Source: Branchiostoma floridae (Eukaryota; Chordata; Leptocardii; Amphioxiformes; Branchiostomatidae). From it: a stretch of 64,000 nucleotides of DNA. Shown here piece after piece: positions 1-64,000 of this stretch. The stretch is from assembly GCF_000003815.2 (NCBI RefSeq), contig NC_049986.1:12430089-12494088 (forward strand). Reading direction: 5' to 3'. Each line of letters starts with the position of its first letter. Position 1 is the first letter of the stretch. The position numbers were made by a program, and so were the translations under genes. Below the pieces are notes generated by a model, which made no database searches, was not told where the DNA came from, and saw nothing but the letters and a program-made list of their open reading frames with translations.

Positions 1-1901
1 AACGTACAGTAGAGAGTTTGTAATGTGTTATTCGAACCCTATTTGATATTAAACGCCTGTATGAAGTTCCCTCATCCTGACTAGAAACGTTCAGATAAAC
101 ACCAAGTCGCAGTTATACTACCATTGACTTAACAGTTTTCAGTCAAGTAAATCTGTAAAAAGTTTCGTGAAGACTCCATGGCCTTTTCGTCACCCACGCT
201 GGCAACAGTTCTTTGTAACACAAACAATCGTCTGCTGTTTGCTTCCCGCCTTGCTACTAGTAGACTAGTGACTGAGATAAACTGTGAATGAACACAGGCT
301 ACATACCCCAATACTTATATGGATAAAAAAGAAAGACCTGGGGCATCAGTGTACATGTGCCCGGAAAGTTTCCAAACTCATATTGTGGAAACGAACGTTA
401 CCAATGTCAAGATACGAATATCTCACTTACCGCAACAGTGTACGTTAACGTTCAAATCCAGCGCTGTAAATTCCCCCAAAGAGACGATTCACAAAACAAC
501 AAAAGATAAGATTAACTCACAAACACAAAAACATGCGATTAACTCCCCAATTCGGGCGTGGAGCTCGGGGAATTTCAAAACTGCCCTTCTTCTATCTCTG
601 TCAAGAATGATTCAGCGTTCGAATCTCTGAACACTGCTTGTTTGAAGGGCGCTGATTGGTTGTTCGAAAAGAACTTCGGTTTGATGCTTGGCCCCTGTAA
701 CGTTGGGCCAAATCAAAATATATCGGCCGTCACGTCCGGCCTAAATTTTTATTTCTTCGAAGTTCACAAGTATAGGCAAACCTGACATTCATTGGTCTCT
801 AATTCTATTCTGTAGAGCAAAGCGAAATCTTTTGCTGACAGTGTGCCTTTTCGGCATTTCTATGCACAGCTACTGTGTCAAAGCAGTTTGAACTATTCCT
901 TTCAGAGATCACGAAACACTGGGACTGGACTTCTCTTCGCACGAAGTCCTGTCATTGTCCCACCGCGAGAGAACACAATAGCCCACCCTGCTATAGCTTT
1001 TCAGTTCTGTCCCCACCAATAGTGGAGCTGGGGTGTCTTTCATCACTACCGGTGCATGATACCGCTATGTAAACGTTAGAGAGTGGCGGACAGATGGGTT
1101 AGGTTACCCTGACTGTGACAGACGAGACATGAATGAGGTAATGTAGGGTGCGACACACACGGGTCTCCATCGTCATTCAAAGTACCACGCGCTTCGCCTT
1201 CTTTACAGGTAAGTGACGATCTTTACCATAAGAGCACTGGTTTGAATTCCTACCGACAGTCTTTTCAACACAGGTATATTTTCTACCCTAAACGGTCGTT
1301 AGTTCGCCTTGTGAATCAGCACATGGGAATCACCCCTGTATGAAAACATTCCTTTGTATGCGCCATCGAAAGTGTCGAACGCTTCTGAAATGTTTTGTTG
1401 AACGTTCAGAGTCAGTTTAGTCCAGAATTGTTCCGTAGTTTCCTAAGTGAAGCGGCATTTTCAGCTTAATTTGAATGCATATAACAGGTCCAACCGCCTA
1501 ATATAATAACTGACTGTCTTTCGAATTCATTCAATGGAAAAATTAAGCTTTTCCTCCGTCGAAAACGGCTCAACTATTCGTGGGAATGAACGGACTAGCA
1601 GTAGATTCTTTGTATTGGAAATGGCAAGATCTTGAGAGTCTCACTCTGCTCAGATTCAACGCTTAACATTCAAAGTGTCTTACTAACAATATATGCAACC
1701 TATTCTAATCGTCCATGTAAAAGGGACGTCGAGGGTTTCCTTGAAAAACAAATAAGTACAATGAACGGAAAAGCATAGCGAGACAATGAATCATAGGTCG
1801 CAGCAATGAATCATAAGTATTGTTGTCTCCGATACCTAAGTATCTCTTTTTGTTTACTTTTCTTTAGGACTTAAAATCAGTAGGATTTCTGTCTTCAAAT
1901 C
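1..1901. other. Unassigned non-coding stretch
   Basis: No open reading frame here has recognisable homology, and no RNA gene or clear repeat was seen. Composition is mildly AT-rich, like the introns elsewhere in the window. It may hold the 3' flank of an unseen neighbour or the promoter of the adhesion GPCR that follows. Confidence 0.4.
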
Positions 1902-1952
1902 ATGGCGGCTGAAACAGTACAGTTTCTCTCGATCGTTTTGGTATCGCATAAG
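1902..1952 (+). other. Candidate 5' coding exon (weak)
   Basis: An ATG in a mild ATGG context opens 17 codons (MAAETVQFLSIVLVSHK) that run into a strong donor, AAG then GTAAGT. A hydrophobic patch could be part of a signal peptide. It is the best start-like exon upstream of the adhesion GPCR. However it ends in phase 0, while the first certain GPCR exon at 7929 needs a phase 1 partner, so an intermediate exon would be required. It may belong to another transcript or be chance. Confidence 0.2.
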
Positions 1953-4900
1953 GTAAGTTTGCCCTGATGCTAATAAAATTGTTTCATCGTCCTTTTTATA
2001 CATAGTCATTATAACCCATTATTGCTTTTATCAATTGATTCATGACAGGAAAAACTCTTCCATCGCAATTTTGTGAACTCTAACCGTCCATGTTTGTTTT
2101 GGTAGGTGTTGTCTGTTGAATATCCGTTCCCGTCCAATAACAGAGGTACGTGGTAATAATACTATAGACTTTCTATCATCAAATAAGTTCACCCCACTGA
2201 AGTATATTGCGTAGTAAAGCTCAACATACAATATCATACTATATGGGTAGGTATTAGGCAAGTGGTAAATGTCCTTGGCACACTGTGTCTGGTGGTATTG
2301 TTTGGGGAAATGAAAAACTAAACATCCGTCTGTTCTCTTCAACTTTAATGCATATGTATGTTACCAGCGTGTTTCCTCATACGGAGACTTGTCCATTCCA
2401 TGGTATTCCAATGTATATTCCGTCAAATTCCGGCGATGAGCTATAGTTTTGTCACAACGGGAGCAGCTTACCAATAGCTAACACTTGAAGCAAATATCGA
2501 GAGCAAGCGTTACCGCAAGCACAGAACGGTAAGTACTTGTAAGGCTCAAAAGAATGATTTTATTCCATTCCGAGTGAACGCGCGCTAACCTCTTCTTTGG
2601 TCCTTCAAAGAGAGAATCCACGGCGTGCTTAAGTGCAATTAATTCCTTAAAGCCGCAATACCGGTATGTGTGAGCTTGAGATTAGCCATGGTCACAATAT
2701 CTGGACTCTTTCAGCCACACTTGGCCTCTGAATACTTTTTGTTAGATCGAAAATAACACTTTTTGTCCAATTGTAGCGAACACCTATTGGCGAGACGACA
2801 TGTGCAAATTTACCTTCCTGCTGAATGGTGGTTGAAAGGCATGTTTTCTACCTGGTGGACTGCCCCTTTCAAATGACTACCCGATTACAGGGCTAATTGG
2901 CTGGAAATAGATAATCTCTTCGTTCCTCCAGATCTGTTTTGTCCAAATCTAGAACCATCTCTCTATTCATATAATCAATCGATGTAACGTTACAGCCAAA
3001 CTTGTCTAGAGTGAACACGCTCGAAACATTTGAAAACAAATTGATAACAATTTCTTAGTAAAGAAATGGCCATTTTGGACAGGATTGTTCACACTTATGT
3101 CAATGGAAAAGCAATCTAAGGAACCACCAGTATGTGGTTCTCATGCAAAGGTGGTCACTAGTTTTATCTAAAAATGTAGTTGCCATTGGTTTCAAATAGA
3201 GAAATAACTAGAAGTGTGGTTAGTGTACACATCAACCATGATCGTTAGATGTCATCGATGAAGTCTCATATGAAGCAATATCCAATTATGTGTTACATAG
3301 AGATCAATTTATTTCTGGTACATAGAATATTCCTGGTAGATAAGCTGGTAACACATGCATCCAAATATCGGAGACATAAATCAAGTTCCTGTCATTGATT
3401 GATAACTATGACGTTGTTGTCACAGTGTGAAAGAATCCCAAAATGTCCATGTGGCTTTCGTGTGCACCTTTTCTTTGTTAGAGGTCAAACCGTGTCCTTA
3501 TAACTTCCGTCAGATGCTTTTTGTTTGCAAAAGAGCATAGTAAAACTGACATATTCCTTTTGGTGGTACAAGTCAACTATTTGACAAGCTATACAGTTTC
3601 GCCTTTCTAATTAGTTTGGTTTAGAATAGGGTTAAACAAAACTTCATTGTGTTGAACAAAATGTTTAACATGGGGGTTAAACAAAACTACATGGCTTTCA
3701 TGAAATATCATAAATCTTGCTATGCTGACGTCATACGCAACGCAGTCTAAAATAATTAAGAACTCGCCCACAAAAGGCTGTTTACTCTTTTAGTCGTCGC
3801 CTTTACCTTTAGCGATACTCATTATATAAGTGTTACGTAACAACCTATTATATCTACCAATGAAGTATAATAGTTGCCAGTTACTCGGGAGGTACATTCA
3901 ATGTACTTCATATTTCAGTAAAACATGATGATGCCTGACAACAGTGTAGAGGGTGGTTGCCAATGGTGAAGTAATCACGTGTTTTCTGCTTGGTATAGTC
4001 TGCATTGTGTTATTTCACATCTTACAGGTGTCACATAGGTTTGGGGGCAATATCGCGAGCTATTTGGTCCCCGGGGCTGAAATCGTTAGGGGTGCGAAAT
4101 AGTTGTGACACCTGTCGTCTACTGTGCAGAGCCAGAGACCACGCAGTTTGACGTGTTGCCTCGCAGCTGGTCAGTGTTTTGAGCTGTCACGTCAAGAAAG
4201 AAAAGAACACACTTTTGCACAGCTTTCGAATCCACCTGTAACTCCAGTAACAGATATATCTCATGTGATGGCACCAGTCTTAACAGTTAAACGCCAATGG
4301 ACAACACCTAATCTGATAAGTGTCTTCTGACTGACAGGAACATAGTGATCGCAAATATACAAACGACTTTATACAAACAACATTACCAGTGAAGCATAAC
4401 ATGGGTATGAAACTTTCGTACGTACAGTGACGACAAATGCCTGCTTTGAAACTTTATGCTTAGTCCGAAAAGCAGTTTTAGCGGCGGAATTTTTCCCATG
4501 TCAAGTACTGAACGGGAAAGCAAACCTAAACCGATGGTAGTAATGTATACTGAGCTTTTAGCAGTAATACCCACCAGCAATCCACCTGGCGGTACATTAT
4601 CGCCTTAATCTCGCCAGGTATCCAGGTGAGATCAGGTAAATAAGACATCCATTCACCACACGCAGGCGTGTCAAGTGACAGAGTGGCAGGAGATAAACCG
4701 TGTAAGATAGGAGAAACATAACACCGCATAGAACTCTTTCATCTGCGCAAGAACGGCCCTGCATCATAGGAAGGACACATTCCGCGAAAGACGAAGACCA
4801 GAAAAGCACTTCGCCATTCGAGCGAATATTAGCTATGAAGAAAAAGTACAATGTATTTGTTCAGAATCTGTGCATACTAGTACTCCCGTGTATGTTTTCT

Positions 4901-7900
4901 AAAAACAACAAAATGCATACAAATGGATCTGAAGAAAGCCTAATAGCGAGTGAGCTCTCCTTACTACAGATAACTGTTGATATAGCGCCATATGATACTT
5001 GTAAAGACACATTGGAGGAATAATGACGATATTGACAATGGCATGTTCACAATGGCGACAAATATTAATCACGTAAATTTAGCTAGGCTACAAAGTTAAT
5101 GATACATATAGCCTACAAAACTACCTCGTCCTACTCTCAAACGGATGCATATTGACTGTACTGTACTCCTCTTTACAAGCGATTACTTGTAGTGACAGTC
5201 GCCTTCAGTGATTCTGAATTCTCAGCAACCTAACTGCAGCTGTTTCAAGCTCTGTTTTCCCTTGCTGTTCAGTGACCAGGGTCTTTGTGAAAATCCCTTC
5301 CATTGCTGTAACTGTCATATTGACTGTGCGGTGGTTCAAAAGTACACAAACATTGCGGCCTTTTCTATGGACTCCAAGTTGTTGTGCAAGTTCCGTTGTG
5401 GCAACGATGTTCTGTAGAAGCTCTAGGTTTGGGCTTCTGAACCTCACAAGGCAGCCATTGATACGATGATTTTGTAGCGATAACGTATTTGTGATTCGAT
5501 TCAAAACTTGAAGCTGAAAACGCTTTTTAAAGACATTTTCATTGCGAGAGTCTTCTTACATGATAAACATTATCTTCCACAACCCAAATTTTAATCTATA
5601 TCATAACAAAGAAAGAAGACCATATCAACTTTAAACATGTCCAACAGTGTGGTGAAATTCTCTTCCAAATGTTGCGCGAAAGATAAATTAAAGATATTGT
5701 TAAAGGCCACAGTCAGCACTATCATTTCTTCATATTTTGATTTGATTTGATTTGATTAGAAAAGATTGTACAAGATTTTTAGATGTTAAGAGCAGGTGTA
5801 GTAGGCATGTTTTGCAATGTTTGCTTAACAGAGTATAGATGATGTGAAGGAAAACAAGACCGTATTCACTTAAAGGTGAAGGCATGGGTTGGGCACACAG
5901 TAGGCTTCTGGGAACTCGCGTGCAGTTCGTCCATCAGCCATGACGACAAACAGACAGACCTGCTCTCTCTGTGTACTCTGCCTGACGCAAACAGTCATTC
6001 ACCGCCCCTCAACCGGGAACAGCGGGGCGGGCCCCTGTTCTTCTGCTGCGGACAACCGTTACATTCGGTATAACAAGCAGCAGCTATTCATGCACCGACA
6101 GAGAACGAAAACCTTACTAGTTTCAAACTCTGACAACCATGCATATGTATACAAACGTAACAGCCATGTCAGTGCTAAACGTTTGCCACCTATATGCTAC
6201 GCAGTAGGTTTTGGGTTAACCTTTTATTCAAACATATAGCAGATACACTCCATACGTAAAGATACGTCGCACAAAAGAAGATCTCAGGCTGAAAGTTCTA
6301 TTTCCATTTGTACTGTAGGTTTAATAGAGAATGCTACTCATATAATGTACTTTACGTGACCCGTATATGTAGCAATAACAATCGTGCATTTAACATTGCC
6401 TCCATTGCAGTGACATTGTAGTCATATAGAGTTAATTATAACGAAAACAATTTCACTTCAACGTGTTCATGCTAGAAAGAACCAGAAGTTAACGTTATGG
6501 AAAGAACATTTTATGAGTCTTGGGGGCAGAAACTTAGTCCAGCAATATTCTAGTACTCAGGAAATGCGCTTCCCTGACACTGGGCGGTTATCAAAACACG
6601 CTTCACCTTGTCATAACTACACATACTGGCTTCTTTTGATTTAAAGTCAACACCTATTTCGAGCCAAGAGATGCTGTTGTTATTGCACCTTTTCAGTGGA
6701 TGTCATGTATGCCCAAACATGGCGCTCCTCGCATAGCATCGGTGATCAACGGCTTAGGCGAATGATATCATTGTCAACAGTCAACACTCTTCATTCATAC
6801 AAACGAACATAGATGTTTGGATAGCAAATGAGCTTAACCAACACCCAATAAGCTATGACAGACCTAAATTGTTTAAATCTAGATTATCCTTAGCCAATAG
6901 AAAGTTTGGTGTAAACGTTTTGCCTTTCTCGAGAAGAATAGTAACTTGGGTCTGAATACGTTACACTGATTTAAGTTGAACGTTGATTCCTGCCTACCTA
7001 CCTTGATTCTGATGCATAAAATTCTATAGGGTGTCTTATTCGTGTACATGTAGAAGAAATGTCACAGAAAAGGCTAACCAATGGCTTCCTACTGCACATC
7101 GGTATACCCGATTCTTTACAATAAGTCTGCTATGTAGCATACTTCAAACAACCACCCAGTCTGCACATGGTCCGTACAGTTCAGGTCAGCGGTAACGGGC
7201 TCATTTGTTGGTTGTACCAACGTTCTGGTGTGAACACGAAAGACCCAGATAAAGTGACCGTGTTTGTTTGCCCAGTCGCCCTGTAGATACACATTGAGTT
7301 CATTGCTCTACCTATAACTACACCATTCTGTATGCTACTATGAAACATTTTTATCAAAAATGAATCATAAAACATGAAGGATGGTTATCAGATCCCTTTG
7401 TTAGACACAACGAATTCCGATTGGCTGTCACCATACGCTCATCATCGGGTCACATTTCAAGCCGGGGCTTGGTTGGGATGTTTGCGGAAAACAAGACACA
7501 AAATGTGCATCAAGAAATGCACACAAATTTTGTTGTCGTTTATATCAAACTTTTTATCTCCGCACCCACCACCTGACTGGGGCCTAGCATTAACAGGGAA
7601 GTTGCCTTTTCTGTTTCTCTGAAAGTCTAACACAATGGAATACATCTTGCACCACAGTACGTATGTTAGAAGTCTGAAGTATGGCAAAATGACGACATGG
7701 TGCTCACCATGACAATGCAATGGCCTGTTACCTATCTTGTCTATGTCCGGAATTCTGATGTCTACTTACTGTAAATAAAGGAAGACAAAACAGTACTAGT
7801 GATAACACAGGCACAGGTAATGTAGGGAAATGCATTTTTATATCACCGGATTCTGTGTAGACCCAAAACATCCTATCCTGTAAGAATGCTACAAAATGAT

Positions 7901-7928
7901 TCTAACGGATGATGTTCCTGCCCCCCAG
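1953..7928. other. Long intergenic or first-intron region
   Basis: About 6 kb without a recognisable exon. The short ORFs on both strands have no family features and no matching splice sites. A short TTTGA pentamer run near 5737-5758 resembles the reverse complement of the AAATC-type tail of the LINE at 18.6 kb and may be a remnant. The stretch could be the first intron of the GPCR. Confidence 0.35.
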
Positions 7929-10900
7929 GGTTTGACGTCATCAGATCCGCCGACTACTATTGGCCGTTCGATGCTGTACAGAACGGGGTTGTCGAAGAGT
8001 TAAATTCAGGGCGTGTCGGCACGGTCAATGGAAGCGTAGGTGAGTGAGGGTTAACATGTCCACTATCATAACCTTATTTCTTCATAGTCTAACCGCATGA
8101 TTATACTCTTCATCTTAAAGAACTAAATTGATTACAATCATAACATGCGTGCTGTCAAAAAAGTAGCGTAGAAAAAAGGGCGAACCATCTGATCACAGGG
8201 CAACCTATAGTTTCAAACATAATCAAAAATGTACAATAAAGCATCATGTATCAAAAATGTATATGAATTATATGTAAAAAATAACTACTAGGAAAATGTA
8301 CAAATATTTTGGAAACTTATTTATTGAAGTGACAACGAGCGCAGTAGTGAACGATGGGATCCTCCTGGATGGCGGAGCGAACTTTGTTACCCTGGGTGAC
8401 TTCTCGGGAACCTGTGTGGCCAGCCCCAGCCTCTGCGCACAAACAGGTACAAACACAGCAGAGTTTGACTTTATTCAGATTGCAACAGGGACAATACAAC
8501 GTGGACATTGGGCAGCTAACTGGTATTGTGACCACATACATACATGTACAGTACAAAACTGAACAAATATTAGGTGCAATACAATAGTTGTACACGTTAA
8601 AACAGTGGCAACAGACATGCCATATTGGCATCACGAGCAAATATGAAGGACGTCTTTGACGTTGAAGAATTGAGAAATACGTTTCGTCTACAAGTGACAA
8701 TTACCAGTGTTCTGTACACATAGAATGTGTCTTTTGTTGATTGGAAAGGGAATGAGCTTTAAACTGAATACTTCAATACTCGGCATGCCTCCATACATTT
8801 GAACGAATGTTTACCCATTCCTGCACTATAACCAAATGTTACATTCAAAGATACATCCTAAAATATTATTTGTATGATAAAAAAAATAATGAATGCTATA
8901 AGAAAAAGGCCTTCTTTAATTTCGTCGCCCATGGATGTCGCTTTCCTGTTGTAGGTCTGTCCGTGTCTGTGTGGTGGAAGAACTCGGAGCCGATCAGCCG
9001 ACAGTGCATCACGTCAGGCGGGAAGGGTCTGTCAGACGGGCTGTCACTCTACACCATCAGTCCCGCCTTCGGGACCGAGTTCTACATCAGGAGTGGGAAC
9101 ACGCTGTGGATGGCAGCATTCCCTTCTCCAAGTAAGAACGATTTGTAAATATGACTAGATCCTTCGGTGTATCAGGCCATCGGTTATTTTAATTTCCGAA
9201 ATCTAAGTTCTCTTAAATTGGTCAATTTGAAAACAGGACTTAACGTTAAAATTCTGTCAGGCACAGAGAAAGCATGATATCTCCATCGAAATAATACTAT
9301 TAAAGAAAAATCAAACCAGGACACCACAAGAAGTGCCTTGATGACGCTGGTATGGTCTACTTGGAATTACGCCCAACTGTATATATATCGGGATGTATCG
9401 AACCCAGCACCATGCCCTGGCGTTGTGCCATTGGGAAAGACACTTAAAACGAATTTTATTGACGCCCAAGAAGCCTTTTCGGCAAATCTGTCAATAGTGT
9501 GCCAATAACATACACAGACTTGGTCCAATGTCCAACATTTGCCAATAAGAATCGCAAAAATTGTGAACGTTTGTTTTCGTTACTGTGTGATTCTGTCTGA
9601 AAGTTTCATGAACCTGGAAAAAAATCAAAATGAAATATTTCTTGAATTCTGAATCTGCATTCAGCCATTCAAATGTTTTAACTACTTGTCCAATACAGGT
9701 GACACGTGGACGCATTTTGTGTTCACCTGGACCCAGGCTGATACTATAGAGGTGTGGCAAGATGGCGTCAAACTGGCGGCTCCCATCACCACCACTGTGG
9801 GTACCAACTACGGGGATGTCCATAACAACCTGGTGGTGGGGACAAACAATGACCAGTCGTACGATGAGTACTGTACCGGCTCCTTCGACGAGCTGGCCAT
9901 TTGGGGCCGCAAGCTTACAGACCCAGAGGTGCTGTACTACTACCAAGCGTCGACTGGTATGTTGTCTACGTTTTAGTATTATGTGCCTTCTCTCAGCAAA
10001 GGGTTTGTTGAATAACAGATCCGCATGTCTAAATCACTGTAAACGTGCAAAAAAAGTTCAAAACTAACATGAATGCCTTGAAACCATTGCTAATTTAGAG
10101 ACATGTACTGATTCAAAAGATGTACTCTAAAGACTTGCTTCGGGCGGGCGTATTTTCCTGGACAACTAACAAATTGATATTCTTTTGGTATATTTTACAG
10201 GGACCGTCATTGGTGTAGACACTGTTAAGACAGAGGTGAGTTAAGATATTATTGATAATGTAAATCTGATTGAATGCATGCGATTCAATAACATTTGTCG
10301 CAATATATATCACCTTACTAATGTCATGATCGATCGATCATCGTCTCTCAGGTCGACACGCTCACCAACGCCACCTATGAAAAGACTACCGAATTGCTGC
10401 AATCTCTCCTGGCGGTAACAGTTCCTGGAACACACCTGTTAGACACGGATATCACTGAAGCCGTCTCCGTGTTGGAGAAGTTATCAACACTCCTCCCTGA
10501 TGAAACAGTGGGAACAAATAATGCTTCTGATCTGTCTCAGGTAGCTCTCATTACTCAGTACTATGTGAAATCTAGATCTGTCTGTCAATGTTCCTGGCAA
10601 AACATCTGCTCGATGGACTAATCTCATAAGACATCTTTGTACTTGTAGCATCTATTATTTTTTGCACGTGTTCTTATAAAAAACTGCAAGATGGAGCAAT
10701 GATTTCGATACTTACATTTTTATATGTAATTCTGCTGTCTTATCAGATGTTCTTCGAAGAGACAGGACAACTCATGAGCGCCCTGAACCAGTATGGATGG
10801 GGAAACATGACCCAGGTACAACCGATTCAATTTGTGCTGAATTTACACATTATAAAGTGGACTTTCGGGCTGTTTTTATGTACTGTAACCCATTAGCCAA

Positions 10901-13900
10901 TAGGTTTACAGAATGATATGACGCGATGGTCACGCGATGTATTTGATGTACACTTGCATTTTCAGTAATCGACTTAACAATTATTCAAATCATGTAACTA
11001 TCATATTTCGTGTTCTGAAATATCATGATACGTATACGCATGATTGGAACGTTACAAATGCAACATCTTGATCGTAAATCAAAATGTCCTTATTCCAGTA
11101 CGCGAAAGACAGCACGTTATCTGACTTGTCCCGCGTCACCGACCAGTTTAACATACACCTGGGTAGTCACGTGGCGTCGCCTGGAACAACAACTGTGTTG
11201 AGTGCTGGGGACAATGGCATTTCCAGTAAGTTTTGTTGTTTATCTATTTACGCTACAGTTGAAAGGTAGTATATCATTGTGAGTTTCCATGCCTTCTCAA
11301 AATTTAGTGCATGTATTTTGTTCGTATATAAGAGTCTTGTCAAACAACATCGGTCTTTTTAAAATATAAAATACGTTCCATTGCAGTACCCTGAAAACCG
11401 GGCCATTATCGAAGTTGACCTGTGTGTTTTCGACCCCTACACACCAACCGAATATCATAAGGATCCATTCACAGTTTTCGAGTTATGTCGACAGATAAAC
11501 GGCACCCAAAACGGAACCATTTAGAAATGATTGTCACATGAAACATGTCGTATCATAGACGGTGATATTTCAAATCTAACGGTGTTGTCTCTATCTCCAG
11601 ACTTTAGCGTCACCGTGCGGCCAGCAGCAGTACTACAACATGACGATTACGTGTTCCCCGATGGTGACTCTGACACTACCATAGAGATCCCGGCTTCTAT
11701 TGTAAATTACAACATACATGGTAAGAAAATAAACAAATGCAAACAAAAATTATTATTGGACCCATAATGATGGGCACTGAATAGAAGACTTTTCTGAAAA
11801 GGGTAAATGTTTTCAGCTGTCATAACAGTGCTACCACAAACATCTCAAGAGTTACGTCCAGTGACCAAAAAGAGAAGGTAGATTACCACTCATTGCCTGG
11901 TATTTGGCGCACTGCGTTGTGTTGCAATATACTGTATTGCATTGAATCCTGTTGTTGACTTTCACTTAATTTCTGTTTTCCACAGAAGCACGAACGATTG
12001 TCGCGGTCCTGTATCACAATTTCCACCAACGCTATTCCACAAATAATAGGTATCGCTTATTGAATATCAATTTTGAAATTAGTTTTATGCCGATCATATT
12101 CTCAGTTGTCCCAGATGTCTTTTCCAAAACCTTTCGACAAAATATCTTTACATGTGACACCATATTGAAAACCTCAAGTTAGACGTAGGCCCGAGCAACT
12201 TTTGAAAGCTAATACTTGGCAAATGTCTCGACTGTAACATGTTAGTTTAGCTAGCATGCATAATTTGATTACAAGACGAGAACATGTATGATATGTGGTC
12301 TTTCTATGTTAATTTTTTACCTGTTATAACAGCCTAGGTGTGGACCCATCTGAAGCGTCGCTGAACAGCCTGGTGGTGTCCGCCACCCTGAGTCCCAGTC
12401 CGCCCCTCCCACTCCAGGACAACATCACTGTGTCTTTCACACACTTAGAGGTATGTCAAAAACTCGTCATGAAGTTAACGCCAGTGCTTGACAATAAGAG
12501 AACAAAGTATATTAGTATTACAAGGGTGCAATAAGACTATCCTGACGGAAATATTTCTATGCCTGTATTTGTATTAGCCGGTATAACCCCCCCCCCCCCT
12601 CGTCAAACCACACCAGCTTTGCAGATAAACGTTGCATTGAATGACATGTCAAACCTTTGCATATTGAACTATGCGTTGTTTGATCAAGTGAAATGTAAGT
12701 TGGACTGGATAATAGTGCCAGGAAAAAAACTTTCAACAGCTCAGTTCTGGGCTGGAAACTCTGGTACTTGTAGTCATAACGCTTAAACGTAAAATTCCCG
12801 AGGTGAAATACGGCTATTCTGACGGAAACGTTTCCTTGTAGGAAGCTGAGGACACTACCAGACGCTGGTGTGTTCATCTGGACCTGACAGGTGATGTTGG
12901 GGTGTGGTCAGATGAGGGGTGTGTCATCCTCTCAACCAACTCCAACCGCACCGTCTGCAGCTGTAACCACATGACCAACTACGCCATCCTCATGCAGGTG
13001 GTAGATGTACAGGTAGGTGGAGATGGTTTTCATGTACAGAGCATGTGGAATTCTAACTGTTGTTCTTATAGATATGATCTTTAACGTCATAATGTTTCAT
13101 TCTATCGCTGTCTGCCGCCAGGAATCCAGTATCTACACTGTTTATTTATAGTAAATAAAACTTAGGTAAAGTTTTACTTCGTCTTATTTTTGCATATCAG
13201 CAGTCTTTGAACAATATTGTATTTGATCCACATGGTCTAGATAACAATTAGAATTGTTGAAGAACTATCCTCGACATCAAGAACGTTTAATCTCTGCTGT
13301 GCCGTGCACGTGGTGGTTTATATCATAAAAAAGTCAACTGCTCTTTGTTCCTAGGTGGACCATGGGAACAGAGTTGCCCTCCAGGTGATCACCTATGTGG
13401 GGTGTGGCCTGTCCATCATCTGTCTGTTCGTCTCCATCATCGTGTTTCTGGGACTATCGTAAGAACCGCTTCTCACTCCCGAATTTCGAAACTTACATAA
13501 TCTACTGATCTTTGTATAAGAATGCGAGATGTAATTGTAATTTACAATAACAATTCTATCCAGTCACTTGAGTAACTGCTACCTTGCGTATATATCATAC
13601 ATACGAACCTGGATATCTAACACTGATCGACGAAACAAGAGTCTTGAGTTAAATATCATCCTTATACTGTAACAAAGTGATAAATTGTAGTAAACTTTCT
13701 TATCCAAATAAAGAACGTCCAATGGGACAACGTAGATCCTGCATCATTTGTGCTTCCTATTTCTCACCGTAGGAGTATCCAGGCAGACAAGACCCATGCT
13801 CACGTCAACCTGTGCGTCTGTCTTCTTCTGGCACAGATGCTTTTTCTGATCGGGTCTGGGTGGACTCCTGGAACGGTATGTGTTTATGTGTATCACTTTG

Positions 13901-16900
13901 TCTTTTTAATGATTATTTTATTCTATATAGTAAATAGAGGTACATTCCATGGCTTGAAACACATTAACACACACGATCACTTAAATATACGTAGTCATAA
14001 AACGCTGAAATGTACGTATTTCTATGCCCTCTATCAGGTGGTGTGCAAAGTGTTTGCGGTTTTGCTACACTACATCTACCTGGCAGCGTTCGCCTGGATG
14101 TTGGTGGAGGGCATTCACCTGTACAACGTCATCATCCGGGTGTTCACACACGTCAGGCTTCTCTACTACTATCTTATTGGCTGGGGTAAGTACAATTTAC
14201 GTATTGCGTTAAATATACACACAAGCGAAACAATAAACTAAACGGTTATAGTAAAACCTTTATTGATTACTGTACGTTATGTTCAATGACTGATGCAATG
14301 TTATTAATTCATATTGCAGGTCTGCCACTCCTGGTGTGTATTGTGTCTGTCAGCATAGCGCATAGCGGCTATGGGGAAAAGGACAAGTAAGTTTTTAGCG
14401 ACGCCTTTGAGGCGTAGACTGTGGATGTTACTTTTTCCTGTGTTGTTGATAAAACATTGAACATAAGCTTTTCATTCAGTCTGTGATTTAGTAATTTACT
14501 TGTATCACCTTGTGCTCTATATGTCTACTTCAAGATGTAATGCATTAACGCCACATATTAATGTATATTTGATGACATGTAAAATGTTTATTTTTTTTAC
14601 TCTTCAAGTTGCTGGTTATCCACTGGTGGAGGAGTAATCTGGGCGTTTGTTGCACCTGCCCTAGTCATCATCATGGTAAGTACATATCTTAACATTAAGT
14701 AAAAGAAAATCTTTAATCTAAATCACCATGAAAGAGACCTAGTGATAGCACTAGCAGGACATGTGTGCCGATTTACATCAGTCAGTATTCACCACTATGT
14801 ATTAGATAGACGAAATCTGTATATATAAACACCAAACATTTGCTTGGTTCAGGTTAACGCGGTAATTTTGATCCTGGTGACAAGAGAGGTCGTCAAACTC
14901 AACAACATCAGCTTCCGGGTCAAACCGGAAAAGGAAAAGTCTTCTTTCAAGTAAGTAACCTCGAGCTCGTTCCAAAATTTGCAGAACCAAGTTGAGAACT
15001 TAGCTTTGGATGTTTATCTTGTATTTATTCTAGACGTAAAGCGAAACAATATCATAAACCTTTATTGAAAGCCATTGATGTCTAATGTATTGTCGTGCCA
15101 TAGCCATAACTATACAATCTTACTACTCAATGTTCAATTTAGCAACACAAGTACATTCGGATTTCCTCCTTATTACAATGTCATTACAAGGCTTGACAAC
15201 AAATAATGGCATAAAAATAAGAACTATTTACACTCAAACCTATCTAATTCATACCACAATAATTGACTATCCACTCGGAAACGTCTGTGCCTTTTGAGTA
15301 ATCTTATCGCTTCGTCGCTTCGTTTTTTTTATAGATTTTTTTAGTATAGTGTAAAAATACTACTTTATCCTAAAAACCGTGTCACCTAGAATGACCCCAG
15401 CAGTATTAATACCATGTATATTTACCATATGCAGGTCCAGTGTACGTGCTGTAGCTGTCCTGTTACCTATCCTCGGTATTTCATGGATATTCGGTGTCCT
15501 GGCAGTGAACGAAGCTGCAGTTGTATTTCAGTACATCTTCGCTCTAACGAACAGCTCACAGGTTGGTGTAGTGTTAAATCAAGTTTTCACAAAGCATCTC
15601 TGATTTATTTACAATATTCTTTAAAATCTATATCCCGAAGTAGAAGATTTAATGTATCTCACATATTGTAAATTTGTACAAAGTTTAATATTTTACTCTT
15701 AATGTTGCTGGTTATGCTTATGCCCGAAGAAACTCCAATGTTTGGTCTTGAACTAGTGACATGTTATGAGATGGAAATGTGTGTGCCTGGCTAGTCTTAC
15801 ACGAGTTTGTTGCACTTTTTCGTTGCAGGGGCTGTTTATTTTCCTGTTCCATTGTGCTCTAAACAGTGAGGTACGTTCATCAAATTTCATGGAGCCGATA
15901 AATATTCAAATGATTATTCAGTAACAGTAAAGAGAAGAATGGTGGACGACAAAGTACTCCTCTCTCATAAGCATGACAATGCCTTTGAAGTGACGAAGTG
16001 TTGCTTCTTTCATCTTCGACTTTGTAACTCATCATCATTATTTGTTCCTTATGATCTAATTTTGTAGGTTCGTCAAGCGTTTAAGCGCAGAGCCTACAGT
16101 TGGAGCGTTAGCCGCGGGAACATCCCGGGGAGAGTCGATACCGTACGGGTCAAGCCGTTCGACTCGGACGTGGTAAGTCAAACATATTGTTCTGAAGACC
16201 GTTAGTCAAAAGCTTGAAATAATATCCACCTGGGTTAGTGACCTGTCATGTATTTTTGCAGTCTACTAAAGTAATGTAGATAGAATAGGAATTAAAAACA
16301 TCTCAAACGTGATAGTAAAATATCATTCAATCAATGACTCTAAAACACGTACCTCGAAATCTTAAACTTGAGCAATTGAAACAGTCAATGGATAATTCAA
16401 GTAGGTAAGTAATGTATCTCTGCAGTCATTCAGAACTTAACTGTTAAAAGAATTAGGCTAAAAAGCAGATTTGTGAATACTTTAACTCTGTGGCCCCAAG
16501 AATAGTGGTGAACGCAAAAATCGTTATGGTTATAAACAGTACACCAAAAAGTAGTTACTCAAGCAACTGGATATGGTTTTTTCCAAAGCCATGTTGAGTT
16601 TTTTCCAAAATCATATCCAGTTGCTTGAGTAACTGCTTTTTGGTGTATCTTATTACCTGGATGTCTAACCTACATCGACGTGTTATAAAGAGTGTTTTGT
16701 ACATTGGCCCACTTTGGGTATATTGAAGTAGCGGATTGAAATGTCACTACACTTTTACTCCGTCCCTACAGATTCGGCCTGAGTCACAAAGTTCAACAAA
16801 ATCCAACAAAAAGACTACAACTCCGGAGTTGATGCCTTCAGTTGTCTCCACCACCCACCTCCCCAACTTGGAATTCTCGGACCCGGACGTTTTCGCCACC

Positions 16901-16981
16901 CCCCTCTCCAACATGGATTCTTCCGCACCACAACCCATTCCTAGAAGGAAGCTATCCAGAATGCCATCGACAGAAGTTTAG
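7929..16981 (+). CDS. ADGRD1: Adhesion G protein-coupled receptor, ADGRD1/GPR133-like (first exon not found)
   Basis: Exons: 7929-8039, 8345-8446, 8955-9131, 9699-9956, 10201-10235, 10352-10540, 10747-10815, 11099-11225, 11601-11720, 11986-12049, 12333-12450, 12842-13012, 13355-13458, 13773-13875, 14038-14185, 14320-14386, 14609-14675, 14853-14950, 15435-15561, 15829-15870, 16068-16172, 16772-16981. They join in phase into 869 residues; only an N-terminal signal-peptide exon is missing. Exons 1-4 encode a pentraxin/LamG-like domain, exons 5-11 a GAIN domain, and 12842-13012 the GPS (two Cys, a GC, then CNHMTNYA), where GAIN autoproteolysis would cut between Met and Thr. The tethered agonist [10 protein letters not shown] nearly matches human ADGRD1. 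Seven membrane segments follow, with typical family stretches such as [17 protein letters not shown] and LLPILGISW. In vertebrates this receptor couples to Gs. Orthology to ADGRD1 versus ADGRD2 is not resolved here. Confidence 0.9.
12900..13000 (+). other. GPS autoproteolysis motif and tethered agonist
   Basis: This part of the GPCR exon holds the four-Cys/two-Trp GPS layout and the cleavage tripeptide His-Met-Thr. Most family members have His-Leu-Ser/Thr, so Met at the P1 position is a mild variation. The residues after the scissile bond form the Stachel agonist peptide and are strongly conserved with vertebrate ADGRD1. Confidence 0.8.
16540..16647. repeat. 108-bp hairpin repeat in the last GPCR intron
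   Basis: The two arms, beginning TACACCAAAAAG and ending CTTTTTGGTGTA, are almost perfect inverted copies around a short loop. The inner motif CAGTTACTCAAGCAACTGGA recurs at 44.46-44.52 kb, and a diverged partial copy lies near 13.56 kb. This is therefore a dispersed family, probably a small non-autonomous DNA element. Confidence 0.7.
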
Positions 16982-17381
16982 AAAGTTTGAATAACATTTT
17001 GGCAATCCACTTAATCTTTAATGAACATTTCAGTACCAAGGACATGACCATGTGACCAAGGACATGACCATGTGCAGGGGTAGCAGGGTGGGATCACATT
17101 TTAGTATCGAGGTCAGGACAGTAGCATATTTTGACGGCAATAGGTGATGAAAATAGCGAGTCATGTCACAGTCGCGCCCACTGTGATTGTGTACAAACTG
17201 TTGGCTCGGACATGTAAATACGTTTGATGCGTGTAACTTTTAACCATGCCATAAATGTAATATGAGCCCTGGGGATTGCGTAGATAAGTATGGATCAGAC
17301 CACATTATATGCCGTACAATTATATTGATGTTTAAACAGGTCATGTATATTCAGGGCTTTATATACGTTGAGTAACAGTTG

Positions 17382-17387
17382 AATAAA
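17382..17387 (+). terminator. Polyadenylation signal AATAAA of the GPCR gene
   Basis: A canonical hexamer about 400 bp beyond the GPCR stop codon. The intervening 3'UTR contains a short direct repeat near 17038-17075 (AAGGACATGACCATGTG twice) and no other gene. Confidence 0.6.
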
Positions 17388-17744
17388 ACAACGAAACAAC
17401 GTTTTTTTGGGACGTCTCTGACACCTTTACTTCACCCTAATTAACAAATACAAATAGAGTTCCAAACTCAAGACTCTTACTTAACTTTACCATGCGCTGT
17501 ACGACAGTAACAATGATTATTACAATCTATGTACACTGCACGGCAGAACAAGGATGTCAATGCGTGCTTGGTCTGACAGCTAACGCATTTGTACAAGTAT
17601 TTTGTGAAGCATATTACGCTGGGTGCCAGCTTTGCAACTGTAAGTGGAGACAGACTGAACCTAACAAGGCTGACATTGGGGCACTACAAAAATCATCATT
17701 GTCGAACTATTTCAGGAATGAAGGAATGTGAGGTATAGGATCAC

Positions 17745-18608
17745 CTGTGGACAATACTAGACAACTTCCTGTCTATAACAAATTAGCTGGACAGATAGTT
17801 GAACAAGTGCCGTTCTATACTCACCTGGGCACCACCATCCACCAGACCTTACGTTGGACTGAACACGTCCAGACTACATCTAGCAAGGCCAGGAGAACTC
17901 TGGGATTCCTGTGGAAACTCAGAGGCAAGCTATCCCGGGAGGCACTAGAGATGGCGTACAACACGATGGTTCGACCAAAACTGGAGTACGCCTCTGTACT
18001 GCTAGGGGACCTGGCTTCTTCATCCAGCAAGATGTTGGAGCGAGTTCACTACCAAGCCGCCTGCCTTGTCACCGGGGCCGCTAGACGAACACCATCAAGC
18101 GTCGTCATGCAAGAACTTGGATGGGACAGCCTAGCAACTAGAAGACATTCCCAGTCCATGGTTCTCATGTATAAACTGGTGAATGGCTTAGTCCCTCCTC
18201 ACCTGCAACCGCTGATACCCACCACAAGAGGCGAGCACAGAACCACACGCCTACGGCTTCGCAACTCTACCCATCTCCACATACCACGCTGCAGGACCCA
18301 GACTTACCAGTCAAGCTTCATTCCGCACGCTTCCCGCCTCTGGAACGATCTTCCCCAGGCAATAAAGCAAGCTGGTAGTCTCAGATTGTTTAAACGAAGA
18401 CTGGCAAACTGGACTGACTGATTGATACCCAGATTTATAGATTGTATTGTAATTTTAAATTGTATGCAATGATTGTATTTTAACAATTGTACAAATTGAT
18501 ATGTATGTATGTATTCATGTGTGGGCCACGACACCAGCATATCGCTGCCTGTGTCCCACGTGTATTGTATTGTTTGCAATTCCAATAAATCAAATCAATC
18601 AAATCAAA
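17745..18608 (+). mobile_element. 5'-truncated non-LTR retrotransposon (CR1/L2-like), 3' end of reverse transcriptase ORF
   Basis: An open frame of about 225 codons (17747-18421) is the C-terminal thumb and tail of a LINE reverse transcriptase. It has the family pattern YTHLGTTI, RTLGFLWK, a KLEYAS block, QAACLVTGA and a terminal RLWNDLPQ with a basic end. The stop is followed by a short 3'UTR and a simple-sequence tail of AAATC-type units near 18586-18608. The palm domain is absent, so this is a dead 5'-truncated copy, although its frame is still open and hence fairly young. Its direction matches the GPCR gene. Confidence 0.85.
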
Positions 18609-18733
18609 TTAGATGTGCTCCCGACACTGTTACCATAACACTACAAGAGAGATTAGTATCTATAAGACTCTCCACTTCTTGAATTGCACAAGAATAAGTC
18701 CACAATGCTGGTAGCTAAATTCTCAACATGTAC

Positions 18734-18739
18734 TTTATT
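18734..18739 (-). terminator. Polyadenylation signal of the double-RING gene
   Basis: TTTATT on the plus strand reads AATAAA on the minus strand, about 80 bp past the stop codon at 18821-18823. The very short 3'UTR fits the intronless gene. Confidence 0.6.
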
Positions 18740-18820
18740 CAAAGTTTGATACACTTAAAAGTCCTATCTAATATTCATATAAACAGTCTACAGGAAAGTA
18801 TTGACTGTTGAACATGTATG

Positions 18821-20782
18821 CTAAACCAGCGGCTCTCCGTCGAGAGGACAAAGAGTAGAACAGTTTTTAAGCCAATTCTCAATACAAAGTACATGAAAGC
18901 CGTGTTTACAGGGGAGAATTTTCTTGGTCTGTCCCAGTTCGTAATGTTCCATACAGATGGCACAGTTGTCTCCGATCACTAACATTTCTACCACCTGCGT
19001 CTCCAGGTCGTCAACGCGGGTCGGTTCGACTGTCTTCGGCTCTACTCGCTCGTCAAGCCGAAGAAGCATGTCGTAGTCCTCTGGTGTTAGATCCCTCCGC
19101 TGCAGCTCGGCAACTTCCCGAAGTGTGGGGTCTACTGAATCACTTGTGGGATCAAGGACAAGTCCAACTTGTTTGGCGTCTTGTTGTTCCACCTGAATGT
19201 CGGTAGGAGGCTCTGCTGTGACGTCAATACCATCCAGGGGACAAGCGCTGGAACAGTTTGTCAGCCACAGCGTGATGCACTGGACGTGGAACGTGTGGCC
19301 ACAGTTGAGCACCTTCTGAATCTGACCGACCTCGTATGGATCGAAACAGATGGCGCATGGCGCGTCACTGGCGCTGTCTACTCTTACAGTTTTCAGATCT
19401 CTTATTGTCTTCGAGCTGACAGTTTTTGGGGCGACACTGTCGTCTAGCAGCAGCAAAAGTTCATAGTCTTCCGGCGTGAAGTCTCGGTGTTGGAGATCAA
19501 CCAGCCGCGCCATGCTCTGGTCCGCGGATGACGGCAGATCCTCGCGTCGAAGCTCGTATTTCTGTGCCTTCTGTGCCTGTCTGCGGCTTAAGGTACGCTC
19601 AGTTCCCGTCACCTGAACGACAAGGTGACGCAGCTCCTTACAAGATAACTTCTTACCGATCTTCCTTAGTTTCTTCTGAGTTTCAACTTGACTCCTCTGT
19701 ATTTTGTGTTCCCGTGCGATATGCATGACATGTGCCTTCAGAAGGAGGATGACGTCATGGTGTGTGAGGTTGGGGTTGAGTCCGGCTTGAACCCTCTGCA
19801 GCGCGATGTTGTGGCTGGCCTCACGTGTGGTGAGGACAACTCTCTTGGCTCCCCGAGCCAGAGCCTGAATGTTGCGAAGGCTGTCGGGAATGTGTAATTT
19901 CTGTAAGCACAGTGTCTCCTTAACGCGCGTAAACGCCCTCCTCTGACGTCTCTGTACCTTCCTCTTCTCCTTAGTTGTGCACACACGTTGTTCTTTCTTG
20001 CACAGTTTGTCTAGGTCGCGCTGCGCTGCCATGTTGGCCCGAGCACCGTTGACACACTGATTGAAAACGTCATCTAGAACACCTAGCGTGACGGGCGCAC
20101 CGTGTGCGGTTCTGAGTCCGGGAACTATGGCGCCCTTGTGAGCTTCCTCTTTCGTTTCCTCATTGTGCTGTAAAGATTTGTTTTCGCGTCGACAAATATG
20201 CTTGACGCTGAGCCTTTTCTCGGCGTTCATTTTCCTTGCCTCTACAGCGACCTTGACATTCTCCTTCCTGACGTCATCTGTCCTTTTAACACAAGCTACG
20301 ACAATCTTCTGTCTACCGCTGTAACAATACTCGTTCTTCAACAGCCTTCGCGTTCTTGTAGTTTTGTTCTTCGCACATGCTCTCAGACGAGGCTTACCTC
20401 TGACAATGGTCACAGAGTCTTCGAATTCTTCGTAGTCCTGGAGTTCACTATAAGAAGTCGTTGTGTAGGGTATCAGCTCCTCTTGTGTGAAACTGAACGC
20501 CCGTGCTGGCCTCTCAATGTAGAAACTCCACAGTTCTGCAGCAGGCCTAAACTTCCGCTTCTTCTTCGCTTGATCTTCAGAACCTTCGTTACCAACGTTC
20601 TCAATATCAGCGGCTGGAACAACCCTACACAAATGTTCACTGTTGGCCTTGCGTTTTGCAGACGCCATTTTGAGATGTCTTGGGTCTCCGGAGAGCCCCT
20701 CCCCCTTGAGAAAGCTGCGACCAACAATAGACCCGTCTTGTCTTGAAGACGCGGAAATGCATTCACCTGAATTGACACCCAT
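18821..20782 (-). CDS. Intronless protein with two C-terminal RING-H2 domains, putative E3 ubiquitin ligase
   Basis: A single uninterrupted frame of 653 codons. The first ATG (20782) is used here; a second in-frame ATG at 20668, which starts MASAKRKAN and has a cleaner basic N terminus, may be the real start. Residues 1-450 are highly charged, Lys/Arg-rich and helical, without a recognised domain. Two modules follow, each with a TPEDY-LL-LD segment and then a RING: residues about 476-518 and 607-649. Ligands read C-x2-C-x14-C-x-H-x2-H-x2-C-x11-C-x2-D in both. The last ligand is Asp in a CPLDG context, as in RBX1. The second module is a tandem duplicate of the first. Lack of introns in an intron-rich genome suggests a retrocopy or a recently born family. 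No orthologue is named. Confidence 0.8.
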   Translation of the reverse strand: MGVNSGECISASSRQDGSIVGRSFLKGEGLSGDPRHLKMASAKRKANSEHLCRVVPAADIENVGNEGSEDQAKKKRKFRPAAELWSFYIERPARAFSFTQEELIPYTTTSYSELQDYEEFEDSVTIVRGKPRLRACAKNKTTRTRRLLKNEYCYSGRQKIVVACVKRTDDVRKENVKVAVEARKMNAEKRLSVKHICRRENKSLQHNEETKEEAHKGAIVPGLRTAHGAPVTLGVLDDVFNQCVNGARANMAAQRDLDKLCKKEQRVCTTKEKRKVQRRQRRAFTRVKETLCLQKLHIPDSLRNIQALARGAKRVVLTTREASHNIALQRVQAGLNPNLTHHDVILLLKAHVMHIAREHKIQRSQVETQKKLRKIGKKLSCKELRHLVVQVTGTERTLSRRQAQKAQKYELRREDLPSSADQSMARLVDLQHRDFTPEDYELLLLLDDSVAPKTVSSKTIRDLKTVRVDSASDAPCAICFDPYEVGQIQKVLNCGHTFHVQCITLWLTNCSSACPLDGIDVTAEPPTDIQVEQQDAKQVGLVLDPTSDSVDPTLREVAELQRRDLTPEDYDMLLRLDERVEPKTVEPTRVDDLETQVVEMLVIGDNCAICMEHYELGQTKKILPCKHGFHVLCIENWLKNCSTLCPLDGEPLV

Positions 20783-21436
20783 GTCCTACTCGTCAAGCAC
20801 GAAGTCTTAAACTACTTACTTGCCAGAAGCTTCGCCACAGAAAACCCAACAGCCGGGTGGCTTGCAAAAGCTTGAGAAATATGAGGAGAAGTCAGCGCTA
20901 TAAATACGGCCTGACGCGATTGCACAATACACTGAAACGTATCTATGATCATAACAACACTGCAGGAGTATAAAAGGAAAGTGATGTCACTGTGTCCAGT
21001 GCCTATTGGTCCACAGACGGCGGCATGACCTCTAACCTTATGACGTCGGTAACAAAACACGGTGGGCGGTACCTGGGTCGTGGTACGGGGAACAAGTCTG
21101 CATACTTCTGCATATTTTTGACGTAAACTGACGACGTGGAACAGTGTTGCACTGGTGACGGTCTTTTAGATAACATCGTCAATGATATTGTGAAAAGTTC
21201 GTAATACATGGTATTGTCGTAATTTAGCATCGAAGCCAGTTGTAGTTGCTGCAATGGTTCGCCTTCTTGTGGATATATGATATGTTCGCAACAGCTAAGA
21301 CCATAGTCTGAAAACGCATCGTTGCATCTATCAACCAATATTATCGCTTCTGTCATATCCAGACTACATAAAATATAACGTTAGAAACTCATTTACTTCT
21401 TATGGGCTTCGTGGTTTCAATTGAGTGCCAACTATG
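20783..21436. other. Intergenic region between the RING gene and PET117
   Basis: Contains the likely promoter of the RING gene: a TATTTATA-like element on the minus strand near 20897-20905 and CCAAT/ATTGG pairs near 21005. A 117-codon minus-strand ORF (21003-21356) has no recognisable domain and lies across this promoter; it could be an unrecognised small protein or chance. Confidence 0.35.
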
Positions 21437-21679
21437 CTATCTTCCTGCTTCATCCCCAACTGCCTGTTTTTCCCGTCCTTCTTCATATTTCTTGGTGAGC
21501 TCTATCTGCTCGACCTGCATCCTGATGTTTTGTCTCCGCCTCGCCTCCCGTTCCATGTCCCTGACCGGACCCTGTCTCATCCGCTCTCTGTCCTGGACCT
21601 GGCTGTAGTGAATGTAACCGATAATTCCCAAACTCGTCGCAACGCAGCCGCAGAAAAATACCTTAGCTGGAATAGACAT
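21437..21679 (-). CDS. PET117: PET117 cytochrome c oxidase assembly factor homologue
   Basis: An 80-residue single-exon protein, the usual length of PET117. The N terminus (MSIPAKVFFCGCVATSLGII) is a membrane or mitochondrial-targeting segment. It is followed by the typical PET117 layout of a charged helix with DRERMRQGPVRDMER, then RRQNIRMQVEQIELT and an acidic/basic tail. In yeast and human this inner-membrane protein works with heme A synthase during complex IV assembly. A start further upstream is not needed. It has no intron, and the recognised signature spans the whole protein. Confidence 0.85.
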   Translation of the reverse strand: MSIPAKVFFCGCVATSLGIIGYIHYSQVQDRERMRQGPVRDMEREARRRQNIRMQVEQIELTKKYEEGREKQAVGDEAGR

Positions 21680-22027
21680 CGTTGACCCAGTTTCTGATCC
21701 TCTTGGAAACGATTGGGTAGCGCTGAGATCGGCAAAAACGCGTCAAATCTGTGTGAAGTCGACGTTTCCACGCGTTGTGCAATCTTGTCCTTCGAGAGAT
21801 CGCGTCCTTAGATACCTTTGACCTCTTACATCATAGACGAATACACTAGTTCTTAGGGAGGGTTTTGTACATGGAAAAGTTTAGAAAAAAAACAACTTGA
21901 TATGCAATAAATCCATTTTATACACTTTATATATTTGACCTTACTTAATACAGATTAATTCAACATTTTGTCACAAAAGGTATGGTTTGATGCATAGATA
22001 AATTGGGGAATCAATCCCTCTAACTTA

Positions 22028-22752
22028 ATGGAGCCTTCCAGTATTCACAAGATGGCGTCGAGCGGTGAAAATAAAACTCGTGCAGCCGACCTGACGTCGT
22101 TACTGGAACACCCTAAGGTAAATAAGGCAAAATGACAGCAACAACAAACAGAGTCGATTAGCTAGTTAATGTAGTAAGTCTTCTAGTATTATGCACGGCT
22201 TCCAAGCTTACTTGATGCAGTAAGAAAGTGGTTTGCATGGGGCGGGGCGCATAAAACAGAAAAGTTGCGCGCTCTCTCGAGCTCTTGCTGCATATCTTGT
22301 ATTAATAGGTTGCTCAGCTAGTGCGCTTAGTACAACACCAAATGGATTGATATAGAATCACTAGATTTCAGATCGTATTTTCGCACCCACAAGGGACTAG
22401 TCCGATACTCGAGTATACAACAGTATGTATGATAATTGTATACAACCGACCGGGGTTCGCTTAAAAGGCTGGGCTGTCTACCAGGCCTGTCTACCTGGCC
22501 TGTCTACCTGGCCTGTCTACCTGGCCTGGCTATCACGTCAGGCTACTCAGATCCCCCCATTCATAGCCCCATCATATGGCACTCAGCCAAAATAGCTGAT
22601 TGACAGGCATAGTAATTGTTAATCTCCAACCTGCCAGTGACCTGAGGTTGGCCTGTCCACTGGCTGGACCCTTCGGGAATGTGTCTGGGAGGCCTTCCTT
22701 GCAGGGTGTCTGGAACACAAGTACCAGTACTGTGTGTGTGTATGTTTGTGTT

Positions 22753-22795
<43 letters not shown>

Positions 22796-25700
22796 ATGGG
22801 CTTGCCAGCAACAGAAATTTGTTTCTTTATTGAATATCTATCTTCTAGAACAGAAACTATCTCAGCTCATTCAACAAGAAGGAAGAGCATAAAGCACTGT
22901 AAAGCTAAACTTGTACTGACCAAGGGGGGTATAATTACATGTACCTCCTTGTTCTCTATGCTAGTATGCCATGTTGACATATGCAATTATCAGTAGTCAC
23001 ATAGCCTTTTTGAGGCTGTGGATTGTTATCCACTGTACAATTTTTGTGTCCAGGACAGAGCCCAATCCTCTCCTTCCACTGCCAATAATCTCTCCAACCC
23101 CCTTGTACAATTTGGAGTGGGGAAAGTACTGTAAACAGCACAGATTTTGTGACATGTCAAAGGATTTCAACCCAGGACCTCTGTTTTCTAAGTCTAACAC
23201 CCTAAAGCATTTACCCAACACGGTACTGGTACAGTACTTGAATGTGTTCCAGACACGCTGCAAGGAAGGCCTCCCATACACATTCCCAAATGGCCCAGCC
23301 AGTGGTGGACAGGCCAACCTCTGGTCCCGTAGTGGCAAGTTGGAGATTAGCAATTACTATGCTTGTCTATCAGCTATTTTGGCTGAGTGCCATATGATGG
23401 GGCTATGAATGGGGGGATCTGAGTAGCCTGACGTGATAGCCAGGCCAGGTAGACAGGCCAGGTAGCCTGGCCTGGTAGACAGCCCAGCCTTTTAAGCGAA
23501 CCCCAACAGACCGAGCCCATACAAGTACAGGGGTGCCTAATTAGCATTTGCACGAACCCTATGTATGAAATTCGTACGAATATCATGTGATACACACGAA
23601 TCACTATGAGGAAACGCACGAATATTATGAAATTCGCACGAATCACTATGCAAAAACGCACGAATATTATGAGATTTGCACGATCCTTATGCGAAATTGT
23701 GCAACCACTGCCGGGGTCACGTGACAGACGGAGCGGGATTTTCAAGGTGGCGGCTTCGATCGACGGTGACGGAAAATACGATGTAACACGCCGAAATGAA
23801 GCAAAACAGTAGCTCACAGGCTATCAAATACATCTTTGCGACGGTAAATGTCCATTCCATGCCTTGAAATATAAATATCACGGGTAGAAACGCTCAAAAT
23901 CAAGCCTCCTCCCGGCCGACGTTTTTGCATAAGGATCGTGCAAATCTCATAAGGTTCGTGTGAATCACATAGTGATTCGTGCGAATTTCATAATATTCGT
24001 GCGTTTTTGCATAGTGATTCGTGCGAATTTCATAATATTCGTGCGTTTTCGCATAGTGATTCGTGTGTATCACATAATATTCGTACGAATTTCATAGGGT
24101 TCGTGCAAATGCTTAGGCACCCCTGAAGTAGCCCCGCCCTCTCCATTGAAATGAAAGAAAACTGCTACTATTTGACAAACATACTCACACTCAAGAAAGA
24201 GCACGCCAGAATCCGGCACGCCAGAATCCGGCATGCATTGTGATCACGTTTTTTGTCCTGTAGATACAACAGCAGAAATGCCCCTTTCACACACAAAAGG
24301 CTATCTGCAGTGTCAAGTTCAAACACCAGGAGGTCGAAAGTCAAACATGAGCATCAGACCGCTAGCACCAGCCCATGTACCAAAAATCATCGCAATCGCG
24401 CGTTTTGATCTGGAGACACAGTGCAATCCCAAGATAGGTTCTGGAGATATAGGGTTCTGGAGATATAGGGCCGGATATGCCCCTTCCACACACACCCATG
24501 CTATTAAAAACTATACCTGCATGAAAAATAACATAAGTTGGCTTATCTTTCTCCTACAGTACAAGGAAATGGTGGCTTATGGTTATAACAATCAGGAACA
24601 AGGTCACGTCGCCATGCTGGTATATCTGTACCTCTCAGAAGGTAAGGTTCTTTCCAAAACCTTTGTCTGAGTCATGTGCACTGTGTTTGTATGTGTGTGT
24701 TTGTTTCCAACTGTCTCCTTGTGCATTTGACTGAGTTGTGATACACTACCCCATTGTGAGTCACTCCCTATCTTGTCATAACTTATATTTCTAACACTTC
24801 CAGACTTTCAGTTGGCCTTGTATTTGCATGCAAGGCCAACTGAAAGGCCAACATTAGTTTTATGTGAAGGGTGTGAAGTCTGCCATCTCTTGTGGTTGGT
24901 ATTGTGGAGGAATGATTGCTTTGTAATGGTAGCATCAACAGATTCCACACGACTTGTTACTAGTAGTCCAACCTCCCACACAGGGCTGGTCCTGCAACAT
25001 ACACAAATGCTTCAAGGTATCAACCCTGCCATTCTAGCCCCAGATATAGGGTATTAGGGGCATCTTGCTTATGAGTATTAATGTCCAGGAAATTATTCCT
25101 TTATTTTCCAGCCAAACAGTGGGCAGAACTGGACCTACAGCCCTGTCCAGAACTTCAGATGGTCACCCTGTATGGTCGCCCAACACAGGCTGATGACCTA
25201 CAGGTGTTGGTGCCTCTTGGAAAACAAGCTGATCTCAGTCCACAAAGGTATCAAGATATTAAGATGTTACTGTTTCTCTGTTATGTGAAATGGTAGCAAT
25301 CAGAAACAATTGTAAGTCGATGGTATTTGCCACAGTACTACTAATGTTATATTGCCATCAATCCCTGAGTCTTTTTAATGTAATTTATTCCTATAATATA
25401 TGTTATGTCCTTCACCCAAAACCATTTCTGCATAGGAACATATGCCAAAGGTTTTGCCCATGACGAGAGCACTTTTATGTCACATGTATTATATTTAATA
25501 AGTAAAATAAATATCGAGTGTATTTGCAGCCACTATGCAGCCACTACGTACCCAATTTTTTTTAGTTATGAGGCTGCTTTACGTGATGGAGGCACCTCCT
25601 CGAACATGGGACCCCCGTTGTACGTCCCTTCTGAAAGACGAATTCGTGAACATTGAATGCAGAATAAATGTTGCAGGTTTGAGTTCATTGGATGCTTATG

Positions 25701-26112
25701 ACACCTGAAGTGCAGCTTCTGATTGTCTGTTATGTAAGGAATTATTTGCATTCAAAACATAGCACTTTAAATATATAATATGCCAAAGTCTTTGTTAATA
25801 TGCTTGCTAAATAGGCTTAAATGTACTGCCAAAATAATCCACAGTACTCAACTTCATCTGTATCTTCCCTGTAGGTTACGAGACTTCCTGACCCATGTCT
25901 CACTTCCACAAGATGAACTAGAACTGGAGGAACCTGACTTAATGACAAGGAGAGTTACTTTAGCCATCTGTGACACAGACTCAACCATCACATTCTACAG
26001 AATCACAGACGGATTCGTTCCTCCTGACCCTCCAGAAGTTGTTGCAGAGAAAAAAGCAAAGAAGAGACAATGGAAGAAAAGAAAGGGACAAAGAACTCAA
26101 CATCAACAATGA
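22028..26112 (+). CDS. TSEN15: tRNA-splicing endonuclease subunit TSEN15
   Basis: Exons: 22028-22117, 24560-24641, 25112-25247, 25875-26112, joining in phase to 181 residues (human TSEN15 is of similar size). The start ATG sits in exon 1; a second in-frame ATG is nine codons on. Residues about 31-155 form the Sen15 fold: YKEMVAYGYNNQEQGHVAML, a KQWAELDL strand, VTLYGRPTQADDLQVLVPL, and an RVTLAICDTDSTITFYRI strand near the end. A strongly basic tail (KKAKKRQWKKRKGQR) follows. TSEN15 is a structural, non-catalytic partner of TSEN34 in the tetramer that removes tRNA introns in the nucleus. Intron 1 (about 2.4 kb) hosts two terminal-inverted-repeat elements. Confidence 0.9.
22452..23504. mobile_element. 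1,053-bp terminal-inverted-repeat element in TSEN15 intron 1
   Basis: Arms of roughly 280 bp are inverted copies of each other. The outer ends read GGGGTTCGCTTAAAAGGCTG on the left and its complement on the right. Flanking 8-mers AACCGACC (22444-22451) and AACAGACC (23505-23512) match 7 of 8 and look like a target-site duplication of hAT type. No transposase is encoded; short ORFs here are by-products of the arms. The left arm contains a (GT)n tract and a short tandem CCTGTCTACCTGG run near 22485-22525. Confidence 0.75.
22732..22791. repeat. (GT)n microsatellite
   Basis: An interrupted then pure GT tract inside the left arm of the surrounding inverted-repeat element. The other arm lacks it, so it expanded after insertion or in the parental copy. 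Confidence 0.85.
23528..24125. mobile_element. 598-bp hairpin MITE with internal subrepeats
   Basis: The ends CAGGGGTGCCTAA and TTAGGCACCCCTG are inverted copies. Long arms are built from alternating short motifs such as TTCGTGCG and CATAATATTCG repeated several times per arm. The element is flanked by the perfect 5-bp direct repeat AAGTA (23523-23527 and 24126-24130). It lies 23 bp after the previous element, in the same intron. Confidence 0.8.
25538..25650. repeat. Dispersed repeat, copy 1 (TSEN15 intron 3)
   Basis: About 110 bp beginning GCAGCCACTACGTAC and containing GGCACCTCCTCGAACA. A diverged second copy lies at 31020-31129 in the SelJ-like gene, roughly 75% alike by eye. No terminal structure was seen; the family is not recognised. 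Confidence 0.6.
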
Positions 26113-26420
26113 AGACCAACTTGATGTATTTCAATGAAGTTTTGAATGCTGATCATAGTGGAGTGGAGTGTGTATATATATACATGCTGCAGTATCTACA
26201 ATATTACATACATGTACATGCCGCAGTATCTACAATATTGTTACATAGATGCATCTTCATTTTTGACAAGCCTTGACTAGAAGAAACACGTTGAAAAAAC
26301 AATATAACTACAACTTAGACAAACAAGAGAACTTCCATTGTAAAATTATGTATCCTTATACTTCCTAGGCAGATAATGACTCTTTGTTTACTTTGGTGCC
26401 ACTGCTACATTGTATTATGA

Positions 26421-26426
26421 AATAAA
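26421..26426 (+). terminator. Polyadenylation signal of TSEN15
   Basis: An AATAAA hexamer about 310 bp after the TSEN15 stop. TSEN15 and the SelJ-like gene are tail to tail, with only about 640 bp between their stop codons, so their 3'UTRs share this interval. Confidence 0.6.
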
Positions 26427-26625
26427 TTATTCTATGAAGATAGTTCTTCTTTACATCCCCTGAGAAAACTTTCCATTTATCAGTGACATAAAATTGAGTA
26501 TCTTCGACTATTTCATTAATTTCTGTGATCAATTAATTTGCCAAAATTGCTTGTTTTTGATGAGATGTTTGAACCAAGCTAGGAGTGGTCTGACATGGTT
26601 GAAAGAGAGTGTTTGCCACCATGGA

Positions 26626-26714
26626 GGACTACTGTCTGACTTTTCTCCAGTTTCTGGCCTTCACAGTCACAGTGATTTCAGCCAGAAACTATCATTCTGC
26701 ACATACAGTAGTCC
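26626..26714 (-). promoter_or_regulatory. SECIS element (form 2) in the 3'UTR of the SelJ-like gene
   Basis: Read on the minus strand, 41 nt after the stop codon. Helix I is the perfect 10-bp pair GGACTACTGT / ACAGTAGTCC. An internal loop follows, then ATGA (26695-26692), and helix II is the perfect 10-bp pair AGTTTCTGGC / GCCAGAAACT. The apical part has unpaired AAA and a small third helix, TCAC / GTGA. On the 3' side the partner GA of the non-Watson-Crick quartet is at 26647-26646. All the SECIS landmarks (ATGA, AA, GA, with helix II about 10-12 bp) are present in order, which makes chance unlikely. It would recruit SBP2 and the Sec-specific elongation factor to the mRNA. Confidence 0.9.
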
Positions 26715-26754
26715 ACAAGATGGACATACACCCTGCTTTCCGCCTGTCCCCTTG

Positions 26755-29700
26755 TTACAATAGAGAAGATCTGCAGCTGACAACCTGGCTGGCTAGCTCC
26801 AACACTCGTTGATAACGGAACGTTTTAGCCTTCCAGTCAGCAGGGATGCCTTCAACACCCACCTAGAAAAATAGAACAATGAAAAATTAGTAATCATTAT
26901 CAAATATTGAATATGTTCTGTATTATGATCCCTTATTTCAAGTCATTTCTCAATCCTTGAAATGCATTTAATTATCTGTAATACTAAGCAGCAGCCATTG
27001 ATAGGTCATTGACAAGCAAATACAGTGAAATCATCATAGTATAATCTCTGGGCTCCCCCATTTAATACTGCTTCGTCATGGCTCATATCTTCAGCAAAGC
27101 ACGCCAGGTCATCCCTACTCATCTCAAGTGTGTAGGGTTCTTTTACGTGTAGAGGACTGACGCTTGTTGCTTATGCCTGAAGATCCCTCATACACGGGGC
27201 TGCTGGCTTTATGTCACTATCAAAATGGTGAATACAATTCCCTACAGAACTACTTATCTGAGCTAGGGTCAAACCGCTGTCTACGAATCCACTGAATTTG
27301 ATCCATACCAGCCCAATCTACATGGTTATGCTGCCTCCTCAGCTACAGGACATGGATGGAATGATTTCAACTACATGTAACAGTCTACCTCAGCAAACAT
27401 TTGTGCTCTCTAAGCGTAACCATGTTATGATTAACTAACTAATCATTGATGAATCAATGCACGAGGCCCACCTGTGCACCAAAGCATGCCCCAATGATAG
27501 AGGACCTGCTGGCGTTACACCCTCCTGCCCTGATGGTGGTGCGGATAGCTGACACATAGTCACCACCAGTCACTACACCATGGACAGCGGACTGGAGGGA
27601 CTTAGGCAAATCTGCAGGCAAGAGGATATCAATGTATCACTGAGGAGAGGGTTGAAGTAAAACTACATTTTGTATGGTGTGTGTTTGTGGTTTGCTTGTT
27701 TCTGTCAGTATGGTGCGTGTCTGTATTAATTTTTGCATGTGTATGTGTGTGTTTTTATGTGTTAATGTCTGGTGAGTAAGTGTGTATGTGTTTCTCATAC
27801 ACTGAATGAGCTCTATGGGTTGTTTCTTACAAACAAGCATGATCTATTGGATAACTCAAGAATTGGAAGGTCATCAAGATACCAGTAAGTCAGTGTATCT
27901 TTTAGAATCTATAAAAAATCACAGCTAACAATTCACAGGATAACAAAAATTGAATTTCACATATATCAAATACTGTAAATGCAGAAATATTTGCGGTGGA
28001 TTAATGTTCGCGGTTTTAGCGGCGGCCGCTTCACCACGAATTTAAAACCACCGCGAACATTTTTCCATAACAGTAAGAGACTACAGTGCATGGTGCAACC
28101 GCAAAATTCAAACCACCGCGAAAAGTCCATTTTCCTGCTACCGCGAAATTAAATCCCCGCGAACTTAAATGCATTTACAGTACATGTATTTATGGTGAGT
28201 CATATACACTAGGTGCAATGCAGGATGCTGATAAATTCTTGACATGAAAATCATTTATGCTATGTATTATATGACTGTGAGCTTTGGCAAAGTATATTTT
28301 GATCCATAGCTAAGTGCATATTAACTAGTCACACTATGAACAATACATGATAACACTAGTGATGAATCCTTACGTCAGTTGTTGGAGAAGACCTTGGTGA
28401 CAACTTTCCTGTGCTGACCGGCCCTGTTGTCCAGTACTTTCTTCAGGAAGCTGACCATTGCCTGGTCCAGGTCGGTTGGACTCTTCCTGTCCGGTTTTCT
28501 CAGGTCCTCCATCACTGTCTCTATCACTCTGTCGTTCTTCCCATGGAGGATGAACTGTTCCAGTATTCTGGTTTAAATTCAAGTAACAATGAAAATAGAT
28601 GTTCAGTCACACAACTTGTTAAGATTCATAATTATCTTCATCTATTACGTACATCATATGAATTGCAAAATATTCTGTTGGTGTTCTGAAGGTTACACCA
28701 TTTTGTTCTGATACACTCTAACAACTAGACCTATCCCTAACATAGGGGTATTAGAATGTGGGGTTGTCCTGACAAAGGGGTGTAAGAATATGCTTTTTAC
28801 TGTACATATGCATGATTAAGAGTTGAAGATATAAAGACTGTTTTCATGTAGTAAGACTATACAAACTTTCTGTCTTTCTTAAAGTAGTACTTTAAGACCA
28901 CACAAACCTTTTTGCTGTGAAACTAGTTGTAAATGGAAACCGTCTCCAAATACTCATCCCATGTCTACCCATGCCACCAATCTGATCAATTACTAAGTAT
29001 GTTTGGCATATATAGTTACTGTAGTAGTAATACATGTAGTAGTAATTCTGTCCATACCTGGCAATTGTGAGCCCTGCCACCACAGCAGTGTCTGAGTTCT
29101 GGGTTACCCTGAGAGCATCTTCAACCTTCTCCAACATACAGGGCTGTCCCGCATACAAGGCAACCAACGGGGCAACCTTGGTTGCACCATCAACCTGGTC
29201 ATCTTCCTTAGACCCTGGGATAGAAGAGAACACAAAGTTAAACTATAAAAGTATAATTACAAATGTAGAACAGGCATAAGCATGGCTACAGATGCTAGTC
29301 TGTAACCCTTACCTTTGCACAGACTCTAAAGCTTGGTTGATAACGTTTATTTTTGCAAGATAATAAGTATACAATATCTTGTCTGAGATCTTGTCTTGAA
29401 ATTAACATTAAGCAAAGAAAATAATTGCAAATGCAAACTTTGTCTCTGACCTGTATCATCCTTCCCTACCTCTGTGTTTTTCAGGAAGTCTTTGATGCTG
29501 AAATGTCTCCATGAACCATGGATGGGGTAGGATTTCTTCACACCTGGAATGGAAAACAGACATTCATGTACACTCAACTTTTCAACCTTCACTTCAGCCA
29601 ATATAACTGTACATGGAAACATATTCACAAAGTGCAGGGCTCTAGCCAGCGTCCATTTTTCCGTCAATTGACGGAAATTTGTTGCGTCTGACGGAAAAAT

Positions 29701-32691
29701 TTTCAAACCAATCCGTCAACCTTGACGGAAAAAAATCCTTGGTGGAAGCTTCAGGCGGCTTGGGGACGCCGTCCATGGCCGTAAAAGCCACACACTGTTT
29801 GTTTTGCTATTGTTATGATTGTTGACAATGTGTGTCGGTGCCCTTTTGCATACGATAATCTCATTAAAACCCGTTTTTCAAGGTCTCAGTTCAGTCCTTC
29901 TAATTAATTTTCGCGGTTTTCGCGACGATTGGAATTGGCTGACGGAAAAAAGTTTCGAGCTGGCTAAAGCCCTGACGAAGTGTAAAGAAAATTAGATCCC
30001 TTTTACTAGTTTAAGCAGCACACAAGCATGTTGGTAAGCATGGAATCCAGACTATAGCCATGTCCTACACAGGTATTAGCTCTTTGGCGTTAAGACCAAC
30101 ATGTCCCCAAGGTGGCCTGTAGTCAGGCAAACTTTACTGAGGCAAAGTTTCCCCTGCTCTAGGCCTAGAGCCAAAAAGCTGATTATTTTGGCCCTGGTAA
30201 CATTTTGGATTTGAGGCTACATGTAAGGCTATGGCAGAACCTGTTACCTCCATGGGGTCTGTACTCAGAATTCCGAGTGTTGTCGTAGTCTGTTCCCGGT
30301 CCAAACATCCGGTATGTTCTCTGCTTCAGGTCAGCAATGTCAAGGCCTGAAATCAAAATATCTATTACAGCAATTGAAAGATAAATATCATTATAAATCT
30401 GATTCTAAGGCAATTGTGTCACAGGAGGCATTGTTTCATTCCACTGTACAAATTCTCTGGGTCTCATTTCTAACTACTCTCCAAGCAGAGGTTGAGTCGC
30501 GTAGATATAGTAGTACATAGTCGGAAAAATTACACAGCCGCTCCTCTTCATGTAATTTTTCCGAGTACTACAGTAGTACTATATCTACGCGACTCAACCT
30601 CTGCTTGGAGAGTAATTTCTAACCATATTTAAGGGTTCAAGGATGAGTGACAATAGATGCAAAATCTTACTTGCATGCATTATTTGTTTTAAAGAGAGGA
30701 ACTTTAGAAGAACTGTCTAATCTACCAGCACTGTTTTGGTCTAAAAAGTATATCAACTGAAATGACTTTTTCATCGTTCTATTGTCTAATCTTGTAGACC
30801 CGCTCACCCTGACACTCTGCCAGTGACTCCAGCATGACGTAAGCCTGGTCCCCATAACAGCTGTTCCGTCCTGTCTCTATCCTGTAGTACGGGTTAGCCG
30901 AGGGCTGGCGGAACTCTGGTGACTCTTCCTCAGCTATGATGGAATCCAGTTTCGGTAGGTTGTAGATCCAGTGAAGAGGCTGGGCTGAAATTCAATTATA
31001 CATTCTGATGTATTATTTGCAGCCAGTAGGTACACAATTTTGAATAATGAGGCTGATTATGTGCTCGAGGCACCTCCTTGAACACAGGACTCCGTTTTGC
31101 GTCCCTTCCTAAAGACAAATTCATGAATTCTTGTCAGGAATTGGAATTTGGTGAAATATCCCCTCCCCCCCCCCCAGTAATCTAAAATAATTAAGTGTTA
31201 TTAATTTGTATTGTTATGGCATTTAACTCTATCAAAATGTTTTCACTTACTGTTAATACTGTCAACTAGAGTTCGGCGACCTCATACCTCCATGAATATT
31301 TAAAGCTTTTGTTAATTTCATGCAAATGACTTAACATTAACATGATTTATGCATGGTGTTGTTCATCATTGAATAACGTACAGTACAGATGTCACAAGTA
31401 AAATTCCCAATTCAGATCATCAATCATTAAGTCATTTGCAATTTTTGCATAAATTATGCAAATAAGTTCCTCATTTGCATATTTGATATCTGCATATGTT
31501 CCACCGATTATAATTAACAAGTGTTACATTTATCGAAGTCCAGTTATTGCAAGTAATGGAATTATACAATTTCCTCATTAATTAAGCAAATTAATTCCTC
31601 ATTTGCATAAAATGCATATCATTATGAACATCTTTGCCCAAGCTACCTGCATACCTAAAATGCAGGCAATCCGTCGTTCCTTTCTGCAGTTATCCTCTTT
31701 CGAGTGTCTTGACAAAAACACCCCTGCAGTTCCACAATTAAATGTTAGGGGACTGAAACTTGCCCACTTTGTCATGACGTTAAAAGCTATGTACCACCCA
31801 AATGTCACGACCATATCACATCTGGGACGAGAGATACATTGAAAAAACTGCTATGATAGAATATTCTCATTAATTATGCAAATATACTCCTATTTTGCAT
31901 AATTAGTATTTAATCTTGTACAACATTGTCTAAGGTACGTACATACCAAAAATCATGAAAATCCGTTGTTCCCTTCTTGAGTTATCGTCTTCAGAAGTTT
32001 TTGACAACAATGCCCCTGCTATCCCAAAACTAGATGCTAGTGGGCCCAAACTTATGTCACTTTTTCCTGAGCACAAGAGCTATCTAATACTCAAAAATCG
32101 TGACCATGGCATGTTCAGAATACCGAGATAGCAAAACCGGAAGTTGCGCTGCAGTACCAAGGGGAGCCGCTAGGGGGCCCAAAATCTAATCATTTCCAGC
32201 TTTCACCGCACCCCACCAACACACCAAGTATGAAACCAATCCACCCAGCCGTTCTTGAGTTATCTTGTTTACACACAGACACACAGACAAACGCGGGGTA
32301 AAATATAACCTCAAATGGAGGTAATGATTATAAAAGGGAGTCAATTTACCTTTTCTGAGGGCTGAAAAATTCAGAATAATTGTTTGCGGTCCCCTGGTGG
32401 TGACATCAATTAAATTTTGAATGTGCAAATCAGCATGTCACTTTGTTGATGGCATTCACACTGAGGCGTCGCCAAAAAAGGCGGCAGACGGCAACTACAC
32501 ATCTGCTTGTAGATTACCATGACTAAGCGATAATATGCCTCGGAAACCTCCCATGACAACCTTAAACTTAGAGGCCATTAACCAGAACAATCATGTCGTA
32601 AATATTGACTAATGATCTGTAAATTACCTGCAGCATCGGCCACAGCGGCTCCCACGATCGCCCCAATCGCACGTTCGGCCACGGTAGCCAT
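26755..32691 (-). CDS. SelJ: Selenoprotein J-like protein (J1-crystallin / ADP-ribosylglycohydrolase fold), with in-frame TGA read as Sec
   Basis: Minus-strand exons: 32691-32628, 30984-30808, 30346-30248, 29543-29451, 29217-29058, 28567-28374, 27611-27472, 26862-26755. They join in phase to 344 residues only if the TGA at codon 262 (28377-28375) is read through. Landmarks: N-terminal GAIVGAAVADAAAQPLHWIY, CYGDQAYVMLESLAE, FGPGTDYD, a DGATKVAPLVALYAGQP block, then after the TGA GGCNASRSS and the terminal GIPADWKAK segment. Residues after the TGA align with the second paralogue, so the gene is not truncated. The TGA aligns with Cys259 of that paralogue, and a SECIS lies in the 3'UTR. Cys294 replaces the Asp of the usual GGDNASR motif, so ADP-ribosyl hydrolase activity is doubtful. 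SelJ proteins are known from fish and sea urchin. Confidence 0.88.
27971..28182. mobile_element. 212-bp MITE in a SelJ intron
   Basis: The ends TACTGTAAATGC and GCATTTACAGTA are perfect inverted repeats with terminal TA, suggesting a TA target site. Interior arms alternate CCGCGAA-type motifs in both orientations. It lies between exons 6 and 7 of the SelJ-like gene. Confidence 0.75.
28375..28377 (-). other. Selenocysteine codon (TGA) of the SelJ-like gene
   Basis: The in-frame TGA is preceded by AAG GTC TTC TCC AAC AAC and followed by one base (C) before the donor GTAAGG. Splicing gives Asn-Asn-Sec-His-Leu-Pro-Lys. The paralogue reads Ser-Ser-Cys-Ala-Leu-Pro-Lys at the same place with TGT. 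Read as a stop it would remove 82 conserved residues and leave two downstream exon junctions, a classical NMD substrate. Confidence 0.87.
29635..29974. mobile_element. 340-bp hAT-like MITE in a SelJ intron
   Basis: The ends are CAGGGCTCTAGCCAGC on the left and GCTGGCTAAAGCCCTG on the right. Flanking octamers ACAAAGTG (29627-29634) and ACGAAGTG (29975-29982) differ at one base, the 8-bp duplication typical of hAT. The interior carries several TGACGGAAAAA motifs in both orientations. No coding capacity. Confidence 0.75.
30475..30614. mobile_element. 140-bp near-perfect hairpin MITE with 9-bp target-site duplication
   Basis: TACTCTCCAAGCAGAGG at the left is matched by its complement at the right, and the arms pair over almost 60 bp. 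The direct repeat ATTTCTAAC flanks it exactly (30466-30474 and 30615-30623). A 9-bp duplication fits a Mutator-like origin. The near identity of the arms points to a recent insertion. Confidence 0.82.
31020..31129. repeat. Dispersed repeat, copy 2 (SelJ intron 1)
   Basis: The partner of 25538-25650, with shared blocks AGCCA-TA-GTAC, ATGAGGCTG, GAGGCACCTCCT-GAACA and GTCCCTTC-TAAAGAC. Same orientation as copy 1. Confidence 0.6.
31260..32330. repeat. Complex AT-rich interspersed repeat in SelJ intron 1
   Basis: A mosaic of related units with TCATTTGCATAA / TTATGCAAATA segments, alternating with units that end in TTCTTGAGTTATC and contain phrases such as ATACCAAAAATCATGAAAATC and CCCCTGC-TCC-AAA-TAGATG. 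The final unit runs into ACACACAGACACACAGACAAACGC. At least two tandem, diverged copies can be followed (about 31410-31850 and 31860-32310). I know similar sequences as abundant repeats in several marine invertebrates, but cannot name the family. Confidence 0.5.
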
Positions 32692-33973
32692 CGCGATTCG
32701 GCCCCGGGCAGAAAGCGCTGAAGCCGGGAGTTAAGCTTAACCGTAGAGTAGGGTTAGGTTAGCTCCTCTATAAACACCGGCGCCTATGTAGCGTTAATTT
32801 CAAAACAGTATGTCCGATGAAGCTCTCTGTTACTCATGAACCGGTACTGTGAGCCACAGATTTATCCCGTTACACAACCTGGAACAGCACATTACACAAC
32901 AAATCGTGACTCACTCACAAACATTATTCAGAGTCCGGGGCGAATGTCAGGACACGCCCACTTTTCTAGCTCAGGTTTTGCCACAGAACTTCCCGCTGTT
33001 ATAGGTTATAGTAGTAGGGCTGGCAGCAAATATGGAATAGCAACGAGTTAACGTTAGATTTATATAAAAGAAGATTAAAGAGAAAAATGGCTAGGCAACT
33101 CTCATAAATCAGGTAACGTTACCATAATACCGCCACATCAAAAAACATTGTTACAGTGTTTTGACTGTAGTGCATATACCTCAGGATTACTGATGTTTTA
33201 ATTCATGTACAGTAGTTTTTTCTCACGTGGTGGTATTAAATGCATCTGGTGGAATTGATGAGAGTTGGTGTTTGTGCCACCACATGTATCTTCCAACCCA
33301 ACATCTGCTTGGAGATTTGTTAGAGCACTACGACCCATGGTCAAAAGGGTACGGGTACAAAGTCTACTCCAGTCAAAGTTAAACTCCAGAATATCGGTAA
33401 GCGAACTTTTCTTCTGAACTGAATCTTAGTTTTGTGAGTAGTTTGTTTGAAAACGTCGAAAAGAGGCATAGACCCTATCATCGGGATTGTACTTCAAAAA
33501 GTACTCGTGCACGTTATATTTGGGCATAGCCTTAGGGGCATGTTTTCGGTGGCCATAGCCATACTACGGGTTTCCCCCCAGGGATCTTCGAAAAACGCCA
33601 GCCAGGCGACATGTACCCCTGGATAAATAAAAATAAACAAACAAACAAACAATACTAGATAAGCTTACGTGCGACCAGTATAAGCGCTGGTCGTATTTGC
33701 CTAATCATTTGACTGCTATTGAACTATAAATGATGTATGGCGGTGATTAAACTCATACTGTCTAAATCCGCCAAAGTACCTACTGTGAAACAAATTCTTT
33801 CTACATGATGCCAGTTTTGTGTAGTTCTCTTGAATATCTGAGTGTTAGACTTTCTCGTATGATCTACCTGTTCTGTGCTTAAGTGCTAACAGTTTTCTCT
33901 GAGTATTGCTGCTGTGTTTACCTTAGATCGATTACGACATCATCATTGGTGTTCATCCGTGTAGCCGGACATA
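32692..33973. other. Divergent promoter region between the SelJ-like gene (-) and the P450 gene (+)
   Basis: The two start codons (32691 minus, 33974 plus) are about 1.3 kb apart and face outwards. A short GC-rich patch with GCCCCGGGC lies just upstream of the SelJ-like start. From about 33470 to 33652 there is a probable retroelement tail ending in AAATAAACAAACAAACAAAC. No gene was seen. Confidence 0.5.
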
Positions 33974-36900
33974 ATGACGACATCAGTCAGCCCGGTGGAT
34001 GTCGCAGTCGGACTGCTGGTACCGGTAGCTGCGTACCTGCTGTTTGTAGTGGCCAAGTTTCTGTGGACACAGTGGTGGCAATTTCGTGTTGGGCAGCAGT
34101 TTCCCTCCCCTCCCTACCACTGGCTCTACGGCAACATGCACCTGGTGAGTCGCCATTGTAGGCTATACTACAGTTAAAACTGTTACACTTTCGAAGTTCA
34201 GTCAGCGCGGTATAGATATAGAGAAAACGTATCTTCTCGCCAAAACATCTGGAAGAGGGATTCCAACCTTGGTTACATTTGAATGAATGGATCTTCAAAA
34301 CTGGCACATAGAGTTCCATGTACGTGTATTTCCTATCAGACTGGCGGGTATCTGGGTGAGAGGTACCTGTCCATGACCCGAGAGGTTGTGAGGAAACACC
34401 CCCGTGCACACTCCTTCTGGCTGGCTGGCTTCATAGTCGGGGTCAATGTAGCACACCCGGCAACCATCAAGCAGCTTCTCAAGACTTCCAGTAAGTATTT
34501 CTAGATTTACTTAGATTTACTTGTAAAGCTACCGAACGAAAGAAACGAATGGTACCGGTACCTATCATATCAGTTGTAGTAATGTATTGTACCCTAGAAA
34601 AATATGCTGATATATTTGTATAGCTTACTATTACCATCTACCAGGAGAAGAAGAGACAACATCATAACAAAAATTATTGGCGTTCTATAGCAGTGATCAC
34701 GGTTAGTCTGTATATACCCTAATTTTATTGATCTGTTTCCATGTGCCGTTCAGCCAAGAAGTCTGCGGACTATGATCAACTACGGCCATGGTTAGGTAAG
34801 AAAACAATCTCTCAGTATTACACGATTACAGTACTGTTACAGTAATGTTCAGTAACTACCAAAAAAACTACTCTGTGACAACAGCAATAAGTTGTATCAA
34901 TAATATCAAATAGGATAGCTAAGTGCTTTTCAGCTTTATCTTTGCGTTGCTACTGATGTCTTATTTAGCCCAGTTGTGAATCTATTGTACAGTTTGCAAA
35001 GTATGGATACAGAATGTTACAGATTCCTATCTCAGCCCATTTAGATCCATAAATAAAAGTATGTTTTTCCCCGTTGCCAGGTAACGGCCTGATCATGAGT
35101 ACCGGTGACGTGTGGAAGGTTCACCGCCGTCTCCTCACGCCTGCCTTTCACTTCGATATCCTCAAACAGTACGTCAGTGTCTACAACAGGGCGGCAGAAC
35201 ACATGATGGTGAGTGTACATGTGTTATCACCTTCGGCATGGAGGTTTTCTTTGAATCCCGAGCTCGAGTTGTTCCTATTGGATAGATTCTCTTCAAGTAG
35301 AGGGTTGAAAAAAAAAACTATCTTCGAAAAAGTAACAGCAAATGGATCCCGAAACAGAAATTCTTGAAAGATAATCAATCATTTGAATTAGAGATAGAAA
35401 ACTCTTGAAGTATAACCATGATACTAGCTGGCGCATCATGTATACAACCGTGGGGAACTGGGGATCCTGCTAATTGTATGGCAGAAATAGGATAGGGTGT
35501 GCACTAACGAATGATATGGCAATCATATATCATAAGTAACTAGGAATGTTTACAAAATTCTGTGTCGGTAAGAGTAGCAATGACCAATGTATGGTGTTTG
35601 AAGTCTACCGTGACAATTGTTGTTTACTACAGAACTCTTCTGTATGCACAATTTTGTGACATCAGCTGTTCATAATTTGCATGTAGGAAAAACTTTCCCT
35701 GTACACTGGGAAAGAGGACAGTTTCGAGATGTTCCACCAGGCGAGCCTCTGTACTATGGAAGTCATCCTGCTGTGCGCGTTTTCCGGAGGGGAAATGTCG
35801 GAGCAGTGAGTACTGTACTTCCTCGGCGAGTTGCGCCCTTTTCATTGTCGGTAGATTAATTGGTGGTTTCTGTAAAAGTTACATGGTAAATGATAGCTTA
35901 ACGATATCTACGGTAAAATTTCAATTCTGTCCGTAGGATGAAGAATGAGTACGTGGAAGCAGTGAAGAGGATCGGAATCCTGCAAGTTGATCGCAACTTG
36001 TAAGTTATGTTTCCTTTGACGTAAACCCAAACATGTGGAGTGATTCTAACTAGCCTGGTATCCAGCCGTATCATAGCTCCCAAGTCTCTTCTGTCCTGCC
36101 CGCAAATACAGAAGAGACCCGTGCCCTGTTGCTACAAAACGGCTATGTACTCGATTCAGTTTTCATAATGCCTTGTCGTGTCTACAGACAACAGCTACAT
36201 TTAAATGTTTCTTCTATAATACATTGTATTCTCGCACGGATCTAGAATATTCCTGACGATAAATCACATGTGTGGTTCAGTCATTCTCCTACGCAGGGAC
36301 AAAACCGCGTCATCAGATCTCCGACGGCATGACGGGCCTGTGTAATGTCACCATGATTTCACCTTTGTAATGTTGACCTTTGGCAAACGGGGGCCCGGAC
36401 GGGCAGCTGTCGGGAACTAAAAGAACGGTGTAAACACATCAAACTACACAAAACGTAAAAAGGACAGTCATGGCATGATTTGTGTATATTTCTAGGTCTG
36501 AGGTATGCATTTTGATTTGATTTTTCGTTTCCACAAACAGCCCGACCGGGCCCCGGTTTGGAAGGGGATGTTAGCCTAAACGGATTCGAATCTGCGTAGC
36601 AGATCCAGAATGGGTACGTTGTTCTCTATGATCCTTGATGAGTTACTCGTAACCTGTCTGCACGTTCTGCAGCAACCCGATTTACGTTCTGTTCCCCGCC
36701 ATCTACTACCTCTCCCCGGGGGGACGGGAGTTCCTCCGCTTGTGTGACTTTGTTCACGACACAGGGGGCTCTATCATCAAGAGGAGGAGGCAAGAACTGG
36801 TGAGCGTGTCGCTGATAAATTTCATCAACATCAACAAAAAGGCATCAAGTTAACAAATTCATAAACCCATCTTCTATATCTATTCTGGTATGCATAGAGT

Positions 36901-38720
36901 AGCTCAGATTATCGATTCAATGTTGCTCTTGCTTGAAGAAAACATGGAGCTATTTCCAATCTATCTATGAACGCGATCCAGAGATCAACCTTAGTAATTC
37001 ATATATATAACACAGTCCCCAATGACCGATTTGTATTATACATGTTTCAATATTCGGATCTGTGTTTGGATCTCTACAGGAACGCGATCCGGAGATCCTA
37101 GCTGAGAAGAAAAGGCTGGATTTTATAGACACTTTGCTGATGGCTCGAGATGAAGACGGGAGAGGTCTGACAGATCTGGAGATCAGGGAGGAGGTGGACA
37201 CGTTCTTGTTTGCCGGTAATTTGTGTGATTAATTCTAATAAGGCTCGTGTAGACGTACGCACATCTACCTTGTCTGTACCTCCCCTTAATGTTTTCTTCT
37301 AAAATGATCTAAATTTTAATAGCCTTGCTTGCCTACTCTCGCCAGGCCACGACACGACTGCCAGTACCCTGTCCTGGGCCCTGTACTCCCTGGCTCAACA
37401 TCCGCACCATCAGGACAAGGTACGGGAAGAAGTGGACCAGCTACTGGCCGGCAGAGAGGAGGACACTATTCAGTGGTACGTCGATGTATCACATAATAGT
37501 TCTTACTGATGATTTGTTCCAATTTGTGCTCTATTTTACTGCCGTAAACCCGTAGATAAACACCACCATGTTGTCCTAGGGAGGATCTCCACAAACTGCC
37601 GTACCTGACCATGTGTCTGAAGGAAGCCATGCGGCTCCACTCTCCCGTTCCTTTCATCTCCCGCACCGTGACGGAAGACACCGTGATAGACGGGGTCCAC
37701 ATCCCCGAGGGTTCGTACATAGGCATCCACCTGTACGCGCTGCACCACAACCCGGACATCTGGGGAGATCAGCATATGGTAGAGCTCTCCTCCTCGATAG
37801 CTTTACTAGTTTTACTTTGGAGGAATACATTAGCTTGGTGAGAACATTAGCTTATTCTAATTTTAGACTACGGACAACTTGCTTTCAAACTGCCGTTGAT
37901 TGAAGTGTTGGACATGCGCATCCATGAACTTTAGTTACAGCTTTCCAATGTTTTGTTTCAGGAGTTCGACCCAAGCCGTTTCCACCCTGACCGGATGAAG
38001 GATATGGACGCTCATGCTTTCATGCCGTTCTCTGTCGGACAGAGGTACTCAAGGTTCAAGACAAATTGAAACCACTATGCTGTGGTTTCTGTGCGTTCTC
38101 TTTGTCTTTCTGTCGCCCTTTCTCCGAGGCCCTGAGATTATCTCAACTCTCAAGTGTTTTCTAGTGGGTTTTAGTACCTTTTTGCCCATCGGATGCTATG
38201 CAAATTTAGTGGCGTCAATTATTTTTGCGACCTAAGTGTGTTCTACTCCGTATACAGGAACTGTATCGGGCAGAACTTTGCTCTGAACGAAGAAAAGGTG
38301 ATTCTGGCTCGTCTCCTCCACAAGTAAGTGTCTTCAGTGTCTTGTGTAGATAGAACGTCACCGAAGGCAAGTCCTCTGGTATTTAATTTTCATAACAAAT
38401 CAATTACTTTTGCCTACCTCTTACAATAACTGAACCAAGATCTTCGCCAACACATCGTATAAAAACCATATATACATGTATGTGAAAGACACTTGCAATG
38501 TTTATTATAAGGTATTGGTGACATGCTAGAACGGTTTGCTAGTTAACACAATGTGAAACCTATTATAATATTGTACTCTATGACTATGTCGTGCCCATAA
38601 CCCAGGTTTACCTTTGACCTTGACCCCGCCCGTCCCGTGGAGAAGGACATGATAGTTGTGATGAAGACCAGGGACGGCATGTGGATGAAGGTCAAGTCTA
38701 CAGGACACACAGCTGACTAG
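33974..38720 (+). CDS. Cytochrome P450, CYP4 clan
   Basis: Exons: 33974-34144, 34340-34490, 34754-34795, 35081-35208, 35687-35805, 35937-35999, 36673-36799, 37080-37215, 37346-37475, 37580-37778, 37962-38044, 38258-38323, 38606-38720. They join in phase to 509 residues, the normal CYP4 length. Landmarks: N-terminal membrane anchor ([18 protein letters not shown]), the C-helix [14 protein letters not shown], the I-helix FAGHDTT (residues 311-317), ExxR at 371-374 and the heme loop FSVGQRNCIG with the thiolate at Cys452. It would be an ER-bound monooxygenase, by family probably a fatty-acid or eicosanoid omega-hydroxylase. Ala312 occupies the position where many CYP4 enzymes carry the Glu that bonds covalently to heme. 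The subfamily is not assigned. Confidence 0.93.
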
Positions 38721-38811
38721 TTGGCAGACAGGGACATGCCGTCAAGCAACGAGGATTAGTGTACTAAGAGTTGATAGGCTTTGTTTCTGAAACTCTAGTT
38801 ACACATGTACA

Positions 38812-38817
38812 AATAAA
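38812..38817 (+). terminator. Polyadenylation signal of the P450 gene
   Basis: AATAAA 90 bp after the stop. A second AATAAA near 39345 could serve a longer 3'UTR. The P450 (+) and the nucleotidyltransferase gene (-) are tail to tail, about 1 kb apart. Confidence 0.6.
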
Positions 38818-39519
38818 GCAAACATCTATTGAGTCTGTTCACTCTGATGAGATGCATACTATGTTGAATATACTGATAGCTTATAGCTCATACCATACAC
38901 AGATTGTGTGATTACTTACTTTTAAGACTTTCAGAAAGATTAAAACTTTCAGAAATCAATGCAAAGCTGATGACTACATTAATTCAATTCTTTGCTTCAT
39001 ATAATGTTGTTTGTTATTCATACTGTACATATAATCACTATTCCTATACCGACCCTTCCATGGCATTAATGTTTAGTTGTGTAGAACTGTGTGACAGAAA
39101 GCCAAAATGCAACATATACAATGTATTGGTCCTCAGATGACACATATTGGTCCTCAAATGACACATATTGGTCCTAAGATGACTACAACTTCAAAATTTT
39201 AAATCAAGGCCATAGCAATATTTTAAAATGAATGTAAGAAACGTATCTCATACTACAACTGATATATTAGTTAGATAAGCCTTAAGTTAAGCTATAGAAC
39301 TGTAGTTATATAGATGCCATACTTTGTACCTCGTACAATTGTTGTGCAATAAAATTATATATTCAAAAAGCAGAATACCATTCTATATTATCTTGCATTA
39401 GTTAGAATATGATTTTTGAATCCATATCCTCATTGCATTCTTAATACAAGAATAAAATTAATTCATAAGCTCATTTGTTGGGTCATCCATTCAACCATTC
39501 ATTATTTGTTCCTTCATTC

Positions 39520-39870
39520 AGACATTCACACAGTTTTTGTGACCCCTCATCATTCGGCCAGGAGTGTACAAATGGTGTTTGCTGCTGCCTCTGTTTCCTC
39601 CTCATCTCCTGCCTCCATCAGTCAGACATTCACACAGTTAATACTGTGCACCCCCCTCCTCATCATTTGGCCAGGAGTGTACAAATGGTGTTTGCTGCTG
39701 CCTCTGTTTCCTCCTCATCTCCTGCCTCCATCAGTCAGACATTCACACAGTTAAAACTGTGTTCCCCCCCCCCCTCATCATTCGGCCAGGAGTGTACAGA
39801 TGGTGTTTGCTGCTGCCTCTGTTTCCTCCTCATCCCCTTCCTCCATCAGTCTCTCCACCAGTGCTGCTGC
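39520..39870. repeat. Tandem repeat made from the terminal exon of the NTase-TPR-ARM gene
   Basis: Three copies of a unit of about 105-120 bp. On the minus strand each encodes a version of LME(E/A)[18 protein letters not shown] and a stop. The copy at 39778-39887 is the one attached to a splice acceptor and is the terminal exon; the two below it are partial duplicates in the 3'UTR. The plus-strand ORFs here are shadows. Confidence 0.75.
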
Positions 39871-42800
39871 TGACCTCTCCAGGAAACCTGCTCTGTTTGC
39901 AGCATTCCCACAAAGGGTGCCTATTGGTCAAAAATGGAAAATTCCATGTTAACTTTCACCTACCAATTACTAATTAACGGCATTTATAAAGAGAATATGA
40001 GGGATGCACTGCCGCACCACTGCCACTGCCGCACCACTGCCACTGACATAATCACCAAAGTCCAAAAATAAACGCGTTTTGAAGATTTGACAGGAGAAAG
40101 CAGAAGAAGAAAGAACTTCAAGAAACATTAAAAATACAATATATTTCACCATACCTGTGGTATGACTGAAATATAATTAGGAATACAATACATTTCACCA
40201 TACCTGTGGTATGGCTGAAATATAAATACAATGTATTTCACCACTGCCGCACCACTGGCATCACACCGCGTGATGCCACTATGGCTAGTTGTAGTCGTTG
40301 GCTAATAATAAAGGGTTAATGCCCCGGCCCGAGGTGTATATGGTGAGATAATCCCTGGTCAGGTGCGATAACCACCGAATAAACCACCGAGTGAGCGTAG
40401 CGAACGAGGCGGTTTATGAGGTGGTTATTGCACCTGACCAGGGATTATCTCACCATATACACCGAGGATAAGACGGGGCATTAACGTTATTATCATATAG
40501 CCTACACAAACTGACCCAATTAAGCAACAAATTCCTTTATGATACATAACGTTACATCCTTTATTCAAGACTTCCAAGGCTTGACATAATGACAAATTCC
40601 CTTCTGCTGGGACACGTGTGCTGCTATTTAATCATAAGTTATAGTTGTACTTATTCAATAAATTTGAAGGAATGTGAACAGTAATAATGTTTGGATCAAG
40701 ATCGGTTTCAAGGCTTTAAATACTAACAAAGATGTTGATTCATTATGTAGTACAAAGCATTCCTTTCTGCTGGGACAAGTGTGTTGCTATTTAATCCTAA
40801 GTTATAGTTGTACATGTTCAATAAATTTGAAGGAATGTGAACAGTAATAATGTTTGGATCAAGATCGGTTTCAAGGCTTTCAATACTAACAAAGATGTTG
40901 ATTCATTATGTAGTACAAAGCATTCCTTTCTGCTGGGACACGTGTGCTGCTATTTAATCCTAAGTTATAGTTGTACATATTCAATAAATTTGAAGGAATG
41001 TGAAAAGTAATAATGTTTGGATCAAGGTCGGTTTCAAGGCTTTGAATACTAACAAAGATGTTGATTCATTATGTTACTTGTTAAATGCAGCTGGACCATC
41101 ACAAGAGACTTGGTCCCCATGTAACTCTAACATGGACTGCACACTGTACAAGGCATTCCTTTCTGCTGACGCATGACGCCGTAACACGTGGATTCAGGCC
41201 AGGCAGGTGGGTATCGCTCCCCTGATTGGTCAGAATGAATCGACACCGGCACCGGTGTCGATTTGCATCGACACTGGTGTCGATGCCTTCTGATTGGTCC
41301 GCGGCGCCTGGCTATATGATAATATTCAATGATAACTTACCTATTCCCATGACAAGCTCCATGGCTGAGTACCCCTCTGCTGATCTGGATTCCTCCTGGA
41401 GAGCTTTGTCCAGTTTGTTGATGATGTGGTCCAGGATATCACTGTCTGCCTCAGGAGGCTCATCATCAGTCAGGTACGAGGTGGCCAGTAGTGCTGCAAG
41501 TCTGGTGCCCATGTCCTCAATCTGAAAACACATGCCATTAAAGACCCATGTTAGTTTATGCAACCTTTTCTTCAAAATTTCATGCTTTAACATTACATTC
41601 TCATTTTTAACATTATCCTTTACACTGTAGATTCTAGAGTACTTTCATAGTATAACAATCACATGTCCAAAAAGAGGTTTGGATTTTGAAAACAACCTTT
41701 TTTATGGATTATTCCAAAAGCACAAACACAAGGCCCATTTTTCATTGCAAAATTTGCCTGTAAGTAAAATTAACACGACCTTAATAGACTAAATTCACTG
41801 ATAATGCATGGATTCAACTGTAAATTTGAAGAATTCCTGTCAACAGCTAGTAGTGTATTTTTTTATCTCAAAGCACTGGAATACATTAGCCAAATAAAAG
41901 TAGAAAAATATCTACTTGTATATGCCTTTATTTCATCACATTTACACATAGATACACACCTTCAGATAAGGTACGAGTAGTTTGCTGATATTTTGTTCCT
42001 TCAGTGCTGGTCTGACATCAGGCACTTTACTGCAGTTGTGGAGGGTGTGGATGGCATAGGTCACCAAACTGGAGCGGTTCTGCAACATGCAAGAGGATGA
42101 CTGTCCATTTTGAACGTCTGTAGCATCCAAGTTTTCAGATGTTGCTAAAGTCTAGATCTGAAGCAAAACAGCTTTTAATGCTCATTTGTGCATTTAAAAA
42201 TGCATTTTATAATGAAGCTTTAGGATCTAACAATTTGTAATATCCAAATATTTAGTTGATTGCATATGGGCAAAATACATAAAAGACCCAAGCAGTTAAA
42301 ATGTTTCAAGTTGGTAATCACAAAACAAAGCTAAAGCATCAACTTAAACTAATTACTTCATAACATAACTGTGCAACTGGTTAATGATCAGGTTAGTTAT
42401 AGTTCAAATATCCATGATTACTTTTAAAATCATAACAACAAAATACCTGGTCTTGTGGATATTGATCTTTAAAGTTCTCGAGCCATCCACACAGCACTTC
42501 TACCATCCCTGCAGTTACCAGCCGATGACACATGAGGGCGCTGCTGTCAGTCAGCCCCATACACAGCCCACCAATCATCATCAGACATTGGAATGGGACT
42601 TCACTGCCGATGACATCCTCATATGACTTTTCCATGAACTTGATGAGGCTACATGAAAATTGTAGCAATAAAAAGTCATCAAAGTAGCATTTGGCTTTTT
42701 GCAGGTCTTCAATGACTTTAGCTTAGACTATAATAAATGGGTAGGTTGTTTGGCCTGAAAAGGAGGGGATCTGGGTTCAAATTGTTGACAGTCTCCAATG

Positions 42801-45800
42801 TTGTGCCCTTGAGAAAGGCAATTAATTCCAATTTCCTCACTCCACCCAGGTGAAAATGAGTACCTAGCTTCAGTTAGAGTTGTCTAACCAATAGGACATT
42901 CAATGGAGGTCATATGTTTGAGGAGAGCCACACTCAGAGCATGTTAAAGAACCCACATACTTATCAAAAAGAGTAAGAATCTTTGGCCTGTTAGAATCTA
43001 TCAAGCAGATGAAGTAAGTACACTGTCTTTGGTGCTGAACACCATCTATATACAGGCAAACATACCTATCCTTGGTGCTGAACACCATCTATATAAAACA
43101 TACCTGTCCTTGGTGCTGAACACCATCTATATAAAACATACCTGTCCTTGGTGCTGAACACCATCTATACAAAACATACCTGTCCTTGGTGCTGAACACC
43201 ATCTATATAAAACATACCTGTCCTTGGTGCTGAACACCATCTACATAAAACATACCTGTCCTTGGTGCTGAACACCATCTATATAAAACATACCTGTCCT
43301 TGGTGCTGAACACCATCTATACAAAACATACCTGTCCTTGGTGCTGAACACCATCTATATAAAACATACCTGTCCTTGGTGATGAACACCATCTATATAA
43401 AACATACCTGTCCTTGGTGCTGAACACCATCTATATAAAACATACCTGTCCTTGGTGATGAACACCATCTATATAAAACATACCTGTCCTTGGGGCTGAA
43501 CACCATCTATACAAAACATACCTGTCCTTGGGGCTGAACACCATCTATATAAAACATACCTGTCCTTGGGGCTGAGCACCATCTATATAAAACATACCTG
43601 TCCTTGGTGCTGAACACCACCCATATACATATGTCAAAACATAATGCTAGCTGCTTTAAATTGTATTTCTCTGTGATGTAATAGATGACAAACCCATGGA
43701 ATTGCTCTGCAGCTCCAATGTCTGCTAAGAAGTGGCCAAACAACTGTAGCTGAGGTTTAGACATGGTCCTCCTGGGCAGCATGAGGTCACTCCACATCAG
43801 GGGAGCTGCTCCGTTCAAGTCTTCAGCACTCCTCCAGGACCCTAGCATCTAACACAGCATAACAATATGTCAACATATTTATAATTATCGCATACGCTAA
43901 CCTTGATAACTTAACAACCTATCAAAGTAAAATTAATGTAAAAATTTTTTATTTCTATTTATAATAGGTGGGCATATTTTTACGTAGGACCAAACATTTT
44001 CATCGTTTGTATAGATCATAGTAATGGTGATATTATTGCACCTTCTCCACTAAATAATATCCCAGTATTTTGATGATTTGAACACTGAACATTACATGTA
44101 AAAAATAATTTTCAGGATCAAACATTTTGAAGATCATTTATACTTATGATTTGAACTTGAAATGATATTGGTAATTACTCTTTCTGAAGAAACTTTTTCA
44201 CACATAACACTCTTCTGAGTCAGAAATACATTTTGCAAATCAGAGTAAATGAAAGTCAGTTTACCTTTATGGTAGTAGCTGCTTTCTTCAAAGTTGGTCT
44301 CAGTCCCGGAAACTTCTCAAGCAAGCTTTTGGTCTCTGGTGATAGATCATCTAAGTGATAGGAAAGGAAATTCTAATTTCAATCTGTGAGCATCTCATTG
44401 AGAAGCAATCTCACATGTAAATGAAGGTTAGACATCCTAAGGTAATAAGATATGCCAAAAAGCAGTTATTTAAGCAACTGTCAGTGGATACAAAAGCAGT
44501 TACTCAAGCAACTGGATATCTCACAGTTTTGGAAAAAGATTAGTAAAAGAATATACATTTATTATCAACCTCTATCATTGTACTTCAGAAAAAAATGCTT
44601 ATTATGATAATAACATTCAACCTACCAAAGATAGAGTCCTCTACCTCCTGGTTGGTGGACTGTAGTGTCCTCATCATCTCTGACAGGTACTTGACTTTGC
44701 TACCCTGGTCTCCCGTGGACTGATATGTGTCACTCTTGTATGCGGCAGCCAGAAATGTCTTAAACTCAGGGGATGCCTCTGACAACCCTTGGAAAATTTG
44801 GACAGCCTGTAATGAGAATGGAATTTGTTCATAAAACCAATTTCATGACAGACTATTTCTGGTTACACATCATTTCAAGCACTGTACATTGAACTCAATA
44901 AGAAAAAATTTCCATGATTAATTTCTTCCATTGTTTCTTGCCTTCTATGAAATTTCATCTGTCTAGTCAAGAATGTGTCAAAATGAATGTAAATGTCAAT
45001 AATGATAAGTTAGAGCAGGTATCATGAATCAGACAAAATTTCAGGTCTCCTTGGACAGAAGGCTGAGTATACTGAAACTGACTCGAGGGACAATACAAGA
45101 AACACGATTATAATTCATGACTAGGGCTGGGTATCGGGACAGTATACCAGTACAAAATCAATTTGTCTTGCTGGACCAATCCAGAAAAAACGAAGCTGAA
45201 AAAAATGGACCAGATTCTCACTAGCCTTTCCTTCTGTACTTTTCAAAGTGAAGAATATCCTTAACATACAGCGTACTTACAAATCAATGAGATATAACGT
45301 TACATTGTATTGGCTGTAAAAAAACAAAGTGAGTAACAAGTACCTGTTGAAGATACAGGACAGCTAGCTGGTGGTCTCCAGCTGTCTGTAGTACCTTTGC
45401 TGTATGTAAGAGGGACAGCCCTACATCTACATTGGTGCTGTTCTCCCCATGCTGCTCTAGCCGTGTCTGTAAGGCCTGCTCGTGGAGAGTACGCTCCTTT
45501 CCTACATTTCCAAGTTCACTGTAGCACCTGTAGAAACAATGCATGGGTCAATGGTAAACTTGATACAAAAAATGAGGAAACTTGATTTTGGTCAATCACA
45601 CCTTCAAAAATGCTCAGTCAATAACAATGCTCAATATTTACAGATCTTTACATTGATAATTTCCATTTGATATGATCCTAAATGCATTGGAAATCTGATC
45701 AATCAACTTCATAACTTGATATTAAACATTTGATTTATACAATGTATAATTACTAAGTGGCATCACCTGACAGTGCTTGATAATTTGCATGCACCTATCA

Positions 45801-48800
45801 GAGTGTGAATGTCTTACTGAAAAAGCTGAGATATTTTCTTCAGTAACAGATCCCTTTTCAACCGTTGCACAATTTGCATGTACAAATTGCCTACAGTTAC
45901 GTAAGTGATATGAAATTAGGGAGTTTGATAAGGAAAACTGAGACATACCCAAACCAGTCTAATGCTGGTTACTTTGTGGCATGAATACTTTGGGCTTCTG
46001 TAATACTCACGCATGCACAAACAGGCACCTGCATATGCACGTGCACCCCCCCCCCCAAACACACACACACACCTAGCCAGGTTGAACTGCATCTTCCCTA
46101 CATCCACATTTGGAGCTGATCTCATCTGTGACTGTGCAGTCAGGGCCTTTTCCCAGTACTCTGCTGCTTCCTTGTAGCTTTTCCCATCAAACAGAATCTG
46201 TGCAGCAGAATTCAGTCCCATGACCAGCTCTGGGCGGAGTGACACATCACCTGGTAGTAACTGTAGGGCATTGATGCCTGTGAATAACAAGATAAGTAAA
46301 GATGTAAAAAATACGGTTATTAATAAAAATGTTTGAGAGCCTTCTCAAAATTGCTTTCATCCAGACTTTGATCTCATCCTTACCGTGTTTGTTTTCATGC
46401 TCATACATTTGTACATTGTGTGGAAGATTGCATACATGTAATTGTATCAAATATAATGGAAAATGTTATCCAAACCTTAAAGGTCTACTATGCAGTTATT
46501 TGCGCTTCAAACTGAAAACAAAAAATCCATTTTCCGGCCGTTTCTTTATATAGTTAGTTGAATCAAGCCTACCACGTTACGGAACACTATTCAAGGCATG
46601 TCAGCAGTCGATATTTTCTCTGTGCGAGCGCATTTGAAAACCTGGGAATCTGCACGCCCGCGCTGGGTTTCAGCCATTTTGTTTCTTCACCGACGAAATC
46701 CGAGTAGTCCCAAGTCTGCCCGAGCCTACCAAGTCATGACGTCACGCACCCGGAACTCACCGGAGATTCTCGAACAATAACCGTTGATGATTGATTCTTG
46801 TTTGAATTCTCACCAGTGCCTAACTCGGGGGGTCAACAAGTTACAGCGCGCGTAGGACGAAATGTTTGTAGGCTAATTCTCTATGTTGCAAACGTGAAAT
46901 AATGACACAAAAGTGTCAAAAAGTGTCAAAAAATAGTATTAAATCTGAGATTTCTTAGTTCTAGAATATTTCAAATTTGAGCGCAAATAACTGCGTAGTA
47001 GACTTGTGCTAAAACACAAATTCACAGACTCATCCATGGGGTATAAAGCATAAATCTTAAAGCTTCTTATATCACATGACATCAACCTAATAGATTTATT
47101 GAAGACATAGTAATCATCTGCAGGGACCATGTTGGTGAATAATTTGACTACAGTAGCAGCATGTTGTTGTGCTTAAGAGATGTACACTGTAACATGGGAA
47201 TGCAAATGATGCCACATGAAAATTCTCTACAAGTATAACAGTCATATAAAAAGAGTCTCACCTTGCACATAGTTTGCCAAGGCTTTGACATTATTCCCTT
47301 GGAGAAGACAGACTTTTGCCAGGTTGAAGAAAGCCTGATGTGCTGCAGGATTACATGGAGACAGCTGATAGATCTTCACTGCTTCTTCAAAATACGCCAT
47401 GGCACATGTGGTGTCACCTGCACTAGTGCATGCTGACGCAAGATTATTCAAAGCCACGGCCACATTGGGGTGTTCGTTCCCAAACAGTTGTCTCCAAACT
47501 TCCAATGCTCTTTGGTAGAGTTGCATGGCAGAGTCAAACTCTTTTAACTCATCATGTGCAAAAGCAATGTTGTTGAGACAAGTGGCAATATCTGGGTGAG
47601 GGGTGTCAATGCCATGGAATTCCTCTAACATTTTCAGGGCCTTTTGGAGAAGTTTGATACCGTCATGGCTTCTCTTAAGGTTTACATACTGATTTCCGAT
47701 GCCAATCAAACCTTGCGCAATGTCAGGATGCTGTGCTCCTTTTCCATGCACACCTTCATAGATGTCAAAAGACTGTCTGAACAGGTCTAGGGAGGTTTCA
47801 TGCTCTCCAAGAGCCTTGTAGGTATTTGCCAGGTTGTTAAGAGTCAGGCCTATGGAAACATTGGGTTTTCCTTTGTACAGGTCCTGTTTCATCTCAAGTG
47901 CCTCCCTGTGGTGTTTCAGACTTTTGTGGTAGTCTCCTTTTTCGAAGAAAATGATGCCCAGATTGTCAAGAGTACCTGCTATTGACGGGTGATTCCTGTT
48001 GCCATAGCTACCACAGAACTTCTTCAAGGCCTTCTCAAAACATGTGGCAGCCATTTCAACGTTCCCAAGCTTTCCCATCAGGATGCCCATGTTACTCAGG
48101 GATGCGCCAATGTCAGGGTGAGGGGAGTCTTCTCCGTAGATAGCCACCCGCATTTGGAGCGAGCGTGTAAGATATTCCAAAGCCTTGGGAATGTTTCCCA
48201 TGTCCTTGTAGTTGAGGCCCATGTTGTTCCATATCAGGGCTACCTAGAAAAAAAAGTAGTCTCATTTAACCCTTTTCTACTGGAACCAAGCAGTTTACAG
48301 TTGAAGAGTCTAAATGTATGGTCATCTTTTCACTCAGGTAATGAAAGAGAACCACTTTCAAATTCTGGAATACCACATTCAAATGCTTGCATTGCAATGT
48401 AATAATTCATAATACTGGTACAATTTGTTTCAGTCAAGTAAATGTGAGGTGATATCCTTAATTAGTTGAAGACTTTAAAGTAGATTCTGAATAATTGAGA
48501 CATACCTGTGGATGTGGTGTGCCCTCCCCAAACATATCTTCTGACATCTTGTCTGCACGTTGAAGGTACTGCAGGGCTGTTTTGTGGTCCAACATTGCAC
48601 CATGTACACAGCCCAGATTACACAAAGTCATGCCCACTAAAGGATGGGGGCCTCTGAAGGGTAGCAAAGAAACAAACATGTGAGTTACAGCCATGACATA
48701 ACTTCAATCAATTGGGGTTAAGTAAAGGATGGGGGCCTCTAGGGTGCAGCAAAGAAACATGCATAGAGTTATACAATATCTTATATTGATAAATACAAAC

Positions 48801-51800
48801 AAACAAGCCATAACATGGCTTCAATCAATTAGGGTTAAGTAAATTTACCATTGAAATAATTGTGCAATTGGCTTTTTTGAGCATGTATTTACTTATTAGT
48901 GTTGTCTCAGATTAGGTAAATACATGTAATGATATTAAAATTCTGCATTACACCTATCCATGGTGCTGAATTACACTGTCACTGCCATCCCTGTCCCTGG
49001 TGCTGAATGACATTCACACTGACACTGCCATCCCTGTCCCTGGCGCTGTATGACATTCACAATGCCACTGTCATCCCTGTCCCTGGTGCTAAATGACATT
49101 CACACTGACACTGTCATCCCTGTCCCTGGTGCTGAATGACATTCACACTGACACTGTCATTCCTGGCCCTGGAGTTGAAAGACAACCACACTGACACTGC
49201 CAATGGCATCACTGTCCCTGGTGCTGAATGACATTCACACTGACACTGCCATCCTTGTCCCTGGTGCTAAATGACATTCACACTGACACTGCCATCCTTG
49301 TCCCTGGTGCTGAATGACATTCACACTGACACTGTCATTCCTGGCCCTGGAGTTGAAAGACAACCACACTGACACCCTGTCCCTGGTGCTGAATGACACT
49401 CACACTGACACTGCCATCCCTGTCCCTGGTGCTGAATGGCATTTACACTGACACTGTCATCCCTGTCCCTGGTTCTGAATGACATTCACACTGACACTGT
49501 CATCCCTGTCCCTGGTTCTGAATGACATTTACACTGACACTGCCATCCCTGTCCCTGGTGCTGAATGGCATTCATACTAACACTGCCATCCCTGTCCCTG
49601 GTGCTGAATGACATTTACACTAACACTGCCATCCCTGTCCCTGGTGCTGAATGACACTCACACTAACACTGCCATCCCTGTCCCTGGTGCTGAATGACAC
49701 TCACACTGACACTGCCATCCCTGTCCCTGGTGCTGAATGACATTCACACTAACACTGCTATCCCTGTCCCTGGTGCTGAATGACACCATTGATGGCACTC
49801 GGTGACAGTCAAACTTACTAATATAAGCATTTATTTCACCTGAATATGGATTGTTCCATTTCCAGGACTTTCTCAAATAGCTCCAGTGCTGATGCCCAGT
49901 CTTTCTTGTCCATGTAAACTGCCCCAAGTGTCTGCATGGGAATAATGATGCTTGGGTGCAGTTTATTGACCTTGTGAAGGTTTGTTGCCATGGCTATTGC
50001 TTCTTTTGTGTACTGAGTGGCCTTGTCAATGTTGCCCAGTTTCAAGTGAGTGTATCCCAGGTTGGAAATGGAACTGACCATCTCGGGAGCTTCTCTCCCT
50101 GTGCCACAAAGAAAGAATCTTATTAGTGGATAATACCACACAATCAATTTTTTTGTCTAGAAAAACAAAACATTAAAGCTTCTTACCAATAGTTAGAATA
50201 TATGAGTAAATATCATTTTGGGTTGGAAGTTCGCCTTTTACAGAAAAGTTGCTTCAATGTATTGTCTAATTCTAGGTCAAAAGTCATTAACATGCATTGG
50301 CATAATACCGGTCATAAGCCTTATACCGGTCGATTAAAAATAGTGGAACTTAAAGAGATCTACACATGCAACAATAGTTATTTCTGAGGTATGCACACTT
50401 CAGACATCTAGGTGTCCAATACATAATTTACAAAGCATCGATAACAATGCATTCGAAGACAACAAGGCCAAAAGTTTTCAGGTCATTTTCGGGGCAGGCG
50501 AGCTCGTCGTGGGACAAACACACTGTCACGTTCATCGCTAGATTTGTAGATAATAATCACATGTGCTCACGGCACAAGACGAGCATGATTCAACAGCAAT
50601 CTTGAATTTCTTTTGGTGACCTACAACTCGTGTAAAAGTGTGAGGAACCGTTGCATAACAGCCCGCATCTACGGCTGAATGGGTCAAATGGAATGTACGC
50701 CGCCATTTTCCCGCCATTTTTAATGCTACGGCCAGCAGTAAAGTTTTACGTCATAGCGGTTGTGACGCACCAAAATTAAATGAAAATTCTTGTCATTATA
50801 CGCCCATTTTCTCATGACTTTTTGTATGCTCATGCAGATTTTTGTTTTGTGCAACTACTAACAGGAAAGAAAGGGACAACAGAGGATGAATAAAGGTACA
50901 TAGCGGCAGTTAATTGTGCCGTGTTTCGTTCGACCGGTATAGTGCACCCCCTTCCAACCACGCGCCCGTTCTCCGTGCAATTCCGCGGTGTGTTCCAATT
51001 ACGATATTATGTTTTTAGCAGGACCAGAGAGACAAAATAATTTACACAGAAGAAGTGGCAAAGGTAAGCTGTAACAGCAACATGTAACTGGAGAAAATGA
51101 TGCGTTGATCATTTGCCAAATTAGCATTGCTTGAGAAATTGCAGTAAACCGACCGGTATTATGCCAATGGATGTTAAAGCAACTTGACAAAACCTGCCTT
51201 TAAAAACGGCTTGTCTCATCTGCAAGGCCTTTTCCATCATCTCCAGTCCCTCCTCACTCCTCCCTGCTTGGAGAAGAGAACTGCCGAGGTCATTGTATGC
51301 CCCTGCAACTTTCAGGTTATCATCACTTCCATAGACATGCAGGAACATGTCTAAGGACTCACGGTGATACTTTTCTGAATCCTGTAGGTGACCAAAGTCA
51401 TCCAAACAGTTGGCAATACTGCCTAGGACACTTGCAATCTCATCTGTCTTTCCCTCTGTTCCGTAGAGAATATGAAATATCTCAAGCGCCTGGAAGTATT
51501 TGGAGACACAGTCGAGATTCGACCACTGGGACTGCTTATCTAGATTAGCTAGGGCAGTCAGCTGTGCAGCTATACTAGGGTGAGCAACGTTCTCTCCCAC
51601 AACAGATTTGAACATTCTTAAAGACTCTTGAAAACATCTTCTTGCCTCCTTAAAGTTTGCCATCTCACGATGGATGCTCCCCATGCCAGAGAGATAGGTT
51701 GCAGTTTCAGAATGAGCTCTGTGCAGGCCATACATCTTCTGGGCTGCTTCTAATGCTTGGCTTTCCAGATCCAGTGCAGTATTGTAGTCACCCATGTCCT

Positions 51801-54800
51801 TGTATACTGAAGCCATGCCATGCAGAGTATGCGCAATGAATTCACAATCTGAATCATCTTTTTCAGACAAACATTTTCTTAGCTTGAGGGCTTCTCCATA
51901 AGCTTCAAGGGCCTGATCAAACCTGTCAAACATGTGATTAATGTGTCCGAGAGCATGCAGAGCTGTAGCTATGTACTCACTGTCACCTTTAGAATCATTT
52001 CTCCACAGTGCCAGGGCTTGCTGGTAATGTTCCATAGCCTTGTGCTGGTCCCCCTTACCTCTGTAGGCATTTCCAAGGTTGTAATGACAGACCCCCAGAT
52101 GATGTGTCATGTCAAGAGCTGAGTAACTTGTCTCAACTTGTTGAATGTCTTCCTCAAGAAGGGCAATAGCTTCCTCGTACTGTGACAGACGCAGAAGGAT
52201 AAGAGACCTAGTTCTTGCACTAGTGTCCAGCAAACAACCCTCCATCAAGCTTTCTGCTGTCACATCCTTATCTTCACTTTCAGTCTTCTTCAAGATAGCA
52301 GACATCATTTCTTCAAGGGGGAGGACGGTCTGGTAGAAACGTACAAGAACACTTTTAGGCAAGACATCGGTAAGTTCACGAACCACACGACTACAGGTTT
52401 CTTTCGTTCTCAGCTTGTCTATCCGTTTCAAGGGAGTGATGTCATCACTTTGGCTGTCGTTAGAGAGATAGGTACGGAGTCGTAGCTCTGTTGCAATGCT
52501 GACTGCTACCTTCAGATTCTGCGATGCCACCTTGGTGAGAAGATGCTTGTCAACCATCTCCTCAATGATGTCCCAGGCTGTCTTTGCCTCCAGTGCATAG
52601 AAAAGTCCCAAACCGCTGACAACCATACTGGGGAGACGATAGATTTCCTTCTTCACCTGGAAAAGCTTTCCGTCTTCATCCTCTTTCAAGGTAGTCTTGA
52701 AAGACTGGAGAATTTCCTTCAAAAAGGTCATGGCTCTTTCACAACCTAACGTCTGAACCTCTGCCTCTGAAGCTTGGGATTCTACATTTGCAGATTCTTC
52801 TTTATTGGGTTTGATCCCTGGCGCTGGCTTGTGGCATGCTGAAGGATTCTTGGTGTTCAGGGTTTGCTGTACTAACTGTTCATACTCTTCAACCAGCTTC
52901 TTGTCCCCGGCTACGTGTGCCACAGTTCGCAGCACTTCGTCTACATGGAAGCCGTATGTTTCAGCAGAGACTGTGGTTTGCAGAATTGCCATGTTGGTTG
53001 GAGTCCTGAAAATGTAAAAAAAAGGAGTGATGGAGCAAAGCATAGATTAGAGCATCACTTTGTGCAAGGCTGGCCCTAACTGATGTACATTCTGTACATG
53101 TTTTTAAGATAAGATCACAGTTCTGTTGAGCCCTAAGGTGATGGAAACACCAATAGTGATGCAATTAGTTTCTCTATCAACTGAGAGCTTTGTGCCTTAA
53201 GACAAGAAAATTCATCACTTTACTTCCAACTTGTGATTCCTTCTGGTAGTTAATCAAATCAAACATTGATTATTATTCTTCACAGTCAGAACATGGCATC
53301 TGGTTTGGAAGCTTGTAATGAGGGTGACAAAAAACATACTTTGGAGAAATAATTGCATAATACTTGCTTTACATGATTCCCCAACAACAATGTTGTTTGC
53401 AGGCTACAGTGCTAGCTTCCAAATTGGTTTCAGTATTCATTGTGACAGAGCAATTATCAACCTTTATTATAATAATTGGATGCAGCTGCCAAGAGCTCAA
53501 GAAAGGTAGACGTATGATTTTTTCATTGCCAAATGCAAGCCAATAAATAAATAGAATTTTTGATAGTTCAATACCATAAGAAGGGTGCAAATTTGGTCCA
53601 AATGCCACAATACTTTCATTGAATAACAATATCATTGTTGAAGATAACAAAGAAACATGCACATTTACCAATCTATACAGAACTTAAACGGAATCTATCT
53701 CACTACTTGGATGTCTAACCCTCATCAACACATAATCAGAACATTTTTTGTCTCATAAGCACTTTAAACACCAGCTTCTCATTGATGTAGAATAATTATA
53801 ATATACCTGATTAGCTCAAGAGCTGGTTTGCCACAGTATTCTGGCCGACCAAGTGGAGTTTTGGAAGCCCCCGGCATGGCACCATCAAAGGCAAAGCCTC
53901 TGGGTCCAGTGTCGTAGAACCAGTCACTTTCAGGGCCATCTGGAAATGAAATATCACATTCTACTATATGATTTTGCTTATTGCTTTAGGGCATTAGGGG
54001 ATCAACAAGTACAGCATACAGGATTTGATTTTCATTTCAGTACCATTTCTGATTTGTAAATGATTTCTCAATGCTGATGAGTAACACTTTAGAAGGTAAT
54101 TTAAATTAATTATGATTATTTATATTCAGCCTTACCTGAATAAAAGTCATTCAAAGATTTTATGGCAACTGCTGGGAGAATAGTTTCACCAAGGTCTATC
54201 ACCTGAAGTAAGAAAAAATAAAAATTTACAAATACAGTCAAGTGATGGTTTCTAAGAGGACCACCTGGCTAATGTGACCAGTTTCTGGTGGTCCATTAAT
54301 ATTAGGTAATTTTCCAATTGACACAAACACTAAGATTGTAAGAATCCTGTGCTATGCCTCTTATCTGTCCACATACATGTAGACCAGATTTTTGTTTCAA
54401 TTTGGCAGTGTTGACTGTATGAAACCATACGAGAAGTTCATACAGTTCAACATTAAAATCAATTTAAGGTTATCAGATGCTAAAGCATTTGCCTACACCA
54501 TGAATAAATATCTACCTTTTTGATATAACTAGCAGTCTACTACAATAGATATGAAATCTGGCCATGTTTAGCTTAAGTGTCACTGTCTATATGCACCACC
54601 TGAGATAGAAAAACAACTGTTGTAGCAGACACAAGCTCAAGGTTGGTACATTGGCATCCATTCAGAAACATAGCTATTGAATAACTCTATGAATTAACAC
54701 ATGATATCAATAGGACAAACTTCTTCACAGTAAGACTGTCAGGTAACCTTCAGATGAAGAAGTCTTGTCAGGTTTCTGAAGTACTGACGGTTCTCCTTGC

Positions 54801-56355
54801 TGTCTCCTCCCTCCTCCAGCAAGATGGCGAACTCAAAGTCAGAGTAAGGTGTGGTCTCTTCCCGGGCCAGGGAACCCAGGCCAATGATGGCGTACTTGCA
54901 TGGAGGCTCTCCTAAGTCTTGAACTGATGCTTCCACCATCGACCGGATAAGACCTTCACACAATACAGAAACCTCAGTTTTACTTTGTAGTATTGGTAAT
55001 GTGACTGCATTAATTACAATTACATTCTCACATTAAGTTACGCAATTGCTTGTACTTATCAAGGCTTGAATATAAGACTAAATCTATTACTTATACATGA
55101 AGTTTGATCAATTCAACCATTTAGGGATGGACTGAAAAAGGCATTAGAAGATGGGAGAGAAAATGATGATTTTGAAGTACTGTAACAATTTTTTGGGCAA
55201 TTTTCTTTGTTTATGCAGTGCAATGCTTTTATACCTCTTACTCAAACTTCTTCAATTCGTATCAAAATGATAAAGTAAGTTTTTTTCTTCTTTTTGCTAT
55301 TTCCACAACTCAGCCCTCTTGATTGTTAAAGTCCCTTAATTGTGTTTGAGTTCTAACCATACTGGGATAGAACCATATGCTGATAAATTAATGTAACTTG
55401 AAGTTGTCTGCATCATACCTGAGATGTCAGCAGCAATCTGTCTGTAGATACTCCTGATAGCCTCAGCTCTGTCAAGTTCATGCTCTGTGTCATAGCGGAT
55501 GGCGTCAAGTTCATCAAGCTTCTTTTGACATTCTTCACGGATTTGTAGCAGTTTTGTCTTGGGGTCAACATCCATGGGACCGGCATGTGTCTCTTTCCAT
55601 CCTCCCACAAGATTCTGAAGAAAGAGCTTTTCAAGGTTCCTTATGCTGGTCCGTATTTCTTTAATCTCCTCGTCTTGTTTTGATCGCACAATAGCAGAAT
55701 TGTAGAGAGCAACAGCATTTACTGTCCATGTGCCCATCTGTTCTAAGTCAGCTAAACTTCGTTCTTGGAAGTTCGTATCTTTTGTTTGCTTTCCTTCATT
55801 CTCTGTGCAATTTTGCCTGCTCTCATCTTGCTTCACACTTACCGTTTTCTCTGACGCAGAGATTGGGTTAACTGCGGGTGTTAGATTCTCCTTTGAATTC
55901 TCTTTGGCTGGTGAGAAAAAAGCATTGTTGACTCGAGCATAGAACACATTGCCCAGGGCACGAAGGGCAGCAACCGTCTGAGGGTGGGAAAACTGATGAT
56001 GGACGAGTTTAAGGGCCGAGGCGAAGTTTCTCTCAGCTCGGTCAAATTCCCCCTCAGTTAGAGCAGTTTGCCCTGCTTCGAAGTGGTCTTCATAGGTGGG
56101 ACTGTTGTGAAAGTAACAATACAGTTTAATAGGAAACAGGACGACTTTGATACAGGCCTATATAGGCATTGATTAAGAAGATGATACTTTTATCCCAGGT
56201 CATTAACCCCATGTACCTCATAGAATGATGTACTGATGACTTTGATCTCAGAAATATGGAATATTCAACATGAGGCAAAATGTTACGTCAGTCACTTACT
56301 TGTATTTTTCCCCACACTGGCTCACCACGCCGAGAGCTTGAGGCTCTCCGGCCAT
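39778..56355 (-). CDS. Large nucleotidyltransferase (DUF294/GlnD-like)-TPR-ARM protein, uncharacterised
   Basis: Exons on the minus strand: 56355-56300, 56101-55419, 54953-54748, 54202-54136, 53939-53807, 53005-51198, 50098-49840, 48653-48506, 48243-47262, 46277-46073, 45527-45344, 44806-44626, 44350-44265, 43848-43598, 42648-42447, 42079-41960, 41521-41341, 39887-39778. They join in phase to 1,953 residues. Residues 20-90 are TPR-like; 200-245 are a charged helix. Residues 247-380 form a Pol-beta-type nucleotidyltransferase with [17 protein letters not shown] (GS at 273-274, acidic pair D285/E287), then a GETILP segment and [19 protein letters not shown]. About 20 TPR units follow (roughly 650-1570) in NPHP3/kinesin-light-chain style, with [18 protein letters not shown] and [13 protein letters not shown] examples. 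From about 1578 the protein is ARM-like. The catalytic motif looks intact; substrate unknown. One GC-AG intron follows exon 6. Confidence 0.85.
40304..40494. mobile_element. 191-bp MITE with long internal palindrome
   Basis: The ends TAATAATAAAGGGTTAATGC and its near complement (GCATTAACGTTATTA) enclose arms that share GGTGTATATGGTGAGATAAT in inverted form. The short loop carries GAGCGTAGCGAACGAGGCG. It lies in the last intron of the NTase-TPR-ARM gene. Confidence 0.7.
40600..41172. repeat. 163-bp tandem repeat, three copies plus a remnant
   Basis: The marker CTGCTGGGACA occurs at 40604, 40767 and 40930, an exact period of 163 bp. Each unit contains CAATAAATTTGAAGGAATG and GATCAAGATCGGTTTCAAGG. 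A truncated piece of the unit start reappears near 41150-41168. High identity between copies suggests recent expansion. It lies in the last intron of the NTase-TPR-ARM gene. Confidence 0.8.
43022..43620. repeat. 38-bp minisatellite that duplicates an exon/intron boundary
   Basis: About 16 copies. On the minus strand the unit is ATGGTGTTCAGCACCAAGGA followed by CAGGTATGTTTTATATAG. The first copy (43598-43620) is the end of the 251-bp coding exon and holds its phase-2 splice donor, GACAG then GTATGT; the remaining copies form the start of the intron. Every unit thus carries the same donor sequence and an AG before ATGG. Confidence 0.85.
46481..47005. mobile_element. 525-bp terminal-inverted-repeat element
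   Basis: The left end AGGTCTACTATGCAGTTATT and the right end AATAACTGCGTAGTAGACTT are inverted copies over about 33 bp with a few differences. The interior is GC-richer than the intron around it. It lies between the 47262 and 46277 exons of the NTase-TPR-ARM gene. No clear target duplication. Confidence 0.65.
48955..49790. repeat. 43-bp minisatellite in the NTase-TPR-ARM gene
   Basis: About 19 copies of a unit like CCCTGTCCCTGGTGCTGAAT plus GACATTCACACTGACACTGC. It begins about 50 bp downstream of the exon end at 49840, in the intron. Its core CTGTCC-TGGTGCTGAA is shared with the 38-bp array at 43 kb and the repeats at 61.7 kb. Confidence 0.85.
50246..51185. mobile_element. About 940-bp terminal-inverted-repeat element next to a splice donor
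   Basis: The right arm (51151-51185) reads GACCGGTATTATGCCAATGG then ATGTTAAAGCAACTT. The left arm has AAGTTGCTT, an extra 30 bp, and then AACATGCATTGGCATAATAC ending CCGGTC at 50313. The element ends only 12 bp inside the intron that follows the large exon 51198-53005. No transposase. Confidence 0.65.
51196..51198 (-). other. Probable GC-AG splice donor of exon 6
   Basis: The exon ends TTTTTAAAG and the intron begins GCAGGT. A GC donor here gives phase 1 and joins exactly to the next exon (GG AGA GAA) as FKGREAPEM, keeping the TPR repeat. The nearby GT (AAAGGCAG/GTTTTG) would leave phase 2 and break the frame. Confidence 0.6.
54748..54953 (-). other. Nucleotidyltransferase catalytic exon
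   Basis: This 206-bp exon carries the G-S-x10-D-x-E signature of Pol-beta-fold nucleotidyltransferases (GLGSLAREE...[10 protein letters not shown]). The same layout occurs in GlnD-type PII uridylyltransferases and the DUF294 family. The surrounding exons add the substrate-side segments. All acidic positions needed for metal binding that can be judged from the motif are present. Confidence 0.7.
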
Positions 56356-56519
56356 TCTCAGGCCTGGAACTTGTCTCCTCTTGGCAGAATTTACAGGCAG
56401 AAGTACTGAGATTCTGTGAACATTTAAATCAAACATACAATGATGTAATTTATCTCAACCTTTCATATGACAAATTTTACTAAAGTAAGTTTGCAACTAG
56501 AAAAAATCTGGAAATATCC

Positions 56520-57245
56520 AATCCTATGTGTACTTGAAATAGGAGAAGCCCTTACCGGTGTTAAGTCCCACCCCTATCTTGGAGTACAACTGTCCGACGA
56601 TTTGCGGTGGGACACCCATATCAACCACGCCACTAGCAAAGCTGGTAAGGTCCTAGGAGTCATTCGGCGCAACTTGACCCATTGTCCATCTAGGGTCAAG
56701 GCCACTTGTTACAAAGCGCTGGTACGGCCTCACTTGGAATATAGTGCCATCGTCTGGGACCCGTACACCAACAATGGGATACAGGCGGTGGAGGCCGTCC
56801 AGCGCAGGGCAGCCCGAGTGACCCTAAATGACTACCGGCAGACTAGCAGCGTGACACAAATGCTTTCAGACCTGCAGTGGCGCCCTCTCTCCGAAAGGAG
56901 GAGGAACGCCCGCCTCACCTTTTTCTATAAAGTAGTCAACAATAATATTAACATAGACGCCAGCAATATTCTGAAGCCTGCCCAAGGGCGCACCCGGGGT
57001 AGTCACGACTTCAAATATCAACACATATTTGCACGCACCGATATCTACAAACATTCTTTTTTCCCACGCACAATTCCCGAGTGGAATGCCCTGCCTGGCA
57101 CGGTTGTAAGCGCTCCCAACGTTGAGCACTTCCGTGCCAGGCAGGCGGCCTGCCCGCCCTAACCCGGGAGCCTCAGCTCCCCCCCCTACTTTTGCCCCTC
57201 GCGGGGTCATTTGGGGGTATCCTATGCAGATGCAGATGCAGAAAT
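56520..57245 (+). mobile_element. 5'-truncated CR1/L2-like LINE, 3' end of reverse transcriptase ORF
   Basis: The open frame to 57162 encodes the C-terminal part of a LINE reverse transcriptase: HPYLGVQLSDDLRW, GVIRRNLTHCP, a YKALVRPHLEYSAIVWDPY block, QRRAARVTLNDY and a terminal IPEWNALPG. The 3' tail is ATGCAG repeated. It differs from the LINE at 18 kb in sequence and in tail type, so two families are present. It lies just upstream of, and antisense to, the first coding exon of the NTase-TPR-ARM gene, possibly in a 5'UTR intron (acceptor-like CACAG at 56414). Confidence 0.87.
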
Positions 57246-57277
57246 AGATGTGAAATAAATATACTATGGATCAAATA

Positions 57278-57551
57278 TACCCTGGGAGCCAGCCAGGATC
57301 GGGCAGCTAGGACAGTTTATTCGGTGGCCCAAGACAGTCGGGCCCGCCCGATCTCCTATTAGCGCCCCCGGGAGTTTATGAGGTCCACCTGCCCAGCCCT
57401 TATCCAAGGGACATTGTTTAGGGTAGCGATAACTCCTTCAGGCTTTATTAATAAACTCCCCGGTGCGCTTACGTGAGATCGGCGGGCTGACTGCCTTGGC
57501 TCCCCGAACAAAACTCGCTAGCTAACCCGGTCCTGGCTGGCGCCCAGGGTA
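57278..57551. mobile_element. 274-bp MITE with 9-bp target-site duplication
   Basis: The ends TACCCTGGGAGCCAGCCAGG and CCTGGCTGGCGCCCAGGGTA are inverted repeats with two differences. Flanking 9-mers GATCAAATA and GGTCAAATA match 8 of 9. The interior has further inverted GATCGG-GGC motifs. It sits 30 bp after the LINE tail. Confidence 0.78.
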
Positions 57552-58549
57552 GGTCAAATAATGAGGAATCTCTCTTTCTAATAAAGGTTAGGGTAATGTC
57601 TTATTGACTGACTGCCAAAAGTGAAGAAAAACATTCCTTGTTGACAGAATATAAGCCTCTGTCAACAGCTAAAAAAATCCTTATGTTATGGGGGAAATTT
57701 CTGTGTGGAACTCCGAATACGTCATCTGCTCTGCTGTTCCTCAGGCAGTCATAATTTTCTGGAGAGAAAACATCACTGAGCTTCTATTGGCACGTAATTG
57801 CAAGTCGCTCACATGCCAACTACACCCACGTATACCTTCAGAAGCATTTGACAGACTTCCGACCGATCACCCACGTCGACAAGCATGCATACCTATCCGC
57901 TGCAGGCCTGCCTTGACTAATAGTAATTGCCCCTCCCCATTTAGGCCTAGCCGCCCTCATGGATTTCTGCCAGGGCCCGGGGTCCCGCAAACATAATTTT
58001 TACATCAACTTCCAAATTCCTAGTCCCCAGAAAGCGAAAGAAGAATGAAAATACTTCTACCTTTAGTACAATAACACATGGAGTCATAAACTTGTATCAC
58101 AGCGGCCAAGATAGACTCGCAGCTCTGAAAAGTTCGCGATTCCAGGACAGACGTGACCGTAACAAAAAGTTCCTAGCAACTTCCGGGTTCAGTGGCAGGT
58201 CAAAAGTTAGGTAGAACATACCATTTTTCGAAAATAATAGGGGTGCAGTCGGAATGTATGACTTGGCGCGATATGGCCTTGTGGTACGGAATGTGATTTT
58301 AGAGTGATCAAATCATCATATTCATAACCTCAGAACATGAAATGGCAGGATATATGCCAAATAACGTCAGAGAAAATTTATGTGTTTCAGAATGACATGG
58401 CTTTAATACACCTGCTATTGTATTGACTCATCAGGTGCCAGTGTCAATAACTGTTAACATGTTTTTGGCAATTGACAAATCAGTTGTTACCAACATCTGA
58501 CTGAATGCAGTTGAATGCAGACAGCGCTTAGAAGCAATTATTTTAGCAT
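57552..58549. other. Possible promoter / 5'UTR region of the NTase-TPR-ARM gene
   Basis: No coding exon was recognised. Around 58060-58200 a GC-richer patch reads on the minus strand like a 5'UTR exon ending in ACTAAAG/GTAGAAG, which could splice to the acceptor at 56414 upstream of the ATG at 56355. This is an inference from splice-like sequences only. Confidence 0.3.
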
Positions 58550-59873
58550 CTACCAGATAGAGTCGATTATAGTTTTAACTGCCTTCCAATCCATCGTGCC
58601 ATTACTGGCTTTAGATGGCAAATCAGTTTCCACACACCAAGAATCCCAGGCTATTGCCAGAACAGACAATAGCTGACTTGGTATCTCAAAATACCTATTC
58701 AATTCCACCTGTACCTTGCATTCCTCGTGGGCCAAGTTACAATTGCTGTTTCAACAATGATGATTGGAGGCTTGAGGATTATTTCTGAATGTACATATTT
58801 TCATCTCATGCTTGTGTCTGAATAACAATTACTCTTTGTCAAACCAAGAGGGAGCATGAGATTTATAACTCTTTTGGGAATGTTCGTATAAAGCGTGTAG
58901 ACTCAGATTCACATGAGGAACATGCCGCCTTTCATGTACTTGGATAAAGGCCAATAAATGTTACTGGGGGTACACTGAAAATGTGAAAACATGAAATGAC
59001 TGTTCTAGCTGTGGTGTAACACTGTCTATATTCATTAACTTCAAAAGCATTTCCACAGTACAGGGCAAACGATCTTTATCTAGTTGTATGTACTTGGGCC
59101 AGGATCTTATAAAGGTAGCAAAACAGATGGCAGACATGTTTGTTGTGGAGAACTTACTGCTGACATGCTAAAGCAGACGATAAGTGACAGTTACATGCTG
59201 TAGGAGAATAAACACCAGAGACACTTAGAGTTCCATTTAAAGCACACCAGTCTTTATTCAGTGCAAGCTTACAAAATCAGAACACACAATCAGACAGAAA
59301 TCAGACATAATGACACATCAGTAGTCAAATTTAGATCAGACAGGGGTCAGACAAATGAGGCATAAGTGGTCAAATATAGATTATGACAGTTCATTTTAGA
59401 ATTACTGAATACATCAAGAATACGAGCGATTGCTGTTGTTGTTTACATCCGGGGTATTCAGCGGTTGTTGCCTACCAGGACGTCAGTAGATTGGATTAAA
59501 AATTGACATTTAAATTAGCAGATCAAATTACCGGTTAATATGTAAATCAATCGTTTGCCAAACACGTTCTTTTTGCCTACCACTGCGTCACCGTGACGTC
59601 AACGCGATCGCTCGTATTTTCAGCATGTACAACATCATATGGACCATCGCAGAATTACTGGACTTGACTCATATTTGTTCAAAAGTTTAACATATTGTTT
59701 ACAACTACAAACTCACACTACCTTCATGATTGCATACTCATGCACAGGAAGTAATTCTACTGTTTCCCATGGGCCATTCATTCCTGTCTTATAGTCCAAA
59801 ATATAATCTTTGATAGTCTTCAAGACTCTTAATTTTATAGCACAGTCATCTTCAGGTATTGTTGAAATTATTC
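58550..59873 (-). CDS. Unrecognised gene, two 3' exons
   Basis: Two minus-strand exons, 59873-59717 and 58745-58550, join in phase through a good donor (GTAGT/GTGAGT) and an ACAG acceptor into 116 codons ending at TAG. The protein reads like real coding sequence: a Lys-rich helix (KLRVLKTIKDYILDY), GPWETVELLPVHEYAIMK, then HEECKVQVELNRYFEIP, SQLLSVLAIAWDSWC and the terminal DWKAVKTIIDSIW. No domain was recognised. The 5' part was not found; the first exon needs a phase 1 partner. It could also be a pseudogene fragment. Confidence 0.4.
59419..59618. mobile_element. 200-bp candidate MITE
   Basis: AATACGAGCGAT at the left is the exact complement of ATCGCTCGTATT at the right. The interior is GC-richer than its surroundings and has a second inverted pair (CCTACCA / GACGTCA motifs). 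It lies in the intron of the unrecognised gene. No clear target duplication, so confidence is modest. Confidence 0.45.
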
Positions 59874-60000
59874 CTGTATATAGAAATATATATTATAGAC
59901 ATTTTCCAGTGTTCAAAGAGTGTAGATTGCAATATTTTTTCGACACAGAAAGAGTGCTCAGGCAAGTTACAGAAGATAACTGGCCACCTGGTCAATCTGG

Positions 60001-60006
60001 TTTATT
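60001..60006 (-). terminator. Polyadenylation signal of the Cys J1-crystallin-like gene
   Basis: TTTATT on the plus strand reads AATAAA on the minus strand about 205 bp after the stop at 60211-60213. The 3'UTR in between shows no SECIS-like ATGA/AA/GA hairpin, as expected for a Cys version. Confidence 0.5.
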
Positions 60007-60210
60007 GCTTTTGGCAGAAACTGTTCCCACATAGTTGAGAGTATGAGGGCATAGCAACGTTAACCGTGTTTAGAAAAAAACTCTGGATTGGTCTGTCTCT
60101 TTTACACAAACCTTCAAACACTTGGTACCCAACCTAGTGACCACCTGGACAAGCATAGGAACATTCTAGATCTAGATGGGTACACTGATGGCTGATAGTG
60201 GTCGCTGTTT

Positions 60211-63200
60211 CTAGCTTTCTCGAACTGCAGCAAGCTTCTGTGCCAAGTTCAGCACAGTCTGGTACCGGGTGCACTTTTCCTTCCACTCAGTAGGGATGCC
60301 ATCCAGTCCACCCTGTAAGGAACGTGCAAAAAATGTTACTACTAGTTTGTATGACACATTACAACAAATGACAGGAAATTATTTCTGACTGAATAAGCTT
60401 TCTTCACTCTAAAGTCCTACATGTATTAAGGTATCGATGATTCAAGACAACAACTTTTTAAACTTATGGTACAAATGCAAACAAATGAGACATACAAATT
60501 CTGTGTAACAAAAATTTCTGATAACTACAAAATTGAAAAAGTGCTTCATTGTTCATCAAGGTTATACAATCTTATAAGTATATAGGTACATAAGACTACA
60601 TTTGATAAAAGTACATCTGGATGAAGCTCCTTGATGAACAAGTATCAATCAGAGACTCACCAAGGCACCAAAACAAGCTCCAATGAAGCAAGCCCGACTG
60701 GCGTTGTCACCACCTGCTAAGATAGCTGCTCGTACTGCAGATGTGTAGTCCGTGTGGGTGACCACACAGTGGAGAGCTGCCTGGAACTGCTTGGGTAAGG
60801 CTGGGATACAATATAGAAGAACTGTCAAATCACTTTGGACTTTATGTGTCATATTGTGTCCATACTTACAGTAAAGAATGATCTTTGAAATTGGATTGAA
60901 TTGATCAAAGTCAAACGTTGAAATAGATCAAACAAAACCATGCGACGGAATAAACATTGCACAAAGAGCTTTCACATTAAACAAAAAAGATTTGTAACAA
61001 TTTACCATAGTGAGTCAGATTAACCTAGTAACAGTGTCCATTCAAACAAAACAATCAAGAGACATATCACTGTTGTAACATGATCAAGACATACCACAGC
61101 TACTTCCAAACACCTTGTTGACAACCTCCCTGTGTGGTTTTCCCAGTGGTTTTTGTTCCTGAACTTCCCCAACTTGTTTTAGCACAGTCTCATCCTGGCC
61201 AGTGATACCCTGTCCCTCCTTCTTCCCAAGTTCTTCCATCAAGGCTTCCATCACTCCCTCCTGTTTTCCGTGTAAAATGAAGGCCTCTAATATCCTATAA
61301 AAAAGACAACAACAAAAAAATTGTCAATGCAAGAATGCAGGTGCAGTTAATATACAGGGATGCCAAAGAAGAGTATACATTTTAAATCCTAACCTGGCAT
61401 TAGCAAGAGCTGCAGACAGTGCAACGGGGTGTTTCTGTGTGACTTTGACTGCAGCCTCTACTTTTGCCAGCATGTCAGGTTGTCCCGCATACAGCGCAAC
61501 CAGAGGGGCAACCTTAGCAGCACCATCAGCTTGTGTGTCTGTGTCTGACCCTAAAACAAAAGAAATGGCTTTTGAAATTACCATTTTGTGCATTATTTGT
61601 AGAAAACCTATGGTCTGAGTGCAATTCTCATGCTCCCATTAGTTTGCTCACTACAATTGACTTCCCAATGACATGCCAACAATTTGGTGTTGAATGGGTA
61701 CTCATCACTGTAAGATATTTCCTTGTCCTTGGCTACCCACTGTAAGATTACAAAAATCTAGTACTTCCTTGTCCTTGGTGCAGATTGGCTATCCTATGTA
61801 AATTATACGATTCCATGATACAAAAGTCCATCCCTGTCCTTGGTGCTGATTGGTTACCCACTATAAGATTCCATGCTATTTCCTTGTCGTTGGTGCAGAT
61901 TGGCTATCCTCTGTAAATTATAACATAAGATTCTGTGATACAAAAGTCCATCCCTGTCCTTGGTGCTGATTGGTTACCCACTATGAGAGTTCATGATATT
62001 TTGATGTCCTTGGTGCTGATTAACAGCCTCAGTTTTCCATTGTGAGTGAGTCATCGTGGGTAGCGTATACTCACAAGTATGGCAATCAAAATGAAAGTTT
62101 CCTGTACAACTTCAATAATCTTAAAAAGGTATTACATGTATAAAAGATCCAAGTTAAACAGATATACCATATGAGGCACAAACACATTTCAAATTTTATT
62201 TGAATAAGCAGCACCACACATGTACTAGTAACTACGTCCATGCAAAATACTTCTCAATTCTTAATCCTCACCGGTGTCTTCCTTCTTGGCTTCCATACTT
62301 GCCAGGAACGCTTTGATGCTACCATTCCTCCAGGGCCCTTTGATAGGACGCGTCTTTTGATCTCCTGAAAGAAGGAAAAATCAAAGGTCAACAAATACGA
62401 GGTTTGTTACCAAAGTGGGTTTGTCAATTGCCTTCTGGGGAGTGGTTACGTTGGCTCATTTTCATCTCCCCCTATTTCTCAAGGGATAAACAGCACACTA
62501 CCAGTGTTACACCATCTCATATTATCAAGGGAGTTCAAGTTTAGACAGACAAACACAGCATTCTAATTTGAACACAAATTAACACCTCATCTTCAGAACT
62601 TCCAGGGGACAAAATTGAAGGTGGCAGCAATATACATCAAAAGGGATCCGTATGATTGCTCATGATGATAAATCTAATAAAATTTTGTGGGCTTTCCACA
62701 CCCAATTTTATGCACAGGGGTTCAGATTGAAAAAAAAAAATTCCATCGCCTCTCGTAATTCTAATGTATAATTCTAGTCATGCAGGGAAATGGTGAACAT
62801 TTCAGGTTTACCTGTGTCAAAAGCAGTGCCTGGTCCAAAGAACTTGTAAAATCTCTGCTTTAAGTCATTGACATCCAGTTCTATGGATAACAAATTGTGT
62901 TTTACATATAATCAAGACAAAACAACAACTTTACACAAACACTTTTCAATTGCCAATTTTACAATATGGACAAACGATACAGAAATTTGAGCTGGGCAGG
63001 GAGTGAGATGCAAAAATCAAACGTTTTGAGTAAAATTGATACTACCATTACCCCAGGGCCATTTAATAGAGCCCTCTGATGTACAGACAGTCAAATGGAT
63101 GTAAATTGAAAATTCAGAGCTGTTTCATGTCATATTTCTAAACCTTTGCACTCAGCCAGGGACTCCAACACTACAAAGGCCTGGTCCCCGTATGCAGTGT

Positions 63201-63792
63201 TAGTGCCGGTGTCAGTAGTGTAGAAGGGACAGGCTGATGGAGAGTGGAACTCTGGGTCCTCCCCACCAACTGCTGCATCCAGCTTCTCCAGGTCATATAC
63301 CCAGTGTAGGCCTTGTGCTGAGGAGTAAAGTGAAAACGAAGTCATTGAGTGCACTAATTGTGTGTTAATGTAAAGAAAACCAACAAACTGTTCAGATTAA
63401 GGAAATTTGCCAGGCAAAACTTGAATCTAATTCTCTAGATATTATCTGAACATTCGTGTTAGTATGCCACACCTGAGGCAAGAGAACTAGATTAGGATAT
63501 TAGGATAGGCAGTATAGACACTGCAGAGGATAGAGTGGCCGAATTCCGGAAATTCTTATTGACAACTGAGCATCCTGTCTACTCTGCAAAAATGCTGACA
63601 GAAAAATCCTGTCAAAAATAAAAATCTTATTGACAGGAACATCCTGTCAATAGCTAATCCGCCTAATTATCATAAAGGCAAGAACAGCAAGCAAGCAGCC
63701 ACTTCACCAGCCGAATCAGCCACCAGCGATCCCACTACTGCGGCAACAGCACGGGCGGATACCTCATTCGCTGGGCTCATCTGTGCGGCCAT
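60211..63792 (-). CDS. J1-crystallin-like protein, ADP-ribosylglycohydrolase fold, Cys paralogue of SelJ
   Basis: Minus-strand exons: 63792-63708, 63317-63144, 62880-62812, 62364-62272, 61550-61394, 61294-61095, 60800-60661, 60312-60211, giving 339 residues. Its eight exons have the same junction phases as the SelJ-like gene, so the two are duplicates. Landmarks: VVGSLVADSAAQGLHWVY, AYGDQAFVVLESLAE, FGPGTAFD, DGAAKVAPLVALYAGQP, Cys259 at the position of the Sec codon, and GGDNASRACFIGACFGA with Asp291 kept. The alternative start at Met5 is possible. The fold is that of ADP-ribosyl-acceptor hydrolases, but J1-crystallins are lens proteins in jellyfish and their enzymatic role is uncertain. Confidence 0.9.
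61720..62030. repeat. Irregular minisatellite with shared core
   Basis: Five or six diverged units of about 60-70 bp, each containing CTTGTCCTTGGTGCAGATTG or CTGTCCTTGGTGCTGATTGG. They lie in the intron between exons 4 and 5 of the Cys paralogue. The TCCTTGGTGCTGA core is the one seen in the arrays at 43 kb and 49 kb. Confidence 0.7.
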
Positions 63793-64000
63793 CCTGTAGA
63801 TATAAGAGCCTAAGAGTAGAGCTAGAGAATACTAGTAGAAGACTTCAGTTTGGCTTGAGTAAGGCAAGTTGGGGAGGTGTTTCCTCCTGTTGGAACCGAG
63901 CCTTGTAGAAATCAACGGCTTAGATGGAAAATTTAGCTAGGTATCTGTGGATGATAAACGGAGAATCTTGCAAGTCATGAATCTGACGAATCCTGCAAGT
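63793..64000. other. 5' flank of the Cys J1-crystallin-like gene
   Basis: Upstream of the start codon at 63792. No TATA box or upstream exon could be identified with confidence in the 200 bp available. Confidence 0.3.

Follow-up and report, generated by a model that had tools for sequence, protein, structure and literature searches.

We found that a 64,000-nucleotide stretch of Branchiostoma floridae DNA (contig NC_049986.1, positions 12,430,089 to 12,494,088; hereafter the window, with positions counted from its first base) carries on its minus strand a functional SELENOJ gene of amphioxus, very probably the same gene as the SelJ that Jiang et al. 2012 list for B. floridae. As judged from the DNA, the gene appears to combine the features of a eukaryotic selenoprotein gene: a frame that is conserved past an in-frame TGA, a homologue with Cys, a SECIS element in the 3' UTR, and Sec decoding machinery in the same organism. 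By the established mechanism, in which a SECIS recruits the SECIS-binding protein, eEFSec, and Sec-tRNA, the hairpin in the 3' UTR of the SelJ mRNA would bring these factors to the message, and UGA codon 261 would then be read as selenocysteine.

Structure of the SelJ gene

The gene was reconstructed from splice sites and reading frame as eight minus-strand exons (32691–26755) separated by seven GT-AG introns, which together give a single frame of 343 codons provided that the TGA is decoded; the exons and the TGA lay where the original prediction had placed them. Exon 1 (32628–32691) opens the frame with the start ATG and ends in cag followed by the donor GTAATT, and exon 2 (30808–30984) is bounded by an AG acceptor and a GT donor of phase 1. 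Exons 3 (30248–30346), 4 (29451–29543), and 5 (29058–29214) are followed by exon 6 (28374–28567), in which a single base separates the putative Sec codon from the donor. This TGA (28377–28375, codon 261), the sole internal TGA of the frame, is aligned with a Cys codon (TGT) in a paralogue and is followed by one extra base (C, 28374), by the donor GTAAGG, and, beyond the intron, by an open and conserved frame. The frame continues through exon 7 (27472–27611), which shares residues with the paralogue, and exon 8 (26755–26862) to a TAA stop at 26757–26755. The phases of the seven introns are 1, 1, 1, 1, 2, 1, and 0.

Two of the introns contain repeat-like sequence. Intron 2 has a palindromic repeat of about 150 bases (30469–30620) that resembles a foldback MITE and coincides with a weak Rfam MIR162_1 match under the gathering score; 82 genome matches to this repeat were listed from the best 40 of 756 candidates, with many sites counted on both strands. 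In intron 6, inspection by eye revealed a 'ttcgcggt'-rich, inverted-repeat-like stretch (27970–28170) that is perhaps a mobile element.

A form 2 SECIS element downstream of the stop codon

A hairpin in the predicted 3' UTR (26626–26714, minus strand) was identified as a form 2 SECIS element by its fold and by its scanner score. Helix I, formed by GGACTACTGT (26714–26705) paired with ACAGTAGTCC (26635–26626), starts at the 41st base past the SelJ stop and is followed in order by an internal loop, the ATGA core (26695–26692), helix II, an unpaired GAAA, a 4-bp helix III, and the partner GA, an order that corresponds to form 2. Helix I, the ATGA, the third helix, the GA, and the 41-nucleotide spacing had all been correctly anticipated, whereas helix II, previously given as 10 bp, comprises 12 bp according to both RNAfold and the scanner, with two extra pairs at its loop end.

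A stretch of 121 bases around 26714–26626 folds at −49.5 kcal/mol (z −5.8), and none of 200 shuffles of this stretch (mean −29.75 kcal/mol, sd 3.41) reached so low a value. With a SECIS scanner written for this analysis, which is not SECISearch3, the strict setting gave the SelJ hairpin a score of 18.0, the top match on both strands of the window, with the runner-up at 13.8. Ten deiodinase 3' regions scanned in the strict setting reached at most 14.6, and 400 first-order random sequences, each 64 kb long and generated from the dinucleotide steps of the window (25.6 Mb, one strand), yielded 1,633 matches with a maximum of 16.3. The expectation that the hairpin would score as a SECIS was thus confirmed by a score that is the best in the window and above the random maximum, as well as by the fold. 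The SECIS families of Rfam gave no match in the gene region at E values up to 5 or in the window at gathering scores; this result says little, because the same families also missed the SECIS-like elements in four of the ten deiodinase 3' regions fetched, at E values up to 1.

A tandem paralogue with Cys

About 28 kb from SelJ, the minus strand carries another gene (60211–63792), whose eight exons encode 339 amino acids. Exons 1 to 4 lie at 63792–63708, 63317–63144, 62880–62812, and 62364–62272, and exons 5 to 8 at 61550–61394, 61294–61095, 60800–60661, and 60312–60211. The boundary of exon 2 is less certain than the others, because its donor (aag followed by GTTTAG) scores poorly, at −4.0 with an approximate set of donor weights. 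The two proteins are 55% identical, and all seven intron phases are the same. At the codon equivalent to the SelJ TGA the paralogue reads TGT-G followed by GTATGT, and the claim that it has Cys at this codon therefore holds. A search of the genome (513.4 Mb, 431 contigs) with the SelJ protein, in which only the best candidates are scored (15 of 15), gave 11 matches, every one of them in SelJ or the paralogue.

We detected no relic of a SECIS behind the paralogue, either in a strict scan of the whole window, in a relaxed scan of 60250–57000, or by blastn over 60330–55000. Among possible prokaryote relatives, 55 stretches fitted a pattern and none was confirmed by tblastn. The passages of the SelJ and SELENOJ literature that we consulted contain no mention of this Cys neighbour, which may be described elsewhere in print. 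Degenerate repeats ('caatcagcaccaaggaca') were seen by eye in intron 4 of the paralogue (61650–62000). At 43012–43632, also on the minus strand, three precursors of mir-2060, which we take to be an amphioxus family, exceed the Rfam gathering score.

Protein family and environment of the Sec residue

The SelJ protein matches the whole profile of Pfam PF03747 (E 1.3e-36; 127.2 bits against a cut-off of 26.2), with the match extending to residue 317 and thus past the TGA, and the paralogue likewise matches the whole profile (E 7.6e-43). These matches bear out the assignment to a J1-crystallin-like or ADP-ribosylglycohydrolase domain, for which the name Ribosyl_crysJ1 is in use (PMC7050489, PMC9087173). 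In a MAFFT alignment with L001, a member of the ARH family encoded in this genome, the second metal motif reads GGCNAS in SelJ, GGDNAS in the paralogue, and GGDTDT in L001. SelJ consequently lacks the intact GGDxD motif of an ADP-ribosylhydrolase enzyme, and, with this second metal motif lost, its product is predicted to be an ADP-ribosylglycohydrolase-fold protein that probably does not act as a classical hydrolase. ARH3, DraG, and MJ1187 share the PF03747 domain with SelJ and align with it in their C-terminal parts, but SelJ differs from them in having GGCNAS in place of GGDTDT and in carrying Sec. Among solved structures, its best match is the protein named mt-SAF23 in the PDB (6sga chain FP; E 3.7e-7), which is similarly without the Asp motif (GGPVCQRS); the best aligned stretch, of 59 residues, stops short of the Sec column.

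The surroundings of the Sec residue were examined by alignment with DraG (2woe chain). The phmmer match is weak (18.2 bits, ungapped, 64 residues) and pairs Sec261 with residue 216 of the chain and His262 with residue 217, which is a Tyr; a two-sequence profile gives the same match. Should the chain begin with five additional residues, its residue 217 would be Tyr212, and the same offset places the motif Asp of DraG at 243, which we take to be a metal ligand. Tyr212 of R. rubrum DraG is described as stacking on adenine (PMC7050489). The exact match of the Sec column is uncertain, because a 4-residue gap relative to L001 follows directly after Sec in the MAFFT alignment. On this weak alignment, Sec may lie at the edge of the former nucleotide cleft and adjoins the residue that matches the adenine-stacking Tyr, from which our best guess is a redox or ligand-linked role at that cleft.

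A different view of the protein is that Sec is decoded but non-catalytic, in a product that is purely structural and crystallin-like. This view, which is compatible with the reading of the gene as SELENOJ, is a serious possibility, although we lean against it: the loss of metal ligands and the kinship of the PF03747 family to jellyfish J1-crystallins fit such a protein, but Sec is costly to make and has been kept beside a Cys copy, and the Sec column aligns, if weakly, near the nucleotide cleft. In SelJ, Cys293 replaces the old metal-ligand Asp, and the paralogue keeps Asp at that position and has Cys at the Sec column. We see a small chance that the Sec copy would be a redox enzyme in which Sec261 and Cys293 form a pair in a dead hydrolase cleft, with the Cys copy serving a separate function and the two genes constituting a natural Sec/Cys comparison.

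Conservation past the TGA

We compared SelJ with the paralogue on both sides of the TGA. Residue identity is 136/249 before the TGA and 45/80 past it, in agreement with the earlier claim that the residues beyond the TGA are conserved. The proportions of differences at codon positions 1, 2, and 3 are 0.305, 0.257, and 0.598 for the 249 aligned codons before the TGA and 0.425, 0.250, and 0.637 for the 80 aligned codons past it, with dN values of 0.34 and 0.40, respectively. First-position differences and dN are thus somewhat higher past the TGA, which counts against our main reading; taken together, however, the codon-position differences and dN indicate that the downstream stretch appears to be under protein-level constraint much like that on the upstream stretch.

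This pattern bears on the view that the TGA, a stop in the standard code, is here an ordinary stop that yields a truncated protein of 260 residues, with exons 7 and 8 and the hairpin as relics. We consider this very improbable, given that frame and splice sites are preserved in exons 7 and 8, that 45 of 80 residues are shared with the paralogue and variation falls mostly at third positions, that a SECIS is present downstream, and that the PF03747 match runs past the TGA. Scarcely credible is alternative splicing that would remove the TGA, for instance from an in-frame GT donor at 28418 to give a Sec-free protein shorter by 15 residues, because on the same approximate weights that donor scores 0.8 versus 2.4 for the used exon 6 donor, which marks an intron position shared with the paralogue, the lost residues would include HRKVVTKVF (seven of nine matching the paralogue), and the SECIS would be left unexplained. 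The reading of the TGA as Sec is supported by the open frame, the Cys paralogue, the SECIS, and the identity past the TGA, as originally predicted.

Sec decoding elsewhere in the genome

Four Rfam matches to tRNA-Sec in the genome are above the cut-off, with a model that is loose, given that each of 14 control genomes also gave matches, which exceeded the cut-off in 5. According to ARAGORN, three of these loci are tRNA-Sec with a TCA anticodon and the fourth is tRNA-Ser. In-frame TGA codons were present in 10 of 22 deiodinase exon matches, in 5 of 18 for GPx, and in one of two for the Sep15/SelM family; the single exon match to PF10262 (SelW/SelT-type) was without TGA and was not used. The tRNA-Sec(TCA) and the other TGA-containing genes indicate that the organism has Sec decoding machinery.

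The regions downstream of these exons, 17 in all (10 deiodinase, 5 GPx, and 2 Sep15/SelM), yielded 13 SECIS-like elements in 12 regions; the elements were picked by eye, with L051, L052, L068, L069, and L072 left out and with the element of L056 not being the scanner's top match. Most of the 13 are not distinct by score alone, because antisense controls reached 12.9 with the relaxed scanner, as high as many of the elements. The strict scanner misses many elements, as it gave a sense match in only 5 of the 10 deiodinase regions, compared with an antisense match in 2 of the 10. A MAFFT alignment of the 13 elements was too gapped for a covariance model.

Two SECIS-like elements (L058:592–673 and L058:1022–1103) lie behind one deiodinase gene in a cluster of three. 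A B. floridae deiodinase cluster in which the double-SECIS gene is on the strand opposite to the other two has been described (PMC3473315). The cluster found here likewise has three genes and a double-SECIS gene, but this gene shares the strand of one neighbour. A further deiodinase-family match (L029, G000:C9:8772026–8772622) covers profile positions 41–235 with no internal stop and is possibly a Cys form; it lies approximately 8.5 kb from a TGA-bearing deiodinase match (L030).

Known range of SelJ and significance

SELENOJ is characterized by an in-frame TGA, an ADP-ribosylglycohydrolase-like protein, and a SECIS, as is the gene described here. Table 1 of Jiang, Ni and Liu 2012 (PMC3473315) counts one SelJ in B. 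floridae, in agreement with the one Sec gene that we found, and the same paper places the loss of the SelJ family at the tetrapod stage. In the text of Mariotti et al. 2012 (PMC3316567), amphioxus was among the genomes searched and SelJ was not among the vertebrate-specific selenoproteins. A 2020 survey reported SELENOJ in algae (PMC7539508). The original prediction held that a SelJ gene here would extend or confirm the range of the family in chordates; because SelJ of B. floridae and algal SELENOJ are already on record in these sources, the gene can only confirm that range, and, going by the 2012 table, a lancelet SelJ gene is not new.

The analysis provides exon coordinates in a long-contig assembly for a cephalochordate SelJ gene. 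SelJ and the nearby Cys copy, which is without a detectable SECIS, make up a within-genome pair for the comparison of Sec with Cys, and the tandem arrangement of the two copies, together with the substitution of Cys for a metal ligand in the one with Sec, is perhaps worth following.
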